Source: a virus
Virus record (IMG/VR): IMGVR_UViG_3300032322_001562
Location: 1-64,000 of that record
DNA: 64,000 bases
Direction: 5' to 3' (one strand)
The notes under the pieces are model-generated. The model was given only the letters and a program-made list of their open reading frames with translations. It had not been told where the DNA came from and searched no databases. This document shows positions 1-64,000 of the stretch, piece by piece. Position 1 is the first letter of the stretch. Each line of letters begins with the position of its first letter. The translations under genes and the position numbers were made by a program.

Positions 1-1
1 A

Positions 2-85
2 AAAACTAATGGGCAATACTCTGGTGTTGCAATAACTTGTAAAGCGTCTGGAGTTTACTACTTAATCGGTGATCTAGGAGCTTAA
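2..85 (+). CDS. C-terminal remnant of a surface/tail protein (5' end outside window)
   Basis: An open frame enters from the left edge and ends at TAA 83-85, leaving 27 residues. The ending resembles the C-termini of the collagen-like proteins at 926-1648 (...WYISGNGLT) and 7488-8969 (...WYAVGDLSA): here it reads ...VYYLIGDLGA. The visible part is therefore probably the tip of another collagen-like tail appendage protein with the same C-terminal beta-rich domain. The next gene starts one base after the stop. Nothing further can be said about the missing N-terminus. Confidence 0.6.
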   Translation, partial: KTNGQYSGVAITCKASGVYYLIGDLGA

Positions 86-86
86 A

Positions 87-908
87 TTGCTTATCCCTTT
101 TGGAATCTGGTCATCAGCTTATAGAGCAAGTCCACCGACTGGTGGAACAATTACTACTTCTGGTGGTTACAGATATCACACTTTTAGATCCAGTGGAACG
201 TTTTCAGTATTTGCACCACTTTCAGTAGATGTTCTTGCAATAGGCGGTGGAGGAAATGGTGCAGGTTCTGCTGGCGGAGCTGGTGGAATACTTTATGCAA
301 CAAACAAATCTATTTCTGCTGCCAGCCACACAGTTACTGTTGGAGGTGCTGCTAGCAATAGTACAGTATTTGACATAACTGCTTTTGCTGGCGGTAACGG
401 AACTCTTACATTTTTTCAAAGTACCGGAAATAGCGGAGGCTCTGGTGGAGCCAGTGGTAGAGATAGTGGTGTAGGAGGTTCTGCTACTCAAACTAGTAAT
501 GGTGGTGGAACTGGCTATGGAAATAAGGGTGGAGACGCTGCTGGAACAGGCTGGGGTGGAGCTGGTGGAGGTGGAGGAGCTGGTGCAGCTGGTCAAAAAG
601 GTCAAGGTAATGGACAACCGTCTGGAGAAGTAGCTGGTAGTGGTGGAGATGGTTTAAATACTTGGTCTAGTTGGGCAAGCATTACTAGCACTGGACAAGG
701 CGGGTTTTATGCTGGTGGCGGTGGTTCAGCATCTGCTGGAAGTACTAATCACGGTAGTGGAGGAGCTGGTGGTGGTGGAAGCGCTTTTAACAATGGAGTA
801 GCTAACACTGGCGGTGGTGCTGGCGCAGCAGGAACTAATGATCCGGGTACAGGTTACACAAAATTTGGCGGTTCCGGCGTAGTTATTATCCGTTATCCAT
901 TTAGTTAA
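87..908 (+). CDS. Glycine-rich virion surface protein, paralogue 1
   Basis: 273 residues from a TTG start placed directly after the preceding stop. Residues about 45-260 are dominated by Gly runs (GGGG, GGSGG, GAGG) with Ala, Ser, Asn and Thr, and the protein ends GSGVVIIRYPFS. The same architecture and the closing motif GSGVVILRYP occur in the proteins at 1648-2499 and 3851-4792, so this is one of three paralogues. Glycine-rich domains of this kind form polyglycine-II helix bundles in some phage adhesins (for example S16 gp38). A receptor-contact or fibre-tip role is therefore inferred. No enzymatic motif is visible. Confidence 0.75.
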   Translation: MLIPFGIWSSAYRASPPTGGTITTSGGYRYHTFRSSGTFSVFAPLSVDVLAIGGGGNGAGSAGGAGGILYATNKSISAASHTVTVGGAASNSTVFDITAFAGGNGTLTFFQSTGNSGGSGGASGRDSGVGGSATQTSNGGGTGYGNKGGDAAGTGWGGAGGGGGAGAAGQKGQGNGQPSGEVAGSGGDGLNTWSSWASITSTGQGGFYAGGGGSASAGSTNHGSGGAGGGGSAFNNGVANTGGGAGAAGTNDPGTGYTKFGGSGVVIIRYPFS

Positions 909-925
909 TAAGGTAAAATAGACAA

Positions 926-1648
926 ATGCCAATAGACATTCCAAATTCTCCCAGTGTAAATGATACTTACACTGTTGGCGATAGGACTTGGCGATTTAAC
1001 GGCACAACTTGGGATGCGGTTCTTTATTCTGCTCCTACCGGTCCAACTGGACCAACTGGTGCAGTAGGTGCAACAGGTCCTGCTGGTGCCACCGGTGCCA
1101 CCGGTGCCACTGGTGCAGTAGGTGCAACAGGTCCTGCTGGTGCCACTGGTGCAACTGGACCTACAGGGGCAGCTGCTTCAATTGGAGATGTAACTGGCCT
1201 GCAGTCAGCGCTAGACGCAAAAGCTAATCTAAGTGGCGCTTCATTTACTGGAAACATCTCTACTACGGGCACTATTTCTGGAACAGCTGCAGCTGCAACC
1301 GCTGCTACTGCTGCCAGCAGAGTTGGTTACATGGGCATTCCAGCAAGTGGTGCTGGAGCAAGCGGCAACTACACATTGGTGGAAGCAGATGCTGGAGAGC
1401 TTGTTTATACTACGTCTTCTAGAACAGTAACTATTCCCTCTAATGCTTCAGTTCCATTCCAAATTGGAACTAGCATTGTTTTTGTTTCTGGGTCTGGTGC
1501 AACTACAACTATTGCAATTAATTCTGACACATTGATTCTTGCAAAAGACGGAACTACTGGTTCTCGTACCCTGGCTGCACATGGTATGGCCACAGCAGTT
1601 AAAGTTGCCGCTACTACTTGGTACATTTCAGGAAACGGACTGACTTAA
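926..1648 (+). CDS. Collagen-like tail appendage protein
   Basis: 240 residues. An N-terminal domain ([15 protein letters not shown]...[11 protein letters not shown], residues 1-35) is shared with the protein at 2508-3035. It is followed by Gly-X-Y triplets, mainly GPT, GAT and GPA (about 38-75), then an Ala/Thr-rich stretch and a C-terminal beta-rich domain (about 145-240) ending [10 protein letters not shown]. Collagen-like repeats in phage tail fibres form triple-helical shafts, and the flanking domains probably trimerise or anchor. The stop TAA overlaps the ATG of the next gene (TAATG), so translation is coupled. A GGTAAAATAGAC string lies at 912-923 directly before the start. Confidence 0.8.
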
Positions 1649-2499
1649 TGGCCGGGGTTATTGGAGGGCTAATAGCGGCGTTTCCAACTCCAGTTCCACT
1701 AACGGTTAATTATTTAGTTATTGCTGGCGGTGGTGCAGGTGGAACTAACGGAAACAGCCAGCCTGGTGGCGGTGGAGCTGGCGGTTATAGAACTTCTTTT
1801 GGTACTTCTGGTGGCGGTGCGTCGGCCGAGTCTGCATTAACTCTTTCAGCTGGAACGAACTACACCGTGACCGTTGGTGCGGGTGGTGCCAATGGAACCA
1901 TGACAAGCTTTCCAAGTAATGGTGCAAATTCTACTTTCCACACTATTACTTCAATTGGTGGCGGATATGGTGGAACTGTAGTTAGTGGCTGGAGACCTCC
2001 AACTTCTGGTGGTTCTGGTGGTGGCGGTGGTCCATCTGGTGCCGGTGGTAGTGTGTCCACTGGTGCGGCAGGAACTTCTGGACAAGGATTTGCTGGTGGT
2101 AGTGCAGGAGACAATGCTGGTTCTGGTGGTGGAGGTGCTGGCGAAGCTGGTAACACCGACGGACTTGGCTCCGGAGGTGATGGTGTTTCATCATCTATAA
2201 CAGGAACAGCAGTTGTTAGGGCTGGAGGTGGAGCAACTAGAGGTGCAGCAGCAGGTGATGGTGGAGGTGGAAGCTCAAATAATCCTGGAACTGAAAATAC
2301 TGGTGGTGGAGGTGGAGCTGGGGTTAGTACAACAGACGGTAGAAATGGTGGTTCTGGGGTTATAATTCTTAGATATCCTGCAAGTTACACAATTTCTGTT
2401 GGTGCAGGGTTGACTACTAGTGTTCTAAATCAGTCTGTCGGGACAAATGAACGCTACACAACCTTTACAGCCGGTACTGGTACAATTAGTTTTAGCTAA
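1648..2499 (+). CDS. Glycine-rich virion surface protein, paralogue 2
   Basis: 283 residues starting at the ATG that overlaps the previous stop. A TTG 30 bases upstream would also be open but lies inside the preceding gene. After a short hydrophobic N-terminus the protein has [21 protein letters not shown] and SSITG blocks, long Gly-rich runs, and [10 protein letters not shown] near residue 245, followed by a roughly 40-residue tail ([10 protein letters not shown]...[10 protein letters not shown]). Paralogue 3 has the same tail. The pairing with the following collagen-like gene repeats the arrangement at 87-1648. Polyglycine-helix adhesin domain is the best guess; the ligand is unknown. Confidence 0.75.
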
Positions 2500-2507
2500 G
2501 GATTAAG

Positions 2508-3035
2508 ATGCCAATAGATTTCCCAAATTCCCCCACTACCAACCAGACCTTCACGTCCGGGAACAACACTTGGCAGTGGGACGGCACTGCTTGGAACATA
2601 GTAACGGCGTCTACTCCGTTAAACTACGTTGTATCTGATACAGCGCCCGCTTCGCCACTAGAGGGTCAAACCTGGTTTGACTCATCTTCCAGCAAGATGT
2701 ACATCTACTACGACTCTAGCTGGATTGAAACTACTTCTGGTTTGGCAGGTCCGACAGGACCTACTGGTGCTACTGGTGTAACTGGAGCAAGCGGAGCTGC
2801 TGGAGCTACTGGTCCAACAGGTGCGACCGGACCTCAAGGACCGACCGGCCCAACAGGTGCACAAGGTCCAACAGGTCCCACAGGTGCTACTGGAGCACAG
2901 GGTGCAACAGGACCAACTGGTGCTACAGGATCTCAAGGACCAACTGGCCCAACTGGCCCCACCGGAGCTACAGGCGTATTCTCAGCCTCGGAAGAAGATT
3001 CTCTAAAAGCACTGCAAGTAATGGGCGTTCTTTAG
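2508..3035 (+). CDS. Collagen-like tail appendage protein
   Basis: 175 residues. The N-terminus [15 protein letters not shown]...[11 protein letters not shown] matches the start of the 926-1648 protein, and a segment with [23 protein letters not shown] (residues about 53-75) looks like a small beta-structured fibre domain. Gly-X-Y repeats, mostly GPTGPTGAT, fill about 83-155. The protein ends with a short helical tail ([17 protein letters not shown]) instead of the beta domain of its paralogue, so it may be a docking or truncated version. It is preceded closely by paralogue 2 of the glycine-rich family. Confidence 0.75.
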
Positions 3036-3061
3036 CCTGATAAAATATATACGGAGGAATA

Positions 3062-3370
3062 ATGCCCACAACCCCTAAAGTTTTGTTTCGTGGAGCCGCA
3101 ACCACGACAACGTCTACTACTTTGTACACGGTCCCAGCTAACACCATTGCTGTAGTTACCAACATCGTTGTAACTAACACTGCTGGATCTAGCGGAACTT
3201 TCACCATGTCTCTAAATGATGTAAATCTAGCTACCACCGTTACCGTTGGAGCAAATGATTCCTCTGTACTTGACATCAAGCAAGTTTTAGCAGCTGGTAA
3301 CACGATTAAAGGTGGTGCTTCCGCAACCTCAATCAATTTTCATATAAGCGGGGTGGAGGTGTCCTCCTAA
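3062..3370 (+). CDS. Small beta-rich virion protein, function unknown
   Basis: 102 residues, preceded by a good ribosome site (GGAGGAAT at about 3052-3059). The sequence is rich in Thr, Val and Ser with alternating beta pattern (YTVPANTIAVVTNIVVTN, TMSLNDVNLATTVTV, TSINFHISGVEVSS). That is typical of small phage decoration or fibre-tip jelly-roll proteins. I do not recognise a named family. The stop overlaps the HNH start at TAATG, so the HNH gene sits immediately behind it. Confidence 0.6.
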   Translation: MPTTPKVLFRGAATTTTSTTLYTVPANTIAVVTNIVVTNTAGSSGTFTMSLNDVNLATTVTVGANDSSVLDIKQVLAAGNTIKGGASATSINFHISGVEVSS

Positions 3371-3864
3371 TGAAAGGACATCGAACTTGCAAAATTTGCA
3401 AACAGCTAAAAACTAAAAATAATTTTGCTCCGCAAGGATATCAGTGTAGACAGTGCAGAACAGAAAAGCAAAGGCTTTACTATGCTGCAATGCCACCAAA
3501 AACAGCAGAGCAAAGAAAAAAAGCTACAGAATATCAGAAAGCTTATAGATTAAAAAATCTAGAAAAAGTAAAGCAAGATTCTAGAGTTAGACATATAAAA
3601 AGAAAATTTAATCTTACTCAAGAAGAATATAATGACATGCTAAAAGCCCAAAATGGCGTATGCGCTACTTGCAATCAAAAATGCAAGACCGGCAACCATT
3701 TAGCCGTAGACCATGACCACAAAACAGGCAAAATTAGAGGACTACTTTGTAAAGATTGCAACACATCTTTAGGACTTTTAAAAGAAGACATACAAATATT
3801 AGAAAATTTAAAAAACTACATAATTCTTCACACTGGCCAGGATGTTAAATATGGGCGTCTATAA
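3370..3864 (+). CDS. Free-standing HNH endonuclease, endonuclease VII-like
   Basis: 164 residues, Lys-rich and visibly more AT-rich than its neighbours. An N-terminal zinc-binding pair (CKICK about 8-12; CRQC about 27-30) is followed by a basic helical linker. The nuclease core is at about 95-140: CATC, then AVDHDHKTGKIRGLLCKDCN. The DHDH and CxxC elements are those of the endonuclease VII/HNH zinc-finger fold. It lies between virion genes with overlapping ends on both sides (TAATG upstream; its last 14 to 23 bases overlap the next gene). This is the expected position of a mobile intergenic homing endonuclease. It is not part of the surface-protein function. Confidence 0.85.
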   Translation: MKGHRTCKICKQLKTKNNFAPQGYQCRQCRTEKQRLYYAAMPPKTAEQRKKATEYQKAYRLKNLEKVKQDSRVRHIKRKFNLTQEEYNDMLKAQNGVCATCNQKCKTGNHLAVDHDHKTGKIRGLLCKDCNTSLGLLKEDIQILENLKNYIILHTGQDVKYGRL

Positions 3865-4792
3865 ATTTTCTGCTTCTGGAACTTTTAAAACAGCTAGAAC
3901 CAACTACAGAAGCTTGTTGGCCGGGAATATGTCAGCAGCACCGTTGTTAGTTGATTATTTAGTTATTGCCGGTGGAGGTGGAGGAGGAAACGATAACGGT
4001 GGAGGTGGTGGAGGTGCGGGAGGATATCGCACATCTGCTGGAACTTCTGGTGGTAACTCATCAGCAGAAAATATACTTTCTCTATCTATGGGAACGCAGT
4101 ACTCTATTTCAATAGGAGCTGGAGGAGCAATGTCTACTAATGGCTCTAATTCAGTTTTTTCAACAATTACCTCGACTGGCGGCGGTAGAGGAGCTAACTC
4201 TTATGTAGGAGGTTTTAGTGGAGGTTCTGGTGGAGGAACTGGAAGAGACACAAGCACTTTTACCGCAGGAGGAGCTGGAACTGCAAATCAAGGATTTGAT
4301 GGTGGCGGATCTGGAGGAAGTCAAAATGGTGGTGGTGGAGGCGGGGGAGCGGGGGCAGCTGGTCAAAACGCAGCTAATGACGATAATCGATTTAATGCTG
4401 GTGGTGGAGGAGGGGCTGGATTAGCCTCTTCAATTACTGGAGCTTCTGTTACTCGTGCTGGTGGCGGTGGCGGGTCTGGATATAACGCTAATAATGGGTT
4501 CGGTTTAGGCGGTGTTGGTGGTGGTGGCAGAGGTTCAGGAGGTGCCCCCTTTAACGGAGGAGCGGCAGTAGCTGGTACCATAAATACTGGTGGTGGTGGA
4601 GGTGGCGGAGGTACAGGAGCTTTTGTTAGTAATGGTGCTGCTGGTGGATCTGGGGTTGTAATTCTTAGATACCCAGATTTTTATAATATAACTTTAGGCG
4701 CCGGTCTTACTGGATCTACAGCATCTATTTCTGGTGGACTTAAGGCAACCACTATCACGGCTGGCACTGGAAACGTAAGCTGGTCAGCCTAG
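3851..4792 (+). CDS. Glycine-rich virion surface protein, paralogue 3
   Basis: 313 residues if started at ATG 3851, which has AGGA at 3839-3842; an ATG at 3842 would add three residues but overlaps that ribosome site. Residues about 35-270 hold the glycine-rich domain ([52 protein letters not shown]), then a tail like that of paralogue 2 ending TAGTGNVSWSA. It is the most Gly-dense of the three copies. Differences between paralogues concentrate in the middle of the Gly region, which would fit exchangeable receptor-binding tips. That role is inferred. Confidence 0.75.
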   Translation: MGVYKFSASGTFKTARTNYRSLLAGNMSAAPLLVDYLVIAGGGGGGNDNGGGGGGAGGYRTSAGTSGGNSSAENILSLSMGTQYSISIGAGGAMSTNGSNSVFSTITSTGGGRGANSYVGGFSGGSGGGTGRDTSTFTAGGAGTANQGFDGGGSGGSQNGGGGGGGAGAAGQNAANDDNRFNAGGGGGAGLASSITGASVTRAGGGGGSGYNANNGFGLGGVGGGGRGSGGAPFNGGAAVAGTINTGGGGGGGGTGAFVSNGAAGGSGVVILRYPDFYNITLGAGLTGSTASISGGLKATTITAGTGNVSWSA

Positions 4793-4812
4793 TAATCATT
4801 TTGCCCCTTTTC

Positions 4813-4821
4813 GGGTAAAAT
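4813..4821 (+). promoter_or_regulatory. GGGTAAAAT element upstream of 4856 gene
   Basis: GGGTAAAAT lies 35 bases before the ATG at 4856, in one of the few gaps in this strand block. The TAAAAT core resembles a -10 hexamer and the same 9-mer or close variants occur in other gaps in the window. No matching -35 box is obvious, so promoter function is inferred from recurrence and position only. Confidence 0.4.
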
Positions 4822-4855
4822 AATAGGGACTAGTCTTCTGCCAAAGGACGCCCCT

Positions 4856-6762
<1,907 letters not shown>

Positions 6763-6764
6763 CC

Positions 6765-7475
6765 ATGGTACTTTTAACAGACGCCGATGCTTTGTATTAC
6801 GGAACAAGCAGTATAAGTAGAGTTTATCTAGGGGATACCCAAAAGTGGCCAGCTTCTGGCCCAATTAGTGGAGACCCGTCTTTGACTTTAGGTACTGAAG
6901 TTGCTTGGACATCTGGAACATACTTTGATAGTTGGACAAGTAGAAGCGGCGTAACAACTACAGATATTGCTAGCTATGATACTAACAATTTGGTTTGGCA
7001 GCTTTTTTATGCACACAAAGCTATTCGAATCTCAGTTGGGTCTAATCGAGTTGGAATTAATCCAAGACAAAATGGTACAAACTCAATAACTTTAAGAGCG
7101 GCTGTTTCCTCAGCAAATAACACTATTGGAAGTTTTACTGGAGAAAACAGCTATGGATCAACTAGCGGATCTTATCAAGCAGGAGTGCTTAGAGAATTTG
7201 CTACAAACACACTTTTAAGTATTCCAGCAAATAGATATTTCTTGCTTGGAATTGTAAACGGGCCTTTTTACAGAACATTTAAAACACTTGCAGCAAATAG
7301 AACTGCAATAGTAAACAACGAAGCTGTTGTAACCGTAGTAAATAAGTTTTGGTGGCCCGGATGGCCATCTGGCCCGACAACCGGGATTCCAACCCAGCTC
7401 GGGGGATCAACAGCTGGCTATACTGAAAGATCAGGGTTTGTGCCAGTAACCAGTTTTAAGTTTGAGATTGTGTAG
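6765..7475 (+). CDS. Tail fibre-associated protein, unknown fold
   Basis: 236 residues starting two bases after the collagen gene stop. The N-terminal segment ISRVYLGDTQKWPASGP resembles the short linker that begins many phage tail proteins (YLGxxxVWP). The rest is Ser/Thr/Asn-rich and beta-predicted, with aromatic clusters near the end (KFWWPGWPSGPTTG). No catalytic motif is seen. It lies between two collagen-like genes and is followed by GGAGG, which serves the next gene. Probably a globular fibre domain or fibre-tip partner. Confidence 0.55.
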   Translation: MVLLTDADALYYGTSSISRVYLGDTQKWPASGPISGDPSLTLGTEVAWTSGTYFDSWTSRSGVTTTDIASYDTNNLVWQLFYAHKAIRISVGSNRVGINPRQNGTNSITLRAAVSSANNTIGSFTGENSYGSTSGSYQAGVLREFATNTLLSIPANRYFLLGIVNGPFYRTFKTLAANRTAIVNNEAVVTVVNKFWWPGWPSGPTTGIPTQLGGSTAGYTERSGFVPVTSFKFEIV

Positions 7476-8968
<1,493 letters not shown>

Positions 8969-8969
<1 letters not shown>

Positions 8970-9463
8970 TGAAGCCTATTAGCATAGGCGTTATAGCCTC
9001 TCAGTTAGTTAAAATATTTACAACCACGACCACGACCACAACCACTACAACTACAACAACCCCCGCACCAACAACAACAACTACAACTACAACAACTACC
9101 ACCCCAGCACCAACTACCACAACCACAACTACAACAACCCCAGCGCCAACCACTACAACAACTACAACAACTACTACCGAAGCACCAGCTACGACCACAA
9201 CTACAACTACAACAGCCGCTCCAAGCTGTAGCGGAACCTGTAGTGCTGGAACCGTTGGAAATACAACTAATTGCGGTGCACTAACTGGAAGTTGTACTCC
9301 TTCAGGTTGCGGCCCAGGATGTACTGTAACTTGTACAAACTACTGCAGCACGGCTGCAAGCTCTCCTGGACAAAGCGTTACAGCCTCAGGCCCCTGTGGA
9401 TCATTCACTGTTACAGCCACATTCCCGGGAGCTAGAGCAGTTATTAGGTGTTGCGCGTGCTAG
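8969..9463 (+). CDS. Mucin-like poly-Thr protein with Cys-rich C-terminal domain
   Basis: 164 residues from ATG 8969, which overlaps the previous stop. A TTG or GTG further upstream would lie inside the collagen gene. After a short N-terminus (MKPISIGVIASQLVK), residues about 18-82 are four to five poly-Thr blocks of roughly 8-14 residues separated by PAP, EAPA or AAP. A C-terminal domain of about 80 residues has at least 14 Cys (SCSGTCSAG, TNCGAL, GSCTPSGCGPGC) and ends IRCCAC, so it is presumably disulfide-bonded. The layout is that of a mucin stalk carrying a cystine-rich head. Dense Thr invites O-glycosylation; that is inference, supported by glycosyltransferase genes nearby. Confidence 0.75.
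9020..9214 (+). repeat. ACN-codon low-complexity tract (poly-Thr/PAP)
   Basis: Some 195 bases of ACA/ACC/ACT/ACG codons interrupted by CCC/CCA GCA/GCG CCA. The mixture of synonymous Thr codons shows that selection acts on the protein sequence rather than simple slippage of one trinucleotide. Confidence 0.85.
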
Positions 9464-9495
9464 TAAACCTGATATGCTATGTCTAGGAGGCAATT

Positions 9496-9642
9496 TTGTC
9501 TGAAGAAGAAATTAATATAGTAGTTTCACACAAGTTTGCAGTATTTGTAGATGGAGAATTAGTTTCTATCAATAACTGTGACGATAGAATGGCAGCAATA
9601 CTTAACAGCAGCCCGAGATTTGAGGAGATAGCAGATGATTGA
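9496..9642 (+). CDS. Small acidic protein, TTG start
   Basis: 48 residues (MSEEEINIVVSHKFAVFVDG...), TTG start with a strong ribosome site TAGGAGG at 9484-9490. The beta-hairpin pattern FAVFVDGELVSINN is echoed by FKIWVEDELVDIMTL in the next gene, so the two may be distant relatives or partners. The stop overlaps the next start by 8 bases. Function unknown. Confidence 0.6.
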   Translation: MSEEEINIVVSHKFAVFVDGELVSINNCDDRMAAILNSSPRFEEIADD

Positions 9643-9847
9643 AGGAATATCTAGGGAAGAAGTTGAAGCTGTTATGCAGCAAGCTATATCTGACTATAGC
9701 AATTCAACGGATCCTAAAGAGTACAGATTTAAAATATGGGTAGAAGATGAATTAGTAGACATTATGACTTTGCCCTCTTATCTTGCTCCTATTTATAGGA
9801 ATAACCCAGTTTTTATAGAAGTAACTGGCAACCCTATTTTTGATTAG
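9635..9847 (+). CDS. Small hypothetical protein
   Basis: 70 residues. An N-terminal helix (REEVEAVMQQAISDY) is followed by a strand-rich part (YRFKIWVEDELVDIMTL...VFIEVTGNPIFD). It overlaps the preceding small gene and is followed at 9 bases by the zinc-binding protein gene. No family recognised. The three genes at 9496-10092 form a tight operon feeding into the radical SAM gene. Confidence 0.6.
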   Translation: MIEGISREEVEAVMQQAISDYSNSTDPKEYRFKIWVEDELVDIMTLPSYLAPIYRNNPVFIEVTGNPIFD

Positions 9848-9855
9848 GAATCTTT

Positions 9856-10092
9856 ATGAGTGAATTATCGCCATGGCAAAAATGGAAACAAGCTCAGGGT
9901 GACACAAGGCCTTGGCATCTGTTAGATCCTAATGTTTCTAAGGCGGACGAGGAAATCGTAGCTAAAAGATTAGAAATTTGCAAAGGTTGCGAGCATCTAA
10001 TCAAAGTAACAACACAGTGCACAAAGTGCGGATGTTTTATGAATTTAAAAACAAAACTACAAGCTGCTGCCTGTCCTATAGGTAAGTGGTAG
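9856..10092 (+). CDS. Small zinc-binding protein, DUF6171-like
   Basis: 78 residues. Four conserved Cys form the pattern CKGCEHL...QCTKCGCFM, followed by NLKTKLQAAACPIGKW. This CxxC...CxKCGCxM...K.K...CPxGKW layout is seen in a small phage and bacterial family often lying next to glycosylation or SAM enzymes. Zinc binding is inferred from the Cys spacing. The N-terminus SPWQKWKQAQGDTRPW is Trp-rich. Immediately upstream of the radical SAM gene, so it may assist it. Confidence 0.6.
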   Translation: MSELSPWQKWKQAQGDTRPWHLLDPNVSKADEEIVAKRLEICKGCEHLIKVTTQCTKCGCFMNLKTKLQAAACPIGKW

Positions 10093-10114
10093 TTTTTACA
10101 AAATACGAGACTAA

Positions 10115-11125
10115 ATGACTAACAATGTAGATTACAAAATTCACATGGCCCAAATAGACCCCAACGGGCTTTGTAATGTTGGGTGCTGGTTCTGTCCCGT
10201 AGGCTACACCCCTAATCCAGAAATTGGCAGAAAAAATATGCCAATAGAGATGCTAGAAAACATACTTCAGCAACTTAATGATGGTAAAGGAAATTTTGTA
10301 TCTACTAACTTTGACTTTATCTACACTGCCCACTACAACGAAGTTCTTTTATACAAATATTTTCCAGAAATGTTAGAACTTTTTCGTAGGTACGGATTTA
10401 AGACAATAATTTTAACTAATGGTACTCCGCTAGTGCCAGCAAAAACTGATTTAATCAAACAGTATCAAGATGTGGTCTACGGCATAAACTTTAATACTCC
10501 TTCTTCAGACCCAGCACGGTGGGCCGAGCTGACTCAGTCAAACATCAAGATGCATGACCGTCTAACGAGCAACATCCAATATGCCATTGATCAGCTGCCA
10601 GAAATGTTTGAAACAAGAAGATTATCTATCCAGGTAAACGGCATGAATAAAATGTCTTTGTATGAGTATGGCGGGTGGCTAGACAAATTAGTTAATGCTC
10701 CTGAACTTGACCTAGATCCGGAAACAGGGTCGCTCTCAACTGAAGTAAAAGAGTTTATGGAAAAATTTCCTGGACTTCAGGTTTATCCAATGCCAAGCCT
10801 TATTGACCGTGCTGGACATTTGGATCGAAAAGGCGTAATTACAAACGCAAATGGAATTCAAAAATATCTTAAAAAAGAAAACTCCAGAGTAATCGGCTGC
10901 GGAAATGGAATAGAAGTTGGTGGACGCCCCAACGGCTGGGTACATATTAACGCCAACGGAGATTTATTTATTTGTTGCAATGACTATGATTTTGACACAA
11001 TCTTCGGAAATGTTGCTGAAAAACCTCTTAGCCATCTGTGGATGAGCCCAGAGCATCGAGCCATGATAGATCACTCTTATGACACAATCTGCCGAACCTG
11101 CGCAGCTGCCATTTGGGGGGACTAA
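10115..11125 (+). CDS. Radical SAM enzyme with SPASM/twitch-like C-terminus
   Basis: 336 residues. CNVGCWFC at about 20-27 is the CxxxCxxC motif that binds the 4Fe-4S cluster and S-adenosylmethionine. TIILTNGTPL (about 105) fits the barrel strand that follows. The C-terminal region (about 265-336) reads GCGNGIEVGG, GDLFICCNDYDF, FGNVAEKPLSHLW and CRTC, the Cys pattern and GN...LW signature of an auxiliary-cluster SPASM/twitch domain. Such enzymes usually modify peptides or sugars by radical chemistry. The substrate cannot be read from sequence. Its neighbours are a zinc-binding protein and a GlcNAc-transferase-like gene, so a role in modifying virion surface proteins or their glycans is possible. 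Confidence 0.8.
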   Translation: MTNNVDYKIHMAQIDPNGLCNVGCWFCPVGYTPNPEIGRKNMPIEMLENILQQLNDGKGNFVSTNFDFIYTAHYNEVLLYKYFPEMLELFRRYGFKTIILTNGTPLVPAKTDLIKQYQDVVYGINFNTPSSDPARWAELTQSNIKMHDRLTSNIQYAIDQLPEMFETRRLSIQVNGMNKMSLYEYGGWLDKLVNAPELDLDPETGSLSTEVKEFMEKFPGLQVYPMPSLIDRAGHLDRKGVITNANGIQKYLKKENSRVIGCGNGIEVGGRPNGWVHINANGDLFICCNDYDFDTIFGNVAEKPLSHLWMSPEHRAMIDHSYDTICRTCAAAIWGD

Positions 11126-12037
11126 ATTTCTAGCATATTTATTCAAATTTCGTCTTATCACGATTACGAACTTCCCAAAACCATACTGAGTGCATTAACC
11201 AATGCTTCGGGAGAAAATGAAATCTACTTAGGGGTTCATCACATATATAAAGACATTAATGATATAGAAATCCCGGACTTGCCAAATGTAAAAGTTACAC
11301 TAAGTCAAGCCCCAAACAATTTAGGCATGGGAATTGGAAGAAAGATCGCTCACAAACATTACAATGGCGAAGATTATTATGTTCAAGTAGATGCTCACAC
11401 AAGATTTAATAAAAATTGGGACAGAACTTATATAAATCAAATTAAGTACTATCAGGCTATGGGAATAGAAAAACCAATACTAACTTGCTATCCTAAAAAC
11501 TACTGGTATTTAGCAGATGGCTCTGAGTTCTTAGAAAACAGTCTGAATGTCACATTAATTTCTTTTCACGAAAAGCCAGAGCTTTTTAAAAATTTTAGAA
11601 TCACTTCTCAAGCAGCGATGCCAAATTCTTCAGTAGGTATATACACAAGGTCTGTGTCTGGCGGCTCTATTTTTACTGTAGGACCATTCATAGAGCCAAA
11701 TTCTAAAATTTTAGCGGGAGGAGAAGAGTTAGTAATAGCCGCTAGAGCGTATACCCACGGATATGACTTAGTTCTACCTAGGTCACTAGAAATTTGGCAT
11801 TTATATTACAACCACAATGTTCCAGAAATAAACAAAAGACGTCTAGCCTGGAACGACTACCCAGAGATAACAAACGGCTTAGATCAAGTAAGTCAATCAG
11901 AAATAAAACGGCTTTTTCTAAACGCCCCTATTGGAGAAGAAGAGTTTGGAACAGAAAGAACCCTAGAAGAGTTTGGAAAATTCGTAGGCTTAGACTTTGT
12001 TAATGGGGAAATAGTAAAGTCTGAGTGTTGTGGCTAG
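11126..12037 (+). CDS. GT60-like GlcNAc-transferase, apparent ATT start
   Basis: The first ATG/GTG/TTG in frame is TTG 11279, but the 51 codons before it encode SIFIQISSYHDYELPKTILS..., the expected N-terminus of the GlcNAc-transferase family (PF11397/GT60). The only sensible start is ATT 11126, next to the previous stop and 4 bases after GGGGGGA; the protein is then 303 residues. About residue 70 onward carries GMGIGRKIAHKHYNGEDYYVQVDAHTRF...WD, where VDAH matches the metal-binding IDSH-type motif, then ILTCYPKNYW. WHLYYNH lies near the end. Eukaryotic members add GlcNAc to Skp1 hydroxyproline or to mucin threonine. Here the likely targets are the Thr-rich surface proteins upstream. Confidence 0.75.
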   Translation: MSSIFIQISSYHDYELPKTILSALTNASGENEIYLGVHHIYKDINDIEIPDLPNVKVTLSQAPNNLGMGIGRKIAHKHYNGEDYYVQVDAHTRFNKNWDRTYINQIKYYQAMGIEKPILTCYPKNYWYLADGSEFLENSLNVTLISFHEKPELFKNFRITSQAAMPNSSVGIYTRSVSGGSIFTVGPFIEPNSKILAGGEELVIAARAYTHGYDLVLPRSLEIWHLYYNHNVPEINKRRLAWNDYPEITNGLDQVSQSEIKRLFLNAPIGEEEFGTERTLEEFGKFVGLDFVNGEIVKSECCG

Positions 12038-12156
12038 GCCGCTTTAATAGATTTTCGGCGTTCTTTCTCGTGCTTTTCTTCGCACTCTCTGGCTAGTGAT
12101 GGAACAACGTGAAACTTTTCACATTCTTTGCATATGTAGTCAGTTTTTTGAGCCAA
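12034..12156 (-). CDS. Mini zinc-finger-like protein, TTG start
   Basis: 40 residues reading from TTG 12156: MAQKTDYICKECEKFHVV..., ending with the helix ARECEEKHEKERRKSIKAA. GAGGT lies 9 bases before the TTG. CxxC with a downstream His and Cys (CKEC...H...C) suggests one zinc site, and the basic helix could bind nucleic acid. The frame is open further upstream but has no conventional start there. It converges with the GlcNAc-transferase gene, with stops sharing CTAG. Confidence 0.55.
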   Translation of the reverse strand: MAQKTDYICKECEKFHVVPSLARECEEKHEKERRKSIKAA

Positions 12157-12206
12157 TATTCTGTTACCTCGATGTCGTGGACCTCGTGTAACTATTTTCT
12201 CATATT

Positions 12207-12989
12207 TTAGACTTCTGGATCCGGGAACTGTCTAAGCTCTAGCGAATATAAAAAGTTCCCAGAAAATGTGTAGTCTCCAATGTGAGTCATACGGACCCAC
12301 GGGGCTGCCCAAACATCATTTCCAAGGTCTCTCCACTTCTTGCAAAAGTAGTAGTCTTCGGAAAGAAGAATGTCTTGACCACTTTCGTTGTCGATCTCGG
12401 TCTTAAAGTATTCAGTAACAACGTCTCCTAGCTCAACGTCGCGGCCTAAGCCGTTAGCAACATAAGTAGCACAGTGAGGTTTTAGCTCTTCAAAAACCTT
12501 TCTAGAAATAAACATCAGTCCAGTGCCAACATCTCGTACTTTAAAAGGTTCGTCAGTTTTAAATTCCTGAGGCTCGTCCAGCAGATTAAGAGCGAAAGAT
12601 CCAGAATACAGTTCTAAGTTTTTCTTTCCAAGCATGGCAGCTTTGCGAACAGCTTCCCAGTTAATGCCCTTCATTGGATAGATGCCACCAATCAAGTCTT
12701 TTCCAGACTCGATCATCTTGACAACATCTTTTGCAACAAAACCGTGGTCAGCGTCTACAAACAGCAACGCGGAGTGGTCTGGCATGTTATTCATAAAATT
12801 GTGTACTAGCGAGTTTCTGGCTCTAGTAATCAGGCTTTCATTGCCGATGTGCATCTGAGTAACAGACCAGCCTGCTCTAGCCAGCTCAAATATCAAGTCT
12901 GAGACACTAGTAACGTAAGCACTTTTAGCGTTACCGCCATACATAGGAGTGGCGATGCAAATTTTTTTTATTTCTTTAGTTTCTGTCAT
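12207..12989 (-). CDS. GT-A fold glycosyltransferase-like protein
   Basis: 260 residues. ICIATPMYGGNAKSAYVTS at the N-terminus and RNSLVHNFMN...ALLFVDADHGF (about 58-85) give a nucleotide-sugar pocket and a DxD metal motif (DAD). VGTGLMFISRKVFEEL (about 150) and SEDYYFCKKWRDLG (about 213) correspond to the acceptor-loop and D/E-D segment of family 2-like enzymes. It begins two bases after the primase stop (TAAATG) and is co-transcribed with it. The sugar and acceptor are unknown. It could decorate virion proteins or modified DNA bases. Confidence 0.65.
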   Translation of the reverse strand: MTETKEIKKICIATPMYGGNAKSAYVTSVSDLIFELARAGWSVTQMHIGNESLITRARNSLVHNFMNNMPDHSALLFVDADHGFVAKDVVKMIESGKDLIGGIYPMKGINWEAVRKAAMLGKKNLELYSGSFALNLLDEPQEFKTDEPFKVRDVGTGLMFISRKVFEELKPHCATYVANGLGRDVELGDVVTEYFKTEIDNESGQDILLSEDYYFCKKWRDLGNDVWAAPWVRMTHIGDYTFSGNFLYSLELRQFPDPEV

Positions 12990-15659
12990 TTATAGCCTTA
13001 TTCCATTCAACAAGCTGTTAAAGTCTACATTATCATTGGCAGAAGCTTGAACAGGTGCAACTTCTTTTATCATTCTAGAGTAATTAAGAAGTACGGCTCT
13101 GTTTCCTTCGCCTTCAATCTTAAGCCCTCTATCGCCAAGCTTACGCTGGAATCCAATCTGAGTCAAGGCACGCTCATTTCGACTCTCGCTCCACATCCTG
13201 TAGATGCTAAACAAGTCGCTAATCATTATGCTGCCGCCCTCGTTGGTTACAGTCTCCTCGGCAAGGAACGCTCCAATTCTGTCCTCGTTCTTCTTGTAAA
13301 CCTCGCAGGCATCTTTAATTACAGAAGATAGGTTGATATCTAGCGGATCTCTACTAGCGCTCCAACCAAAATACTTAACAGCTCCTTCTACTGCCCAGGA
13401 GAACACCGCGGGTAGACCACCTTCTGGGTCAGATAGATACTCCTTCAAGGTTGGATCTGGAGTAATTGGAATGTTAGTTAGTGGCAGCACACGCAAACGA
13501 CGCCACATGGCATCGTCAGTAATGATTGGTCTGTGGTTGGTTGTAATCCAAAGCTTGGCTTTTGATTCAAAAGTAAAAGGCTTTTCTCCAGGAGATCTAC
13601 CAGTAAGGTTCATAGAACCTGTCATTTTCTTGACCTGGTTTTCCTTAATTCGGTCGCCTTCTGGAAGCTCATCGACCCAGGCCATACGCTTTCCGCGAAG
13701 CTCGGCCATGTAGTACTGGTCGGATGCATCTTTTTTACCTTCGTTGGCAATCAGCATATTCGAGTCCAACATCATGGCATAGTCGTTGTGTCCTAGAGCG
13801 TTAAAGACAGTTTCGACAAACGTATTCTTACCAGAGCCGGGAGGACCATAGACAAGGAAAAGTATGTCCTGCTTGTTTAGACCTGTAAGCGTGTAACCAA
13901 CAGCCCTTTGCAGCCAGGATTCATAATCTTTATCGCCACCAGTTGCATATTCTAGGAACTGACTCCATCGAACATTTACAAGCCCTGGAATGTAGCCGAC
14001 AGACACCCTCTTTGTAATGTTTAGGTCAGGGCGTCCAGTCATAAGCTCGCCAGTGCGCAAATTCACAACGCCATTCTTAACACCAATAAGCTCACTGTCA
14101 GCGTCCCACTTATTAACTGGAACTCTAATTCTTTCATCGGAGTTAGCGCTAGTAATCATGTTGTTAATTCTGGCAACAGATTTAGTCTGTTTAGCCCAGT
14201 TAATTAGCTCGCCCTGCTTGCTATCATCTCCTGCATAGTGGCGAACTTCAGACGCAACTACTGCTGCGATACGCTTTGAAAGTTCTAGAATAGAAAGTTT
14301 TTCTGGATCTGGCTTCCAGTAGTTGCCGTCCCAGTAAAACCACCCAAGGCCTTCGGAGTATCGGATTACAGATTCGTAAGTATCTACAAGCCGTCTTCCA
14401 TTTCCAGTGTCAGACAAAGTTCTCTTACCAGGAGTACCACCATCTTCCACGCTAAGAGCGTCAGGGTCTTTAGGAACATTTAGATTTCCGTTAGTGACAA
14501 TGTCTGAAGCCGACATACCAGCTTCGGCAAAGCTTTTTACCTGTCCACCTACTGCGTTAGGCGGAACAACCTGAGGAGCATCGTCGTCTTCGTAAACTTC
14601 TACTTCCGAGCTGGTTACAGAATTTTGTAGATTCTTAGCCCAAACAGTTCCCTCGTTTTTAACCCAGTCTGTAATTCCAGCCCACCCTCTATCTGCAATA
14701 GGGTTGGCTTTTACAAACTCGATTGCACGACGAACGTGCATCAAAAGACCGTTACTTCCCTCAAGCTCCATCGGAGGACGAATCTTTTCGTAGTTGAAGC
14801 GAATCATCATCGTCTCGATGAACTGAGCGTCCTGCTCGCTGGTGCCATATTTGTTTGCCAGTGCGCAAACAAGAGGGTAAAGAGTGATTGCTCTAGAGCC
14901 TTCATCAATGCCGTCTCTGAGAATCTTTTCCATGTCAAGACGTTCGTTGTCATAGACAAGGTTGTCGAAAGCGGACCAGTTGGCATCAGAGTATCTAGTG
15001 CTTACAGCACCGCCTGTACCCTTACGGTTTTTAGCCCTGATTACTGCAAGAAGCTCTTCTGGAGCATCGGCAATCTCCATTTCCCATGGAGCGTGACCAG
15101 GTTTCCATTCGTAAACAAACCCAGAAAAATGTCTAGATGGAGATATAAGAATGTACCCGTTGTGCTTTACATCAATTCCGTTTAAGCCCTCGGACTTAAA
15201 ATTTCCAATAAATTTTTCGTTAGGGTCGCACTTATAGATGAAGTGTCTTCCACGAACATTCTTACCCTTATCACTGTGTGATCCAGTAATTGCTTCAACA
15301 GTTGGTGGCAGCGCCCCCTGAGCTAGCTCTTCTAGTTTTAGGAATGACTCGTCTCCACCGGAACGAGGGTCGATATCGATTACTAGAAAGCCAGAGCCCT
15401 TGCAGTAAACGCCGATATTGTAGTTGGGATTCTCCTCCCACCACTTTTCAATCTGGGTTAAGTCAGATGTAGATTCGCTGTTCCAGCCAATAATTGCTGG
15501 GTGCTTTCCTATGTCTTTTGGCTCTGCGTGCTCCTTACCGCAGGTGCACTTTCCAGACTCGTTGATACCATGAACTGGGAGAATCTTCCACCCGCGCTCG
15601 CGGGCATACCATGAGGCTCCTCTGCCTAATTTTCCGTCTGCCGATGCCCAATCTCTCAT
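12990..15659 (-). CDS. Primase-helicase: Prim-Pol domain plus D5-type SF3 helicase
   Basis: 889 residues. The N-terminal bifunctional primase/polymerase domain spans about 15-210, with GWKILPVHG, a CTCGKEH cluster, GKHPA, and the catalytic FLVIDIDPRSGG (Asp-x-Asp) followed by GRHFIY. A linker leads to the D5 N-domain (about 420-580) and an SF3 helicase: Walker A GPPGSGKNT at about 602-610, acidic Walker B RMAWVDELP near 660, and LWITTNHRP sensor near 690. It initiates and unwinds at replication forks, and pairs with the polymerase A gene at 28732. ATG 15659 has only a weak AGAAG upstream. Confidence 0.85.
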   Translation of the reverse strand: MRDWASADGKLGRGASWYARERGWKILPVHGINESGKCTCGKEHAEPKDIGKHPAIIGWNSESTSDLTQIEKWWEENPNYNIGVYCKGSGFLVIDIDPRSGGDESFLKLEELAQGALPPTVEAITGSHSDKGKNVRGRHFIYKCDPNEKFIGNFKSEGLNGIDVKHNGYILISPSRHFSGFVYEWKPGHAPWEMEIADAPEELLAVIRAKNRKGTGGAVSTRYSDANWSAFDNLVYDNERLDMEKILRDGIDEGSRAITLYPLVCALANKYGTSEQDAQFIETMMIRFNYEKIRPPMELEGSNGLLMHVRRAIEFVKANPIADRGWAGITDWVKNEGTVWAKNLQNSVTSSEVEVYEDDDAPQVVPPNAVGGQVKSFAEAGMSASDIVTNGNLNVPKDPDALSVEDGGTPGKRTLSDTGNGRRLVDTYESVIRYSEGLGWFYWDGNYWKPDPEKLSILELSKRIAAVVASEVRHYAGDDSKQGELINWAKQTKSVARINNMITSANSDERIRVPVNKWDADSELIGVKNGVVNLRTGELMTGRPDLNITKRVSVGYIPGLVNVRWSQFLEYATGGDKDYESWLQRAVGYTLTGLNKQDILFLVYGPPGSGKNTFVETVFNALGHNDYAMMLDSNMLIANEGKKDASDQYYMAELRGKRMAWVDELPEGDRIKENQVKKMTGSMNLTGRSPGEKPFTFESKAKLWITTNHRPIITDDAMWRRLRVLPLTNIPITPDPTLKEYLSDPEGGLPAVFSWAVEGAVKYFGWSASRDPLDINLSSVIKDACEVYKKNEDRIGAFLAEETVTNEGGSIMISDLFSIYRMWSESRNERALTQIGFQRKLGDRGLKIEGEGNRAVLLNYSRMIKEVAPVQASANDNVDFNSLLNGIRL

Positions 15660-15886
15660 CAGCTTCTGGCCTCATTGTCACTAAACGAAAACATAACTCT
15701 CCACAAAAACTTGAGTACAGCATACACAGAATTCTCAGGCATGCAAGATAAAATGCCAAAATTGGCTAAAAATTATTCGAGCTGTGACCAACTTAATGGC
15801 TAGACCCCTCGAATAAAGGGAACCCTATTAGGGTAAAATAGACGGAGCAAATCTAATTGATCGATCTGTAGGAAATAGTATAGACC
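15660..15886. promoter_or_regulatory. Divergent control region between primase and 15887 operon
   Basis: 227 bases separate the leftward primase gene from the rightward operon, so promoters for both directions must lie here. On the + strand a GGGTAAAAT element is at 15831-15839. GGGAACCC just upstream (about 15818-15825) is a short palindrome that could be an operator. No ORF with a credible ribosome site is present. Confidence 0.5.
15831..15839 (+). promoter_or_regulatory. GGGTAAAAT element upstream of 15887 operon
   Basis: GGGTAAAAT, continuing into AGACGG, 48 bases before the ATG at 15887. Same element as at 4813 (+) and 58650 (-). Likely -10-like core TAAAAT; no clear -35. Confidence 0.45.
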
Positions 15887-16234
15887 ATGACCTCCGACAT
15901 TATTCTAACCGTGTCGGCTGTAGTTAGTGCCTTTGGAATTTTAATTGGCGCTATCTACGCCATTTACAGAATTGCTCGTAGAATCGGCGACACCCTCGGG
16001 GTGGACAAAGAAGGCCGTACCCTTTCAGAAAGGCTAGAGCGAGTCGAATACCAGCTTTGGGAAAACGGCGGCAGCTCTCTAGCTGATCGAGTCAACAACA
16101 TCGAGATGCACGTTGTTAAGGTTTCCACAGAGATAGAACTAATAAAAGACATCACCCTCGGTCTTCACAACACCGTGTCCAACCAAGTTGTGGATGATGT
16201 CCCCCAAAAAAAGACACGCCGTAAAGCAAGCTAA
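15887..16234 (+). CDS. Single-span membrane protein with coiled coil
   Basis: 115 residues. One hydrophobic helix at about 5-27 (ILTVSAVVSAFGILIGAIYAIY), followed by a basic stretch (RIARRIG) and heptad-like helices (LSERLERVEYQLWE, SLADRVNNIEMHVVKVSTEI). It ends with a Lys/Arg tail. The layout (N-terminal span, soluble coiled coil) occurs in small phage membrane proteins, including some holin-associated ones. A lysis role is not supported by any neighbour. First gene of a rightward operon behind the divergent region. Confidence 0.55.
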   Translation: MTSDIILTVSAVVSAFGILIGAIYAIYRIARRIGDTLGVDKEGRTLSERLERVEYQLWENGGSSLADRVNNIEMHVVKVSTEIELIKDITLGLHNTVSNQVVDDVPQKKTRRKAS

Positions 16235-16286
16235 TTTACCTATCTTGTAGTAGCATAGTCTCAACCTTTAGTTGAAGGAGAGGACT

Positions 16287-16565
16287 ATGGCTCTAGCAGA
16301 CCGCCTTCAGGCTGCTACCTATACATATCAGCAAAAAAGCTCCCTGTGCAAGTTAATGCAGGTCACCCTTGATCCGAAGCTGTCGGAGGAAGACTCAAAA
16401 TCAGTCCTGGCAATTATTAATAGCCAGCCCGGTGACGAGGCTCATGTGCCGAACATACGACTTGCATACGCTCTTCGTGCCGAAGGATATGATGTAAGTC
16501 CAAGCGCAGTGGACAGGCACCGCCGCAATATCTGTGCATGCAGTAGACCATCCAAGGGAGAATAA
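16287..16565 (+). CDS. Helix-turn-helix DNA-binding protein
   Basis: 92 residues from ATG 16287, chosen because GAAGGAGAGG ends just before it; a TTG at 16272 lies inside that ribosome site. The segment IRLAYALRAEGYDVSPSAVDRHRR (about 57-80) is a helix-turn-helix of the kind found in small phage regulators, with an Arg/His-rich recognition helix, followed by CAC. A terminase small subunit is an alternative, but the terminase large gene is 47 kb away. Stop overlaps the next ATG. Confidence 0.6.
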   Translation: MALADRLQAATYTYQQKSSLCKLMQVTLDPKLSEEDSKSVLAIINSQPGDEAHVPNIRLAYALRAEGYDVSPSAVDRHRRNICACSRPSKGE

Positions 16566-17761
16566 TGGGTCTGTCAGAAAAACTAGAACAACTACGCAAT
16601 CCAGGCCCATCTGGTTCCGACACTAGGTCGAATAAAACACCAGAAGACTGGCGTCCAAGAATGGACTTGGACTCGGTTAGAGGTGGATTCGTAATCGGAT
16701 CTCCCAAACCAGCAGGAGAAGTAACAGACGCAAATACTGTACTCGCCGAATTTGGACTAAATCCGAACGAGTGGTGCGTCACCTCGATGCGCCGAGGAAA
16801 GTGGCAAGTTTATAACGGAGAATGGCTCGAATCCGTTCGAGTAAATGTAGTGCCAACAGGAATGGTTGCTACAGACGAATTAGACATAGAAGCTCTGGTT
16901 GATCACATTAAAAAATGGCGTCCGGGTAAGGGAATTAAAAAGTCCACTGGCCCAGGCGCCTTTCTTATTGCTCCTAGCGATCAGCAAATTGGTAAGAAGG
17001 CAAACGGACAAGGTACGGGACAGTCTGTAGACCGTATTTTGTCACTAACGGAAAAGGCAGTACAAAAATTTGAAACTCATAAAAAAGCTGGTCTTTCTCT
17101 TGGGACTGTCTGCATTGCTCTACTGGGTGACCATGTCGAAGGAACCACCAGCCAAAACGGAAGGCTCCAAGGACAGGCAGCGTCCGATCTCGGCATTACA
17201 GAACAAACAAGAGTTGCCCGTCGACTCTTACTGGCGCAGATAAAAGCTCTTGCTCCACTAGCAGAGCGAGTAATTATTCCAGTCATCAATGGAAACCACG
17301 ACGAGGCTACTCGCCAGGTTGTCACCGATCCAGCAGACGGCTGGAACGTAGAGATTGCATCTGCTGTGCAAGACATCTGTGCAGAAAATCCAGAGCTAGC
17401 TCATGTCGAGTTTCGCTATCCAAGCTCAGGGCACCAAACTCTCACTGTAGATGTAAACGGAACTATGGTTGGACTTTTTCACGGACACCAAGTCGGTCAA
17501 AACAATACATTGAAGTATTTAGCTCAGCAGGCAGCTGGACAGACCGCACTTGGCGGAGCAGACATTTGGTTGTCTGGTCACTACCACAACTTCAAGACTA
17601 TGGACGTTGGAGAACGACTGTGGATTCAGGCTCCAACAACAGACCCGGGAAGCGAGTGGTTTAGAGACCGGGCTGGAATGAACTCCAAGCCAGGACTTTT
17701 GACTCTAGTTGTTGGTGGCGACTATGAGCCAAGAGAACACATCAGCGTATTGGCGGTGTAA
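16565..17761 (+). CDS. Calcineurin-like metallophosphoesterase
   Basis: 398 residues. After a non-conserved N-terminus (about 1-130) the metal-binding motifs occur in order: SDQQIG (about 139, in place of the usual D-x-H), LLGDHVEG (about 188), INGNHDEATR (about 241), LFHGHQVG (about 301), and LSGHYHNF (about 337). Enzymes of this fold cleave phosphoesters in nucleic acids or nucleotides; SbcD/Mre11-like nucleases and nucleotide phosphatases share it. The pairing with an upstream HTH gene is familiar in actinophages. DNA processing is the likeliest role, unproven. Confidence 0.75.
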   Translation: MGLSEKLEQLRNPGPSGSDTRSNKTPEDWRPRMDLDSVRGGFVIGSPKPAGEVTDANTVLAEFGLNPNEWCVTSMRRGKWQVYNGEWLESVRVNVVPTGMVATDELDIEALVDHIKKWRPGKGIKKSTGPGAFLIAPSDQQIGKKANGQGTGQSVDRILSLTEKAVQKFETHKKAGLSLGTVCIALLGDHVEGTTSQNGRLQGQAASDLGITEQTRVARRLLLAQIKALAPLAERVIIPVINGNHDEATRQVVTDPADGWNVEIASAVQDICAENPELAHVEFRYPSSGHQTLTVDVNGTMVGLFHGHQVGQNNTLKYLAQQAAGQTALGGADIWLSGHYHNFKTMDVGERLWIQAPTTDPGSEWFRDRAGMNSKPGLLTLVVGGDYEPREHISVLAV

Positions 17762-17763
17762 TT

Positions 17764-18348
17764 ATGACTAACTACCCCAACTGGTTTGCAGTTTCCGGCG
17801 AGTGGTATTTCAAAAAACATCTTTCTCCAGTAGAAGATAGAAGACTGAACGCACTTCAGATTGGTGCATATACGGGAGACGCCACTGTTTGGCTAATGGA
17901 AAACTATCTGCTTCATCCCTCTTCAACTCTCACAGACGTAGATACGTGGAAAGGCTCTGACGAAGAAGTACACAAGAGCTTCGACTGGGAAGACGTCGAG
18001 ACTGTCTACTCTAATAAAACCCAGAAGTATGCTGCCGAGGGAAAACTAATAAAGTTTCGTGGAGACAGCGACAGCTTCTTTTCGGCCTCTGGATTCCTAA
18101 GCAGAAAATACGATTTTATCTATGTAGACGGCGACCACACCGCCAGAGCCGTTCTTAAAGACGGAATGAATGCTTTGGAAGTTTGCGCCCCAGGCGGTAT
18201 AGTGGCTTTTGACGACTACATGTGGCGTTCTGGGCGTGGAGCTACTTACGACCCATATCCCGCAATAGACGCCCTTATGGTAGCGTATGCAGATAAGTTT
18301 GAAGTTATAGAAAAAGGCGCACAGGTTTGGATGAGGAATGTCCAGTAA
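17764..18348 (+). CDS. Class I SAM-dependent methyltransferase (Methyltransf_24-like)
   Basis: 194 residues. ALQIGAYTGDATVWLMENY (about 31-49) is the glycine-rich SAM-binding loop, TLTDVDTWKG (about 58) the acidic strand, and YDFIYVDGDH (about 118) with GGIVAFDDYMW (about 143) the rest of the family signature. Members methylate sugars, small molecules or proteins, and are common in glycan clusters. It starts two bases after the phosphoesterase stop and overlaps the next gene by 11 bases. Confidence 0.7.
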   Translation: MTNYPNWFAVSGEWYFKKHLSPVEDRRLNALQIGAYTGDATVWLMENYLLHPSSTLTDVDTWKGSDEEVHKSFDWEDVETVYSNKTQKYAAEGKLIKFRGDSDSFFSASGFLSRKYDFIYVDGDHTARAVLKDGMNALEVCAPGGIVAFDDYMWRSGRGATYDPYPAIDALMVAYADKFEVIEKGAQVWMRNVQ

Positions 18349-19141
18349 GACTTACATAATTGGTTGGAATGAGGCTTTCGATAACTGCTTAGATATTGAC
18401 AAGCAGCTAAGCGAGTCAGATTTATACTATAAGTTTTGGAATGTCTCGTCTGATAAAAATAAACGCCCTAACTGGGAAGTAGCCAAAGACATTAGATACT
18501 ACGGTCATTTTTATAATTCCTTGGTTGACTTTATGACAACAGACAAGTTGGTCTTTGGGTTTAACGCTGGTGACCCGGCTTACCCTGACTACCCAGCGCT
18601 AATTAAAAAAGCTGAAAAAGTTTTAGAGCGACCTGGAATCTATGCTCCAAACATAGAAGGTGATCTATTTGCAGAAGACGGCGTCTATTTGTCTCAGTCT
18701 AAACTGCACCCAGATCTATACCTAGCGTCACAGACAAACGGAATCTGCGTCTTTATGCACCAAGACGTTGCGGTTATGATGTTTGATTTTATGTTCTGGA
18801 TGAAGTTTACGAAAGACGTGGACTTCTCAAAAATGAAGTCCGGCTGGGGGCTTGACACGGTGTATTGCTTGATGGCGATGTATAACAATCTGCCAATCTA
18901 TAGAGACAAAGAAGTCTATGTTGACCACCCAGAAGGGTCTCACTACAACGCGAATGAAGCTGGCAAAGAAATGCTTCTCATAGAGACCATGTTCTTCGAG
19001 TACGCTGCGACAAAGAAGTGGGACGTAGAGACCTTAAAGCTTATGAAGCAAAATATTCTAGCTAAGGCTAGACAAAGAAAGAAGTACGGTCTTCTACTCG
19101 AAACTATGTACCCAAACTTGAAAGGCGAGCTAGAAGCGTGA
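18338..19141 (+). CDS. Putative glycosyltransferase-like protein
   Basis: 267 residues, no clear family match by eye. Seen: IIGWNEAFDNCLDIDKQL at the N-terminus, an aromatic-rich middle, and KSGWGLDTVYCLMAMYNNLP...YVDHPEGSHYN (about 167-210). A GWGxD followed by a downstream H-rich segment is reminiscent of the acceptor side of GT-A enzymes. It is co-translated with the methyltransferase upstream and the cytidylyltransferase downstream (GTGA overlap). That context supports a sugar-related role, but the call is weak. Confidence 0.45.
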   Translation: MSSKTYIIGWNEAFDNCLDIDKQLSESDLYYKFWNVSSDKNKRPNWEVAKDIRYYGHFYNSLVDFMTTDKLVFGFNAGDPAYPDYPALIKKAEKVLERPGIYAPNIEGDLFAEDGVYLSQSKLHPDLYLASQTNGICVFMHQDVAVMMFDFMFWMKFTKDVDFSKMKSGWGLDTVYCLMAMYNNLPIYRDKEVYVDHPEGSHYNANEAGKEMLLIETMFFEYAATKKWDVETLKLMKQNILAKARQRKKYGLLLETMYPNLKGELEA

Positions 19142-19554
19142 AGGTTTATACCGGAGGAACTTATGACCTTTTCCACCGTGGGCACGTAAATTTTCTCAGC
19201 CGCTGTGCAGAGTTTGGAGAGGTTACAGTCGCACTAAACACAGACGAGTTCAATTTTCAGTACAAAAATAGACGGCCAGTAATGAGCTTTGAAGACAGAA
19301 AAGCTGTGCTCGAGTCTTGCAAGTATGTTTCAGAGGTTGTTGAGAACACAGACGGAGCGGATAGCAGGCCGACTATTCTAAGAGTAAAGCCTAGCATCAT
19401 TGTCGCAGCCTCCGATTGGGCTCGTAAGGACTATTATTTACAGATGGGATTTACTCAGGATTGGCTTGATGAGCACGGAATAGCACTTTGCTACATACCG
19501 TATTCCTGGGGAATAAGTACAACAGAAATCATTGGAAAGATAGAGCAAAAATGA
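19138..19554 (+). CDS. TagD-like cytidylyltransferase
   Basis: 138 residues, GTG start overlapping the previous stop. VYTGGTYDLFHRGHVNFL (about 3-20) carries the HxGH nucleotidyltransferase motif, and GISTTEIIGKIEQK at the end carries the ISTT motif of glycerol-3-phosphate/choline-phosphate cytidylyltransferases. The Arg that normally precedes that motif is not in the usual place (YSWGISTT here). The length matches TagD. It should make a CDP-activated alcohol, such as CDP-glycerol, for transfer by a partner. Stop and next start share ATGA. Confidence 0.75.
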   Translation: MKVYTGGTYDLFHRGHVNFLSRCAEFGEVTVALNTDEFNFQYKNRRPVMSFEDRKAVLESCKYVSEVVENTDGADSRPTILRVKPSIIVAASDWARKDYYLQMGFTQDWLDEHGIALCYIPYSWGISTTEIIGKIEQK

Positions 19555-20627
19555 AAGTTGCAGTTTATACAATCGCACTTAACGAAGAACAGTTTGTAAA
19601 GCGTTGGGCGGAAAGTGCCAAAGACGCAGACTTTTTGCTTATTGCTGACACTGGCAGCACAGATGGCACTCAAGAAACTGCACGCTCTCTCGGAGTAAAT
19701 GTAGTTGACATAAGAATTAAGCCTTGGCGCTTCGATCTTGCAAGAAACGCATCCATGGCTTCAATACCAGCCGATATTGACTATTGCATTGCACTAGACA
19801 TGGATGAAGTGCTGCTTCCAGGTTGGCGCGAAGAGCTAGAAAAGGCTTTCGAGCAGGGATGGACCAGACCTCGCTACACATACACTTGGAGCTGGAAAGA
19901 CGAAGAAGAGACAATTCCAAGTCTTCAATACGGTGGAGATAAGATTCACGCCAGAGCAGGCTATAGATGGACACACCCAGTCCACGAAGTTATGAGAGGC
20001 TATGGTGGCCTCAAAGAGAGCCAGGGCTGGATAGCTCTAGAGATTCATCACCACCCAGATAAGTCCAAGCCAAGGTCTCAGTACTTCCCGCTTTTGGCCA
20101 TGTCTGTGGAAGAGGATCCAGACGACGATAGAAATGCCTTCTATTACGCCAGAGAGCTCTTCTTCTACAATCACAGGGAGCAGGCTATTTCCGAGTTCAA
20201 GAGGCATTTAAGCCTTCCTAGGGCCACCTGGGCCCCGGAGAGGGCCGCTTCTATGAGGTACCTCGCAAAGCTTGAGACAGACAAGGCAGCCGAGTGGCTA
20301 GAGAAGGCTATAAAGCAGTCCCCAGGTCGTAGGGAGTCTTTGGTCGAGCTGGCTATGCATCACTACGGGCACGGAAACTGGCAGCCCTGCTATGACAATG
20401 CGATTGCGGCGCTCGCAATAAAAGAGAAGCCTTTGGACTATCTTTGTGAAGATTTTGCCTGGGGCGCTTTGCCTTGGGACCTAGCTTCTATTTCCGCTTT
20501 TAGACTAGGTAAGGTTTCTGAAGCTATTGAGTATGGAGAAAAAGCTTTAGAGCTAGATCCAGAAAATGAAAGATTGAGAAACAATCTTATTTACTATCAC
20601 GCCGCTGCTGCTTCTTCTGCTGAATAG
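19551..20627 (+). CDS. Family 2 glycosyltransferase with TPR-like C-terminus
   Basis: 358 residues from ATG 19551 (ATGA overlap with the upstream stop); an in-frame upstream TTG lies inside the previous gene. KVAVYTIALNEEQFVKRW and LLIADTGSTDGTQETA are the GT2 donor-binding motifs, and IALDMDEVLLPGW (about 73-85) holds the DxD. Residues about 220-340 form helical pairs (FYYARELFFYNH, AASMRYLAKLETDKAAEWLEKAI, GKVSEAIEYGEKALELDPEN) like tetratricopeptide repeats that may bind the acceptor protein. Last gene of the operon; its 3' end overlaps the convergent WhiB gene by 41 bases. Confidence 0.8.
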   Translation: MKVAVYTIALNEEQFVKRWAESAKDADFLLIADTGSTDGTQETARSLGVNVVDIRIKPWRFDLARNASMASIPADIDYCIALDMDEVLLPGWREELEKAFEQGWTRPRYTYTWSWKDEEETIPSLQYGGDKIHARAGYRWTHPVHEVMRGYGGLKESQGWIALEIHHHPDKSKPRSQYFPLLAMSVEEDPDDDRNAFYYARELFFYNHREQAISEFKRHLSLPRATWAPERAASMRYLAKLETDKAAEWLEKAIKQSPGRRESLVELAMHHYGHGNWQPCYDNAIAALAIKEKPLDYLCEDFAWGALPWDLASISAFRLGKVSEAIEYGEKALELDPENERLRNNLIYYHAAAASSAE

Positions 20628-21057
20628 TGTGGTAAGCATCCACTGCGTTAGCACTGGTTCTACTCTGCCAAGTGAACTTGCAGGACTCGCAGCGGACAAT
20701 TCGCATAGTTGACCAACGGCCGCCGTCAGGTCTGTCAATAGTTGCAGTCTTAAGATGTTCAGTTTTAGCTTTGCAGTAAGGGCACAGAGGAAAACGCTTG
20801 TGACGCATCTCTTGACCTTCCCAGTTGACAGAAAGCGTTCTACGAATTTGCTCTGGGGTTAGTCCACCCCAAATTCCCCAAATTTGCTTATTATTAAGTG
20901 CCCACTGAACGCACTGCTTTCTTACTGGGCATTCATTGCAAAGCTTTTTTGCTTCCCACTGCTGAGATGGCTTGTTAGCGAAAAAGTTATTTATCTTGTC
21001 ATTATTTTGTGGCTTTGCACATTCGGCGTCTTCGTGCCACTCTGGATTGTTAATCAA
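20587..21057 (-). CDS. WhiB-like iron-sulfur regulator with C-terminal zinc ribbon
   Basis: 156 residues. The WhiB domain has Cys at DAEC (13) and at CNECPVRKQC (about 40-49), followed by GIWGGLTPEQ (about 61-70), the turn and AT-hook-side signature of the family, so a 4Fe-4S cluster is expected. Beyond about residue 85 an extra domain contains CPYCKAK and later CESCKFTW, a CxxC...CxxC zinc ribbon not found in standard WhiB proteins, then a Gln/Arg tail. WhiB proteins bind sigma factor and occur only in actinobacteria and their phages. It may redirect host transcription. Confidence 0.85.
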   Translation of the reverse strand: MINNPEWHEDAECAKPQNNDKINNFFANKPSQQWEAKKLCNECPVRKQCVQWALNNKQIWGIWGGLTPEQIRRTLSVNWEGQEMRHKRFPLCPYCKAKTEHLKTATIDRPDGGRWSTMRIVRCESCKFTWQSRTSANAVDAYHTIQQKKQQRRDSK

Positions 21058-21406
21058 CGTAAGGAACCTCTACAAAAGTAGTAGGAACTAGTTCCTCTGG
21101 TTCAACCATATCTCCGTAGAGGGTCTCGCCATTCTCGTCGCAGTAGGTGGGAATCCTTGCGCTTGGGAAAGTGGTAGACGCCCCTAGCGTCACTACCGAC
21201 TGCTCTATCATTCTGAAGCTTTGACCTAGAGATAGTGATATTCCATCTCGTTGAATAGAAGATGCCAGGGCACGCCTAACTACTTCGTTTTCAATGTCTA
21301 CGTGTTCGTGTGTGTAATATATAACTTCTGCCTCAGATAGAGTAATGGGAAGGCCTTCACCTTCCCACACACTCCACAGCGACTCGCCAATTCTTGAATC
21401 CTTCAT
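21050..21406 (-). CDS. Hypothetical protein
   Basis: 118 residues; not recognised. The N-terminal half is acidic and helical (DSRIGESLWSVWEGEG, SEAEVIYYTHEHVDIENEVVRRALASSIQRDG). The C-terminal half is rich in Pro, Thr and Glu. It overlaps the WhiB start by 8 bases and has a CGGTAAAAT element 29 bases before its own ATG, so it probably leads the WhiB transcription unit. Confidence 0.55.
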   Translation of the reverse strand: MKDSRIGESLWSVWEGEGLPITLSEAEVIYYTHEHVDIENEVVRRALASSIQRDGISLSLGQSFRMIEQSVVTLGASTTFPSARIPTYCDENGETLYGDMVEPEELVPTTFVEVPYVD

Positions 21407-21434
21407 AGAAGGATTTTATAATTACAAGCGTGTA

Positions 21435-21443
21435 ATTTTACCG
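21435..21443 (-). promoter_or_regulatory. CGGTAAAAT element upstream of 21406 gene
   Basis: Read on the minus strand, CGGTAAAAT lies 29 bases before the ATG at 21406. A second TAAAAT (minus) is present at about 21450-21457, within a short imperfect inverted repeat (TGTAATTTTACCGTAAATTACA). Confidence 0.4.
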
Positions 21444-21455
21444 TAAATTACAATT

Positions 21456-21947
21456 TTACTTAACGGGCCAAATATAGTCGTAACTGTCAGGTCTAGCACC
21501 AGTGTCTTCTGGCCAACCAAACTGGCTATACCACTCATAGTCTTTGTTGAGCAGTGCCATGCGGTGGCTAGAAGCTATCTGACCGAATAGATCCCTATCT
21601 CTCATCCAAGCAGGATAGCGATGGCTTTCTCTAGTTATACGGCCAAGCTTTACAGCCTGTATGTATGTGATCAAAGTCTTGGTGCCAATCGTGGACTTGT
21701 AGCCACGCTTTTCCCACTCCATGACCATCTTGAGAATGTAGGACACCAAAGCGCCCTCGTGACCTCGCCACATCTTAACGGCGGGGTGGTTACGCCAGCC
21801 CTTGGCTGTGCGGTGGTTGCCCTGTGGGTCCAGTTCCACAAGATTCATTAGGATTTGCCAGCCCTCTAGGGCTTGCTTATTTAGACGGGCGCGGTCAAGA
21901 ACCTGTGCGGTGTCCGCCGAGCCAAATAGCGGTACAAATGTTTGCAT
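21456..21947 (-). CDS. MSMEG_6728/pyrimidine-dimer glycosylase-like protein
   Basis: 163 residues. MQTFVPLFGSADTAQVLDRARLNKQ... followed by GWRNHPAVKMWRGHEGALVSYI and SSHRMALLNKDYEWYSQFGW are hallmarks of the actinobacterial MSMEG_6728 family. That family resembles T4 endonuclease V (DenV) in its RxxxLxxKDPxxYxxxFG segment. The catalytic N-terminal Thr of DenV is replaced here by the MQTF context, as in the host family, so glycosylase activity is uncertain. A DNA repair or uptake-protection function is inferred. Confidence 0.6.
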   Translation of the reverse strand: MQTFVPLFGSADTAQVLDRARLNKQALEGWQILMNLVELDPQGNHRTAKGWRNHPAVKMWRGHEGALVSYILKMVMEWEKRGYKSTIGTKTLITYIQAVKLGRITRESHRYPAWMRDRDLFGQIASSHRMALLNKDYEWYSQFGWPEDTGARPDSYDYIWPVK

Positions 21948-21982
21948 ACCTACACGCTAACAGGTTAGTTAGAGTTTGTCAA

Positions 21983-22222
21983 CTAGCTGTTGAAAGGTTT
22001 AAATACGCTTTGTTTCACATTGGCAAACACAGAAACTTCCAGTTCGTTACTGTATTTGGCAGCATCTTTTTCTTTTACCTGGGTAACCCTAAGCTCTACG
22101 TCAACCATTTCTGGCACCCCTTCGATGGGAATGCTTAAGAAGTTAGCAATCGCTTGGTAAGCCTGTAGCTTAGCCTCTTTGTATGTTTGAGCGTAGATCT
22201 TTAGATCAAAATTTACTCTCAT
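21983..22222 (-). CDS. Small hypothetical protein
   Basis: 79 residues with an alpha/beta pattern: MRVNFDLKIYAQTYKEAKLQAYQAIANFL then VDVELRVTQVKEK and NELEVSVFANVKQSV. No family is recognised. The ATG overlaps the stop of the upstream gene by one base (TAATG), so it is translationally coupled. Confidence 0.55.
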   Translation of the reverse strand: MRVNFDLKIYAQTYKEAKLQAYQAIANFLSIPIEGVPEMVDVELRVTQVKEKDAAKYSNELEVSVFANVKQSVFKPFNS

Positions 22223-22656
22223 TATTGCTTCTTATAGCGCTTTTCTAGTTTGTATGGGGAGTAGTGGACGCCCCTAAGTTCTGGCTTTTTTCCGTCGGTG
22301 TCGTTGAAGATGACGTCTCCGTAGCGTACTGCAACAACCTTTCCACGGCGGCCATTGTGCAAGGTTCCAAGGTTGTCTGTGAAGGCATCAGCCTTAACAC
22401 GGACAGTATCTCCAACTGTGATTTGTCCTGGTTGTAAGTCGATCCAGACGTAGTCATCTTCGTTTTCTTCTACTTTCAGAGTGTGTCCAAGAGCAAGCTT
22501 GGGGAACACGGTCAAAACTTCATTTGTCATGTTGTCGCTAAGCTTTGGAATTTCGGCCCAGGCATCCAGTAGCTTTAGGATAGCCTTACCTGATCCAACC
22601 TTAACTTTGGCAGCTTCTAGCTGCTCTATAATCCATTCGCGGTTAATTTCTGGCAT
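22222..22656 (-). CDS. Hypothetical protein with KOW/SH3-like barrel
   Basis: 144 residues. An N-terminal helical part (about 1-50) precedes a beta segment: QPGQITVGDTVRVKADAF...GRRGKVVAVRYGDVIFND (about 75-118). GDxVRVK...GRxGxVVxVR is the usual KOW-type small barrel that contacts RNA, DNA or ribosomal proteins. It ends Lys-rich. It overlaps the glycosyltransferase stop by one base. Specific role unknown. Confidence 0.5.
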   Translation of the reverse strand: MPEINREWIIEQLEAAKVKVGSGKAILKLLDAWAEIPKLSDNMTNEVLTVFPKLALGHTLKVEENEDDYVWIDLQPGQITVGDTVRVKADAFTDNLGTLHNGRRGKVVAVRYGDVIFNDTDGKKPELRGVHYSPYKLEKRYKKQ

Positions 22657-23663
22657 TAGATTTTCTCCTTCGCAGAGTCTAGCAGATTTATCTTAAGGGT
22701 TTCTAGTGATTCTTCCCGTTGAGGGATGGCATTGAGGTAGGACGATCTCTGAGAATTCGCCAACATTTGACGCACCGCTGGGTCGTAGTCTTCTATGTCG
22801 TACGCCAGCGCCGCCCAGCTTGGGTCAAATCTGTAGGTGTCCTGCCAATACGTGGCTATGGGGGTTCCAGTATTCATGGCTTGGAACATCCTGTAATTCC
22901 ACCAAGTCCCGACCTTGCGCTCCTGAGGTGGGATGATTAGCCCGATGCTGTTCCTGAGAACACCCAAAGCATAGTCATCGTCAGTTTTACGACCGGTTTT
23001 AGTTGGAATCCTAGGGAAGGACAAAATTTTCTCTAGCTCAGAAAGCCACGAATTCTTAGGATTTTCTACAGCCCACAAATCTCTTCTACCAATTCTCGGT
23101 GGCTCTGGATTTATTAGATTCGCATCTAGGTTAATCCCTAGTAAGTCCTCCGAGCTCACAAAGCCGAGAATGTTAGAAACCTTCTCTGAGGTAATCCAAG
23201 GCATAGAAGGATATACAACTTGAGGCCAGACTCCAGCGTCCATATTATTCGCTGCCAGTTCTATAAACTCTCGATTTTCATAAGCTTGTGCATATCCTTC
23301 TCTTTTTGAGTAGAAAGAGGTAAATAAGATTCCAGCGTCTCTTTTTAGGGCATTTACGCTGTTTTTGTATTGCCACATCTGTGGGCTATCGACTACTAGC
23401 TTGAGCTTAGGTGAGTCAGACATCAAACCTAAAAGATGGAGAGCTCCAAATATTTTATTTGCGCTCAGGGAGGTCGGTGCAATAAATCCAAAAATAATTA
23501 AATCGAAGTTATCTAAGTCTTTTTTAGTCCAAGACAAACTAGGAGACGCCCAGATTACTTCTTCTGCAATCTCAGAAAGAGCGTCAGATAAAACTGTAAA
23601 GAAGGTTGTGTTAGATGGTCGATTGCAATGGTTTGATCCCATGCCTGTAAATAGAACCTTCAT
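22656..23663 (-). CDS. GT-B-like glycosyltransferase
   Basis: 335 residues, ATG preceded by AAAGGAGAATC. The N-terminus MKVLFTGMGSNHCNRP...FFTVLSDAL and the strand-helix alternation DLIIFGFIAPTS, LKLVVDSPQMW fit an N-terminal Rossmann domain. The C-terminal half has IGLIIPPQERKVGTWWNYRMFQAMNTGTPIATYW, where the M(F)xAMxxGTPI segment corresponds to the donor-binding E/AMAxGxPV motif of GT-B enzymes. The family Glu (ExxAxG) is not evident. It follows the SSB terminator, so it begins a separate unit. Confidence 0.65.
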   Translation of the reverse strand: MKVLFTGMGSNHCNRPSNTTFFTVLSDALSEIAEEVIWASPSLSWTKKDLDNFDLIIFGFIAPTSLSANKIFGALHLLGLMSDSPKLKLVVDSPQMWQYKNSVNALKRDAGILFTSFYSKREGYAQAYENREFIELAANNMDAGVWPQVVYPSMPWITSEKVSNILGFVSSEDLLGINLDANLINPEPPRIGRRDLWAVENPKNSWLSELEKILSFPRIPTKTGRKTDDDYALGVLRNSIGLIIPPQERKVGTWWNYRMFQAMNTGTPIATYWQDTYRFDPSWAALAYDIEDYDPAVRQMLANSQRSSYLNAIPQREESLETLKINLLDSAKEKI

Positions 23664-23674
23664 GATTCTCCTTT

Positions 23675-23701
23675 AAAAGAAGGGGCACCTTTCGGTGCCC
23701 C
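23675..23701 (-). terminator. Intrinsic terminator after the SSB-like gene
   Basis: Minus strand: GGGGCACC-GAAA-GGTGCCCC, a perfect 8-bp stem with a GNRA tetraloop (23682-23701), followed by TTCTTTT. It sits 15 bases after the SSB stop and just before the next gene. A textbook rho-independent terminator. Confidence 0.85.
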
Positions 23702-23715
23702 TCCCATTAATTTAT

Positions 23716-24276
23716 TTAAAAGGGCTCGCTTACATCTGACACTGGCGAAGCTGGGGCAGGAGCCGGAGCTGGAGCCGGTGCAGGTGCAGGGGCTGGAGCA
23801 GCTGCAACAGGGGCTGGTGCAGGAGCAGGTGCAGGAGCTGCAGCAGCCGATGGCTGTGCAACCTGCACTGGATAGTAACGCTTGATTTCGTTGCTCTGAG
23901 TTCCGTTGTAAGTACGGGTTCCTAGAGTCGCACGGAAAGTGCGTCCTAGCAGAGCCTGCTCAATCTGAGCGTTAGTTGGGTTGGCACCGAAGAACTCTCT
24001 ACCAAGGCCCAATGCTGATGCCTTCATAAAGAACATGTTTAGTGCCTTTGGATTGTCAGCTGTGATTACCAGCTGATCCCATACGCGGCGGCGGTCGTGT
24101 GGACCACCCTGTACCTCGGTAGTAATTTTGAACATAGGCTTACCGCTCTGAGCAGTTACTGCCTGTGCCTCAATAACCTTGAGGTTGTAATCGCCGTCTG
24201 GTAGTGGCTGATAGTTGCTGGCTGAAGCAGCATCTCCGGCCTGAGCTACCAGATCGGACCAGTTTAGTGTTGACAT
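23716..24276 (-). CDS. Single-stranded DNA-binding-like protein (DUF669 type)
   Basis: 186 residues. LPDGDYNLKVIEAQAVTAQSGKPMFKITTEVQGGPHDRRRVWDQLVI (about 24-70) has the order G-x-Y...SGxPxxxxxxEVxxGP..GR.V found in phage DUF669 OB-like proteins that bind single-stranded DNA. Residues about 138-175 are Ala-Pro repeats (PAPAPAPAP), ending SPVSDVSEPF, a flexible arm with an acidic tip as in SSB proteins. First partner downstream of the RecA-like ATPase, with 11 bases between them. Confidence 0.7.
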   Translation of the reverse strand: MSTLNWSDLVAQAGDAASASNYQPLPDGDYNLKVIEAQAVTAQSGKPMFKITTEVQGGPHDRRRVWDQLVITADNPKALNMFFMKASALGLGREFFGANPTNAQIEQALLGRTFRATLGTRTYNGTQSNEIKRYYPVQVAQPSAAAAPAPAPAPAPVAAAPAPAPAPAPAPAPAPASPVSDVSEPF

Positions 24277-24287
24277 AAGTTGGCTCC

Positions 24288-25055
24288 TTAACTTGCCTTC
24301 TTAGTTGCTGAGGCCTTCTTCTCTCCGAAGACCATGTCTAGCATGCGCTCTACTCCTAGATCACCTTGCTCGACAATCTTACCTAGACGACCCTGAACTC
24401 GCTCGCCAGCCTCATACTCTGGAGTACGCTCAACATACATGCGGCGTACCTTGTATGGGGCTTGCAGTGGATCTGGATTTGGCATCGTCTCCACCGTTAT
24501 GGCTCCTAGTAGGTCGTAAAAATATGGGGCCTGAATAGCTAGCTGACCCTGCAGGTAAGGACGGTAAACGCCATCCTGACCCTTACGTGCCATAGCTGTC
24601 AGTACCACAGCCTCTAACGGCTGGGTTGGGTGCATCGTGAGGTCACGGAGGTCACGAAGTAGTGCACCCATGTGGCGAAGTAGTTCGCCCCACTGCTGCA
24701 TCTTCATTTGCTCTGTGCCTGCGATGTTATCCATGCACTTGACCTGTAGCTCCGAAATGGAGTCAATGATCAAGGACTTGAATTGGTGCTTACCTGACTG
24801 AAGCCACTGGAAAGCTTTGATGACTACGTCGTAGTCACGAACCTGGACAACAACAGTGTCCCAAGTTCCATCAGCCAGCGGCGGCTCCTGAGTCAGGGGG
24901 TCCCAGTACTTAACGTTGATTGGGAGGAATCTGTGTCCGCCCTCTACGTCGAGCATGAGACGTGGGTATGGTGCCGTTACAGCAAAGGTTGATTTACCAA
25001 CCTTAGACTCGCCATAAACCATAATTGTTAAACTGCGGTCTACTGTGTTTGACAT
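24288..25055 (-). CDS. RecA-fold ATPase, Sak4-like recombinase
   Basis: 255 residues. TIMVYGESKVGKSTFA (about 10-25) is Walker A, LIIDSISEL (about 93) Walker B, and VVLTAMARKGQDG (about 150) the following core strand. The length and the single RecA core match phage Sak4-type ATPases that anneal or exchange single strands together with an SSB and a Cas4-like nuclease. All three are adjacent here. The start ATG follows the nuclease stop with no gap. Confidence 0.75.
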   Translation of the reverse strand: MSNTVDRSLTIMVYGESKVGKSTFAVTAPYPRLMLDVEGGHRFLPINVKYWDPLTQEPPLADGTWDTVVVQVRDYDVVIKAFQWLQSGKHQFKSLIIDSISELQVKCMDNIAGTEQMKMQQWGELLRHMGALLRDLRDLTMHPTQPLEAVVLTAMARKGQDGVYRPYLQGQLAIQAPYFYDLLGAITVETMPNPDPLQAPYKVRRMYVERTPEYEAGERVQGRLGKIVEQGDLGVERMLDMVFGEKKASATKKAS

Positions 25056-25985
25056 TTACTCACTTCCCTTCATCTCTTCGGTTTTGTAGTATCCGTACGG
25101 GTCGGCGACCTCGAACGCGTCGCTAATTGCAGCCTCTGCGGCGCTTCCGTCGTCAACCAACGGGCAAATAGCGAAGAATTGGCACTTCCACTTGCAGTCT
25201 CTAGTAGGACGTGGATATGCATGCTTGTAGTGGCTCTCTCCAGCATCTAGAGCACTGCGAACCTTGAGAATATCTTCTAGGGTTCCTTCTAGTCTCTGGA
25301 AGAAAGAGCGAAGCGTAAATTGATTGTGGCGGACCTCAATCTGGTCATAGAACGGTGGCTTAGCGTAAGCGCCGCGCTTAACCTTGCGGAGCATTGTAAA
25401 TATGCCACCCTCGGAACGCTCATTGCCAGTGTTCTGAGCCTCTTCCAAGACCATGTAGGTAAGAATCTGCTCATTCATGTGAGCAATCGATCCAAAGTCG
25501 GCGAACGAGCCACCAACAGTCTTGAAGTCACGGAACATACGCACGCCATCAATCTTGCGGCGAACACGCATGTCAATCTTTCCCTGAAGAGTCACACGGC
25601 CGTCCATCATTGGGCGCTCGATAATCTCTTCTGTAGAAATCATTTCCAGCTCAGCGTCAATACCCTCTAGTTCTACCCACTCTAGGTAGCCTTCTAGCAT
25701 GACTCGGCCAAGCTCGGCTTCGGTTTCTAAAGTAGATGTGTCTCGGAAAGAGTCGTTCATCTTCTTCATATCGGCTGCCACTAAATCAGCGTGAGCTTGG
25801 AGTAGTGGCTTACCTGTTGAGTAGTACTGGTCAAGTGCCTCGTGGATTCTTGATCCAAGAGCCAGTGCTCCAGTGAAGTCTTGAACCTTTGGCTGCAGCC
25901 TGCGGTAGTAAGTAAACCACCAGCGTCGGCGGCAATCCTTAAACGTTTGGATTTCAGAGTTAGAAATCCTTACTGGTTCTGTCAT
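25056..25985 (-). CDS. Cas4/RecB-family PD-(D/E)XK exonuclease
   Basis: 309 residues. ISNSEIQTFKDCRRRWWFTYYR at the N-terminus contains the first Cys, GALALGSRIHEALDQYY the conserved His, TLQGKIDMRVRR the catalytic Asp, and MFRDFKTVGG the D-x-K. CKWKCQFFAICP near residue 275 supplies the remaining three Cys of a 4Fe-4S cluster. This is the Cas4-like exonuclease layout. There is no CRISPR array nearby, so it is a recombination/end-processing nuclease paired with the RecA-like ATPase. ATG overlaps the helicase stop (TAATG). Confidence 0.8.
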   Translation of the reverse strand: MTEPVRISNSEIQTFKDCRRRWWFTYYRRLQPKVQDFTGALALGSRIHEALDQYYSTGKPLLQAHADLVAADMKKMNDSFRDTSTLETEAELGRVMLEGYLEWVELEGIDAELEMISTEEIIERPMMDGRVTLQGKIDMRVRRKIDGVRMFRDFKTVGGSFADFGSIAHMNEQILTYMVLEEAQNTGNERSEGGIFTMLRKVKRGAYAKPPFYDQIEVRHNQFTLRSFFQRLEGTLEDILKVRSALDAGESHYKHAYPRPTRDCKWKCQFFAICPLVDDGSAAEAAISDAFEVADPYGYYKTEEMKGSE

Positions 25986-28195
25986 TATCGTCCGTTCTTT
26001 AGCATGTCTAGAAGCTTGGCTCTATCTTTGACTATCTGGTCAAAGTTGTCGGCTTTGACATCTAGAGCCTCTATAACTCTTTCTTCAATTGTTCCTTCGG
26101 TCACATAGTCGGTGATGAGAATCGAATCGTGAATCTCGGAGCCAATTCTGTGAACCCGGTCCAGGGCCTGCTTGTAGTCAACAAGTGACCATGGTCTCTG
26201 AAGCATAACAAGTCGACGTGCCGCTGTCAAGGTGACACCCACACCACCAGCCTGAGCAGTGAAAAGAATCCACTTAATCTTTCCTGACTGGAAGTTATCG
26301 ATAGCCTGCTGACGCTCCGACTCACTCTGAGCACCAGTAATTAGACCGTGCTTGATATCTTCCTTAGTCATGCGTGCACTAAGAAGCTCTATCAGTTGTC
26401 GAGATACGGCGCAGACAGCCACTTGGTCACCCTCGTAGTCTCCGTTTTTAATGTCATCCATCAGAGCATCGACCTTACAGGATGGGTCAGACAATTTAAT
26501 GCTTTCCTCTCCCGTTTCGGAAACTTCAATCTCGGCGTAAGCGCTGGCAAACTGAACCAACCTTAAAGTCTGAGTTAGAGGGTTTGGAGCAACCACAACA
26601 TCTCCAGACGAGTCCGTGCTTCCATCTTTTTCCAGAAGGGTAATCATGTTTTCCAGCATCTGGTTGTAAGCCTTCTCTTGCTTAGCACCCATCTCAACGT
26701 CACGCCGTGAGTTGATTACTTCTGGCAGCCAAGGAAGAACTCTTGCTTTAAGCATGCGACGCATACGTGGGTTGATTCCAGCGTAGAACTCTTGTTCCAT
26801 TTCTGGCTTAAGTCCTAGAACCAGCATTCCACCGAAAGCATTGACCATTGTGTTTACATAGCGATCAATCCACTTAGTTCTTGTAGGCCACTCTGTCTCG
26901 TCAAGCCAGTGAAGAATTGGCCAAAGGTCAATTACATTGTTAGCAATTGGAGTACCGGTTAGTGCATAGCGAATATCTGCATGACCACTGGCTGCCCAAA
27001 GAGCTCTGGTCTGCTTGCTTTTTGGGTCCTTTGACCTGTGAATCTCGTCGGCTATGACTGACTTGAAATCAATCATGTTCAGCTCACGTTTGTGAACCTC
27101 GCAGCGGGCCTCTGTGACCCTAGAGTCGTGGCCACCGCACTCGGTGCAGCGGGCTAGGGCAATAGACCCGTAGGGCTGAAGCCTAGAGTGGCCCCTGAGG
27201 GATTCCCAGTTGGCTACTACAACAGTTTTACGACAGGTACAACTTTGCTCTGTCGAGCCATAAGATATCACGCTCTGCTTGATGGATTGCAGTGTTGCAC
27301 TGTCTGCAGAGGACCCCCCTAATTTTTCCAGTGGAATGGCAGTGGTCGAGGACGTTAGCTGGTCTTGGGCATAAACCACATTTGTAGTCTGCATCAGAGA
27401 AATATTGCTCGTACTGATCGACGGTGATTCCGTAGCTTGTCTCGACGTGTCTACGTTTAGAGGCAATGGCTCGTTTTGACTTAGGCCACTGTTTACTATT
27501 AGCCCGCTGGCGCTCTCTATATTCTGGATTTCGCTCTCGGAGATCTTTTTCGTAGCAGCTTCTACATTTTTCTTTTGCGTAGACTCTAATCTCTGGGTGA
27601 CACTGTGAATAGCGCATATATCAGAGTTTATCACGTCATCAAATGCCTTACGCCTCTGGGTGGCAGACCCCTTGATAATCTGTACATCAACCCCGGGCCA
27701 CCATTTATCAAATTCTCGCTGCCAGTTGCTCTTTAGAGTGTTGGGGCAGACAATTAGGGCCGGAAAAACCTGCTCTCCGCGGTCATATAAGCGCTTTAGA
27801 GACCTTATAGCCTGGGCGGTCTTCCCCAGACCCGGTTCGTCCGCTAAAAGGGCTCTACGGGCCTTAGAGAGGAACTCTACGCCTGCCCTCTGGTGTGGGA
27901 AAAGGTCTTGGTCGCCATCCTCTAGGACTTCTACGTCCCTCAGGCTGTTGCTGGGGTCAATTCTGCTAATTCTCTCGTTTTTAGCCCATTCGGCTAGCAC
28001 TGGCCCGATTTCTAGGTCTTCCTTAAAGGTTGACCTTAGTGATAGGCAACCAGTCCAAGACAGAGGGATAGTCCAAACCTGCTTTTCTTGGCTCCACTTA
28101 GAGCCTGGAAGTGCCCTGCAGATCTCTTTCAGCCTCCAGGGGGCATCAATAACGATTTTTTTGCTAGAGGGGTCTAGCTCTACCTTTACAGGCAT
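25985..28195 (-). CDS. SNF2-family helicase interrupted by an HNH gene in another frame
   Basis: 736 residues. The N-terminal HARP-like part (about 1-85) is followed by DLFPHQRAGVEFL and Walker A ADEPGLGKTAQAIRSL (about 117). Motif II is IADEIHRSKDPKSKQTRA (about 370), then ALTGTPIANN and C-terminal motifs V/VI (QAGGVGVTLTAARRL, QALDRVHRIGS). Between INSD (about 192) and VVVANWESLR (about 322) lie about 130 residues of Ser/Thr/Gln-rich sequence with no SNF2 similarity. Exactly this DNA encodes a complete HNH endonuclease in another frame. The insert would form a loop before motif II, so the helicase may still work. It remodels forks or drives branch migration. Confidence 0.85.
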   Translation of the reverse strand: MPVKVELDPSSKKIVIDAPWRLKEICRALPGSKWSQEKQVWTIPLSWTGCLSLRSTFKEDLEIGPVLAEWAKNERISRIDPSNSLRDVEVLEDGDQDLFPHQRAGVEFLSKARRALLADEPGLGKTAQAIRSLKRLYDRGEQVFPALIVCPNTLKSNWQREFDKWWPGVDVQIIKGSATQRRKAFDDVINSDICAIHSVTQRLESTQKKNVEAATKKISESEIQNIESASGLIVNSGLSQNEPLPLNVDTSRQATESPSISTSNISLMQTTNVVYAQDQLTSSTTAIPLEKLGGSSADSATLQSIKQSVISYGSTEQSCTCRKTVVVANWESLRGHSRLQPYGSIALARCTECGGHDSRVTEARCEVHKRELNMIDFKSVIADEIHRSKDPKSKQTRALWAASGHADIRYALTGTPIANNVIDLWPILHWLDETEWPTRTKWIDRYVNTMVNAFGGMLVLGLKPEMEQEFYAGINPRMRRMLKARVLPWLPEVINSRRDVEMGAKQEKAYNQMLENMITLLEKDGSTDSSGDVVVAPNPLTQTLRLVQFASAYAEIEVSETGEESIKLSDPSCKVDALMDDIKNGDYEGDQVAVCAVSRQLIELLSARMTKEDIKHGLITGAQSESERQQAIDNFQSGKIKWILFTAQAGGVGVTLTAARRLVMLQRPWSLVDYKQALDRVHRIGSEIHDSILITDYVTEGTIEERVIEALDVKADNFDQIVKDRAKLLDMLKNGR
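27228..27617 (-). CDS. HNH endonuclease (endonuclease VII-like) nested in the helicase gene
   Basis: 129 residues, ATG to TAA, same strand as the helicase but a different frame. An N-terminal zinc pair (CHPE..., CRSC) and a basic helix-rich middle precede the nuclease core YKCGLCPRPANVLDHCHSTGKIRGVLCRQCNTAIHQ (split here: CGLC, LDHCH, TGKIRGVLC, CRQCN). The core matches the HNH protein at 3370-3864. All expected residues are present, so it looks functional. Almost no intron-sized sequence flanks it, which argues against a group I intron. Translation would need initiation inside the helicase mRNA. Confidence 0.8.
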   Translation of the reverse strand: MRYSQCHPEIRVYAKEKCRSCYEKDLRERNPEYRERQRANSKQWPKSKRAIASKRRHVETSYGITVDQYEQYFSDADYKCGLCPRPANVLDHCHSTGKIRGVLCRQCNTAIHQAERDILWLDRAKLYLS

Positions 28196-28224
28196 TCAAC
28201 TCCGTTCGTCATTTCGTCTCTATA

Positions 28225-28264
28225 TTATCAGAAAAAATTAGCCTAGGCGACTATTTTTTGATAA
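28225..28264. terminator. Bidirectional inverted repeat between helicase and RuvC-like genes
   Basis: TTATCA...TGATAA arms enclose A-rich and T-rich runs and a central GCCTAGGC palindrome, giving an imperfect stem of about 14 bp. On the minus strand it reads A-tract, GC core, then TAATTTTTT, as in an intrinsic terminator downstream of the RuvC-like gene. A promoter for the helicase may follow (GATAATATAG). Confidence 0.5.
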
Positions 28265-28270
28265 TAACTT

Positions 28271-28735
28271 TTATTGCAGCAATTTTACTGGTTTCCAGCC
28301 AGTTTTTACAAATCTCAGTAGGGCGTGTCGGATTGAGTCCAAAGCGTGACCCTCACCTCCACGATGCCAGTATTCTAGCTTCTTAAGCTTCTCGTTGTCA
28401 AACATGGCTTTAGCGTCGGCTGGCGACTGAAAGTAAATGTCATCCATTGGACGCCCGTTGTCCTTCAGGCACTGCTTAAGAATTCCTATTACCTCTAGCG
28501 AGTACGGAGCCTGGGAGTTTTTAACGGTCTGGGCGTTGATAGTAAATCGCTCACATACTACGTCTATGTGGTGTCGCTTTTCTGGTGCCCAGAGAGCTCC
28601 TCGAAAGACCTCGGCTACCTCTTCCTGCTGAAGCTCTTTAGACCAAATTAGAACTGGATCTTGATCCCTCTCCCGACTAAACAAAGAAACTCCGCTTGCT
28701 TTCCCGGGGTCTACAGATAAAACGTAATGAATCAC
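28271..28735 (-). CDS. RuvC-like (RNase H fold) nuclease
   Basis: 154 residues from GTG 28735. This start shares GTGA with the polymerase stop and has GGGGAG 10 bases upstream; the longer frame to 28819 would overlap the polymerase by 88 bases without a ribosome site. HYVLSVDPGKASGVSLF gives the first catalytic Asp, VVCERF (about 67) the Glu, and GEGHALDSIRHALL (about 130) the terminal Asp of a RuvC-type resolvase fold. Role: Holliday-junction or branched-DNA cutting before packaging. Confidence 0.75.
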   Translation of the reverse strand: MIHYVLSVDPGKASGVSLFSRERDQDPVLIWSKELQQEEVAEVFRGALWAPEKRHHIDVVCERFTINAQTVKNSQAPYSLEVIGILKQCLKDNGRPMDDIYFQSPADAKAMFDNEKLKKLEYWHRGGEGHALDSIRHALLRFVKTGWKPVKLLQ

Positions 28736-30552
28736 TGGTATTTCGCTCCCCAGCTTTCTAGTGGACCGTCCACATCTGCGGTCAGGGGCACAGCCCAGCC
28801 CCTGCGGGTGGTCATGCATTCTCTAACTAACTTTTTAATTTCCTCGGCCTCGTTCCTTGGAGCATTCAACACTATCTCATCATGAACTGGGACAATCAGC
28901 AAGTCAGTTAAATCCTGCTGGTCTAGTTTTATAAGGTTGGACTTAAAGACCTCAGCCGCGCCACCCTGAATAAGGTAATTCACAAGAGTATAGACACGGT
29001 CATCATCGCAGGGGAGTCTTCTTCCAGTCCACGTTTTCACATAGCCAACGTTCTCGGTCTCTAGAGTTACCCTCCCCTGCTCTTCAATCTTTCTCTGGAA
29101 CACCTGCATTCCAGGGAACCTGCTATCAAAAGCATTAGATACTGCACGCATCTGCTCTTCTGGCACACCAGCAGTAAGTGCCTGTTTAGCAACACCTGCA
29201 CCATACAGACGACCATAGACAACGCCCTTAATCAGTGCGCGTCGTTTGTCGGACTTTTGCATAGTCGGGTCTCTGTAGATTTCTCTACCAATTTCTGTGA
29301 ATGGGTCAGAGCCAGTTGCATCGGCTTTCAGGAAAAGTTGAATAAGGTTGGGGTCTTCAGAAAGCGAAGCAAACATACGGAACTCAACCTGGTCAAGGTC
29401 GGAAGTGACAATTACGTGGTTTTCATCTTTAGGTAGGAATGCACGGCGGACAGTGTCATCGCCCTTAGGTAGGGTCTGAAGAGCGGGGTTCTGGATAGAC
29501 ATACGACCAGTGCGTGCTCCCATCGTGTTGACGGATGGGTGTACAAATCCATTGATGTTGTCATTTATAAAGTTGGCAAAGTAGGTGCTAGCTAGCTTTC
29601 CGGCTTTTCTGTAGTTAAGAGTTGCCTCTGCTAGCTGCCTGACTTCTGGATTACCGTCACGAACTATTAGCTTCAGCTGGTCAGCTGATGCGGACTTTTG
29701 GCCAGACTCGGTTTTGTCAAATATTTCAAAGCCAAGCTGCTCGAACTTTTGAACTAGCTGCTGGTTGCTTCCAATAGAGATTCCATAAGTACTCTTAGCC
29801 CAGTCGCGAACTTGGTCAGTGTATTGAACAAGTTCGTCATATTTCTTCTGTGAGTACTCTAAATCTAGACGAGCTCCGTTTAGCTCCATCTGCGTAACTA
29901 TTCGACGGGTATTCATCTCTAGCTCGTATGGATAGCTGTAGGGCCGCCCGGGGGCGCAGTCCTGCCAAAACAGATGAAACAGCTTCATGGTCAGAACTGT
30001 GTCCAAAGCACCGTAAGCCCAGTAGGGCTGGAACTTGTATGGAACTGTGCCCCAGGTCCAGCCATTGTCTGTGAGTCCTCTGTCGAGGGCGTCCTGCAGA
30101 TACGCAGCTAGCGGATCAATCTTTTGTTCAGTGAGCTTTTTAAGAGCCCCCGTGCCTAGCGGATCAATAATTTTGGCCATAATCATGGTGTCATGAGCTC
30201 GGTGCCAAGGAATAGACCACTCGGACTGAATCTCGAACCACTTGGCTTCAAAGGCTATGTTGTGGCAAACAATGGGGCCGTTAAATTTGTGCATTGCCTC
30301 GTAGAAAACGCCCTTCCAGTTCTCCCAAGGGATAGACCAGCCATGCATAGCATCGCCAACCTGAACTAGGCGCAGCTGGCCGTGCCAAGGAGAGAGTGCG
30401 TGTGCACGAGGATTGCCTGGAAGCTCTCCAGTTTCTGTGTCTATGGCAATTGCATTTAATGGACGCCGCTCACCCAGCCAACGCATAAAGTCGTTGGCGG
30501 CGTCTAAATTGTCGACCAGAGTGAATTGCACTCCATCGAGTCCGTTTGTCAT
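28732..30552 (-). CDS. polA: Family A DNA polymerase with 3'-5' exonuclease domain
   Basis: 606 residues. The exonuclease domain (about 30-190) begins with IAIDTETGELPG (D-x-E), then HNIAFEAKWF and YGALDTVLT. The polymerase domain has motif A SDLDQVEFRMFA (about 392), where LDQVEFR replaces the usual YSQIELR, motif B KRRALIKGVVYGRLYGAG (about 440) and motif C VHDEI (about 565). There is no 5'-3' exonuclease domain, as usual for phage polymerases. Works with the primase-helicase at 12990. ATG follows the upstream gene by 18 bases. Confidence 0.92.
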   Translation of the reverse strand: MTNGLDGVQFTLVDNLDAANDFMRWLGERRPLNAIAIDTETGELPGNPRAHALSPWHGQLRLVQVGDAMHGWSIPWENWKGVFYEAMHKFNGPIVCHNIAFEAKWFEIQSEWSIPWHRAHDTMIMAKIIDPLGTGALKKLTEQKIDPLAAYLQDALDRGLTDNGWTWGTVPYKFQPYWAYGALDTVLTMKLFHLFWQDCAPGRPYSYPYELEMNTRRIVTQMELNGARLDLEYSQKKYDELVQYTDQVRDWAKSTYGISIGSNQQLVQKFEQLGFEIFDKTESGQKSASADQLKLIVRDGNPEVRQLAEATLNYRKAGKLASTYFANFINDNINGFVHPSVNTMGARTGRMSIQNPALQTLPKGDDTVRRAFLPKDENHVIVTSDLDQVEFRMFASLSEDPNLIQLFLKADATGSDPFTEIGREIYRDPTMQKSDKRRALIKGVVYGRLYGAGVAKQALTAGVPEEQMRAVSNAFDSRFPGMQVFQRKIEEQGRVTLETENVGYVKTWTGRRLPCDDDRVYTLVNYLIQGGAAEVFKSNLIKLDQQDLTDLLIVPVHDEIVLNAPRNEAEEIKKLVRECMTTRRGWAVPLTADVDGPLESWGAKYQ

Positions 30553-30570
30553 TTAAGTCTTTCGTTGTCG

Positions 30571-31041
30571 TTAAGGGATGATTTCGTAATTGTAGACGTT
30601 AGCGATGTTTTTGTCTACTATGGCTGCCTCCTGCATCAACCGCTGAGCGACACCCGTAAGGTAGCGTGCTCCGTTGTCATCATATTTGTATAGGGCTTCT
30701 AGCACAGCGTCAGCTTTGTCGCTTATCTGTGCCCAGTGGCGGTACTTCTCTGGAAATACTAGATCAATCATGTCGTCTGGCTCACAGAGCTCGCACGGCA
30801 CTGCGCCCATTTCCAGTTGAGTGTTGGACTTCTCGTTAAGACCGTACTTTTTTACTAGAGAGCAGGCGGCACCGTGAAATACAAGGGAGACGCCAGTACG
30901 AGAAAGAATGTAGGAGCCAGACTCGGTTTTGTAAAGCTCGAACTCGATCCAGCGGAAAGCGCCCCTACGTAGGGAGCTTGATTTGGCAAGCAGGGTCCCG
31001 TTGAACTGGAGAACTCGGTCTCCGTCTTTTACTTCTATCAT
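30571..31041 (-). CDS. Hypothetical protein upstream of polymerase
   Basis: 156 residues; no named family. Residues 1-60 are strand-rich (VLQFNGTLLAKSS...RWIEFELYKTESGSYILSRTGVSLVFHG). A CELCEPDD motif lies near 84. A helical C-terminal half (DKADAVLEALYKY...YLTGVAQRLMQEAAIVD) follows. The single CxxC is not enough to claim zinc binding. It overlaps the last base of the tail-tip gene, joining the structural and replication blocks. Confidence 0.55.
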   Translation of the reverse strand: MIEVKDGDRVLQFNGTLLAKSSSLRRGAFRWIEFELYKTESGSYILSRTGVSLVFHGAACSLVKKYGLNEKSNTQLEMGAVPCELCEPDDMIDLVFPEKYRHWAQISDKADAVLEALYKYDDNGARYLTGVAQRLMQEAAIVDKNIANVYNYEIIP

Positions 31042-34000
31042 TATGTCGTTCCTTCTAATGCAGCTATTCTAGTCTGTAATTCATCGTTTTTAGCGGAAAG
31101 CTCTTGAACTGCCTTAATTAAAGGTGCAATAAATGAAATATATTCTATGCTTAGGTACTGAACTCCGTCTTCAGACAAGCTCATTTCGTTTACGATATGG
31201 TCTCTGTCATCGAACAGTTCCTGCACTTCCTGAGCGATAAGCCCGTAATTTACCGGACCTTCTGGTTCTGATTTATATGTGAACTTAACCGGACGAAGTC
31301 TCTTAATAATGTCCAAGCTATTGGCTAGCGGCTCAATGTTTTCCTTGAGCCGTAGATCAGAGGGGGTGGGACCAAACAGTCCGGTACTGCTAAGACGCCC
31401 TACAGCGGCCACTGTTCCTAGCGAGGAAAAAGTTAGCTGACCGAGGCGACCGGCCGCAGTTATATTTGCAGTTCCAGAGGTGCTTAAATTTCCATCAACA
31501 ACAGTAGAACCAACGCTAATAGCTATGGAAGGAGTGCCAGGCCCTGAAATGTTTATACCGCCTACGGCAGTAGTACCTTGAATTCTACCTGCTTCATTCC
31601 CGTTCTCATCATAGAATACAACGGAGTTAGAGGATCCACTTATAAGAACTCTTTTACCTGAAGCAGCGGTTCTAAAAGTACCGCCAGTAAAAGTACCTCC
31701 AGAGACAGAACCATTAACAGTTAATGTTCCGCTTAAAGTTGCAGTATCTAACTCTAAGTTATTTAAATAAGAAAATCCATTAGAATAAAATCTAAAATTA
31801 CTGCCACCGACACCATCAAGGTGAACAATGCCAGGATTAGCAATTGTAGAACCTCTAATTTCAATCCTATTTGTTCCAGCAGCTCCGGTTGAAAGTTTTC
31901 CGGTATACACTGTGTCCGCGCTTATTTTATTAGCGTCAATACTTCCAGTAGTTATAGTGCCACCACTTATAGTAGTAGTGTTACCGGGATCTACTCCCTC
32001 GTTTATTGCACCTACAGCTTTTGCCTTAGTTACTGTAATGTCACCGGCATTTATTCTTGTAATTGCATTACCGGCTGTCGTGTTTGCAGTAACGGCAATT
32101 CCGCTAGCACTAATTGCGGTGCTATTGGCACTATTCGCCGTATTGTTTGCAGTTACAGCAATAGAATTTGCAGATATTGCAACACTTTCAACAGCCGACA
32201 ATTGTTGGCTAGTTGCATATCCACCAATAGTCAAAGTAGAGGTTGCAGTATCAAAGCTTAAAACTGGAACGTTGCTAGAGTTTATTGCGTAAATTCCGGT
32301 GCTTCTAAGCTCGACGCGGGCGCCAGTGTTAGAAGTCTGGATAACATCACCTCTAACAATTGTTCCAGTTATAGCACCAACGTTTATTTTGTCCGCAGTT
32401 ATAGCGTTTCCCTTTATATTTCCAGCCTCAATGGTGAGAGCTTGAATTAACGCACCAGTAATTGTGTTACCAATAATTTTGTCAGACGCAACTATTGTTC
32501 CCGGCTCAATTTTTGCCCCGCTAATTGTGTTAGCAATGATGTCAGTGTTTACAAGAGGGGCGACTTGGATTGCATCAGAGACAACGGATGGATCAGACTT
32601 GTCAAGTTCGGTTTCGCTAAGCTTCCTGACAAATACTAATTTAAAGTAGTAGTTAGTTCCATAGCTTAAGTCAGCAACTACCTGGTAGTCTCCGCCAAGC
32701 GTAGGAAGAGTCGTGCCTATAAGTGTTGAGGAAGACGGGGTAAACGTCGAACTTGTAGATTGGTGATACTCGACGTAGATAACCCCACGAACAGGCAAGT
32801 TCCCAGTCGAATCATTACCGTCCCAAGTAACGGTAATTGTTCCAAGCCTGGAAGATACGAGTGGCTTGCTTGGAGGATTCAAAGTTTCTGAATATTTTGC
32901 TGTTAAAACATTTACTGTTGCAGCCGTTGAATACTGCGACATAATGTCAACGGTGTAGACCCGAATATTGTAAGTGGCATTCTGTATTAGCGTGGCGTCT
33001 TTGATTTGATAGCTATTTATGCCAGCGCCACCGTCTTTAACAAATTCTTTTTTAAATACGGGATCGCCAGAACGTTTATACCAGATGTCGTAGCCATCCA
33101 AAAATCCCGAAATAGGATCTCCGTTACTTCTAGTAGTGGGTGCTGTCCATGTTAGGTTTATAACAGGAGTTGTTGAACCTGCTGGAACTTCGCTCGTTCC
33201 AGCCAAGCCAGTTACAGGGGAAGGAACAACGCCATCTTTTTCTGGAGTTACCTGCCCGATAGGGTCGGCAGTGTCATACCATCGGTACTCTTTCCAAACG
33301 TACACTTTGTTTGGCTCAACGCTTTTATCTATCCAAACCTCGCCCTCCTCTACGTAAGGCTGGGCTACCGGATAAACGTACTTAAATGTACTAGGAGTGA
33401 ATGCGGAAATAGGCGTTGACAGTGGTGCTTCAAGTTCATACTTAATAATGTTTGTTGATTGAACCTCGGAGACTTTAAACAGACCGTCTCTACCAAATAG
33501 GGCAGTGTATGAAGATCCTAAATTATCTATGTATATGATGTCGCCAACTTTAAATTTATTTGTCGAGTTAAAAGTAACGGTGACGGTTGATCCAGTAGCC
33601 GAAACTGTGTCAATTCTTCTGGTTGTAATTAGTTCTCGGCCGGAAGTGGAGCTATAGGTTTTTGGAACAGCAACAACTGGATTGAAAAACACCGTGTAAT
33701 CCACGGTTTCACCATTGTTTCCAGTAGAGGGGGTATTTCTCCAGCTTCTTCTAGTTTGCCCGGAAGTACCTGCAACTCGGACATCTGGATCTGTCCAAGG
33801 AGGAGTGTCAGTGGCTATTACCGTAAAACTTTTTGGAGAAATTACAAAATCATCGTCGCTAGTAGCATGGACACCCTGTACTCTAAAAGTATTCCCCGGG
33901 GGCATTGGAGTGGTGACCTCAGTGCCGGTTTCTGGATCGTTATCAATAGCAGTAACCAGTGGTTCAGAAAAATAAAGCTCTATTCTTGAGCCATTACCAG

Positions 34001-34223
34001 TTACATGGTCTCCATAAATATAACCTTTGATAATTTTCTTGTAAGTCTTTGGCGGCTGAGTCCCGGAGCCTGGCTTATTAGAGGTCGGATCGACGTCGCT
34101 TGGGGTGGATATCGAACTAATAGCCGAAGAAGCTAGACCTAAAGCCTTGCTCTCCACAGTGTGAAGTCTTCTGTCTAGCTTTGATATAGCTGAAGAAACG
34201 CTATTTGTTCTTTCTACTGACAC
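31041..34223 (-). CDS. Tail-tip/fibre protein with FnIII domains and S74 self-cleaving chaperone
   Basis: 1060 residues, GTG start overlapping the upstream stop (TAGTG). A short N-terminal helix (SAISKLDRRLHTVESKA) precedes beta domains. Two fibronectin III-like domains lie at about 345-450 and 455-555 (VINLTWTAPTT...YNIRVYTV; TITVTWDGND...YYFKLVFV). A repeated IIANTISGAKI/IEAGNIKGNAI region and heptad-like SANSIAVTANNTANS helices follow. The C-terminus is a Peptidase_S74 chaperone: SDLRLKENIEPL, with Ser about 955 and Lys about 960, the Ser-Lys pair that cuts the domain off after trimer folding. Host-contacting tail-tip protein. Confidence 0.88.
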   Translation of the reverse strand: MSVERTNSVSSAISKLDRRLHTVESKALGLASSAISSISTPSDVDPTSNKPGSGTQPPKTYKKIIKGYIYGDHVTGNGSRIELYFSEPLVTAIDNDPETGTEVTTPMPPGNTFRVQGVHATSDDDFVISPKSFTVIATDTPPWTDPDVRVAGTSGQTRRSWRNTPSTGNNGETVDYTVFFNPVVAVPKTYSSTSGRELITTRRIDTVSATGSTVTVTFNSTNKFKVGDIIYIDNLGSSYTALFGRDGLFKVSEVQSTNIIKYELEAPLSTPISAFTPSTFKYVYPVAQPYVEEGEVWIDKSVEPNKVYVWKEYRWYDTADPIGQVTPEKDGVVPSPVTGLAGTSEVPAGSTTPVINLTWTAPTTRSNGDPISGFLDGYDIWYKRSGDPVFKKEFVKDGGAGINSYQIKDATLIQNATYNIRVYTVDIMSQYSTAATVNVLTAKYSETLNPPSKPLVSSRLGTITVTWDGNDSTGNLPVRGVIYVEYHQSTSSTFTPSSSTLIGTTLPTLGGDYQVVADLSYGTNYYFKLVFVRKLSETELDKSDPSVVSDAIQVAPLVNTDIIANTISGAKIEPGTIVASDKIIGNTITGALIQALTIEAGNIKGNAITADKINVGAITGTIVRGDVIQTSNTGARVELRSTGIYAINSSNVPVLSFDTATSTLTIGGYATSQQLSAVESVAISANSIAVTANNTANSANSTAISASGIAVTANTTAGNAITRINAGDITVTKAKAVGAINEGVDPGNTTTISGGTITTGSIDANKISADTVYTGKLSTGAAGTNRIEIRGSTIANPGIVHLDGVGGSNFRFYSNGFSYLNNLELDTATLSGTLTVNGSVSGGTFTGGTFRTAASGKRVLISGSSNSVVFYDENGNEAGRIQGTTAVGGINISGPGTPSIAISVGSTVVDGNLSTSGTANITAAGRLGQLTFSSLGTVAAVGRLSSTGLFGPTPSDLRLKENIEPLANSLDIIKRLRPVKFTYKSEPEGPVNYGLIAQEVQELFDDRDHIVNEMSLSEDGVQYLSIEYISFIAPLIKAVQELSAKNDELQTRIAALEGTT

Positions 34224-36520
34224 TAGACAGTCTCCGGTTTCTCTTCTTCAACTCGCCACTCGGTTTCTCTACCAGTTATATCAACGCCTGGTTCGGTAAC
34301 AAGCTCGAGCGAAACCTGCTCTGGTAGAGCCGGGTTGTTTGAAAGCTGAACATTTATAGAGGTTATCTTTCTAAGAAAGACGTTTCTTGTAGTGTCACCG
34401 CTATTTTCATAGTAACTAGATAAACGCTCAGCGATAAACGGATCTTGAATGTTTACTATGCACCAGTCTCCCGGTTTGTAGCTACCCACCTGAGGATTCA
34501 AAGTCCCGTTTACCGTTATAGAGAAGGTAGCAACTGGTAGTTGCGCCTCAGAAAGAATTCTTTTTGACACCCTATACAAGTCATCGTTGTAGTACATCTT
34601 ATCTTTTTTAACTACTTTATCAAAAATTGGCCAACGCCTTCCATCAGAAAGCTCTCCTCTAAGGAAGTCAAAGTCAGAGAATGCTGCATAAGGAGGCGGA
34701 GCATCTACGTCTGTCTTTCCCTGAACAAAGACTCTTGTAGCTCCTTCTTCTAGAGTTTCGTTGAAGTCGACACTTTCGATATTTCCGGGAAACTCGAATG
34801 AGATACCGCGAGCATTTCTTCCATCAACAGAAAAATACTCGATGGATGGCAGCGTGTTTTGCGGGAGTACTCCACCAGGAAGGCTGGTTATTGCAGCTGT
34901 CAGAGATTCTGGCTTGAGCGGTAAAAACTTAAATTCTTTAGAAAAAGTGTCAGTCATAGAGTCATAAGAGCAGTCGATTCGGTAGTCAAATCCCAAGACA
35001 TCTCCAGCGTATTTATCTATAACTTCCTTAAAGGTAAATAGCTCAGCTCCACGTATGGCATCTTGGTATGCTCTGGTAGTTATCACGTTTGCATTAGTGC
35101 TAAAAGTTATTCCAATATCAGAATTGTCTGTAAACGATCCCGCGGTAAGAGCTTCAACAATCGGAAGTTTAGTTGCTGTAGCACCAGAAGGAGCTTTACT
35201 AAAACGTATGGCAGTTCCGGGTGAGTAGAACTGAAACACCTTTGGATTAGGTCCAGCGCTAGTTCCTATCCTTGTAACCAAATACTTTACTTCAGCATCA
35301 ATTCTATTATCTAGGCCAGCAATCTCCACTATGTCACCTTCGTCAAAGCCGTGGTTCACAGAAGTAGTAATAGAAACTATGTTGTTTGATCGCTGATAGT
35401 GAGTTATCGTGTAATTTGTAGGGCTTGCTATGGTGTTTGCAGTAACATTTGCACCAGTATATGCAAATGTAAACGTCTTGTTGTCTGAGCCAACAGAAAG
35501 AATTTTAGTTCTAGAAGTGTTGAATCCTGGTAAGTCTCTTACAGCAACTATTTGCCCTGGAATGAAATAGTTTTTATCAGTAGTTGTTATTGTTGCTACG
35601 TTATTTGAGCGAGAATAGCTGTAAACCTCGTATCTAGTAAACCGGGCGGGAGCTATGTACTCATTTGCAAAGCTTAAGTCTAGTAAGTCGTCAGAGAAAT
35701 GACGGGTAAGTAAATTGTTTAAATAGTCGTCAGTCTCCATTCTAAAGCGAACCGAAACTATTTCAGAATCAATGTTTCCTATTTCAAGTTTTCTAAAGTT
35801 TTTAGCACTAGCTGGTTTGTAAAATCCCGCAAAGTGAAAAAACTTGTAGTCAGTTGTGTCGACACCGTACGTAGGATCGTTTAGAACCGTGTATTGCCCA
35901 GAATATTGGGCATATGTTCTAACTGGAGTGCTTGGCTTGTCTTTAGAATCAGTGTCAGTTCCTGCTGTTGTTTGACCTGAATTCTCGTCCGCCTCAGAAA
36001 TAGGCTCTTCAGCAAAGCTAAACCAAACTTTGCTCTTACCAGCAACCAAGTTAAAGTCTTCGTGAGTGGCATTTCCAGCTAAAGTCGCTTTTCCAATTAT
36101 TCTGCTTGAATTTGCGGGGTCGGCAAATATTTCAATATCAACGGCATATTCTGTAGACCAGGTCTTCCAAACAACTCTTCTGTCTAAGTAGCTTAGGAAC
36201 TCATCAGCTGAAATATCTAGAATTTTTTCTTTAATGTTGTAAGACCTGGCAGATACGATTCCACCCCAAACGCATACGCCATTTCTTAAAACATATAGTG
36301 AAGTTTTACCAGGCAAAGTGTTTTTGTAAACTTCCTGTACAGAAACATCTTCAGTAATTGGAAAGGATCCGTTTAGTGACCCGGCTTCATTTAGTTTGGT
36401 AGAAAAATTAACATCTACCAAAGGAAGTTCAGCAATTACATCGTCACTAAGGGTGTCAACAAAGATGTATCTATAATCAACGCTTAGCGCGGTGCTGGAG
36501 CCCGTAGAGACTGGAGACAT
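34223..36520 (-). CDS. Tail-associated (Tal-like) baseplate protein
   Basis: 765 residues. The N-terminal part (about 15-125) reads YIFVDTLSDDVIAELPLVDVNFSTKLNEAGSLNGSFPI...LYVLRNGVCVWGGIVSAR, the characteristic opening of phage tail proteins of the gp44/Tal type that form the tail hub. Long strand-rich inserts follow (about 150-440), then SIEYFSVDGRNARGISFEFPGNIESVDFNETLEEGATRVFVQG and a C-terminal VPGDWCIVNI-like barrel. No peptidase motif is visible. It follows the Dit-like gene as in siphovirus tail modules. Confidence 0.75.
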   Translation of the reverse strand: MSPVSTGSSTALSVDYRYIFVDTLSDDVIAELPLVDVNFSTKLNEAGSLNGSFPITEDVSVQEVYKNTLPGKTSLYVLRNGVCVWGGIVSARSYNIKEKILDISADEFLSYLDRRVVWKTWSTEYAVDIEIFADPANSSRIIGKATLAGNATHEDFNLVAGKSKVWFSFAEEPISEADENSGQTTAGTDTDSKDKPSTPVRTYAQYSGQYTVLNDPTYGVDTTDYKFFHFAGFYKPASAKNFRKLEIGNIDSEIVSVRFRMETDDYLNNLLTRHFSDDLLDLSFANEYIAPARFTRYEVYSYSRSNNVATITTTDKNYFIPGQIVAVRDLPGFNTSRTKILSVGSDNKTFTFAYTGANVTANTIASPTNYTITHYQRSNNIVSITTSVNHGFDEGDIVEIAGLDNRIDAEVKYLVTRIGTSAGPNPKVFQFYSPGTAIRFSKAPSGATATKLPIVEALTAGSFTDNSDIGITFSTNANVITTRAYQDAIRGAELFTFKEVIDKYAGDVLGFDYRIDCSYDSMTDTFSKEFKFLPLKPESLTAAITSLPGGVLPQNTLPSIEYFSVDGRNARGISFEFPGNIESVDFNETLEEGATRVFVQGKTDVDAPPPYAAFSDFDFLRGELSDGRRWPIFDKVVKKDKMYYNDDLYRVSKRILSEAQLPVATFSITVNGTLNPQVGSYKPGDWCIVNIQDPFIAERLSSYYENSGDTTRNVFLRKITSINVQLSNNPALPEQVSLELVTEPGVDITGRETEWRVEEEKPETV

Positions 36521-36548
36521 CTATATCCTTCAATTCGTCATTACTAGA

Positions 36549-36557
36549 ATTTTACAC
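36549..36557 (-). promoter_or_regulatory. GTGTAAAAT element upstream of the Tal-like gene
   Basis: Minus-strand GTGTAAAAT begins at the last base of the Dit stop codon and lies 29 bases before the ATG at 36520. Variant of the recurrent element; same 9-mer as at 53276-53284. Confidence 0.35.
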
Positions 36558-37498
36558 TAACCAATCCAGCCTGATCGGTAGTAAATCTTACAAGACTGCG
36601 ACGATCCGCCTGTGGTGCTGAACTGAATTAAGTTGGTGCCTGGATATAGTTGGATCCAGTCAACATAAGAGTTAATGTCTCCTCTTGAAGAGGTTATAAA
36701 TGCTCCGGTTGTTGCGTCAACTCTAATTACCGATCGGTTATAGGTGTCAATCTCAGTCTTATATGAAGAGCTTGACTTAGTTATACCACCGATGGTGTCT
36801 GTCCGAGTTTGCCCAGCTAGATTGGTATAGGTATTAGTTATCTGGCCGCCTGTTATAGTTCCAGAAAGCTCGAAAATAATCGGTGTTCTGGTATTACCAG
36901 CATTTGTTAGTGTCACCGATCCACCACTAGACAAAGTGCTATCTCTATAATCAGCAGATAGGTATTCATACTTAATTGGGTCCGGAGCTTTTAGTCCAAT
37001 AGAGAAGTCGTGGCGACCCCTGGCTTTAACTGATGTAATCTCTGGACGCCCACTGAGTCTAACAAAAGAGCTCTTAGGAGTAGATTCGTCGACTACTAAT
37101 TTGGCCCCAACGTAGACCAGGTTGATTGCATTAATTAGGGTAGCCCTAGCAACTTCTACTTGACTTGGTGACTGGGTTAAAAAGGAACCATTTAAAGTTA
37201 TTAGTCTTGAAGCGTATCTACCAACAGCATCGTACGAACCATCGCCCCAACCTCTTGTCAAATCTGGGAACTCTGGCTCAGGGATGGTCCACCAACCTTC
37301 TAAATCAGTGCACACCCAAACAACGTCATTGTTGTCTATTGTGTTTAGGGTTAGATTGCCTAGAGAGATGTCAGCATCTAGCTTGAGACCTGACAAATAT
37401 GGGATTGGCAAGGCCGACAGTGCCTTATTGACAATTCTATTTTCTTCTTTTTGTAAGTCTTGTGGAAGATTAGTTGTTGGTTCGTAGTAGTTAGACAT
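36557..37498 (-). CDS. Distal tail (Dit-like) protein
   Basis: 313 residues. Features fit Dit proteins at the tail end: ITLNGSFLTQSPSQVEVARATLINAINLV (about 100-128), LVVDESTPKSSFVRLSGRPEI, and GRHDFSIGLKAPDPIKY (about 160). The last is the sentence that actinophage Dit-like minor tail proteins use before their C-terminal galectin-like domain. The remainder is beta-rich with TRTPIIFELSGTI and a Ser/Gly end. It lies directly downstream of the tape measure gene, in the standard order. Confidence 0.75.
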   Translation of the reverse strand: MSNYYEPTTNLPQDLQKEENRIVNKALSALPIPYLSGLKLDADISLGNLTLNTIDNNDVVWVCTDLEGWWTIPEPEFPDLTRGWGDGSYDAVGRYASRLITLNGSFLTQSPSQVEVARATLINAINLVYVGAKLVVDESTPKSSFVRLSGRPEITSVKARGRHDFSIGLKAPDPIKYEYLSADYRDSTLSSGGSVTLTNAGNTRTPIIFELSGTITGGQITNTYTNLAGQTRTDTIGGITKSSSSYKTEIDTYNRSVIRVDATTGAFITSSRGDINSYVDWIQLYPGTNLIQFSTTGGSSQSCKIYYRSGWIG

Positions 37499-40113
37499 TA
37501 GATTCTTCCTTTTCTAATCTCGGATGCAATACGTCTAGACACCATTTCTGCTAGCTCTCTTTCATCCATACCAGCAGACGGGTATACGTTGATGTTCATA
37601 CCATTGCCTGATAGCTCAGCGATAAGTGCTCTATCCCTTCGAGATAAGCCACTTGGATCTAAAGGCTCTACACGCTCCGGCCTTCCAGCTTCTGCAATTT
37701 GTGCAAGCGTTCCACCAGTAGAAGGCATCACGATACCGCCGTCTGCAAGTCTAGGAATTCTGTATGCGGCTATAGGAGGAAGATTAAAGCCTACGTTAGT
37801 TGGAAGATTGAAGCCCAGTAAAGCAGCTCCATCCCTAACCCATTGAGGAATTTCAATTTTTATATTATTTATAGCAGCTAAAATTCCTGTATTGATTCCA
37901 GTAATTAGGTTATTTATGAACCCTTCCCAGACATCAAGAACAAAGTTTACAATTCCCTTAAATATGTTCCCTAGATTGGGGCCGATATTGGAGAAGAATC
38001 CAATGATTTGGTCCCAGCCCTTACCGATATTTTCTACGGTCTTGTTCCAGGCGTCACCAATAAACTTCGAGAAGTCTTCCCATATTTGCTTACCCAGCTC
38101 AGTTTGAGTAAAGAAAAAAGTAAGAGCGGTGGTAATTAGTCCTATTGCTATACCAAGCGGACCGGTTAAAAACATTCCAATACGCCCCACTAGACCTAGG
38201 AACTGCCCTCCGCTAAGAATGAGCCTAAGGAAAAAGCTTTGAAGATTTCCTATAAATCCTATGAGCCCACCAAAATTTCTTAGAGCCTGTATAAGAATGC
38301 CTATGATAACCTTTCCAAATAGACGGAAGCTTCCAATTAGGAATGTAATAGCAGAAACTGCTGCAAAAATTCTTCCAATAAAGTCTAGGAATCCAATTAC
38401 TACTTCATTTTGAAGAATATCTCTTATGAACGTAAATGCGTCTCTAAGAATTCCTAGGAAGATGTCGGCAGCGCCGCTGTCCGTGAGCGCCGCAATTATG
38501 TCTCCAAGTGCAACCCCCAGTTCTGCCAAGGTCGGGGCAGAGTCAGCAAGCTCGTTTAGGAAGTTTTGGAAAGTTTCTATGTTTTCCGGAGCTGCAAGAG
38601 TCTCGAATGCTTTTCCAATATTTTCGTTAGTTCCAAGGTCTAGGAAGGCTTTTAAGATTCCACCAAGAAGCGACAAAACGGGCTTGGCGTTTTCTACAGC
38701 ACTCTTGAAAAAGTCTTGTAGTGGGGAAGTGCCGCCCTCGGCGCTGTCCCCCAGCGAAGCTAGATTTGCCGTGGCATCTCTGAAGAATTTGAGCAGTTCT
38801 CCACCAGGACTGTCTTCTCCAACGTTAGCACCAATGATGTCGCCGAAAAAGTTGAAAATATTTCCAATTATTTGACCAAATAGGTCGGCGCTTTCCATTG
38901 CCTTGGTAAAGAACTCTTGTAGAGAACCGTCGCCTTTGGCAGTGTCAATAAAGGTTTTAAAGCTTGCAACTGAGTCACTAAGGAACCCAATGAAGCCGTC
39001 TGTTAGGGGCTCTGCCTCTACTAAAAGGTCTACTACAACTCCAAAAAGCTCTCCGGCAATTCGACCAAACTCTTCAATGTTTGGTCCGGCTAGCTCGAGA
39101 AATTCCAAGACCTTGGCAGGACCGCCGCCTCGAGTAAATCCAGCAACAAAGTTATCAATAGCAGTGCCAAGACTGTTGCCAAACGACTCTAAAGCTGGCT
39201 CTAGTCTATTCCCGAATGCCTTTTGAAGAGTTGTAATTCCTCTCTCGAGGCCAGGCAAGAAGCCTCTAGCAACAGCGTCTCTAAGCTCATCAATTGTGCC
39301 TTTTAAACTGACAAGGAATTTTGCAAACTCTTTTTGAGCAGGAGTTAGGTTAGCGTACGGGTCATTTACTCCTGCATTAGCGCCTTTTTCTAGCTCTTCA
39401 GCAACGTCTTGGTTTCTATCCTTGGCTCTTCTATAGGCCAGCTCTGCTTGCTTTGCTGCAAGCTCTGCTTCTCGACGCTCTCTAGAGTTGATTGGTAGAT
39501 CTTGAGCCCTAAGAAGTGCTTCTCTAGCTTTTTCTAGATTTATAGCTGCTTCTTCTTGGGAAAGAGCTGCTTCTTCTGCCTCAAACTTGAGTTGTTGAAG
39601 TTCTTCTCTAGCCTGCCTAACGCTACGCGAATAAGTACTATTTACATCCGTGGCAGCAGAAACTGCTTGACTTACTCCATTTAGAGCAAAGCCAGCTAAA
39701 GCAAAACCAACACGTAACTGTATTGCGGCACTAACAACGCCAAGTAGGCTTGCTGCCGCACCTCCAGCAGCACCAACCAATGCTCCTAGAGCTCCAATTA
39801 GAGCCGAGATGCCACCAATAATTCCAGCAATAGCTGGACCTAGGGTAAAACTTGTTCTAACAAGACGCCTAAAACCTAGACGCGCTGCTTCAGCATCTGG
39901 AACTATGGCTTCTAGTTGATTAGCTAGATTACTAAATACGTTAGAGCCACTTCTGTTAAAGCCCTTTAGAAAAGCATCTCCAAGAGATTGACCAGCGCGG
40001 CTTGCAATTCGGTCGGTGTTCCCGCTTAGGCCACTAAACCCTCGGCGAATGTCATTGGCAACTCCAGTGGTTATAGCGCGAACAATAATATGCGCTTCGC
40101 CGACAACTGCCAA
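37498..40113 (-). CDS. Tape measure protein
   Basis: 871 residues from TTG 40113, preceded by AGGAGGTG. The N-terminal VRAITTGVANDIRRGFSGLSG starts a helical protein with hydrophobic stretches at about 75-115 (GPAIAGIIGGISALIGALGAL) and about 580-690. A Glu/Ala/Arg coiled-coil lies at about 160-240. VQEFFTKAME and QDFFKSAVE-like repeats run through the middle, and RLADGGIVMPSTGG near the C-terminus is typical of tape measures. Length predicts a tail of roughly 130 nm using 1.5 angstrom per residue. No lytic domain is seen. Confidence 0.9.
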   Translation of the reverse strand: MAVVGEAHIIVRAITTGVANDIRRGFSGLSGNTDRIASRAGQSLGDAFLKGFNRSGSNVFSNLANQLEAIVPDAEAARLGFRRLVRTSFTLGPAIAGIIGGISALIGALGALVGAAGGAAASLLGVVSAAIQLRVGFALAGFALNGVSQAVSAATDVNSTYSRSVRQAREELQQLKFEAEEAALSQEEAAINLEKAREALLRAQDLPINSRERREAELAAKQAELAYRRAKDRNQDVAEELEKGANAGVNDPYANLTPAQKEFAKFLVSLKGTIDELRDAVARGFLPGLERGITTLQKAFGNRLEPALESFGNSLGTAIDNFVAGFTRGGGPAKVLEFLELAGPNIEEFGRIAGELFGVVVDLLVEAEPLTDGFIGFLSDSVASFKTFIDTAKGDGSLQEFFTKAMESADLFGQIIGNIFNFFGDIIGANVGEDSPGGELLKFFRDATANLASLGDSAEGGTSPLQDFFKSAVENAKPVLSLLGGILKAFLDLGTNENIGKAFETLAAPENIETFQNFLNELADSAPTLAELGVALGDIIAALTDSGAADIFLGILRDAFTFIRDILQNEVVIGFLDFIGRIFAAVSAITFLIGSFRLFGKVIIGILIQALRNFGGLIGFIGNLQSFFLRLILSGGQFLGLVGRIGMFLTGPLGIAIGLITTALTFFFTQTELGKQIWEDFSKFIGDAWNKTVENIGKGWDQIIGFFSNIGPNLGNIFKGIVNFVLDVWEGFINNLITGINTGILAAINNIKIEIPQWVRDGAALLGFNLPTNVGFNLPPIAAYRIPRLADGGIVMPSTGGTLAQIAEAGRPERVEPLDPSGLSRRDRALIAELSGNGMNINVYPSAGMDERELAEMVSRRIASEIRKGRI

Positions 40114-40125
40114 TTAATTCACCTC

Positions 40126-40850
40126 CTAATTTAATGGTGCATCAAGATCTGGACCAAATGGATTCACTGACTCTGGATTGAAGTCTGTTGGAGGAATGTA
40201 AGGTTTACTTTCTCCAACTGCTCCTAGCCCGTCATCATCGAACCCGTAGTCTGCTGAAGAGCCTTTTGGCATGTAAGCTCTGCTAGACCTAGATCCAGAC
40301 ATGCCGTACTTGTATATTTGGTTGTACATCAAGTACAGCTGGTTCCTAAGCTTGCTTATCGACTCTGCCTGTTCAGCGGAGGCGTATTTCGAGTCCTCTT
40401 CAAAATAAAAATGAATAACATCAGTCATGTCTGATGCCTCCATTTCTGGCAATCTTAAGTTGTTTGTTAATGCTTTACCATTAACGTATGGCCAGAGGTC
40501 TATTGCCCAGCTAATTAAACCTCTGGCTGCTGATTTGGGCGTCCAGTGTACTCCTCAATCAGCCATGCTACGATTTCTGACAAAGTCTCCATCGTAACAA
40601 TTCTTTCCTTGTCCAATGTCAAAGCGTTGAATCTATCCAAGCTTTCATCGGTCAAAACTCTTTCAAAAAAGTCTGTAACAACGTTAGCTGCGACTACAGG
40701 GTCATCCGACTGGGATCTGCTAACCATGTCAAGAAGAACTTTTCCTTGAATTTCCGAAACGCACTGAAACTCCTCATCGTGGAGCTTGAACTTAATTGCA
40801 GCTTTTTCGGACTTATTTCCAGAACCAAAGTCTTTAAAACGATCAGTCAT
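40126..40850 (-). CDS. Tail assembly chaperone long form by -1 frameshift
   Basis: The upstream chaperone frame (40850 to about 40533) continues after a -1 slip into the frame ending at 40126, giving about 241 residues. The shifted frame begins SAARGLISWAIDLWPYV and is open across the zero-frame stop. Siphoviruses make the G and G-T chaperones from one locus in this way, before the tape measure gene, exactly this position. Without the slip the second frame could only start at TTG 40452 or ATG 40443, which have no clear ribosome site. Confidence 0.85.
40491..40539 (-). promoter_or_regulatory. Programmed -1 frameshift signal of the tail chaperones
   Basis: Slippery heptamer C CCA AAT (40533-40539) is in the correct phase (X XXY YYZ). 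Five bases downstream a perfect 9-bp stem GCCAGAGGT/ACCTCTGGC (40519-40527 with 40491-40499) encloses a 19-base loop and the zero-frame stop. Confidence 0.88.
40515..40850 (-). CDS. Tail assembly chaperone short form (G-like)
   Basis: 111 residues in the zero frame, ending EEYTGRPNQQPEV. Acidic and helical: FKLHDEEFQCVSEIQGKVLLDMVSRSQ, VVTDFFERVLTDESLDRFNAL, METLSEIVAWLIEEYTG. The composition, the length and the EYTGRP ending match short tail chaperones that coat the tape measure during tail assembly. A GGGTAAAAT element lies 45 bases before its ATG. Confidence 0.82.
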   Translation of the reverse strand: MTDRFKDFGSGNKSEKAAIKFKLHDEEFQCVSEIQGKVLLDMVSRSQSDDPVVAANVVTDFFERVLTDESLDRFNALTLDKERIVTMETLSEIVAWLIEEYTGRPNQQPEV

Positions 40851-40894
40851 TTATATTTACTCTTTCTATCATTATTTGGTCATTTGACATTTAT

Positions 40895-40903
40895 ATTTTA
40901 CCC
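40895..40903 (-). promoter_or_regulatory. GGGTAAAAT element upstream of tail chaperones
   Basis: Minus-strand GGGTAAAAT in the 59-base gap after the gp10-like gene, 45 bases before the chaperone ATG. Exact match to the elements at 4813, 15831 and 58650. Confidence 0.45.
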
Positions 40904-40909
40904 CACAAA

Positions 40910-41416
40910 TTAAACCTTCATCATGAAAAATCTAAGCTGATTAGACAAGTATCTATTTGGCTTTGTTCCAGGATGTTTGACCATCCTTGTGTATATAACT
41001 CTTCTTCCAGAAGTAAATCTAAGAGCTTTAGCTTTTGTCGGTGTAATTATGTGTGGTCTAGTTCCCTCGTGGTGGATATAGGCATAGTTTTTATTGGAAC
41101 CTATCCAGAGATACTGCCCATTAGCATTTGCTAGGTGTTTCATATGTATAGACCGTCTTAAAGCGCCGGTTTTAACTCCAACTTGCCTTTTTGCGGCTGC
41201 TACTGCTTTACTTCCCTGTTTTTCCAGGTACTTCCATAGACCACCGGCTGGAGTTTGAAGTTCAGCCCTAAGAGCGTTTTGATATATCTCTACATTAGAT
41301 ACTGCAAAAGAAAATACAACCCCGCGAGAGCCGCCTCTAGAAGATCTTATTCCCCTAAATGACCTAGAGTATTTTAAAGCATAGTATCCGGCAATTGAAT
41401 CCGGAAGGCCATACAT
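40910..41416 (-). CDS. HK97 gp10-like head-tail/tail completion protein
   Basis: 168 residues. VEIYQNALRAELQTPAGGLWKYLEKQGSKAVAAAKRQVGVKTGALRRSI then YLWIGSNKNYAYIHHEGTRPHIITPTKAKALRF and VKHPGTKPNRYL follow the gp10-family plan: helix, KTGxLRxS, E-GT...I.P...AL.F, HPGTxPNxYL. Such proteins complete the tail or its junction with the head. The upstream connector gene ends two bases before it. Confidence 0.8.
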   Translation of the reverse strand: MYGLPDSIAGYYALKYSRSFRGIRSSRGGSRGVVFSFAVSNVEIYQNALRAELQTPAGGLWKYLEKQGSKAVAAAKRQVGVKTGALRRSIHMKHLANANGQYLWIGSNKNYAYIHHEGTRPHIITPTKAKALRFTSGRRVIYTRMVKHPGTKPNRYLSNQLRFFMMKV

Positions 41417-41417
41417 T

Positions 41418-41927
41418 TTATGGAACCGCCATTGTTATTTGCATGTTGACACTTTGGAAGCCGCCTTCTGGAGGTGTTACATCAACTGTTGCAATAACTC
41501 CAGGACCAAATCCGGTTTCGTCCCACATGTCAAAAAGTCTTACAGACTCCATTAAAACCCATGCGTCAATAGCCGAGCTCTCGGATGCTGCTTGAATTTT
41601 TTCGGGGCTAGGAGGCCTACCGTTTTGACCAACGGTAGGTACCTCTCTAGCGATAGAGATTGATAGAACTGCACTTCTAGGGACATTACATCTCTGAGGA
41701 GTAGAGGCTTCATCTCCAGGAGCTCCAAGGTACATCTGTACGAAGGAAACTACCAATTGCTCGCAATCAATGGCGGGTTGACCCATTGTCCAGTAACGGC
41801 GAGCAGGTAAGTTAACGTTGTAGGATTGAAAAACAGACTCCAACCTATACAAGACGCCATCAAGCATGTCACGGAGATTTGTTGCATCTTCCGTAACTCC
41901 AGATAGATCAATATAAGTGGAGACCAT
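41418..41927 (-). CDS. Tail terminator/connector-like protein
   Basis: 169 residues. LRDMLDGVLYRLESVFQSYNVNLPARRYWTMGQPAIDCEQLVVSF followed by VPRSAVLSISIAREVP and DAWVLMESVRLFD...VIATVDVTPPEGGFQSVNMQITMAV matches the layout of actinophage proteins coded between the adaptor and the gp10-like gene. In that place tail terminators are usual. Identification rests on position and alpha/beta pattern. Confidence 0.6.
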   Translation of the reverse strand: MVSTYIDLSGVTEDATNLRDMLDGVLYRLESVFQSYNVNLPARRYWTMGQPAIDCEQLVVSFVQMYLGAPGDEASTPQRCNVPRSAVLSISIAREVPTVGQNGRPPSPEKIQAASESSAIDAWVLMESVRLFDMWDETGFGPGVIATVDVTPPEGGFQSVNMQITMAVP

Positions 41928-41931
41928 TTAA

Positions 41932-42153
41932 TTACTCTGCTTTCGGCTCAGCCATTGGTGCTGGCTCTGCAACAGCTACTGGCTCAGCTACAGGAGCTGG
42001 CTCAGCAACAACTACAGGCTCGGCAACAACTACAGGCTCAGGAGCAGGAGTTGATGCAGGAGCAGCGACCTTTGGTGCAGGCTTTACAACAGGCTTAGAC
42101 TTTACTCCGCCAGGCATGTCAGCGGCTGTAAAGTTAGTCATAATGTTGGCCAT
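41932..42153 (-). CDS. Small Pro/Ala/Val/Glu-repeat protein
   Basis: 73 residues. After an N-terminus MANIMTNFTAADMPGG the protein is a disordered repeat of PEPVVVAEP and PAPVAEP units. No fold is expected; it may be a flexible tether in the neck or an assembly factor. It sits between the head-tail adaptor and connector genes with short gaps. Confidence 0.55.
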   Translation of the reverse strand: MANIMTNFTAADMPGGVKSKPVVKPAPKVAAPASTPAPEPVVVAEPVVVAEPAPVAEPVAVAEPAPMAEPKAE

Positions 42154-42168
42154 TTTTCCTTCTTTCTA

Positions 42169-43275
42169 CTATGAGTACATCACTACTTGGAGATTTCCAG
42201 CAGCAATATAAGTTAGTGACCCATCGCTATCGTCTACAGCCCATAGGGTCCATGTTCCTGGATCTACTAATCCTAACGCAGACATTGCCCTCTCATAAGG
42301 AACGTCGAAACTCAGGGTTTCGTTGACACTGTCTAGTGTTATATAGCTAGAGTCCAAGTTTACTGAAGTGGTTCCACTGTAGTTGTAGAGTGTAACTAGT
42401 GGTGTATATCCGCTTGCAGGGAAGAAGTTGCTAAGGTCAGCATCAGTGCCAGCCGAGCTCCAGGTAGATGTTGCAGTTTTCACAACAGTAATATCGTAAT
42501 CTGCGTCAGCAGCCAGTACTGGCGATTTCGGAGTGTAGCGACGTGCCCTTGGGGTATCTACAGAGAACACCTTAGACTTGCGGCGAGCATTGTCTGGGTT
42601 AACTGTCTTTAAGAACAGATCAATCTCGTAAAGACCCGTGCGGAGCTCGTCAATGAACTCTTGGTTGTCAAGAATTGTGTAAGAGACGCCTTGGCGAGAA
42701 ACTGAAGTTACACGCTGAGGAAGCTCGCACATCTCATCGCCTGACCACAGACGAGCAAACTCAATTGCTAGCTTTCTAGCTGCCATTTTTCCTGCTACAG
42801 GCACAGGGATGCCATAAGAATAAGTAATTTCTACGTTACATGGAGTCCAAGGAGTTCCAACACGCACATGAATTGTTGAGTGATCTACTAGATAGTAGCT
42901 GGATGGGTCTAGTACGGTTCCAGTTTTGTTTCTTATAGCGTGGATTTTTGTGACTGGTCGTCCGCGGAGTCTAATTCTTGCGTCGGGGGAAAGACCGTCA
43001 GCAACCAGCTCAGAATATTCGTCATAGTCTCCGGACGGAATGTTATATACATCACCACCGAATAGTACAGGGCTATTGGTGCGATCAGAAGGACCCATCC
43101 GATTGTTTCGGAGAGTACAGGTATAACGCTCGGTGACAGTTGTGACTCCTGTGTATTTACGGCCAGACATAGCCCAAAGCAAGTTAGAGGCTACCTGTAC
43201 GGCTTCTTCAGAATACTCCGTGTACGAGTAATCTCCAAGCTCATCGGCTTGAATCCACAAATTAGAGTTAGTCAT
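42169..43275 (-). CDS. Head-to-tail adaptor protein
   Basis: 368 residues. EEAVQVASNLLWAMSGRKYTGVTTVTERYTC (about 23-53) is the opening of actinophage head-to-tail adaptors (ASxLLWxLSGRxYxG). GRPVTKIHAIRNKTGTVLDPSSYYLVDHSTIHV, PCNVEITYSYGIPVP, and the helical AARKLAIEFARLWSGDEMCELPQRVTSVSRQGVSYTI fit as well. The C-terminal 130 residues form an added Ig-like domain (VKTATSTWSSAGTDADL...NGTWTLWAVDDSDGSL-type). Located after the major tail protein in transcription order. Confidence 0.75.
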   Translation of the reverse strand: MTNSNLWIQADELGDYSYTEYSEEAVQVASNLLWAMSGRKYTGVTTVTERYTCTLRNNRMGPSDRTNSPVLFGGDVYNIPSGDYDEYSELVADGLSPDARIRLRGRPVTKIHAIRNKTGTVLDPSSYYLVDHSTIHVRVGTPWTPCNVEITYSYGIPVPVAGKMAARKLAIEFARLWSGDEMCELPQRVTSVSRQGVSYTILDNQEFIDELRTGLYEIDLFLKTVNPDNARRKSKVFSVDTPRARRYTPKSPVLAADADYDITVVKTATSTWSSAGTDADLSNFFPASGYTPLVTLYNYSGTTSVNLDSSYITLDSVNETLSFDVPYERAMSALGLVDPGTWTLWAVDDSDGSLTYIAAGNLQVVMYS

Positions 43276-43295
43276 TTTGCCTCTCTATAATTTTA

Positions 43296-43337
43296 ACGGG
43301 TGGCAGCTCAAGCGAATTTGCTCAAGCGGCCACCCGT
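43296..43337 (-). terminator. Hairpin between major tail protein and adaptor genes
   Basis: Perfect 9-bp arms ACGGGTGGC/GCCACCCGT (43296-43304 and 43329-43337). The 24-base loop holds two direct copies of GCTCAAGCG. On the minus strand the stem is followed by TAAAATTAT, a weak tail, so partial termination or 3'-end protection of the tail protein mRNA is likelier than full termination. Confidence 0.6.
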
Positions 43338-43352
43338 AAAACTGCCTACAGC

Positions 43353-44483
43353 TTAGCTAGCTGTTGGGTTCTCGTTTGCCTGAATGATAAAGTCAATATC
43401 GTTGTCGGCATTGTAGTTTACGTTTCCTGGAACATTGTAAGCCGTGTCGGGGCTAGTTACGCTCAGGTTGGTAACTGGAATTGGGCTTGGGTAGGTCTCA
43501 GTTACAGAGTTAGCTACCGTCACACGAGCCGAAGACCCGACGTTAAACGAAGTAATATCGGCGGTGACAGCCGAGTTAGTGTAGCTAATGGTGTTTGTAG
43601 TAACCGAAGCAACCGTCCATGTACCATCAAACAAAGTACCGATATTCTGTACATAAACCGTGTCGCTTGTAGCGATGTTGTGGGCAGCGCTGAAGGTAAG
43701 AGTTGCACGAGTGTTAGCAAGAGTAGCAGTTGCGCTGTTAACGGTAACAGTTGAGCGGCTCGACAGAGGAGCAGTTGGCGAGGTAAAGATTACCTGGTCA
43801 GTGCTGTTGTCGGTCCAAGTGTAGAATCCGTTGAGTCCGGATGGAGCCCAGCTTGCACGTGCATAAGAATATGGACGCTCTGCAGCAACTGGGAACTCCC
43901 AGCGGCCATCGATACCTGACTGGAAGTTAGGGTTTCCTAGACCATAGCCTTCGAAGGTGTTAGCAAGTAGACCGTTTTCAATAACGCGGTCACCGGACTG
44001 ACGCATCTTTACAAATGGGAAGATCCAGTGGAAGTAAGGAAGAACCGCAGACTTCTTACCATTCTTAACTGCGTGTGACCATACTTCAATGGCAACACCG
44101 TTACCAGCAGGGTCATCGCCAACTCCAGGAGCAGCCCAACCGATTGACTTGTTGTTTGGGTCGGATGAGGTTCCTAGGTTCTTGCGAAGAAGAAGACCAC
44201 CGGAGAGCAGCTGAGATAGCTCTGGGTCTGGCTCACAAATAGCAAGCTCCATGGTGATTCTCTTTAGTGTGTCGGGAGCCTTGTAAGTGACGCAAACGAC
44301 ACCATTAGCGCCCTTCTCTGTGATTTCGTCGCCCTCTTCGTATTCAGGGGTGAACGAAAGTCGCATGAAGGCGGAAGTGGTGTAGCTGTCAGCGCTTCCC
44401 GTTAGTAGATTTCCAGCAGCATCTAGGCGGGTGACACGGATCGACACACCCTGAATGCTGGCTGCATATTCTTGAGTAGCCAT
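43353..44483 (-). CDS. Major tail protein with Ig-like C-terminal domain
   Basis: 376 residues. The N-terminal two thirds (about 1-245) follow the tail-tube plan of actinophages: VSIRVTRLDAAGNLLTG, FMRLSFTPEYEEGDEITEKGANGVVCVTYKAPDTLKRITMELAICEPDPEL, SHAVKNGKKSAVLPYFHWIFPF. Residues about 255-345 add a Ser/Thr-rich Ig/BIG-like domain (STVTVNSATATLANTRATLTFSAAHNIATSDTVYV) that would project from the tube surface. The gene is followed by a stable hairpin. Confidence 0.85.
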   Translation of the reverse strand: MATQEYAASIQGVSIRVTRLDAAGNLLTGSADSYTTSAFMRLSFTPEYEEGDEITEKGANGVVCVTYKAPDTLKRITMELAICEPDPELSQLLSGGLLLRKNLGTSSDPNNKSIGWAAPGVGDDPAGNGVAIEVWSHAVKNGKKSAVLPYFHWIFPFVKMRQSGDRVIENGLLANTFEGYGLGNPNFQSGIDGRWEFPVAAERPYSYARASWAPSGLNGFYTWTDNSTDQVIFTSPTAPLSSRSTVTVNSATATLANTRATLTFSAAHNIATSDTVYVQNIGTLFDGTWTVASVTTNTISYTNSAVTADITSFNVGSSARVTVANSVTETYPSPIPVTNLSVTSPDTAYNVPGNVNYNADNDIDFIIQANENPTAS

Positions 44484-44505
44484 CTAGCTATTCTCCTTAT
44501 GTTTG

Positions 44506-45381
44506 TTAGGCTGTCAGGTCTACCCGGACAGCGAGGTGGATGGATGTGTCAAAGTAAACCGCCGCTGGGCGGATTGCTTTGAGTCTCATGTCATTTTTGT
44601 TTCCCGAAACATCGTAAGCCTGGCTTAGATTATCGTTTACGACATCGACATTGCCGAGATATACTCGAACGGTGCCGGTGGCGTACATCCATTTGTTGGT
44701 GGCAGAAGCGGTAGCTCCAGTTACACCATCAGGGCCAGTGCCAGAGTAGCCGTTTCCGACAACAACTGGAGTTCCGCCCAAAGTCTGTAGGTGCTCTTTT
44801 TCCTTGTCGTGGAAGAGCATGTTTGAGTTGCTAGAAAGAATTGCAGCAACGTCTCGGGTCATGTGAATAATTCCCTGCTCTCCACCATGAGAAGCTGAGC
44901 CAATTGTGTACTCCAGCAGAGCTAAAGCACGCTTTGCTGAAAGAGCTGTTCCAGAGTTTAGAACCGTAACAGTGTTAGATGTCAGAGCCTTGTTGTCGTG
45001 GCTCTCTCCTTTACGGACTACTCCGTCCCAGAGTTCGGCTTCCATAGCCTTTTGGGTGACACCCTCGAGCTGACGGGTGATTCTTGCAATTCGGTCAAGT
45101 CCGATAAAACCTAGAGTTGAGCGAGTTTCCTCGACTTCAATGAAAAATGGCTTAATGTCATCGTAATAGTTGACAGTAGCGCCACTTACAAGTTGTGCTT
45201 CTGTAGTGTCAGTGTCATCCCAGTTTGACACATTCTGAACAGTGGTTTCCCATTCCTGGGCAAATCCTCGGATCCAGCGGTCCTCGTCGGCTGAGTTTTC
45301 TGGCTTGACTACAGCAAGTAGACCAAAGGCGGAGGGCAGAATTAGTGGTGCCTCTACTACGCCGTTATTGGGGAAAGCCAT
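44506..45381 (-). CDS. Second capsid-like structural protein
   Basis: 291 residues. LGFIGLDRIARITRQLEGVTQKAMEAELWDG (about 90-120), ALALLEYTIGSASHGGEQGIIHMTRDVAAILSSN and LGGTPVVVGNGYSGTGPDG...YATGTVRVYLGNVDVV, ending AIRPAAVYFDTSIHLAVRVDL, resemble the capsid or pentamer subunits of several actinophages. The major capsid gene lies directly upstream, so this may be a vertex/pentamer or other HK97-fold companion. It is 84 bases downstream of that gene, behind a strong hairpin. Confidence 0.55.
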   Translation of the reverse strand: MAFPNNGVVEAPLILPSAFGLLAVVKPENSADEDRWIRGFAQEWETTVQNVSNWDDTDTTEAQLVSGATVNYYDDIKPFFIEVEETRSTLGFIGLDRIARITRQLEGVTQKAMEAELWDGVVRKGESHDNKALTSNTVTVLNSGTALSAKRALALLEYTIGSASHGGEQGIIHMTRDVAAILSSNSNMLFHDKEKEHLQTLGGTPVVVGNGYSGTGPDGVTGATASATNKWMYATGTVRVYLGNVDVVNDNLSQAYDVSGNKNDMRLKAIRPAAVYFDTSIHLAVRVDLTA

Positions 45382-45418
45382 CTTTTTCCTAACTTAAATC
45401 TTTTAGGGGGTGAGCGCC

Positions 45419-45438
45419 CCCGGGGCCGAAGCCCCGGG
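45419..45438 (-). terminator. Ultra-stable C(UUCG)G hairpin after the major capsid gene
   Basis: Minus strand CCCGGGGC-TTCG-GCCCCGGG: an 8-bp perfect GC stem capped by the UUCG tetraloop, 28 bases after the capsid stop. No T-run follows directly (GGCGCTCACCCCC), so it is not a standard terminator; mRNA 3'-end protection or partial attenuation is more likely. Confidence 0.75.
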
Positions 45439-45465
45439 AGCTAACCCGTTGTTGCTATTTAGTTT

Positions 45466-47550
45466 TTAGAGCTCGATAGCAGCTGCGGTTGCGCCACCAG
45501 TGGTGTCGCGTAGAGCAGCAGCAACACCGTTGACCGAGATGGTCGAGGTGATTGCTAGAGACTCGATACCAACCTTGGCAACGTTCTCGAAGGTCTCAAC
45601 GAACATCTTGTAGTCGTTGGTTCCTACGAGGGAGCTGTCGCGGATGATACCTAGGTCGAGAGTTCCACCATCCAGGAATAGGAAGGTGCCCTCTGCGAAC
45701 AAGTACCATACGAAGGTGTCTGGGAACTCTACAAGTGCAGTTGCACCCTGAGAACCAAACACGTTCTGGTCTGGAGTAGCAACCAAGTCAACGTTGATGG
45801 TTGACAGGTAGCCGTTGATCTCGGCCTGTGATACAGACAGAGTTCCATCTCCTGGCATTGACAGAGTCAAGTCAGCTGCCATTGCGTCGTATACCCATGA
45901 AGGAATGAATGCCTTCAGGACGGCGGTTGGAGCTAGACGGTGACGTGAACGGTAAGCAGCAGCTGCACGGCGTAGCTGTACCAGGAAGTCACGACCGAAA
46001 CCGATCAGAGACGAAGTGGTAACAGCGGTTGAGCCAGTTGCAATGTTGGCTAGCAGGTTCTGCTCTGCCTCACGTGCGTGCTGTACGAGAGCTAGCTCGT
46101 TGTGGCGAGCAATCAACTCTGGGTAAGCACGAGTCATGAGGTTACCGAACTGTAGCTGTAGAGTGACAGCGTCAGTTGACACGGTCTGCTCCTGAGCAGC
46201 TGAAACAGTCAGGCTGGTCTTGGTGTTTGAGTATGGAGCTGCATCGGTAGCTGCGGTCCATACACCAACTGCGTTAGCGTAGGTTCCAGCTGCGAAGCTT
46301 GGTGGGGTTACGAAGCGGATACCGCCGCGGTCTGCCTGGAAACGTGGCAGAGCGTCGCGTACCGGACGTACTGTGGTAGAGCCAATGCCGAAAATGTCGT
46401 AGCGAACTTCGACTGGAGCAGCGTGTCCACCAGAAGCGGTAAGAGCTTCCTGGCCTACAACTGCCTCGATCTTTGCGGCGTTTGCCTCTGCGTCAGTACC
46501 GAGGAAACGGTCCTCTGGGTACTGAGTGGTGAAGGAAGCAACGATGTGCTGCTCTCCGTCTCCACCGTTTACACGACGAAGAGAGTGTAGTCTCTTCTCC
46601 ATGGCGCGAGCAACCTCTGCCATGTCTTGAATTGTGCTTCCCGCGGTGTAGCCAGGGATGTCAGCACCAGCGGTGATTGCCACTGGAGCCTCGGTAACCT
46701 GAACTACAGGCTGGCGGTCAGCTGGAGCCTCGAAAGGCTTCTCTTCTGCGGCGCTCACTAGTGCCTGCTCCTTCTGCTCTTCTACGAGAGCGGTTGATGT
46801 TTCAATTGTTTCTTCAGAAGAAAGCTCTGCTGCTGGTTCTACCTCTACGGCTGCTTCTGCAGACTCTTCGGTAGAAAGCTCAGTTGCCTCTTCTGTATTG
46901 GTCGATAGTTCAGAACCGTCTTCCTGATCGGTTGATGCTTCGTTTGCAGACTCCTCTACAACTTCGGCTACTGCCTCAGTTGCAACCTCTACGTCTGCTG
47001 ATAGCTCGGCTTCTGCAACAGGAGTTGCATCTGCACTTACCTCAGCGGCTGGCTCACTAGAAACTTCCTCGGTTGCGGCCTCGTTCTCGGCGGATGCCTG
47101 AATTGACATCTCATCCTCCTTCTTTTCCTCTTCCTTGGACTCTTCCATGGGCTCTTCCATTTCGGCTTCTGGTTCCATCTCCACAGGCATGTCTTCAGCT
47201 GGAGCTTCCTCCGCTGGCATGTCTTCTGCTGGAGACTCTTCCTTCATAGCCTCGTCTTCGGTCATAGCCATTTCTTCTCCCTTGTCGCCATAGCCCTCGC
47301 CCTTGACACGGGCAGCTGCTTCAGCGGCCTTTGCTGCAAGCTCTGCAGCAAGAGCTTCGCGACGAGATAGTTCGCCACGAACAATGTCAAGAGAGTCGGC
47401 TAGCGACGTCATAGCATCAACTGTCTCAGGAGTAGGGTCTTCACCCTCAACCATTTCAAACTGGCTGATAATCTCTGCCTGAAGCTCTGCGACTTGCTCG
47501 TCGCCAAGCTCAGCGATAGTATCAAGCTGAGTTTTGATTTGGTCGTACAC
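45466..47550 (-). CDS. Major capsid protein fused to a long acidic scaffold-like N-terminal region
   Basis: 694 residues. Residues 1-85 are helical (IKTQLDTIAELGDEQVAELQAEII). Residues about 85-285 are extremely acidic and low-complexity (EEAPAEDMPVEMEPEAE, SSEPAAEVSADATPVAEAEL). The HK97-fold capsid follows at about 290-694: AEVARAMEKRLHSLRRVNGGDGEQHIVASF, FGIGSTTVRPVRDALPRFQADRGGIRFVTPP, YPELIARHNELALVQHAREAEQNLL, AFIPSWVYDAMAADL and a DGGTLDLGIIRD loop. The N-terminal half probably acts as a built-in scaffold (delta-domain) removed by the protease encoded upstream. Confidence 0.88.
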   Translation of the reverse strand: MYDQIKTQLDTIAELGDEQVAELQAEIISQFEMVEGEDPTPETVDAMTSLADSLDIVRGELSRREALAAELAAKAAEAAARVKGEGYGDKGEEMAMTEDEAMKEESPAEDMPAEEAPAEDMPVEMEPEAEMEEPMEESKEEEKKEDEMSIQASAENEAATEEVSSEPAAEVSADATPVAEAELSADVEVATEAVAEVVEESANEASTDQEDGSELSTNTEEATELSTEESAEAAVEVEPAAELSSEETIETSTALVEEQKEQALVSAAEEKPFEAPADRQPVVQVTEAPVAITAGADIPGYTAGSTIQDMAEVARAMEKRLHSLRRVNGGDGEQHIVASFTTQYPEDRFLGTDAEANAAKIEAVVGQEALTASGGHAAPVEVRYDIFGIGSTTVRPVRDALPRFQADRGGIRFVTPPSFAAGTYANAVGVWTAATDAAPYSNTKTSLTVSAAQEQTVSTDAVTLQLQFGNLMTRAYPELIARHNELALVQHAREAEQNLLANIATGSTAVTTSSLIGFGRDFLVQLRRAAAAYRSRHRLAPTAVLKAFIPSWVYDAMAADLTLSMPGDGTLSVSQAEINGYLSTINVDLVATPDQNVFGSQGATALVEFPDTFVWYLFAEGTFLFLDGGTLDLGIIRDSSLVGTNDYKMFVETFENVAKVGIESLAITSTISVNGVAAALRDTTGGATAAAIEL

Positions 47551-47653
47551 TGTACCTCCTAGGCCAGTTAGTTTTTGGACGTCAAACGCCCGTGATTACA
47601 GTCAAGGTTGAGGGACTCCGCGCTCTAGGCGCGAGGCGCTCCACCTACGGATA

Positions 47654-47662
47654 ATTTTACCG
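47654..47662 (-). promoter_or_regulatory. CGGTAAAAT element in the capsid 5' leader
   Basis: Minus-strand CGGTAAAAT, 104 bases before the capsid ATG. The leader then contains a GC-rich hairpin (CGCGC-CTAGA-GCGCG) at about 47619-47633 and ends with CTAGGAGGT as ribosome site. This is the longest leader in the structural block. Confidence 0.45.
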
Positions 47663-47668
47663 TATTTT

Positions 47669-50600
47669 TTAGGTAAGTAGTCGAAGTAGCTTACTCATCT
47701 CAGACTGAACCTCTCCCTGAGAGAAGAGGTCAGCTCCAGACATATAAGACTTTAGCTTTTGGGTAGCTATGTCTGCGTCTTCCTTACCAATCTTTGATTC
47801 TACCCTGTCAATCATGCCCTCTATTAAGTCCTTAAGACCTGCAGGCAGATCGCTATACCTAACTTTTTGGGCTTCTTTACCAAAAGGTAGAGGTAGATTT
47901 GCAATAGTTTTTCCTAACTCAGCTGCAGTTAGACGAACGTTCTCTAGGGCTTCCGGATTGAGCGCCTGAGCGTCAAGTCGATCAATCATTCCTAGAAGCT
48001 CAGAACTTGCAGCTGCAGAAGCAGCATAGTCTCCTGCAAAGTCTAGATTTTCTGCTTCTTCCACTCTCTTAAGTGCTCTAGAGAGACCAGCAACACCAAG
48101 GTCTTGCTTTAGTCGAGCTAAAACTTTGCGGTACTTGCCTTTAGCATCGCGAGGCTGGTTAACGCCAGAGATATATTTAACTCTGCCTTCCTCATCGCGA
48201 ATAGGTGCAGACTTAGCTTTTTCTACTTCTTCGGCGGCTTTGATCTCTTCCTCAGTTTGCTTATCAGCCTCTTCTTTGGCTTCTTTAAGCTTCTTAAGCT
48301 CTGTCTCGGAGATCTCCTCGGCTTTTGGGCCGGCAGCCACCACCACCTCTCGAACATAGGCAGCGGCAGTTTTAGAAGTCCATTCTTCTGGAATCAGGTC
48401 TTCTCTACCTAGAGCCTTTGCTCTCTTAACGATATGCTTCTTAGCAAGCTCGATGTCTTTTGCGCGACCGTGAGCCTTGATTGCACGCTTTAGGTCTTCC
48501 TCATTCTCAATTGGGAATGATCCATCTGGAAGAGCGAGTCCTTCTTCTGCATACTTTTCGCGAGTCTCTTCTGAATAGTCTCTGAACTCACCAGTTGCTG
48601 CTGCAGTAATTGCTGCACGCATAGCAGCTACCTTCTCTGCAGCTTCCATTGAGTCAGCGTGTAGCCAGTGGCTAGGAATCAAATCGGCTTGGCGTAGCTT
48701 GCGAGCACGCTTGATGATGTGCTTTCGAACAGCCTTGCGCTCAGAAGCTTTCGAACGACCATAAGCCTGAATTGCATTCTTTAGGTCGTCGACGTTGCGA
48801 ATTGGGTATGAACCGTCTGGCATTGCTTTGCCTTCTTCAGCAAGAGCCATGCGCTCTTCCTCAGAAATCTTGGCAAGCTCTGCAACAGCAGCTGCAGTTA
48901 GGGCTTTTTCACGCATTTCAGCAGCACTAGCGGTAATAGCCTCTAGGTTTGCCTCACGCATTTTCTTTTTTGCTTCCCTGACACGATCTTTTAGGTTAGG
49001 TGCGCTAGCTGCGAGCTGACCAAGCATGTCAGCTTGTGCAACTAGGTTTCCAACTGCACGACTCTTCATAATTGCAAGCTCGGAAGCACCAGCGGCAACA
49101 AGAGCCATAATCTTGCCGGAAGCAACCATTGCACGAGCAATTGGGAATCCTGGAACATTTACCTGGCAAACTGCAACAAGCTCCAAAGAGCCGTTGATTG
49201 GACGCCAGTCTCCAGAAGGAGCGGAAGCACGAAGTGCACGAACCTGCAGTTCATCTACGTCTGGACGAAGGGATCCAGCGCACCAAATGCCGTACTCATC
49301 CTCTCCCATGTGAACGTCTGCTACTGCAGAGGCGGTGTCGTCATAGTGCTTAGCAGCTGCGGCAGCATCTACGTTTAGTGGGGCGTGTCCGCCAGCAAGG
49401 GTTAGCTGACCTACAGGAATGTCCATTCCCTCGGCAGTGTGAATTACGCCTGTGTGGAAGTAAGCGTACTTGCTTCTTGAGCGTGGTGGCTTAGTCGAGC
49501 GTGGTAGACCGATGTGGCTGACGTGCCATGCTGCAATGTGGCCGTAGATACGACCATCCTTGTCCACAGTCAGTGGAGTTGGCTTTGTCAGCTTCGGGTT
49601 TTCAAACCATGAAGCTGGAGGAGTAACTGGAACATCTGATTCCAGGTATCCTGAAGCAATGATTGGCTCGACGTCAGCGAAGGTCTCTAGAGACTCTTCA
49701 TAAACGCCGTCTTCTGGGGTCACAATATCCTCCTGATCCCCTGATTCTTCGATGAGAATAGAGCACTCTTGGAATGCTGGCTTAGCTACAATTGTAGCAG
49801 CCATGATTCGGGCCTTATTGATAGTAAGTTTGTCTTTGCCGTATTCTTGACCATCATCAGCGGTTTCTTTTGATGGTTTCTTGTCTTCTTTTGCCTGGAA
49901 CTGATCGAGGTCAACAGAAACTCCACGCAGGAACCCGTGACGGACTAGACGCTCTGCTTCACGTCCATATGGGCCGCTGTCAAACACTCCGTAAGCATTG
50001 CCCATTCCGCCATCTACACGCTCGATGTAGTCAATTCGACCAACCACAACTGATCCATCGTGTCCCTGGCCAGTTTTAATCTGCCAGAGCAATGGGACTG
50101 GCAGTTCTCTCATCGAGATAGCACCTTTGTCGAATTTACGACCGTCCCCGGACTCTACTTCTTCCGGAATAAGCATTGGAATAAAGAATCTCGCTCCGTG
50201 AGCAGGCTTAGGAGCAGCTGCCACCAGACCAATTTTTTCTCTGGCATCGGCTGCTCTAGCTGCTAGTTCTGCACGTTGGATAATTGCAGTGTCAAACTCT
50301 TGCTCACTTGCAAAAAGGCTGGCTGAAGCCTGACGACCACGCTTTTTCCCGACATTGAACTTGCTTCCGGTATATACGCCAGTAACTTCTTTGTGACGCA
50401 GTTGGCAGTAGCCTTTAGCGCGAGGCCCCATGTACTTGGAAAGCTGGCGGACACAGCGTGTCCAGTCCCCAGGAGTACCCCAACGAATTTTGAGGGCACC
50501 CTTGCCACGAGTCCAATAGCGGCGAAGTGCTTCGGCGTTTCCACGGTTGCGATCTAGACCACCAGCAGCGATTAGTGCCTCGAATTCTTCATCCAAACAC

Positions 50601-52855
50601 TTAGCAAGTTCATCCATAGCCTTGCAAATTACATCCTCTGGCTCCCATGAGTCGTCATACAGGTCGTCTGGCTCTGCCATAATCTCAACGATTGGAATAA
50701 GCATGTCACTTTCAGTCACTTCCGTAGCCTGAGTGATATTTTCACCTGGAAGTTCTCCCATAAGGAACTCGTCTGTTGAGTTTTCACGACCTGGATTAAA
50801 TTTGCTGCCAGTGTAGATGCCGGTAGCGTCCTTGTGTCGGAGCTGGCAGTAGCCCTTTGCACGAGGGCCCATGTATTTGGTCAGGTATCTTACGCAACGC
50901 TTCCAGTCACCTGGAGTTCCCCAACGGATTTTTGCAGCGCCTTTACCCATAGTCCAATAACGGCGTAGGGTCTCGGCATTACCTCGATTGCGATCAATAC
51001 CTCCAGCTGCTAGAAGTGGCTCTACAACTGTTTCCCAGAAAATGTGGAAATTGTAGGCTGAAGAAGTCATACCTTGGTCTGCTTGAACAAGAACGTCGTT
51101 TAGAACTTCTTTATCATCTAGCTCTACTACTGGTGGTGGAGTTGAAGACTTAAGATCCATAAGAATCTGGTCATTTCTCTGCCAAGTTCCATCTTTTCTT
51201 TCATAAAGAACTGGAGTAGTAGTTTCTTTTGTCTCTGGAACCAGAGCAACAATATCCATAACGGCAGTCTTGTCATCCGGAGAGACTAGAGCCAAATATT
51301 TTGCAGGAATATCAGACGTTTCTGGAGTTTGGGTCTTACCAGTCGGCTCGCCAGCAGAAGTTAGCGGCTTAAACTTCTTTCTTTGGCTAATTACCCAAGA
51401 GTCCCAGTTGTACATCATTGACCTGAGCTCGTCCCTGGTCATAGGGGGAAGAGTTCCGGGTAGGTGAGCCTTTGGCCTGTTTGAAGGAGTTCTAGGTTCT
51501 CCCAAAATTCCAGACATGTCTAGTGGAGCACCCATTGGGCGGGTTTGGACTTTTAGTCCCTCTAGCTCTTCGTCTTGACCCTTAACGGTGTTAGATGGGA
51601 CAGTGACTACCTCGCCATTTTCAAGCAAGACGTCTACGGTACCGTCGTCAGTATTTATGGCAGTGATTTCTCCCTTGCCACGAGCAAAATCGTCAGCAAT
51701 AACAACCTTAGTTCCAACTTTAGCAAATCTTCCCAGCGCATCTTTTGGCTGTTTTGCTGCTCTAGCGGCTTTTTCAGCTGGAGTATCGATGTTGTCGTTA
51801 GGGTCTATAGCTCCAGTAGGCTTTGGCTCTCCAGCGGCTGTCAAAACTCGGTCAATCATGGCAAAGTCTTCTTCTGCAAGACCCTCGGCCATAAGTGCAG
51901 TCTCTTCTGGGTCAATCTCTTCTAGAAGAACTGGTTGGAATGGACGCTCTTGGAAGAAAGCAGAAATAATAACGGCTGAAGATGGATCGATTAGGACGTG
52001 CTCGACTTCTACGTTGTCTTCTGAGTCATCTAGGGCTTGATCGTAGTAATAAACGTCGCCATCAACATGTCCTAAGTCGTCCCAGCCGAAGTCGTCCCAA
52101 ATAGAAACTGTTCCATCAATGTCGATTTTATATAGGCGGTCAATTCCAGAACCGTCCATGCGAACACGAGCCATAAACTCTGGACCAACATTAGCGTCCA
52201 GCTCATGTGCAACCTTGAATGGGTTTACATCAGAGTCGTAGTTTCCAAAACCATACGTGTCTAGGTGATCTTCATACCCTGGGAGCATGTATCCACCAGC
52301 AGTTCGTGCTTTTCGGTTTTCTCTTTCAACAATTGCGCGAGACCATCTCCATGCGGCGTCGCCACCCCAAAGGGCCCAGGCGATGCGACCATTCGATGGA
52401 AACTTGTCTTCGCCTGGAGCCCAGCCTTTGCCCTTCTTGTCTACTTCGTGACGAGGGAAATATTTAGCAATATGTCTAACCTTGCGAATTCCTATTTGAC
52501 CGCCACGAGCAAGAGTGCGAGCAGTGTTAAGACCTACTGGAGTTCCACCACGCTTATACTTTTTTCTCCACTCAAGAGCTTTTTTAGCTTCTGCAACAAC
52601 TCCTTCTGGAATTGTGTACATTCTGTTTCCAGAAGCGGCGATTGGAGAAACTTCTATAAGCGCGGCGTTGGCAAGCTCGATAACGGAACTAGAAAAAGCT
52701 TGCTTAGTTGGCTTATCTGGTAGTGCAGCTAGTTTCTGTGCAATTTCTACCTGGGAAAAGTCAGCAACCAGGTTAGTGTCAAAATAAACTGCAACGTATC
52801 TTCCCTTTTTCTCAAAAAAGGCTAAAGATTCGTCAGCGCCAACAAATTTAAGCAA
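47669..52855 (-). CDS. 1728-residue head polyprotein with HK97-type prohead protease
   Basis: TTG start with GAGGA upstream. Domains: an N-terminal helical module (about 85-200, WRKKYKRGGTPVGLNTARTLARGG...FPSNGRIAWALWGG); a small barrel (about 365-425); two copies of a 70-residue Arg/Lys-rich module (about 615-685 and 761-833, AAGG-DRNRGNAE-LRRYW...IRWGTPGDW); and the protease (about 900-1060) with His about 931 in GQGHDGSVVVGRI and Ser about 978 in LRGVSVDLDQF. Then follows a capsid-protease companion (AAWHVSHIGLPRST...QVNVPGFPIARA), and two DUF6582-like repeats (about 1345 and 1430, LPDGSFPI-N--DL--AI-A-GR). The protease should cut capsid and scaffold, and possibly this polyprotein. Confidence 0.85.
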   Translation of the reverse strand: MLKFVGADESLAFFEKKGRYVAVYFDTNLVADFSQVEIAQKLAALPDKPTKQAFSSSVIELANAALIEVSPIAASGNRMYTIPEGVVAEAKKALEWRKKYKRGGTPVGLNTARTLARGGQIGIRKVRHIAKYFPRHEVDKKGKGWAPGEDKFPSNGRIAWALWGGDAAWRWSRAIVERENRKARTAGGYMLPGYEDHLDTYGFGNYDSDVNPFKVAHELDANVGPEFMARVRMDGSGIDRLYKIDIDGTVSIWDDFGWDDLGHVDGDVYYYDQALDDSEDNVEVEHVLIDPSSAVIISAFFQERPFQPVLLEEIDPEETALMAEGLAEEDFAMIDRVLTAAGEPKPTGAIDPNDNIDTPAEKAARAAKQPKDALGRFAKVGTKVVIADDFARGKGEITAINTDDGTVDVLLENGEVVTVPSNTVKGQDEELEGLKVQTRPMGAPLDMSGILGEPRTPSNRPKAHLPGTLPPMTRDELRSMMYNWDSWVISQRKKFKPLTSAGEPTGKTQTPETSDIPAKYLALVSPDDKTAVMDIVALVPETKETTTPVLYERKDGTWQRNDQILMDLKSSTPPPVVELDDKEVLNDVLVQADQGMTSSAYNFHIFWETVVEPLLAAGGIDRNRGNAETLRRYWTMGKGAAKIRWGTPGDWKRCVRYLTKYMGPRAKGYCQLRHKDATGIYTGSKFNPGRENSTDEFLMGELPGENITQATEVTESDMLIPIVEIMAEPDDLYDDSWEPEDVICKAMDELAKCLDEEFEALIAAGGLDRNRGNAEALRRYWTRGKGALKIRWGTPGDWTRCVRQLSKYMGPRAKGYCQLRHKEVTGVYTGSKFNVGKKRGRQASASLFASEQEFDTAIIQRAELAARAADAREKIGLVAAAPKPAHGARFFIPMLIPEEVESGDGRKFDKGAISMRELPVPLLWQIKTGQGHDGSVVVGRIDYIERVDGGMGNAYGVFDSGPYGREAERLVRHGFLRGVSVDLDQFQAKEDKKPSKETADDGQEYGKDKLTINKARIMAATIVAKPAFQECSILIEESGDQEDIVTPEDGVYEESLETFADVEPIIASGYLESDVPVTPPASWFENPKLTKPTPLTVDKDGRIYGHIAAWHVSHIGLPRSTKPPRSRSKYAYFHTGVIHTAEGMDIPVGQLTLAGGHAPLNVDAAAAAKHYDDTASAVADVHMGEDEYGIWCAGSLRPDVDELQVRALRASAPSGDWRPINGSLELVAVCQVNVPGFPIARAMVASGKIMALVAAGASELAIMKSRAVGNLVAQADMLGQLAASAPNLKDRVREAKKKMREANLEAITASAAEMREKALTAAAVAELAKISEEERMALAEEGKAMPDGSYPIRNVDDLKNAIQAYGRSKASERKAVRKHIIKRARKLRQADLIPSHWLHADSMEAAEKVAAMRAAITAAATGEFRDYSEETREKYAEEGLALPDGSFPIENEEDLKRAIKAHGRAKDIELAKKHIVKRAKALGREDLIPEEWTSKTAAAYVREVVVAAGPKAEEISETELKKLKEAKEEADKQTEEEIKAAEEVEKAKSAPIRDEEGRVKYISGVNQPRDAKGKYRKVLARLKQDLGVAGLSRALKRVEEAENLDFAGDYAASAAASSELLGMIDRLDAQALNPEALENVRLTAAELGKTIANLPLPFGKEAQKVRYSDLPAGLKDLIEGMIDRVESKIGKEDADIATQKLKSYMSGADLFSQGEVQSEMSKLLRLLT

Positions 52856-52859
52856 GAGA

Positions 52860-53228
52860 TTAGTCCTCTACTTTTAGATTATCTTTTGATTCGTATTCAG
52901 AAGAAGTAATAATTTTCTCAGAGTGGTCTTTCAAGACGTCTAGGGTTAGCTCATCCTTGTCGTAAAGCTTGATGGCCTTGTGCTCGTTTTCATAGTCATC
53001 GAAGTTATAGTCTTCGGTGATTGTTAGGGGGTCAGTGTCCCAGTCGAGCTGATATACATCGTGCTTGGAAAGACGGTCAAAAATCCCCGCCTCCTCCTTG
53101 TCGGTAATCTGCCAGTCGTTGTCTGCACGGACCGACATTCCTAGAGGAAACCAGCAAATAACAGAGTCAATTGACTCAGTTTCGGGGTCTACGTAGAACC
53201 AGACATCGACGATGCTGCTTTTTGCCAT
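52860..53228 (-). CDS. Acidic hypothetical protein
   Basis: 122 residues, very acidic. VWFYVDPETESIDSVICWFPLGMSVRADNDW at the N-terminus, then a run of Asp/Glu-rich sequence (DPLTITEDYNFDDYENEHKAIKLYDKDELTLDVLKDHSEKI). No family is recognised. Its stop TAA and GAGGA serve as ribosome site for the polyprotein gene. A GTGTAAAAT element lies 48 bases before its ATG. Confidence 0.5.
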   Translation of the reverse strand: MAKSSIVDVWFYVDPETESIDSVICWFPLGMSVRADNDWQITDKEEAGIFDRLSKHDVYQLDWDTDPLTITEDYNFDDYENEHKAIKLYDKDELTLDVLKDHSEKIITSSEYESKDNLKVED

Positions 53229-53275
53229 TTATTACTCTCTAACCGTAAAATAGACCAGGGACGTGGCTATTTTCT

Positions 53276-53284
53276 ATTTTACAC
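53276..53284 (-). promoter_or_regulatory. GTGTAAAAT element upstream of 53228 gene
   Basis: Minus-strand GTGTAAAAT in a 75-base gap, 48 bases before the ATG at 53228. The same gap has CCGTAAAATAGACC on the plus strand (53243-53256), which matches the + strand elements at 912 and 15831 although no rightward gene follows. Confidence 0.35.
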
Positions 53285-53303
53285 TGATTTTTGTGTTGTT
53301 GTT

Positions 53304-53492
53304 CTATTGACCGTATAATTCTCTGTATACGATTTCCGAAGTAGCTTCTGGCACTTGGAAAATTAGCTGGTCGAGCTCTTCGTCGGACAGCTGAGACAGG
53401 TCCACTTCAATTTCTTTGGGCTCTCGCTCCCCTGAAAAGTCCTCGACATAATATAAAACCTTGGTTTCGTGCTTTCTTTCGGGCTTTTGCAT
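53304..53492 (-). CDS. Small acidic protein
   Basis: 62 residues: MQKPERKHETKVLYYVEDFSG...IEVDLSQLSDEELDQLIFQVPEATSEIVYRELYG. One short strand then an acidic helix; not recognised. Overlaps the upstream gene by one base. Probably a small morphogenesis factor by context only. Confidence 0.5.
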   Translation of the reverse strand: MQKPERKHETKVLYYVEDFSGEREPKEIEVDLSQLSDEELDQLIFQVPEATSEIVYRELYGQ

Positions 53493-53791
53493 TACTGCTC
53501 CTCCCTTTCTTCCACCCTGGCCAAAAACTTAATAAATTCCTCGGAAAATTCGTCTTCTTTAGCCAAAGGAACGCTTTTCATAATGTAAGAGATCTCGTCA
53601 TAAATCCGAGTCTCGAACTCCTCGGAAGTAGCGATGTATTCAGGAAACTTAATCCAGTTTGCATCCGGATCCCAGGTTTTACCGTCCTTGCTGAAAAAGT
53701 CATAGGGCTTTGCCATAGATCCCAGGTAGCCAAACCTACGAGAGTATTCGACGTATCGGGGGTCTATTTGGTTCTCTAGTTCTTCTGCCAT
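53492..53791 (-). CDS. Small hypothetical protein
   Basis: 99 residues. Aromatic and acidic: VEYSRRFGYLGSMAKPYDFFSKDGKTWDPDANWIKFPEYIATSEEFE then DEISYIMKSVPLAKEDEFSEEFIKFLARVEE. No recognisable motif. Begins three bases after the zincin/ART stop and is translationally coupled to the next small gene. Confidence 0.5.
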   Translation of the reverse strand: MAEELENQIDPRYVEYSRRFGYLGSMAKPYDFFSKDGKTWDPDANWIKFPEYIATSEEFETRIYDEISYIMKSVPLAKEDEFSEEFIKFLARVEEREEQ

Positions 53792-53794
53792 ATG

Positions 53795-55909
53795 CTACTG
53801 TCCTTGAACTCCTGGTGGAACCATCATATCAACCATACTTCTATCTAGAACAATTACGTAACTTTCAGAAGGGTTTCTAACTAACTCTAGACCTTGATAT
53901 CCTAGCATACCTGCAAGAATAGACAAGTTATATTCGCTAGAGGCTACAAGTCCCAGCTTTGCTTTTAGAAGCTTAATTTCTTTTTCAAGTTCCAGACCCT
54001 CTAGGTCAGGGTCAATTTCATTAAGAACTATCTCTTTAATTAAAGTCTCGTTTAGCTCTCTATTGAACTTGTCTAGATTAAAACTTCCGTTGTTTTGGGC
54101 GGAGTAAATGTTTCCTTCAGTGCTCCAGCTATTTTCAAAGTGAACAAAAACTTTTGCATCTGGCTTTACTCTCATTTTGGCGGTAGTTCCATAGCCCCTA
54201 GCAGTGGCCTGACTGGTAGATGCATACTGACCGTCGCCATAAATTCCATATCCATACCATGGCATATCAGCTGTTCTAAATTGATTGTGCTTATTCCAAG
54301 CTTCGGCATCAGACCTATCTGAGATTCCTCGGTAGATAGTGTATTTATCATTTGCAATACTGGCTACTGTAGTTGGCTTTTTGTCTGCAAACCCAAAAAT
54401 TCTTGCTAGCTTATGAGCACGTGCGGCCCCATATTTTCCAGTTTTGTCATATTCGACACTTTCTGGGCCATTATATTCTGGAACAACGCCGTTTTGATCG
54501 TCAGCAAAAATACCATCCAAGAATTTAAAGAAGGTGTCTTTATATTGAGAGTAATTGTCTCGCCACTTTTTATTAATCTGAGCCCTAGTAAGTCCTTTAG
54601 AGGATAATAGCTCCATAAACTCTGGAGAAGCATTTCCTGTGATTAAATATTTGGCATATTGTTCTGCAAAGCTTTCAGAGACACTCTCGTCCCCGTAAAG
54701 GCTGGTTCCACTCTGAGAAACATTGAACTTCTTGAAGTCTTCCTCCAGACTCTTTCTTCCAGAAGACTTTCCGTCTCCCCAAAGCTTATACATCTGAAGG
54801 TGTCCGCTTTCGTGGACAATTAGGTGTTTGTAGGCAAGGTCCTTTGTGGTTATGTCAGTGGAGAAGAAGTCGGAAGGTCTGTCAGGCCTATTCAGCATGG
54901 CCTCTATCTTCTCGGGGAACAGGTAGATTCCATTACCACCTAGGAATGTAAATGCTACTTCGTCTCCACCAAGTTCAGACGTTACTGCTTTTGGAGCTGC
55001 ATTTGAAGCTTCAGAAAGAACGTTTAAGGAGATCCTGTCTTTGTTAAATCTAAATGCTCTTGCTGCGGCAATACCTGCCTTAATCTGGGCAGCGTCGACT
55101 TCATTTACGATGGGGGTTAGAACGCCATCGGTGCGCTTTCCGTCCATGTATATGTTGATTTCAGCATTATCAGTGTTAGACGAAACTCTGATAAATGATT
55201 TGGTTGGATCGCTGCTTCTTTCTCGAAGGATGGAAGCAACTTTTCTACTAGCTCTGTAGGTAGCTTCTTTATCGTGAGCGCCCTGAACTAAAAACTCGTC
55301 CTTAAATTCCTTGAAAAGCCTATCGCTCAGAGCAACGGCTCCTTCAACATCCCAATCAGAGCCAAGAGCTCTAACAATCGCATCAATTCTTGGCATTTTA
55401 GTTCTATACTCTGTGGCAGCATCCGCTCTAAGCTCGTTTGCTGTTTTAGGTCTAGACCCTGTCCGCTTCTTGTTGTGGAAGAAGCCTCTTACAAGCGCAA
55501 GGCCTCTAGTGTCGAGGAATCTGTCAGCTTTTACTAAATTATCTAGGACCGCTGGATTGTACTCTTCGGTAGAAGACAGGCTGTCATAATCCAGCTGAAG
55601 CAAATCTCTAAGAGCTTTTGCATATGCCGTCTGGTCGCCGCTGCCGCGTGCGTCTCTGACCGCCGATATTTTAGCTTCGAACTCGTCTAGGTCAGCGTTT
55701 GCAGAGATGTTATTGAAAAGCTCTGTTTCAATAGCTTTTAGGTCGTCCCAGCTGGGATCGATAGGAGTTGTACGAGGACGGCCAGGACCGCGCTTTAAAT
55801 CTCTTAGCTTTGAAAGATCGAAGTTTTTTCCTTCAAGACTTTTAGCTACTCGAGGCTTTGGGGCTGAATCCGGTCCCTCGTTGGAAGGGCCAGAGACAGC
55901 CCTATCTAT
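53795..55909 (-). CDS. Zincin plus ADP-ribosyltransferase-like extension, reached by -1 frameshift
   Basis: 704 residues when read from the slip site (55909). The first conventional start is TTG 55603, but the 102 codons before it are open and encode coherent sequence (IDRAVSGPSNEG, PGRPRTTPIDPSWDDLKAIE) with no start codon. HLIVHESGHLQMYKLWG (fusion residue about 1262) is a zinc metalloprotease HExxH, with a downstream E in DESVSESFAEQ. YTIYRGISDRS (about 1425), GQYASTSQATARGYG (about 1465) and a C-terminal GYQGLELV...YVIVLDRS follow the R/STS/closing-strand plan of ADP-ribosyltransferases in phage MuF-type proteins. The final catalytic Glu is not certain. Probably virion-borne and delivered with DNA. 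Confidence 0.7.
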   Translation of the reverse strand: MDRAVSGPSNEGPDSAPKPRVAKSLEGKNFDLSKLRDLKRGPGRPRTTPIDPSWDDLKAIETELFNNISANADLDEFEAKISAVRDARGSGDQTAYAKALRDLLQLDYDSLSSTEEYNPAVLDNLVKADRFLDTRGLALVRGFFHNKKRTGSRPKTANELRADAATEYRTKMPRIDAIVRALGSDWDVEGAVALSDRLFKEFKDEFLVQGAHDKEATYRASRKVASILRERSSDPTKSFIRVSSNTDNAEINIYMDGKRTDGVLTPIVNEVDAAQIKAGIAAARAFRFNKDRISLNVLSEASNAAPKAVTSELGGDEVAFTFLGGNGIYLFPEKIEAMLNRPDRPSDFFSTDITTKDLAYKHLIVHESGHLQMYKLWGDGKSSGRKSLEEDFKKFNVSQSGTSLYGDESVSESFAEQYAKYLITGNASPEFMELLSSKGLTRAQINKKWRDNYSQYKDTFFKFLDGIFADDQNGVVPEYNGPESVEYDKTGKYGAARAHKLARIFGFADKKPTTVASIANDKYTIYRGISDRSDAEAWNKHNQFRTADMPWYGYGIYGDGQYASTSQATARGYGTTAKMRVKPDAKVFVHFENSWSTEGNIYSAQNNGSFNLDKFNRELNETLIKEIVLNEIDPDLEGLELEKEIKLLKAKLGLVASSEYNLSILAGMLGYQGLELVRNPSESYVIVLDRSMVDMMVPPGVQGQ

Positions 55910-55915
55910 TTTGGG
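55886..55915 (-). promoter_or_regulatory. Candidate programmed -1 frameshift site CCCAAAA-UAG
   Basis: Zero-frame codons GTC CCA AAA TAG contain the in-phase slippery heptamer C CCA AAA (55909-55915) abutting the stop codon. Five bases on, AGGGC/GCCCT arms (55899-55903 with 55886-55890), extendable by a G-U pair, form a short hairpin. The -1 frame is open back to 55962 and forward to 53795. Confidence 0.7.
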
Positions 55916-58614
55916 ACGCGGTTTGCCCCTAGCGGAACTAGCTCTAGCTGTTCGTCGCCTTGGTCATCTAGCCAAACAACGGCCCAGGCTTCGGTTCCAT
56001 CTTCTGGATCAGTAACAATCTGAGCCTCTACAAAAGTTCCAAGTCTGTCACCGTCTTCGTCTGGCCAAACATCCCCGGCCTCGAAGTCTTGAATGTTTCC
56101 TGGAGCTTCTACATCGGCCTCGGCCTCTTCTGCCTGTTCTTGTCCAGATACTCCCTGAGTTCCAATGTATGGAGCAGCCGCGTCTTGGTCTGCGGTACTT
56201 CCTACTTGGTCATCTTCTAGGTCTTGGTTTTCATCGTCCTGCCTTGCTTCGTCTCCGAAGTCGAAGGAGAATCCGCGCAAGTCACGAAGCTCTTGTCCTT
56301 CTACATTTCTCTTGTAGTCGGTTAGGTCTGAATCCTTGTCGTGTAGGTTTAGATCGTTGTCTAGTTCGTCGCCAAGAATATCCATCTTGGTTGAGCGCAA
56401 TAGACCGATTTGGTTGTCGCCAAACCTGACATAAACAGCGTCGTCGTAGCCGTCTCTGTTTGGCTCGCGTAGTCCGATGACAGTTCCAATAGACCATTCG
56501 CCAACATTGTTCCAGTAGCGAATCTTGTCGCCCTTTTGAACAATTGTCTTTCCATCCTTGGAAGCAAATGGCCTGCGAGCAATGTCTCTTAAATCGAAGC
56601 TTTCAGAAAGGATCTTCTTCTCTAGATTGTTTGCAAGTGGAGCAACTTTTCTACCTAGAGGGGTTCCATTAAACCTGGACTTGATTCCATCCCTAAGAGT
56701 GTTGATAAGAAGGTTTCTCGACTCTTCGGTATCTGGTAGACGTCCAAGAAGCTGAACCATTCTGGCTTCAAAGGTAGTAAGGTCGTCCTGTTCGATTGCT
56801 TCCCAGGCTGAACCGACAAAGCTTTGTAGCTTGGTACCGCGTGCCTGTCCAGACTTGTTGTACTTTTCTGCACGACCTTCAAGATACTTCTGCACCACTT
56901 CCTCTGGAGTAAGCAGCTTAAATGAAGTTTTGTTTAAGTCATCTAGAGTTACTTCCGAGCCAGCAGACTTCTTGCCGCGGAAATATCTAATTCTGTCAGC
57001 AAGAGTCTTGTCGGAACCGAAATAGTTTAGGGTGTCTCTAGTAGGGGGCTGCTTTCCTGGCATAGTTTTACCAAGGATGTGGTCGCGGAATACGTAAACA
57101 CCATTCTTGTCTCCATAGATTCCAGCGAAGGAGTCTTTGTAGTCGAAGTGGTAGAAAGTCTGGACGTTGCCATTTGAATCGGTGAACTTGTAGCGCTCAA
57201 TGTATTGGTTTCCGTGGGTCTTAGCGACTGCTACCTCGTATTTATAGGACTTACCATCGTTATCGGTAAAGTCACCACGCTCAAGGATAATGTTCCCAGC
57301 CTGGTCAACTTTTGCCTGAGGATTGTTTTCCAAAAGTGCGTTGTAAATCGCGTTGGGATCTTCAATCTTTTTACGACCAGCGCCAAATACAGGACGTCCG
57401 GTATCTGGATCAATAAGTTGCTGAATTGGAACATTCTGCATCTGCTCGAGAGGAGTTGTATTTGGCGCGATATCTGAGCCGTCGTCTTCTCTTCCCTTTG
57501 GAATTGTTGGAAGCTCTTTTGGCTTAGAAGCCGGAGTCTTTGGCTTAGCTGCTGGCTTAGACACAGGCTTGGGAGCTGCTGGCGCAGCTGTGTCTACGTC
57601 ATCTGTAGCTGGCGCTTGTGCTGGTGCTGGAGCAGGAGCTAAAGTAACTACTGGCTTCTTCTTAAACTTGCTTTTGTCGGGGGAAACTAGAACTTCAAGA
57701 CCCTCGTCGGGGTTAACATCAAAAGTTTTTCTTACGCCATTTTCATTCTCAAGATCTACTTCAAGAACTTGCCCCTGAGATCCTGGCTTTTGTCTAATTC
57801 CTCTAACAATGGCTTCTGTTGATTTTAACTTTAGAACATCACCATCTGCTAGCTGAATAGCAGTTTTCTTTTTGGTGGCTGCAGAGGGGGCCTTTGCAGC
57901 GTCTACCAATCTCTCTACGTCTGGTGCATCTCCTCCGTAAGCAATGTCTGCAATAACGTCCTCTACAGCTGAATCAACTGGGTCTTGCGGAGCCAGCTGA
58001 TCACGTGAGCTGGCATCAAAATCGTCTGGATTAATTCCAGATTCTCTTAGAAGCTCTTTTGCTTCTTCTCTGTCTAGAGATTCAAAACCACCGGGAAGTT
58101 CTGCAATAGGAGAATTCTTTCTACCATCCTCTTCGGCTGCTCGCTCTTCTGGGGTGAGCTCTCCTCTAATCAGACGCTCGTCATTAGCGGTGATGTCGGT
58201 TCTAGTCTTTTCAATATCTTCAATTGTTGGAATGTCTTGGTCAGTAAGAGTTCTTGTATTTCCAAAAATATCTGTTGATTCTAGAGAGATTCCTTTTTCT
58301 TCCAAAAAGCTTTCTGGAAGCTGCGCCTTTACAGTGGAGTCGAGTAGGTGAGAGTCAATTTCATAAACTCCATCAAACATTCCCCTTTTGTTTCTAACTA
58401 CAACTCTTGCCTTACCTGGGACACCGGTTGGGCCTACATAGTTACCAGTCAGTCCGACTCGGCGGTTTCCTTTACCACGAAGGATAGCTAAAACGGTGGC
58501 GCCCATCTCGATCCAACGGCCGCCTCGGTCTCGGGGCTGAATTCTCCAGAAACCCTTGTTTGCACCATCGTTGAGACCGATTGCAGCGGTAATTACCGTT
58601 TGCTGATTTTCCAT
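55906..58614 (-). CDS. Large head-associated protein (zero-frame product, 902 residues)
   Basis: Modular: an N-terminal strand-rich domain (about 15-80, KGFWRIQPRDRGGRWIEMGATVLAILRGKGNRRVG). An acidic helical stretch follows, with a first small barrel (about 250-310, IQLADGDVLKLKSTEAIVRGIRQKPG). Then comes a Pro/Ala/Lys linker (about 320-370, PAPAPAPAQAPA), an alpha/beta domain (about 385-640, YIERYKFTDSNGNVQTFYHFDYKD), two further SH3-like barrels (about 690-745, KGDKIRYWNNVGEWSIGTVIGLRE; about 845-900, EAWAVVWLDDQGDEQLELV), and acidic spacers. No family is named. It lies between head genes and has a GGGTAAAAT element 36 bases before its ATG. Part of the product should carry the frameshifted zincin/ART extension. 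Confidence 0.7.
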   Translation of the reverse strand: MENQQTVITAAIGLNDGANKGFWRIQPRDRGGRWIEMGATVLAILRGKGNRRVGLTGNYVGPTGVPGKARVVVRNKRGMFDGVYEIDSHLLDSTVKAQLPESFLEEKGISLESTDIFGNTRTLTDQDIPTIEDIEKTRTDITANDERLIRGELTPEERAAEEDGRKNSPIAELPGGFESLDREEAKELLRESGINPDDFDASSRDQLAPQDPVDSAVEDVIADIAYGGDAPDVERLVDAAKAPSAATKKKTAIQLADGDVLKLKSTEAIVRGIRQKPGSQGQVLEVDLENENGVRKTFDVNPDEGLEVLVSPDKSKFKKKPVVTLAPAPAPAQAPATDDVDTAAPAAPKPVSKPAAKPKTPASKPKELPTIPKGREDDGSDIAPNTTPLEQMQNVPIQQLIDPDTGRPVFGAGRKKIEDPNAIYNALLENNPQAKVDQAGNIILERGDFTDNDGKSYKYEVAVAKTHGNQYIERYKFTDSNGNVQTFYHFDYKDSFAGIYGDKNGVYVFRDHILGKTMPGKQPPTRDTLNYFGSDKTLADRIRYFRGKKSAGSEVTLDDLNKTSFKLLTPEEVVQKYLEGRAEKYNKSGQARGTKLQSFVGSAWEAIEQDDLTTFEARMVQLLGRLPDTEESRNLLINTLRDGIKSRFNGTPLGRKVAPLANNLEKKILSESFDLRDIARRPFASKDGKTIVQKGDKIRYWNNVGEWSIGTVIGLREPNRDGYDDAVYVRFGDNQIGLLRSTKMDILGDELDNDLNLHDKDSDLTDYKRNVEGQELRDLRGFSFDFGDEARQDDENQDLEDDQVGSTADQDAAAPYIGTQGVSGQEQAEEAEADVEAPGNIQDFEAGDVWPDEDGDRLGTFVEAQIVTDPEDGTEAWAVVWLDDQGDEQLELVPLGANRVPK

Positions 58615-58649
58615 GAAGTATCCTCTGTAAAAGGTGAAAACTACCTACA

Positions 58650-58658
58650 ATTTTACCC
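58650..58658 (-). promoter_or_regulatory. GGGTAAAAT element upstream of the 902-residue gene
   Basis: Minus-strand ATTAGGGTAAAAT lies 36 bases before the ATG at 58614. The 13-mer is identical to the one at 15827-15839 on the plus strand, the best-conserved pair of the recurrent element. Confidence 0.5.
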
Positions 58659-58677
58659 TAATGATTGACAGAGTTAG

Positions 58678-59175
58678 TTAGGCAGTGAGAGCTTTCTCCA
58701 GCAAAAACATAGTCTGGTCTGAAAGCTGTCCTCGCTTAGCCATCAATATCAATCTGGTGTTGGCATGAAGCAGGGTTACCTCATCAACATCAGGAGACAG
58801 AGATGCAACAATTGCATCTCTAGCCTTTTCGGAAACCTCCGGGGCTCCCGCTAGCCACTCGGCTAGGTTCTCTCTGTCCTGGCTCTCCGAATATGGGTGA
58901 CCAGACGAAAGAAGTGCAGTATATCGAGAGTTGAACTCTAGCTCATCTGTAACATTAAAAGCAGTGGTTGCGTACTCGGCGAAGCTTTGGACGTCGTAGC
59001 GAATGGCATCGGCCCTTTCGTCGTCCTCCAGGTATGAGTAGTAGTTGCAGGCCTGCTGAGCAACCTCGACAGCAGTGGCTGCTGTGATATGCCTAGATTC
59101 TCCAACCTTGGAATTGTAGTAGCTAATGGTATCTGCTAGCTCATCTGGAGATATGAATTGGTCCCAAGTATTCAC
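58678..59175 (-). CDS. Hypothetical head-operon protein
   Basis: 165 residues, almost entirely helical: DQFISPDELADTISYYNSKVG, ATAVEVAQQACNYYSYLEDDERADAIRYDVQSFAEYAT, ENLAEWLAGAPEVSEKARDAIVASLSPDVDEVTLLHANTRLILMAKRG. Not recognised. The start overlaps the stop of the Cys-rich gene, and the gene ends before a promoter-like gap, closing the terminase-portal transcription unit. Confidence 0.5.
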   Translation of the reverse strand: MNTWDQFISPDELADTISYYNSKVGESRHITAATAVEVAQQACNYYSYLEDDERADAIRYDVQSFAEYATTAFNVTDELEFNSRYTALLSSGHPYSESQDRENLAEWLAGAPEVSEKARDAIVASLSPDVDEVTLLHANTRLILMAKRGQLSDQTMFLLEKALTA

Positions 59176-60590
59176 TACTCGTCCTCTTTCTTAGGAAGTA
59201 AATCTGCGTCAGGGCTATCATACAAGTTCATGGCTAGCTCAGAAGCTCTTTCAAATGGATCCATTCCCATCTCTAGAGCCCTATTCCAAGATGCTCTGAT
59301 GCTAGGAATAATTTCATAGCTCAGGTCGGAATATTCGGCTAGAGAGAAAATGGCGTGCTCATCAGAAACGTATTCTTCCCTAGGCAAAATTCTTACAGTA
59401 GACGCTTCCTTTATGGCTGAGTCAATCATGTAGCCAGCGGCGGCTAGGGACGAAGCGTTTCGCTTGCTTGATTTAGGGTGGCTTGCTGGAAGCAGGTCAT
59501 TGTCTGTGGTGTACTTAGAGTTCTTTGGACGACCAGTTCGTAGCAAGTGTAGATAAGCATTTACTCTTGCCATAGCCCATGAGTTGCGGTTCTGGTCTGG
59601 ACGGTGGGAAGTAGAGAACGCTCCAGCTCCACGGCGGTAAACAGCCTTAAGAGTTCTAAGAGAGGTCTTACGACCGTCTTTGGCCTTTTCGTTATGCTTT
59701 TTAACTTTCTCGGAAAGAGACTTTTCTACTTTCTTAGAGAAAGAGATTCCTTTACCAGTTGCAGCAGAGCCCTTCTTGTTTTTCTTCGAGCCAAAGATGC
59801 GATCCTTTTTAGGGGCTGGCTTTGAGCCTGCGGTAGCAGTCACCGACTCTTCGGACTCTTCCGTAACAGGTCCACCTGCAGCCCAAGCGTTGCAGGTACG
59901 CTTAGAAGCGCACTTGAAGTCGAGGGCATTGCAGTAGCCAAGCTCTCCCGCTTCGATGGAGCCTTCAGCTTCCTGGTTGCCTAAGCCAATACCTTCTTCA
60001 AGGCACTCAAGCATCTTAGGAGTACGAACAAAGAAAATGCAATTGCCGCAGCGGGCAGACTTAGCTTCGCGCACAGTTGTGTTCCAACGCTCTGCCTTGT
60101 CTTGCCAAAAAACATCGTTAGGAAGTGCTGGATTTAGTGGACCGTAACCAACATTGTCGATGGCATTCTGTCGATTTTCTAAGTTAAGTTGGATGTCCTG
60201 AGTTGCGGGAGGGCACTTGCCACCGTAGCCACCAACGTCGGCCGTAACAGCGCCGTCTGGAAGGATTGCAAAGCGGCAGAGGCCGCCCTCCTCAGTCTCG
60301 GCGTGAATAATCTTGCAGCCGTTAGGAGCTTCCCAGAAAACGCAGTTGCCGCACTTAACACCGATTGCTGCATTCTCTGCATTCTTTTCTGCAGAGTCGT
60401 AGCCAGCCCAAACGCCAGTATTGTCTGCGTTGAACTTACCATACTTTTCAACTACTTCGATAAGAGCTTCTGCAAGCTCGCGCTCTTCGTCAATTAGAAT
60501 GGCAGCGCTCACTGGCTCTTCTACTTTGTCGTAGTCTAGAATTTCTGCAGGTGCACTGGCACCTCCGGATGCGTTAAGTTGCTCAGACAT
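59175..60590 (-). CDS. Cys-cluster head-associated protein
   Basis: 471 residues. Two Cys clusters: VKCGNCVFWEAPNGCKII...GLCRFAILPDG (about 78-110) and ARCGNCIFFVRTP...GYCNALDFKCASKRTCNAW (about 178-235). CxxC...C...C spacing in each suggests metal binding or an iron-sulfur cluster similar to small high-potential iron-sulfur proteins. A basic module (about 280-345, SLSEKVKKHNEKAKDGRKTSLRTLKAVYRRGAGAFS...WAMARVNAYLHLL) resembles the Arg/Lys-rich modules in the 1728-residue polyprotein. Lies between the Dps-like and hypothetical genes. Structural role inferred. Confidence 0.55.
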   Translation of the reverse strand: MSEQLNASGGASAPAEILDYDKVEEPVSAAILIDEERELAEALIEVVEKYGKFNADNTGVWAGYDSAEKNAENAAIGVKCGNCVFWEAPNGCKIIHAETEEGGLCRFAILPDGAVTADVGGYGGKCPPATQDIQLNLENRQNAIDNVGYGPLNPALPNDVFWQDKAERWNTTVREAKSARCGNCIFFVRTPKMLECLEEGIGLGNQEAEGSIEAGELGYCNALDFKCASKRTCNAWAAGGPVTEESEESVTATAGSKPAPKKDRIFGSKKNKKGSAATGKGISFSKKVEKSLSEKVKKHNEKAKDGRKTSLRTLKAVYRRGAGAFSTSHRPDQNRNSWAMARVNAYLHLLRTGRPKNSKYTTDNDLLPASHPKSSKRNASSLAAAGYMIDSAIKEASTVRILPREEYVSDEHAIFSLAEYSDLSYEIIPSIRASWNRALEMGMDPFERASELAMNLYDSPDADLLPKKEDE

Positions 60591-61045
60591 TAGCGGATAC
60601 CGAGAAATGCCTTAATCTGCCAGTTCCACTTCTTGTGGGTGTCAATGCGACCAGCTAGAAAGTCCATGAGACCCTGCTCGTTGCACTTCTCTGCCTCAGT
60701 AAATGCATCGTAGTAGCAGTCAATGAGAGCCTGGTTGACATTTAGAACCGAGTTTAGAAGCTCTGGAACATTTGCTCCGTCGTAGCGTGGCTCCTTAATA
60801 GTTGACATCTCGACGAAGTCAGTTAGCAAATATGGAGCTGCGTATCCAACCTTGAGAATGTTTTCTGCTAGTGGGTCGATAGCCCCGTCAACGTCTTCGT
60901 ATAGTTTTCCGAAAAAGTCGTGCATCTCTGCGAAGTCGCCACCTAGTACGTTCCAGTGATATCCCTGGTAGACGAATTTGGCAGTTACTACATCAGAAAG
61001 CAGCTTTGCTAGCTTAGCTGCTAGCTCTGGATTTGGGCCATGCAT
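60590..61045 (-). CDS. Dps-like ferritin-fold protein
   Basis: 151 residues, the normal length for Dps. FVYQGYHWNVLGGDFAEMHDFFGKLYEDVDGAIDPLAENI (about 24-63) has the His-Trp-Asn, Asp/His and Asp...Ala-Glu arrangement of the inter-subunit ferroxidase site, and the four-helix periodicity continues to the C-terminus. In cells Dps stores iron and shields DNA from oxidants. Here it lies between portal and head genes, two bases after the portal stop, so it may be packaged or protect the phage genome. One of the few enzymes in the head cluster. Confidence 0.85.
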   Translation of the reverse strand: MHGPNPELAAKLAKLLSDVVTAKFVYQGYHWNVLGGDFAEMHDFFGKLYEDVDGAIDPLAENILKVGYAAPYLLTDFVEMSTIKEPRYDGANVPELLNSVLNVNQALIDCYYDAFTEAEKCNEQGLMDFLAGRIDTHKKWNWQIKAFLGIR

Positions 61046-61046
61046 G

Positions 61047-62792
61047 TTATACCTCTGGTTCGGCTAGTGGTGGAGCTTGGGTTGGTATTGCTTCTCCCTC
61101 GGGCGAGGCGGCTGGCATTCCAGTTGCTTCCTGCAAAATTTGATCAATCTCTGGTGAAATTGGCGCACCGCTTTGTGCCATGTTCTGCTCGCGAACCTCT
61201 CCCATAATGTCTGGCGCAACAGCCCTGAGCAGAGATTCGGTGAGTTCTGGAGTAACCATTCCCTTTTGCAGAATAAAGCGAAGTGCAAATTCTTGTGGGT
61301 CTGGTGCGTCTGCATCCGAGAATCCATGAGCACGTCTCCAAGCGTTATATGAAACCGCCATCTTGTCGAATCCAGAGTCAGCGTCCGCTGCTCGGTCGTT
61401 GCGGGTGGCAACAAGACTTGGGTCGTACCAGATGCAAAGTTTCTTTACTTCATCTTCTGGATAGCCATTAGCAACTAGATATGGACGCAAGTACATAACA
61501 GTGAGCGCGTCAACAATCAAAAGCATCAGAGGCTCGATGTGTGCCTTGTAGAGGGCTTCATCGATTTGCATGGCGTTAGAGTATTTAACGTTGGCAAGTC
61601 CTGTTACAACATCCTTTGGAACGTCTAGGCCTTGCATGATTCTCTCGAGAACGCGGTCTGCACGCTGAGCAAGAGCTGGGTCGAAGGAACGCTCGAACTT
61701 GAACTGCTTGATACGGTCACCGAGTTCTGCAGGACCACGAATGATAAGCGGCACGACAGCTGACGCTGAATCTTCATCCTTAATCGGAGTGGTCATCGCA
61801 TCGATTAGTTGGTCTTCGAACTCGTCAGCCGCTTCCTCTGGGTTGTACTGCTCGTTGTAGTTACCCTCTTCATCGTACGGATAGTCAGGATCGGGAGACG
61901 CAGCGACTGAAAGACCGTCTGGAAGATAAAGGGCACCAGCGTTGAGGCGAGAGCGTGCAGTTGCACGGAATGTTCTGTTGAGGAGAAGCAGTTCAGCGCA
62001 AAGGTCAAGTAGACCTCGTAGCGAGCTGTCTGCTTCCTGGCTGTAGCGTGGGTGTGCTCTCCAAATACGACCAACGTAGGCAGTATTTGGAAGACGAACT
62101 ACGTCCTTGTTTCCAGTAGACATGCTAGAAGCAATGGAAGTTCCACCGGAAATATCACGACGCGGGTTGATGATGTAGTTACCCTTGGCGTCTACCTGCA
62201 ACTCGTCAACGGAACGGATGTCCCATGACTCTGGAAGCCCGGAACCAAGGCGCTCTGGAATCTGAACTAGGTAGCACTCTCCAGTAACCTGCAGGTTGAG
62301 AGCGGCGTCCTTTAGAAGACCTGGCTGACCGCCGTAAGCCGAGCTAAGACGGTCAAGCGCACGCTGTGCAGCTGCAGCAAGGCGTGGATCGATAGCCTCT
62401 ACCGAGTCGATAGGAGCTGGAGCCTCTGCAGGGTTAGATACTGCAGCTGCATAGAGGCGAATACGAGATACAACAGACGCAACTAAGTTAAAAGCGTACT
62501 TAACTTCACCGATTGCGTCGTAGTATTCCCATGCTTCAGTCTGCCAAGCAGTCGAGGCTGCATTTCGACGAGCTTTGAAGTACTCCGCTTCACTTCTGTC
62601 GTCTAGTCTGACCTGAGCTGCTGCTGCAGTTAGTGGGCGAGGGGTGTTAAATGCTTGAGGCTCGGCATAAACAATGCCAAAAGAGTCAATCGAGACTCCT
62701 GGAGCCACGCGAGTAGCATTCTTAGGAGCAGAAGCACGCATGTTGGTGCTTTTTTGCTCATTTTTTGGCGTTTCTCGCTTAAAAATACCCAA
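61047..62792 (-). CDS. Portal protein
   Basis: 581 residues from TTG 62792 (GGGAG upstream). SEAEYFKARRNAASTAWQTEAWEYYDAIGEVKYAFNLVASVVSRIRLYAAAV (about 67-118) is the portal wing opening of actinophages. VVRLPNTAYVGRIWRAHPRYSQEADSSLRGLLDLCAELLLLNRTFRATARSRLNAGALYLPDGL, FKFERSFDPALAQRADRVLERIMQGLDVPKDVVTGLANVKYSNAMQIDE are the stem and clip. The C-terminus is disordered (Pro/Glu). Twelve copies form the DNA channel to which terminase docks. Confidence 0.9.
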   Translation of the reverse strand: MGIFKRETPKNEQKSTNMRASAPKNATRVAPGVSIDSFGIVYAEPQAFNTPRPLTAAAAQVRLDDRSEAEYFKARRNAASTAWQTEAWEYYDAIGEVKYAFNLVASVVSRIRLYAAAVSNPAEAPAPIDSVEAIDPRLAAAAQRALDRLSSAYGGQPGLLKDAALNLQVTGECYLVQIPERLGSGLPESWDIRSVDELQVDAKGNYIINPRRDISGGTSIASSMSTGNKDVVRLPNTAYVGRIWRAHPRYSQEADSSLRGLLDLCAELLLLNRTFRATARSRLNAGALYLPDGLSVAASPDPDYPYDEEGNYNEQYNPEEAADEFEDQLIDAMTTPIKDEDSASAVVPLIIRGPAELGDRIKQFKFERSFDPALAQRADRVLERIMQGLDVPKDVVTGLANVKYSNAMQIDEALYKAHIEPLMLLIVDALTVMYLRPYLVANGYPEDEVKKLCIWYDPSLVATRNDRAADADSGFDKMAVSYNAWRRAHGFSDADAPDPQEFALRFILQKGMVTPELTESLLRAVAPDIMGEVREQNMAQSGAPISPEIDQILQEATGMPAASPEGEAIPTQAPPLAEPEV

Positions 62793-62810
62793 GGCGGGGC
62801 TCCCTGTCTC

Positions 62811-63101
62811 TTACCGCTCGATCCAGGCGGACAAAAGCCCGACCACAGCGGAAATGGCCATGATTAATGATACCACAAAGGTAAATTGAGGTAGGATTGA
62901 AGCTCCGGCAACGAGCGCGAATGACACCCAGAAGCCAGTGCACCAATTACAAGTGATTAAATATCCAATTTTTGTCGTTGGAGACCACTTTTTCCAAATC
63001 CAATTTCTAAAACCATCCAAAATTGCATCTGTTGTGATTAGGTGAGTGATTCTGTATGCAGCAAGTGCAAAAATCACGAAGTTAATTGTCGTTATATCCA
63101 T
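62811..63101 (-). CDS. DUF1360-type membrane protein
   Basis: 96 residues. ALAAYRITHLITTDAILDGFRNWIWKKW, then LITCNWCTGFWVSFALVAGASI and a C-terminal hydrophobic helix (FVVSLIMAISAVVGLLSAWI) form the DUF1360 pattern, with CxWCxGFWxS as signature. Two to three membrane segments. It is found in many actinophages near the portal or terminase genes. Function unknown; an infection or lysis-timing membrane role is possible. Confidence 0.75.
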   Translation of the reverse strand: MDITTINFVIFALAAYRITHLITTDAILDGFRNWIWKKWSPTTKIGYLITCNWCTGFWVSFALVAGASILPQFTFVVSLIMAISAVVGLLSAWIER

Positions 63102-63102
63102 T

Positions 63103-63465
63103 TTAGTCCTTAATCGAATTCAAGGTTTGATACGGGTTCCATCCACGAAGCCTAGACCCGCAGCCGCAACCAGTATCTTTCTTGAATGCTAGCATTTTTC
63201 CCGTCTTGGTGACAACCCTAGAATCAATTTTAGGGTCTTCAGACGGAAAGAACGTCTCATATGCTTCTCGAAATACGATCTGCGGACCTTCAGAGGAGTC
63301 TTTGGCGACCACGACATGCTCATCTGTAACTATCACCCTTGTAACTTCTAAGTATCTGGACCCTGGAGTAGGCTCGTAGCTTCGCAGCTGCGAAACGTCT
63401 TCGAGTTCTCCTGCAGCGATTGCTGCTAAGTGACAGGGAAACCTGTCCATAATGATTCTGGTCAC
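63103..63465 (-). CDS. Hypothetical protein between terminase and DUF1360
   Basis: 120 residues. YLEVTRVIVTDEHVVVAKDSSEGPQIVFREAYETFFPSEDPKIDSRVVTKTGKMLAFKKDTGCGCGSRLRGWNPY: a beta-rich domain followed by a CGCGSRLRGWNP motif near the C-terminus. That motif recurs in small actinophage proteins of this position. It overlaps the terminase stop by one base. No function known. Confidence 0.55.
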   Translation of the reverse strand: MTRIIMDRFPCHLAAIAAGELEDVSQLRSYEPTPGSRYLEVTRVIVTDEHVVVAKDSSEGPQIVFREAYETFFPSEDPKIDSRVVTKTGKMLAFKKDTGCGCGSRLRGWNPYQTLNSIKD

Positions 63466-64000
63466 TATCTTACCCTAAAAATTCTGCCTGCAGGCCGGCT
63501 GTTCGGACTAGTAACTCCTAGCTTACGGTCTGCAAAGCTTTTTGCTCGTATTTTTCCTCCGCTAAACCCTGGAGGCGGCTTAATCAGTAGTGCTGTGAGA
63601 GCGTGAACCAGTGCGTCCACTCGGTCAGGAGATTTTCCTTCGCCAGGAATCCACGAGTACATTTGAGACTCTAGGTCTTGCAAATAGCCGACGTGGTGAA
63701 CTCTCTGTTGTTCATAAGCTAGAACTGTAGGCTCAGCTCTTAGAGCTTTTCCATGCTTTGAGTGAACCTCAAGAACGTTAATAGTTGGGTCGATTGAGTT
63801 GATTGCGTTGCGTACAAGTGCGCCACCCTGATTAACTTCGGCAACGACGGGACAACCCCACTTACGAGCCATCTCCACAACTTTACGTGCCCAGGTATCT
63901 GGGGAACCATGAATTGTAGCGTCTTCAAGAACCCAAGCATTGCGCTTAAAGAGGTCTGGTTCTGCAGTCGCAGCGCAGACAACAATGCCACATTCGTCGC
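63465..64000 (-). CDS. terL: Terminase large subunit, C-terminal nuclease part (5' end outside window)
   Basis: About 177 residues visible, entering from the right edge without a start. DECGIVVCAATAEPDLFKRNAWVLEDATIHGSPDTWARKVVEMARKWGCPVVAEVNQGG (split by motif: DECGIVV, VLEDATIHGSPDTWA, VVAEVNQGG) has the acidic residues and GSPxxWA of the RNase H-like nuclease domain, and EQQRVHHVGYLQDLESQMYSWIPGEGKSPDRVDALVHALTALL the catalytic Asp near its end. It cuts and packages DNA through the portal encoded just downstream. Confidence 0.88.
   Translation of the reverse strand, partial: DECGIVVCAATAEPDLFKRNAWVLEDATIHGSPDTWARKVVEMARKWGCPVVAEVNQGGALVRNAINSIDPTINVLEVHSKHGKALRAEPTVLAYEQQRVHHVGYLQDLESQMYSWIPGEGKSPDRVDALVHALTALLIKPPPGFSGGKIRAKSFADRKLGVTSPNSRPAGRIFRVR

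Follow-up and report, generated by a model that had tools for sequence, protein, structure and literature searches.

Does this viral locus use programmed −1 frameshifting to append an enzymatic protein to a protein of its head module, and what might the resulting fusion do? The question comes from a sequence-only reading of the window, i.e., the whole 64,000-nucleotide stretch analyzed here (positions 1 to 64,000 of IMG/VR virus record IMGVR_UViG_3300032322_001562), in which two long reading frames meet at a candidate slip site. The elements of this junction are:

55906 to 58614, minus strand: ORF1, 902 aa, the N-terminal part of the predicted fusion and a virion-module protein with homologs in >30 viral contigs
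55909 to 55915, minus strand: slippery heptamer C_CCA_AAA, in phase, found as CCCAAAA or AAAAAAA in 18/18 contigs
55906 to 55908, minus strand: zero-frame stop TAG, abutting the heptamer
53795 to 55909, minus strand: ORF2, 704 aa in the −1 frame, with predicted access via frameshifting
55861 to 55902, minus strand: RNA hairpin with an interrupted stem, outer stem GGGCUG/CAGCCC, after a 6-nt spacer from the heptamer

On the minus strand, the 3′ end of ORF1 reads ...CGC GTC CCA AAA TAG, and the heptamer lies in phase and adjoins the stop as first described (55915–55909 and 55908–55906, respectively). We found the −1 frame open from about 55963, one base away from the 55962 given originally, down to its stop at 53795–53797. 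Counted from 55909 it encodes 704 aa, and the predicted ORF1+ORF2 fusion recomputes to the expected length (902 + 704 = 1606 aa). The earliest ATG, GTG or TTG past the slip site is TTG 55603, and our recount agrees that the 102 ORF2 codons preceding it include no such start. These start-less codons had been judged to read as coherent protein, a judgment supported by a comparison of the window with its nearest relative, L002, where their dN/dS ratio was 0.028 in the −1 frame, compared with 4.2 and 6.7 for the two remaining frames. Another pair of relatives (L021/L028) yielded a dN/dS of 0.056 over the first 60 ORF2 codons.

A stretch under protein selection could also belong to a gene made separately, through re-initiation or coupling at a start close to the ORF1 stop. 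Coupling is common among overlapping genes of phage operons, and ATA or CTG are possible as rare starts. However, the distance from the stop to the first ATG, GTG or TTG varies between 47 and 371 nt, without a conserved position (e.g., a TTG at 305 nt in the window vs a TTG at 110 nt in L002), no clear Shine-Dalgarno sequence was seen in the upstream sequences inspected, and separate initiation leaves both the heptamer and the in-frame fusions described below unexplained, as well as the selection on the 102 start-less codons. Related phages with a start codon and a ribosome site for the second gene would have refuted the frameshift; neither is conserved in the relatives. With no conserved start and the start-less stretch under selection, we rejected separate initiation as the main route and consider it very unlikely.

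Alternatively, the two frames could be a single ORF broken by an assembly or sequencing error, i.e., by one A missing at AAAA. An extra A would indeed join the frames, and relatives with in-frame fused genes exist. Yet 17 other contigs, different in sequence, show the same break at the same residue, with hairpins kept and the stop zero to one codon later. One of them, L002 (85% ORF2 protein identity to the window), has an identical break: the two are identical over a 39-nt stretch that includes the slip site and the first part of the hairpin, and both flanks vary, mostly at synonymous positions. Since two different sequences would not share a chance missing base, the break is not an error. These independent relatives exclude the missing or extra base that would have undone the original proposal, and we rejected this artefact, which retains almost no probability.

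We gathered relatives through ORF1-alignment searches (>30 different) and read the junction wherever ORF1 and its end were complete and ORF1 ended short of the enzymatic part, the most distant relatives (L078–L083) being excepted. The cassette was present in 18 contigs, all uncultured: the window, L002, L011, L012, L015, L018, L021, L023, L024, L028, L037, L050, L053, L056, L059, L070, L071, and L077. ORF1 ends with C_CCA_AAA in 14 of these and with A_AAA_AAA in the other 4, and the stop follows 0 or 1 codon past the heptamer in all 18. Beyond the heptamer, the −1 frame stays open for at least ~920 nt, in two cases up to the contig end, and the +1 frame is closed within 52 nt. Because ORF1 identity to the window falls from 79% to about 25% across these carriers, the cassette is old. 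A search of related phages for the same heptamer and a split or fused gene, suggested at the outset as a check, hence came back positive on both counts, with 18 heptamer-bearing contigs and 11 fused genes.

The heptamer is also specific to the junction. None of the 150 other ORFs of ≥120 codons in these loci carries a canonical heptamer at its 3′ end, and neither CCCAAAA nor AAAAAAA occurs in phase elsewhere in the 31,551 codons of ORF1 and ORF2 from the 18 contigs. Correspondingly, the C_CCA_AAA spelling is used for 0/138 other Pro-Lys pairs and A_AAA_AAA for 0/167 other Lys-Lys pairs, compared to 18/18 at the junction. The absence of in-phase heptamers everywhere except at the junction suggests that such sites are actively avoided in ORF1 and ORF2. 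The sequences behind these heptamer statistics, and behind the hairpin statistics below, share common ancestry, and their independence is thus overstated.

The RNA downstream of the heptamer had been said to form a short hairpin. A hairpin is present, and it is longer and stronger than claimed: in the window, the 66 nt from the heptamer fold into a single interrupted hairpin (−27.5 kcal/mol, z = −3.0) with a stem running from 55902 to 55861. The minimum-energy prediction gives this long hairpin, and an H-type pseudoknot pairing loop GUCUC with GGGAC is a conceivable alternative. Across the 18 contigs, the 60 nt past the slip site had a mean energy of −22.2 kcal/mol vs −9.4 past 140 other stops (Mann-Whitney p = 3e-10) and a mean shuffle z of −2.3; in two (L012 and L053), they were not more stable than their own shuffles. 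The spacer is ~5–8 nt in most of the contigs, the 6 nt of the window falling within the 5–9 nt expected of a −1 frameshift site, and some minimum-energy folds include a few weak pairs that start earlier than the stem. Hairpins of the relatives have diverged in sequence and kept their position: five relatives retain the outer stem around a rebuilt inner stem, and a comparison of L024 with L077 shows one stem pair changed from U-A to C-G and another from U-G to U-A.

These two features, the heptamer and the hairpin, also bear on whether the fusion might be made by transcriptional slippage at the A run instead of ribosomal frameshifting. RNA polymerase slippage is possible in the four contigs with seven consecutive A. 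The remaining 14, including the window, have only four (CCCAAAA), too few for efficient slippage, and a hairpin at a short spacer fits ribosomal pausing, such that we see only a slim chance for this explanation.

Evolution has also joined the two coding regions directly. In L009, L010, and L019, one long ORF runs from ORF1 into the zincin part in frame, joined at the same residue as the slip (RGPK), with CCT AAG in place of the slip codons CCA AAA. Eight further distinct relatives have a single ORF with an HExxH motif near its C-terminus and lack the RGPK join. On a portal tree, parsimony infers five interchanges between the frameshift and fused states, with at least three supported on well-supported branches alone; gene exchange could inflate this count.

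Overall, programmed −1 frameshifting at the end of ORF1 is very well supported by comparative evidence, in the absence of any measured frameshifting or proteomics. The initial proposal of a programmed shift fusing both products is supported by recurrence in 18 contigs, purifying selection in the start-less region, conserved hairpins past the slip site, and relatives fused in frame at the residue of the slip. At the level of sequence, a conserved slip cassette links two coding regions that evolution has also fused in frame, and in this family of uncultured actinobacterial viruses ribosomes apparently shift by −1 where ORF1 ends.

We then considered what the shift would append. Two regions of ORF2 carry recognizable motifs:

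54800 to 54814, minus strand: zincin HExxH motif HESGH, ORF2 codons 366–370, with a second conserved Glu in ESFAE ~45 residues on
53798 to 54367, minus strand: C-terminal region with ADP-ribosyltransferase (ART)-like motifs (YRG at 54334–54326, STS at 54220–54212, conserved E at 53887–53885), at motif level only

The proposed HExxH metalloprotease is the firmer of the two. The motif occurs in 17 of the 18 −1 ORFs, the exception (L012) running off its contig, and in all 11 in-frame fused genes. In an alignment of 12 ORF2 relatives, H366, E367, and H370 are invariant together with E412/E416, and HExxH, a YG, and an ExxAE further on show little or no variation, which is the zincin pattern. The zincin of the window ORF2 has no Pfam match; that of L023 exceeds the Pfam cut-off for Peptidase_Mx1 (26.6 vs 25.6 bits), and serralysin and related proteases in the PDB give weak profile matches. 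The zincin assignment hence stands on the HExxH motif, the downstream Glu, and one relative above cut-off.

For the second suggested activity, ADP-ribosyltransferase, the motifs are there in the window (YRG at codons 526–528 and STS at codons 564–566 of the −1 product), but the assignment itself remains unproven. YRG and the late E are conserved in the nearest relative, L002, where STS reads SNN, and the region has no match in Pfam, NCBIfam, or PDB. A search with this region alone recovered only one close relative from IMG/VR and nothing by sequence from the PDB. An AlphaFold2 model of the whole ORF2 from the 12-sequence alignment had a mean pLDDT of 47 and no usable fold match, with the ART region poorly modelled. 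We thus call the window C-terminus ART-like (R-S-E type) at motif level only.

Other members of the family carry different domains. A DnaQ-like exonuclease (RNase_T) is found in the −1 ORFs of L012, L071, and L077, together with the zincin motif in the latter two; L050 has a PARP-like stretch below cut-off; the single-ORF relatives L052 and L067 combine a UvrD helicase with HExxH; and we read the tails of L015 and L018 as GNAT-like in the absence of a Pfam match. The −1 extensions range from 386 to 1605 residues across contigs. The largest (L077, 11960–16774, 1605 codons) includes two HExxH motifs, HELGH and HEFWH, with RNase_T between them. ORF2 of the window and that of L023 had no match among GenBank phages.

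The identity of ORF1 was approached through its domains and its genomic slot:

58105 to 58557, minus strand: ORF1 N-terminal domain with a QPRDxxGRWIEMG motif (AlphaFold2 pLDDT 79 over a 170-aa model)
61047 to 62792: portal, flanking ORF1
47669 to 52855, minus strand: prohead-protease polyprotein, 1728 aa, with a PF04586 stretch below cut-off
45466 to 47550: capsid, beyond the prohead-protease polyprotein

ORF1 consists of an SH3/Tudor-like N-terminal domain, a Pro/Ala-rich linker, and a conserved C-terminal domain ending at the slip site. The N-terminal domain yielded a good model, predicted to be an SH3/Tudor-like barrel at best and nothing more specific. The same domain opens giant single-ORF proteins in the Microbacterium phages Big4, Pumpernickel, Cece, A3Wally, and Zooman. 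These proteins occupy the same slot as ORF1, i.e., between the portal and the prohead protease and capsid, where GenBank relatives carry a single giant ORF. In Arthrobacter phage Mimi, the protein in this slot is 2709 aa long and has an HEFGH near its end. Since GenBank phage matches to ORF1 cover the N-terminal domain only, the frameshift was not found in any cultured phage, and no ORF1 relatives were detected in GTDB genomes. ORF1 had been called a head protein, a role that is less firm than first stated, as it is inferred from the position of the gene between portal and prohead protease, and Pfam does not identify a MuF domain. We tried and rejected ORF1 as a MuF minor head protein, given that it has neither a Phage_Mu_F domain (Pfam) nor a PHROG match. 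We infer instead that ORF1 is a virion-associated docking part.

Several additional observations were made in this head cluster. The (Q)PRDxxGRW-like motif that opens ORF1 (58105–58557) and the Microbacterium phage giant proteins resembles KQPKDALGRF and NQPRDAKGKY stretches within the prohead-protease polyprotein, and is possibly a docking or packaging tag. A module (AAGGxDRNRGNAExLRRYWTxGKGAxKIRWGTPGDW...KGYCQLRHK) occurs twice in the prohead-protease polyprotein of the window and once in that of L002 (1578 aa), which implies that it was duplicated or lost in phase. The portal gene is directly followed by a gene for a Dps/ferritin-like protein (60590–61045, minus strand; PF00210, E 6e-17), unusual for a head cluster and also found in relatives L002, L006, and L007. 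Finally, the corresponding slot of the metagenome-assembled Actinomycetia phage DSL-LC01 (L029, 18360–28229) is occupied by a 3289-aa protein, in which a weak match to the ORF1 N-terminal domain lies around residue 186.

The slot between portal and prohead protease suggests, by position and by analogy, that the ORF1/ORF2 product is a virion-packaged polyvalent protein. Specifically, the majority of ribosomes would stop at TAG 55908 and release the 902-aa protein, while a minority, paused at the hairpin 6 nt downstream, would slip −1 on C_CCA_AAA and read 704 more codons, yielding the 1606-aa fusion with its zincin and ART-like C-terminus. Their common N-terminal part would probably dock both forms into the procapsid and, by this inferred shared docking, the frameshift rate would set the small number of enzyme-bearing copies per virion. 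The enzymes would then probably be virion cargo, released perhaps by the zincin, and may act in the new host as a polyvalent protein following a Gag-Pol-like logic. We hold with good confidence that this is a programmed −1 frameshift cassette whose enzyme-bearing minority fusion is probably virion cargo, the frameshift being very well supported by sequence comparison and packaging, injection, and stoichiometry being inferred.

The main functional rival to injected cargo accepts the frameshift and takes the fusion to be an assembly or maturation factor, with the zincin as a metalloprotease dosed for the processing of head proteins. The zincin is the only domain that nearly all members share, the gene lies within the head cluster, and the same locus codes for the prohead-protease polyprotein with its sub-threshold PF04586 stretch. 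The additional domains, however, differ in kind, from exonuclease (L012, L071, and L077) to PARP-like (L050) to UvrD in the fused L052 and L067, and because of this variation swappable cargo fits better than a fixed assembly role. We regard an assembly factor as a serious possibility that is nonetheless unlikely, and retain the cargo reading.

A −1 frameshift in a late phage gene is typical of lambda gpG/gpGT-type tail assembly chaperones, upstream of the tape measure gene. The site described here differs in its location in the head cluster, between portal and prohead protease, and in its enzymatic extension. ORF1/ORF2 as a chaperone pair was rejected, as they are not adjacent to the tape measure gene. 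A separate tail-assembly-chaperone-like pair does lie before the tape measure gene of the window (40126–40850, minus strand): a 111-aa ORF ends GTT TAA at 40515, and its −1 frame runs into a 108-aa ORF (TTG 40452). This pair is probably the first of the two frameshifts counted in the sequence-only reading.

Phage coat genes provide further precedents with −1 or +1 frameshifts, i.e., T3/T7 gene 10, Lactobacillus phage A2, and Listeria phages A118, A500, and PSA (Atkins et al. 2016, PMC5009743). As in the present system, a virion gene yields a main product plus a less abundant one with a C-terminal extension, through a shift near the stop; they differ in adding an Ig-like or other structural domain to the coat protein, whereas here a peptidase, nuclease, or ART-like part is added to a non-coat protein. 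Retroviral Gag-Pol frameshifting, discussed in the same review (PMC5009743), likewise links a structural part to enzymes including a protease through an X_XXY_YYZ site and a downstream RNA structure, and brings in a low-copy enzyme by a shared N-terminal part (inferred for the phage). There is no homology between the two: here we deal with a dsDNA phage and a zincin instead of an aspartic protease, and packaging is inferred.

With regard to cargo, phage polyvalent proteins combine several domains (zincin, ART, GNAT, or helicase), are encoded alongside virion genes, and are believed to be packaged into the virion and injected (Iyer et al. 2017, PMC5512222). The family described here is similar in having several enzymatic domains per polypeptide among virion genes (L071, L077, L052, and L067) and unlike in that the window domains have no curated family match, only the zincin being firm and the ART at motif level. 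That paper (PMC5512222) never mentions frameshifting, and its domains are constitutively on one polypeptide. MuF-VIP2/ART genes of Microbacterium phages (Jacobs-Sera et al. 2020, PMC7302621) also place an ART toxin domain on a head-module protein; they do so through a MuF domain, absent here, and an in-frame fusion.

The sequence-only reading had held that this is not a described arrangement. In the openly searchable literature, subscription papers being outside our reach, we found no description of an enzyme appended to a phage head-module protein by frameshifting, nor of this gene family; however, one sentence of the PRFect paper (PMC10885494) places VIP2-ART/MuF-like gene pairs among unconfirmed frameshift predictions, without sites or tests, which tempers that claim.

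Taken together, we lean, by a narrow preference, towards a Gag-Pol-like system in tailed phages, in which a head-docking slip cassette would keep a low enzyme dose per virion, the enzymes would be exchangeable (zincin with ART-like, exonuclease, or GNAT-like parts), and lineages would have switched repeatedly between frameshift and fusion. In phage virion genes, frameshifting was known to add structural extensions and to operate in tail chaperones; here it would determine how much enzyme cargo is made, and phages would have reached the Gag-Pol solution of retroviruses independently. Gene callers split such cargo proteins, and in these genomes the second half would appear as a gene of its own with a shortened start or be overlooked. 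The arrangement makes it testable how many copies of an injected effector are packaged per phage, and whether that number is under selection.
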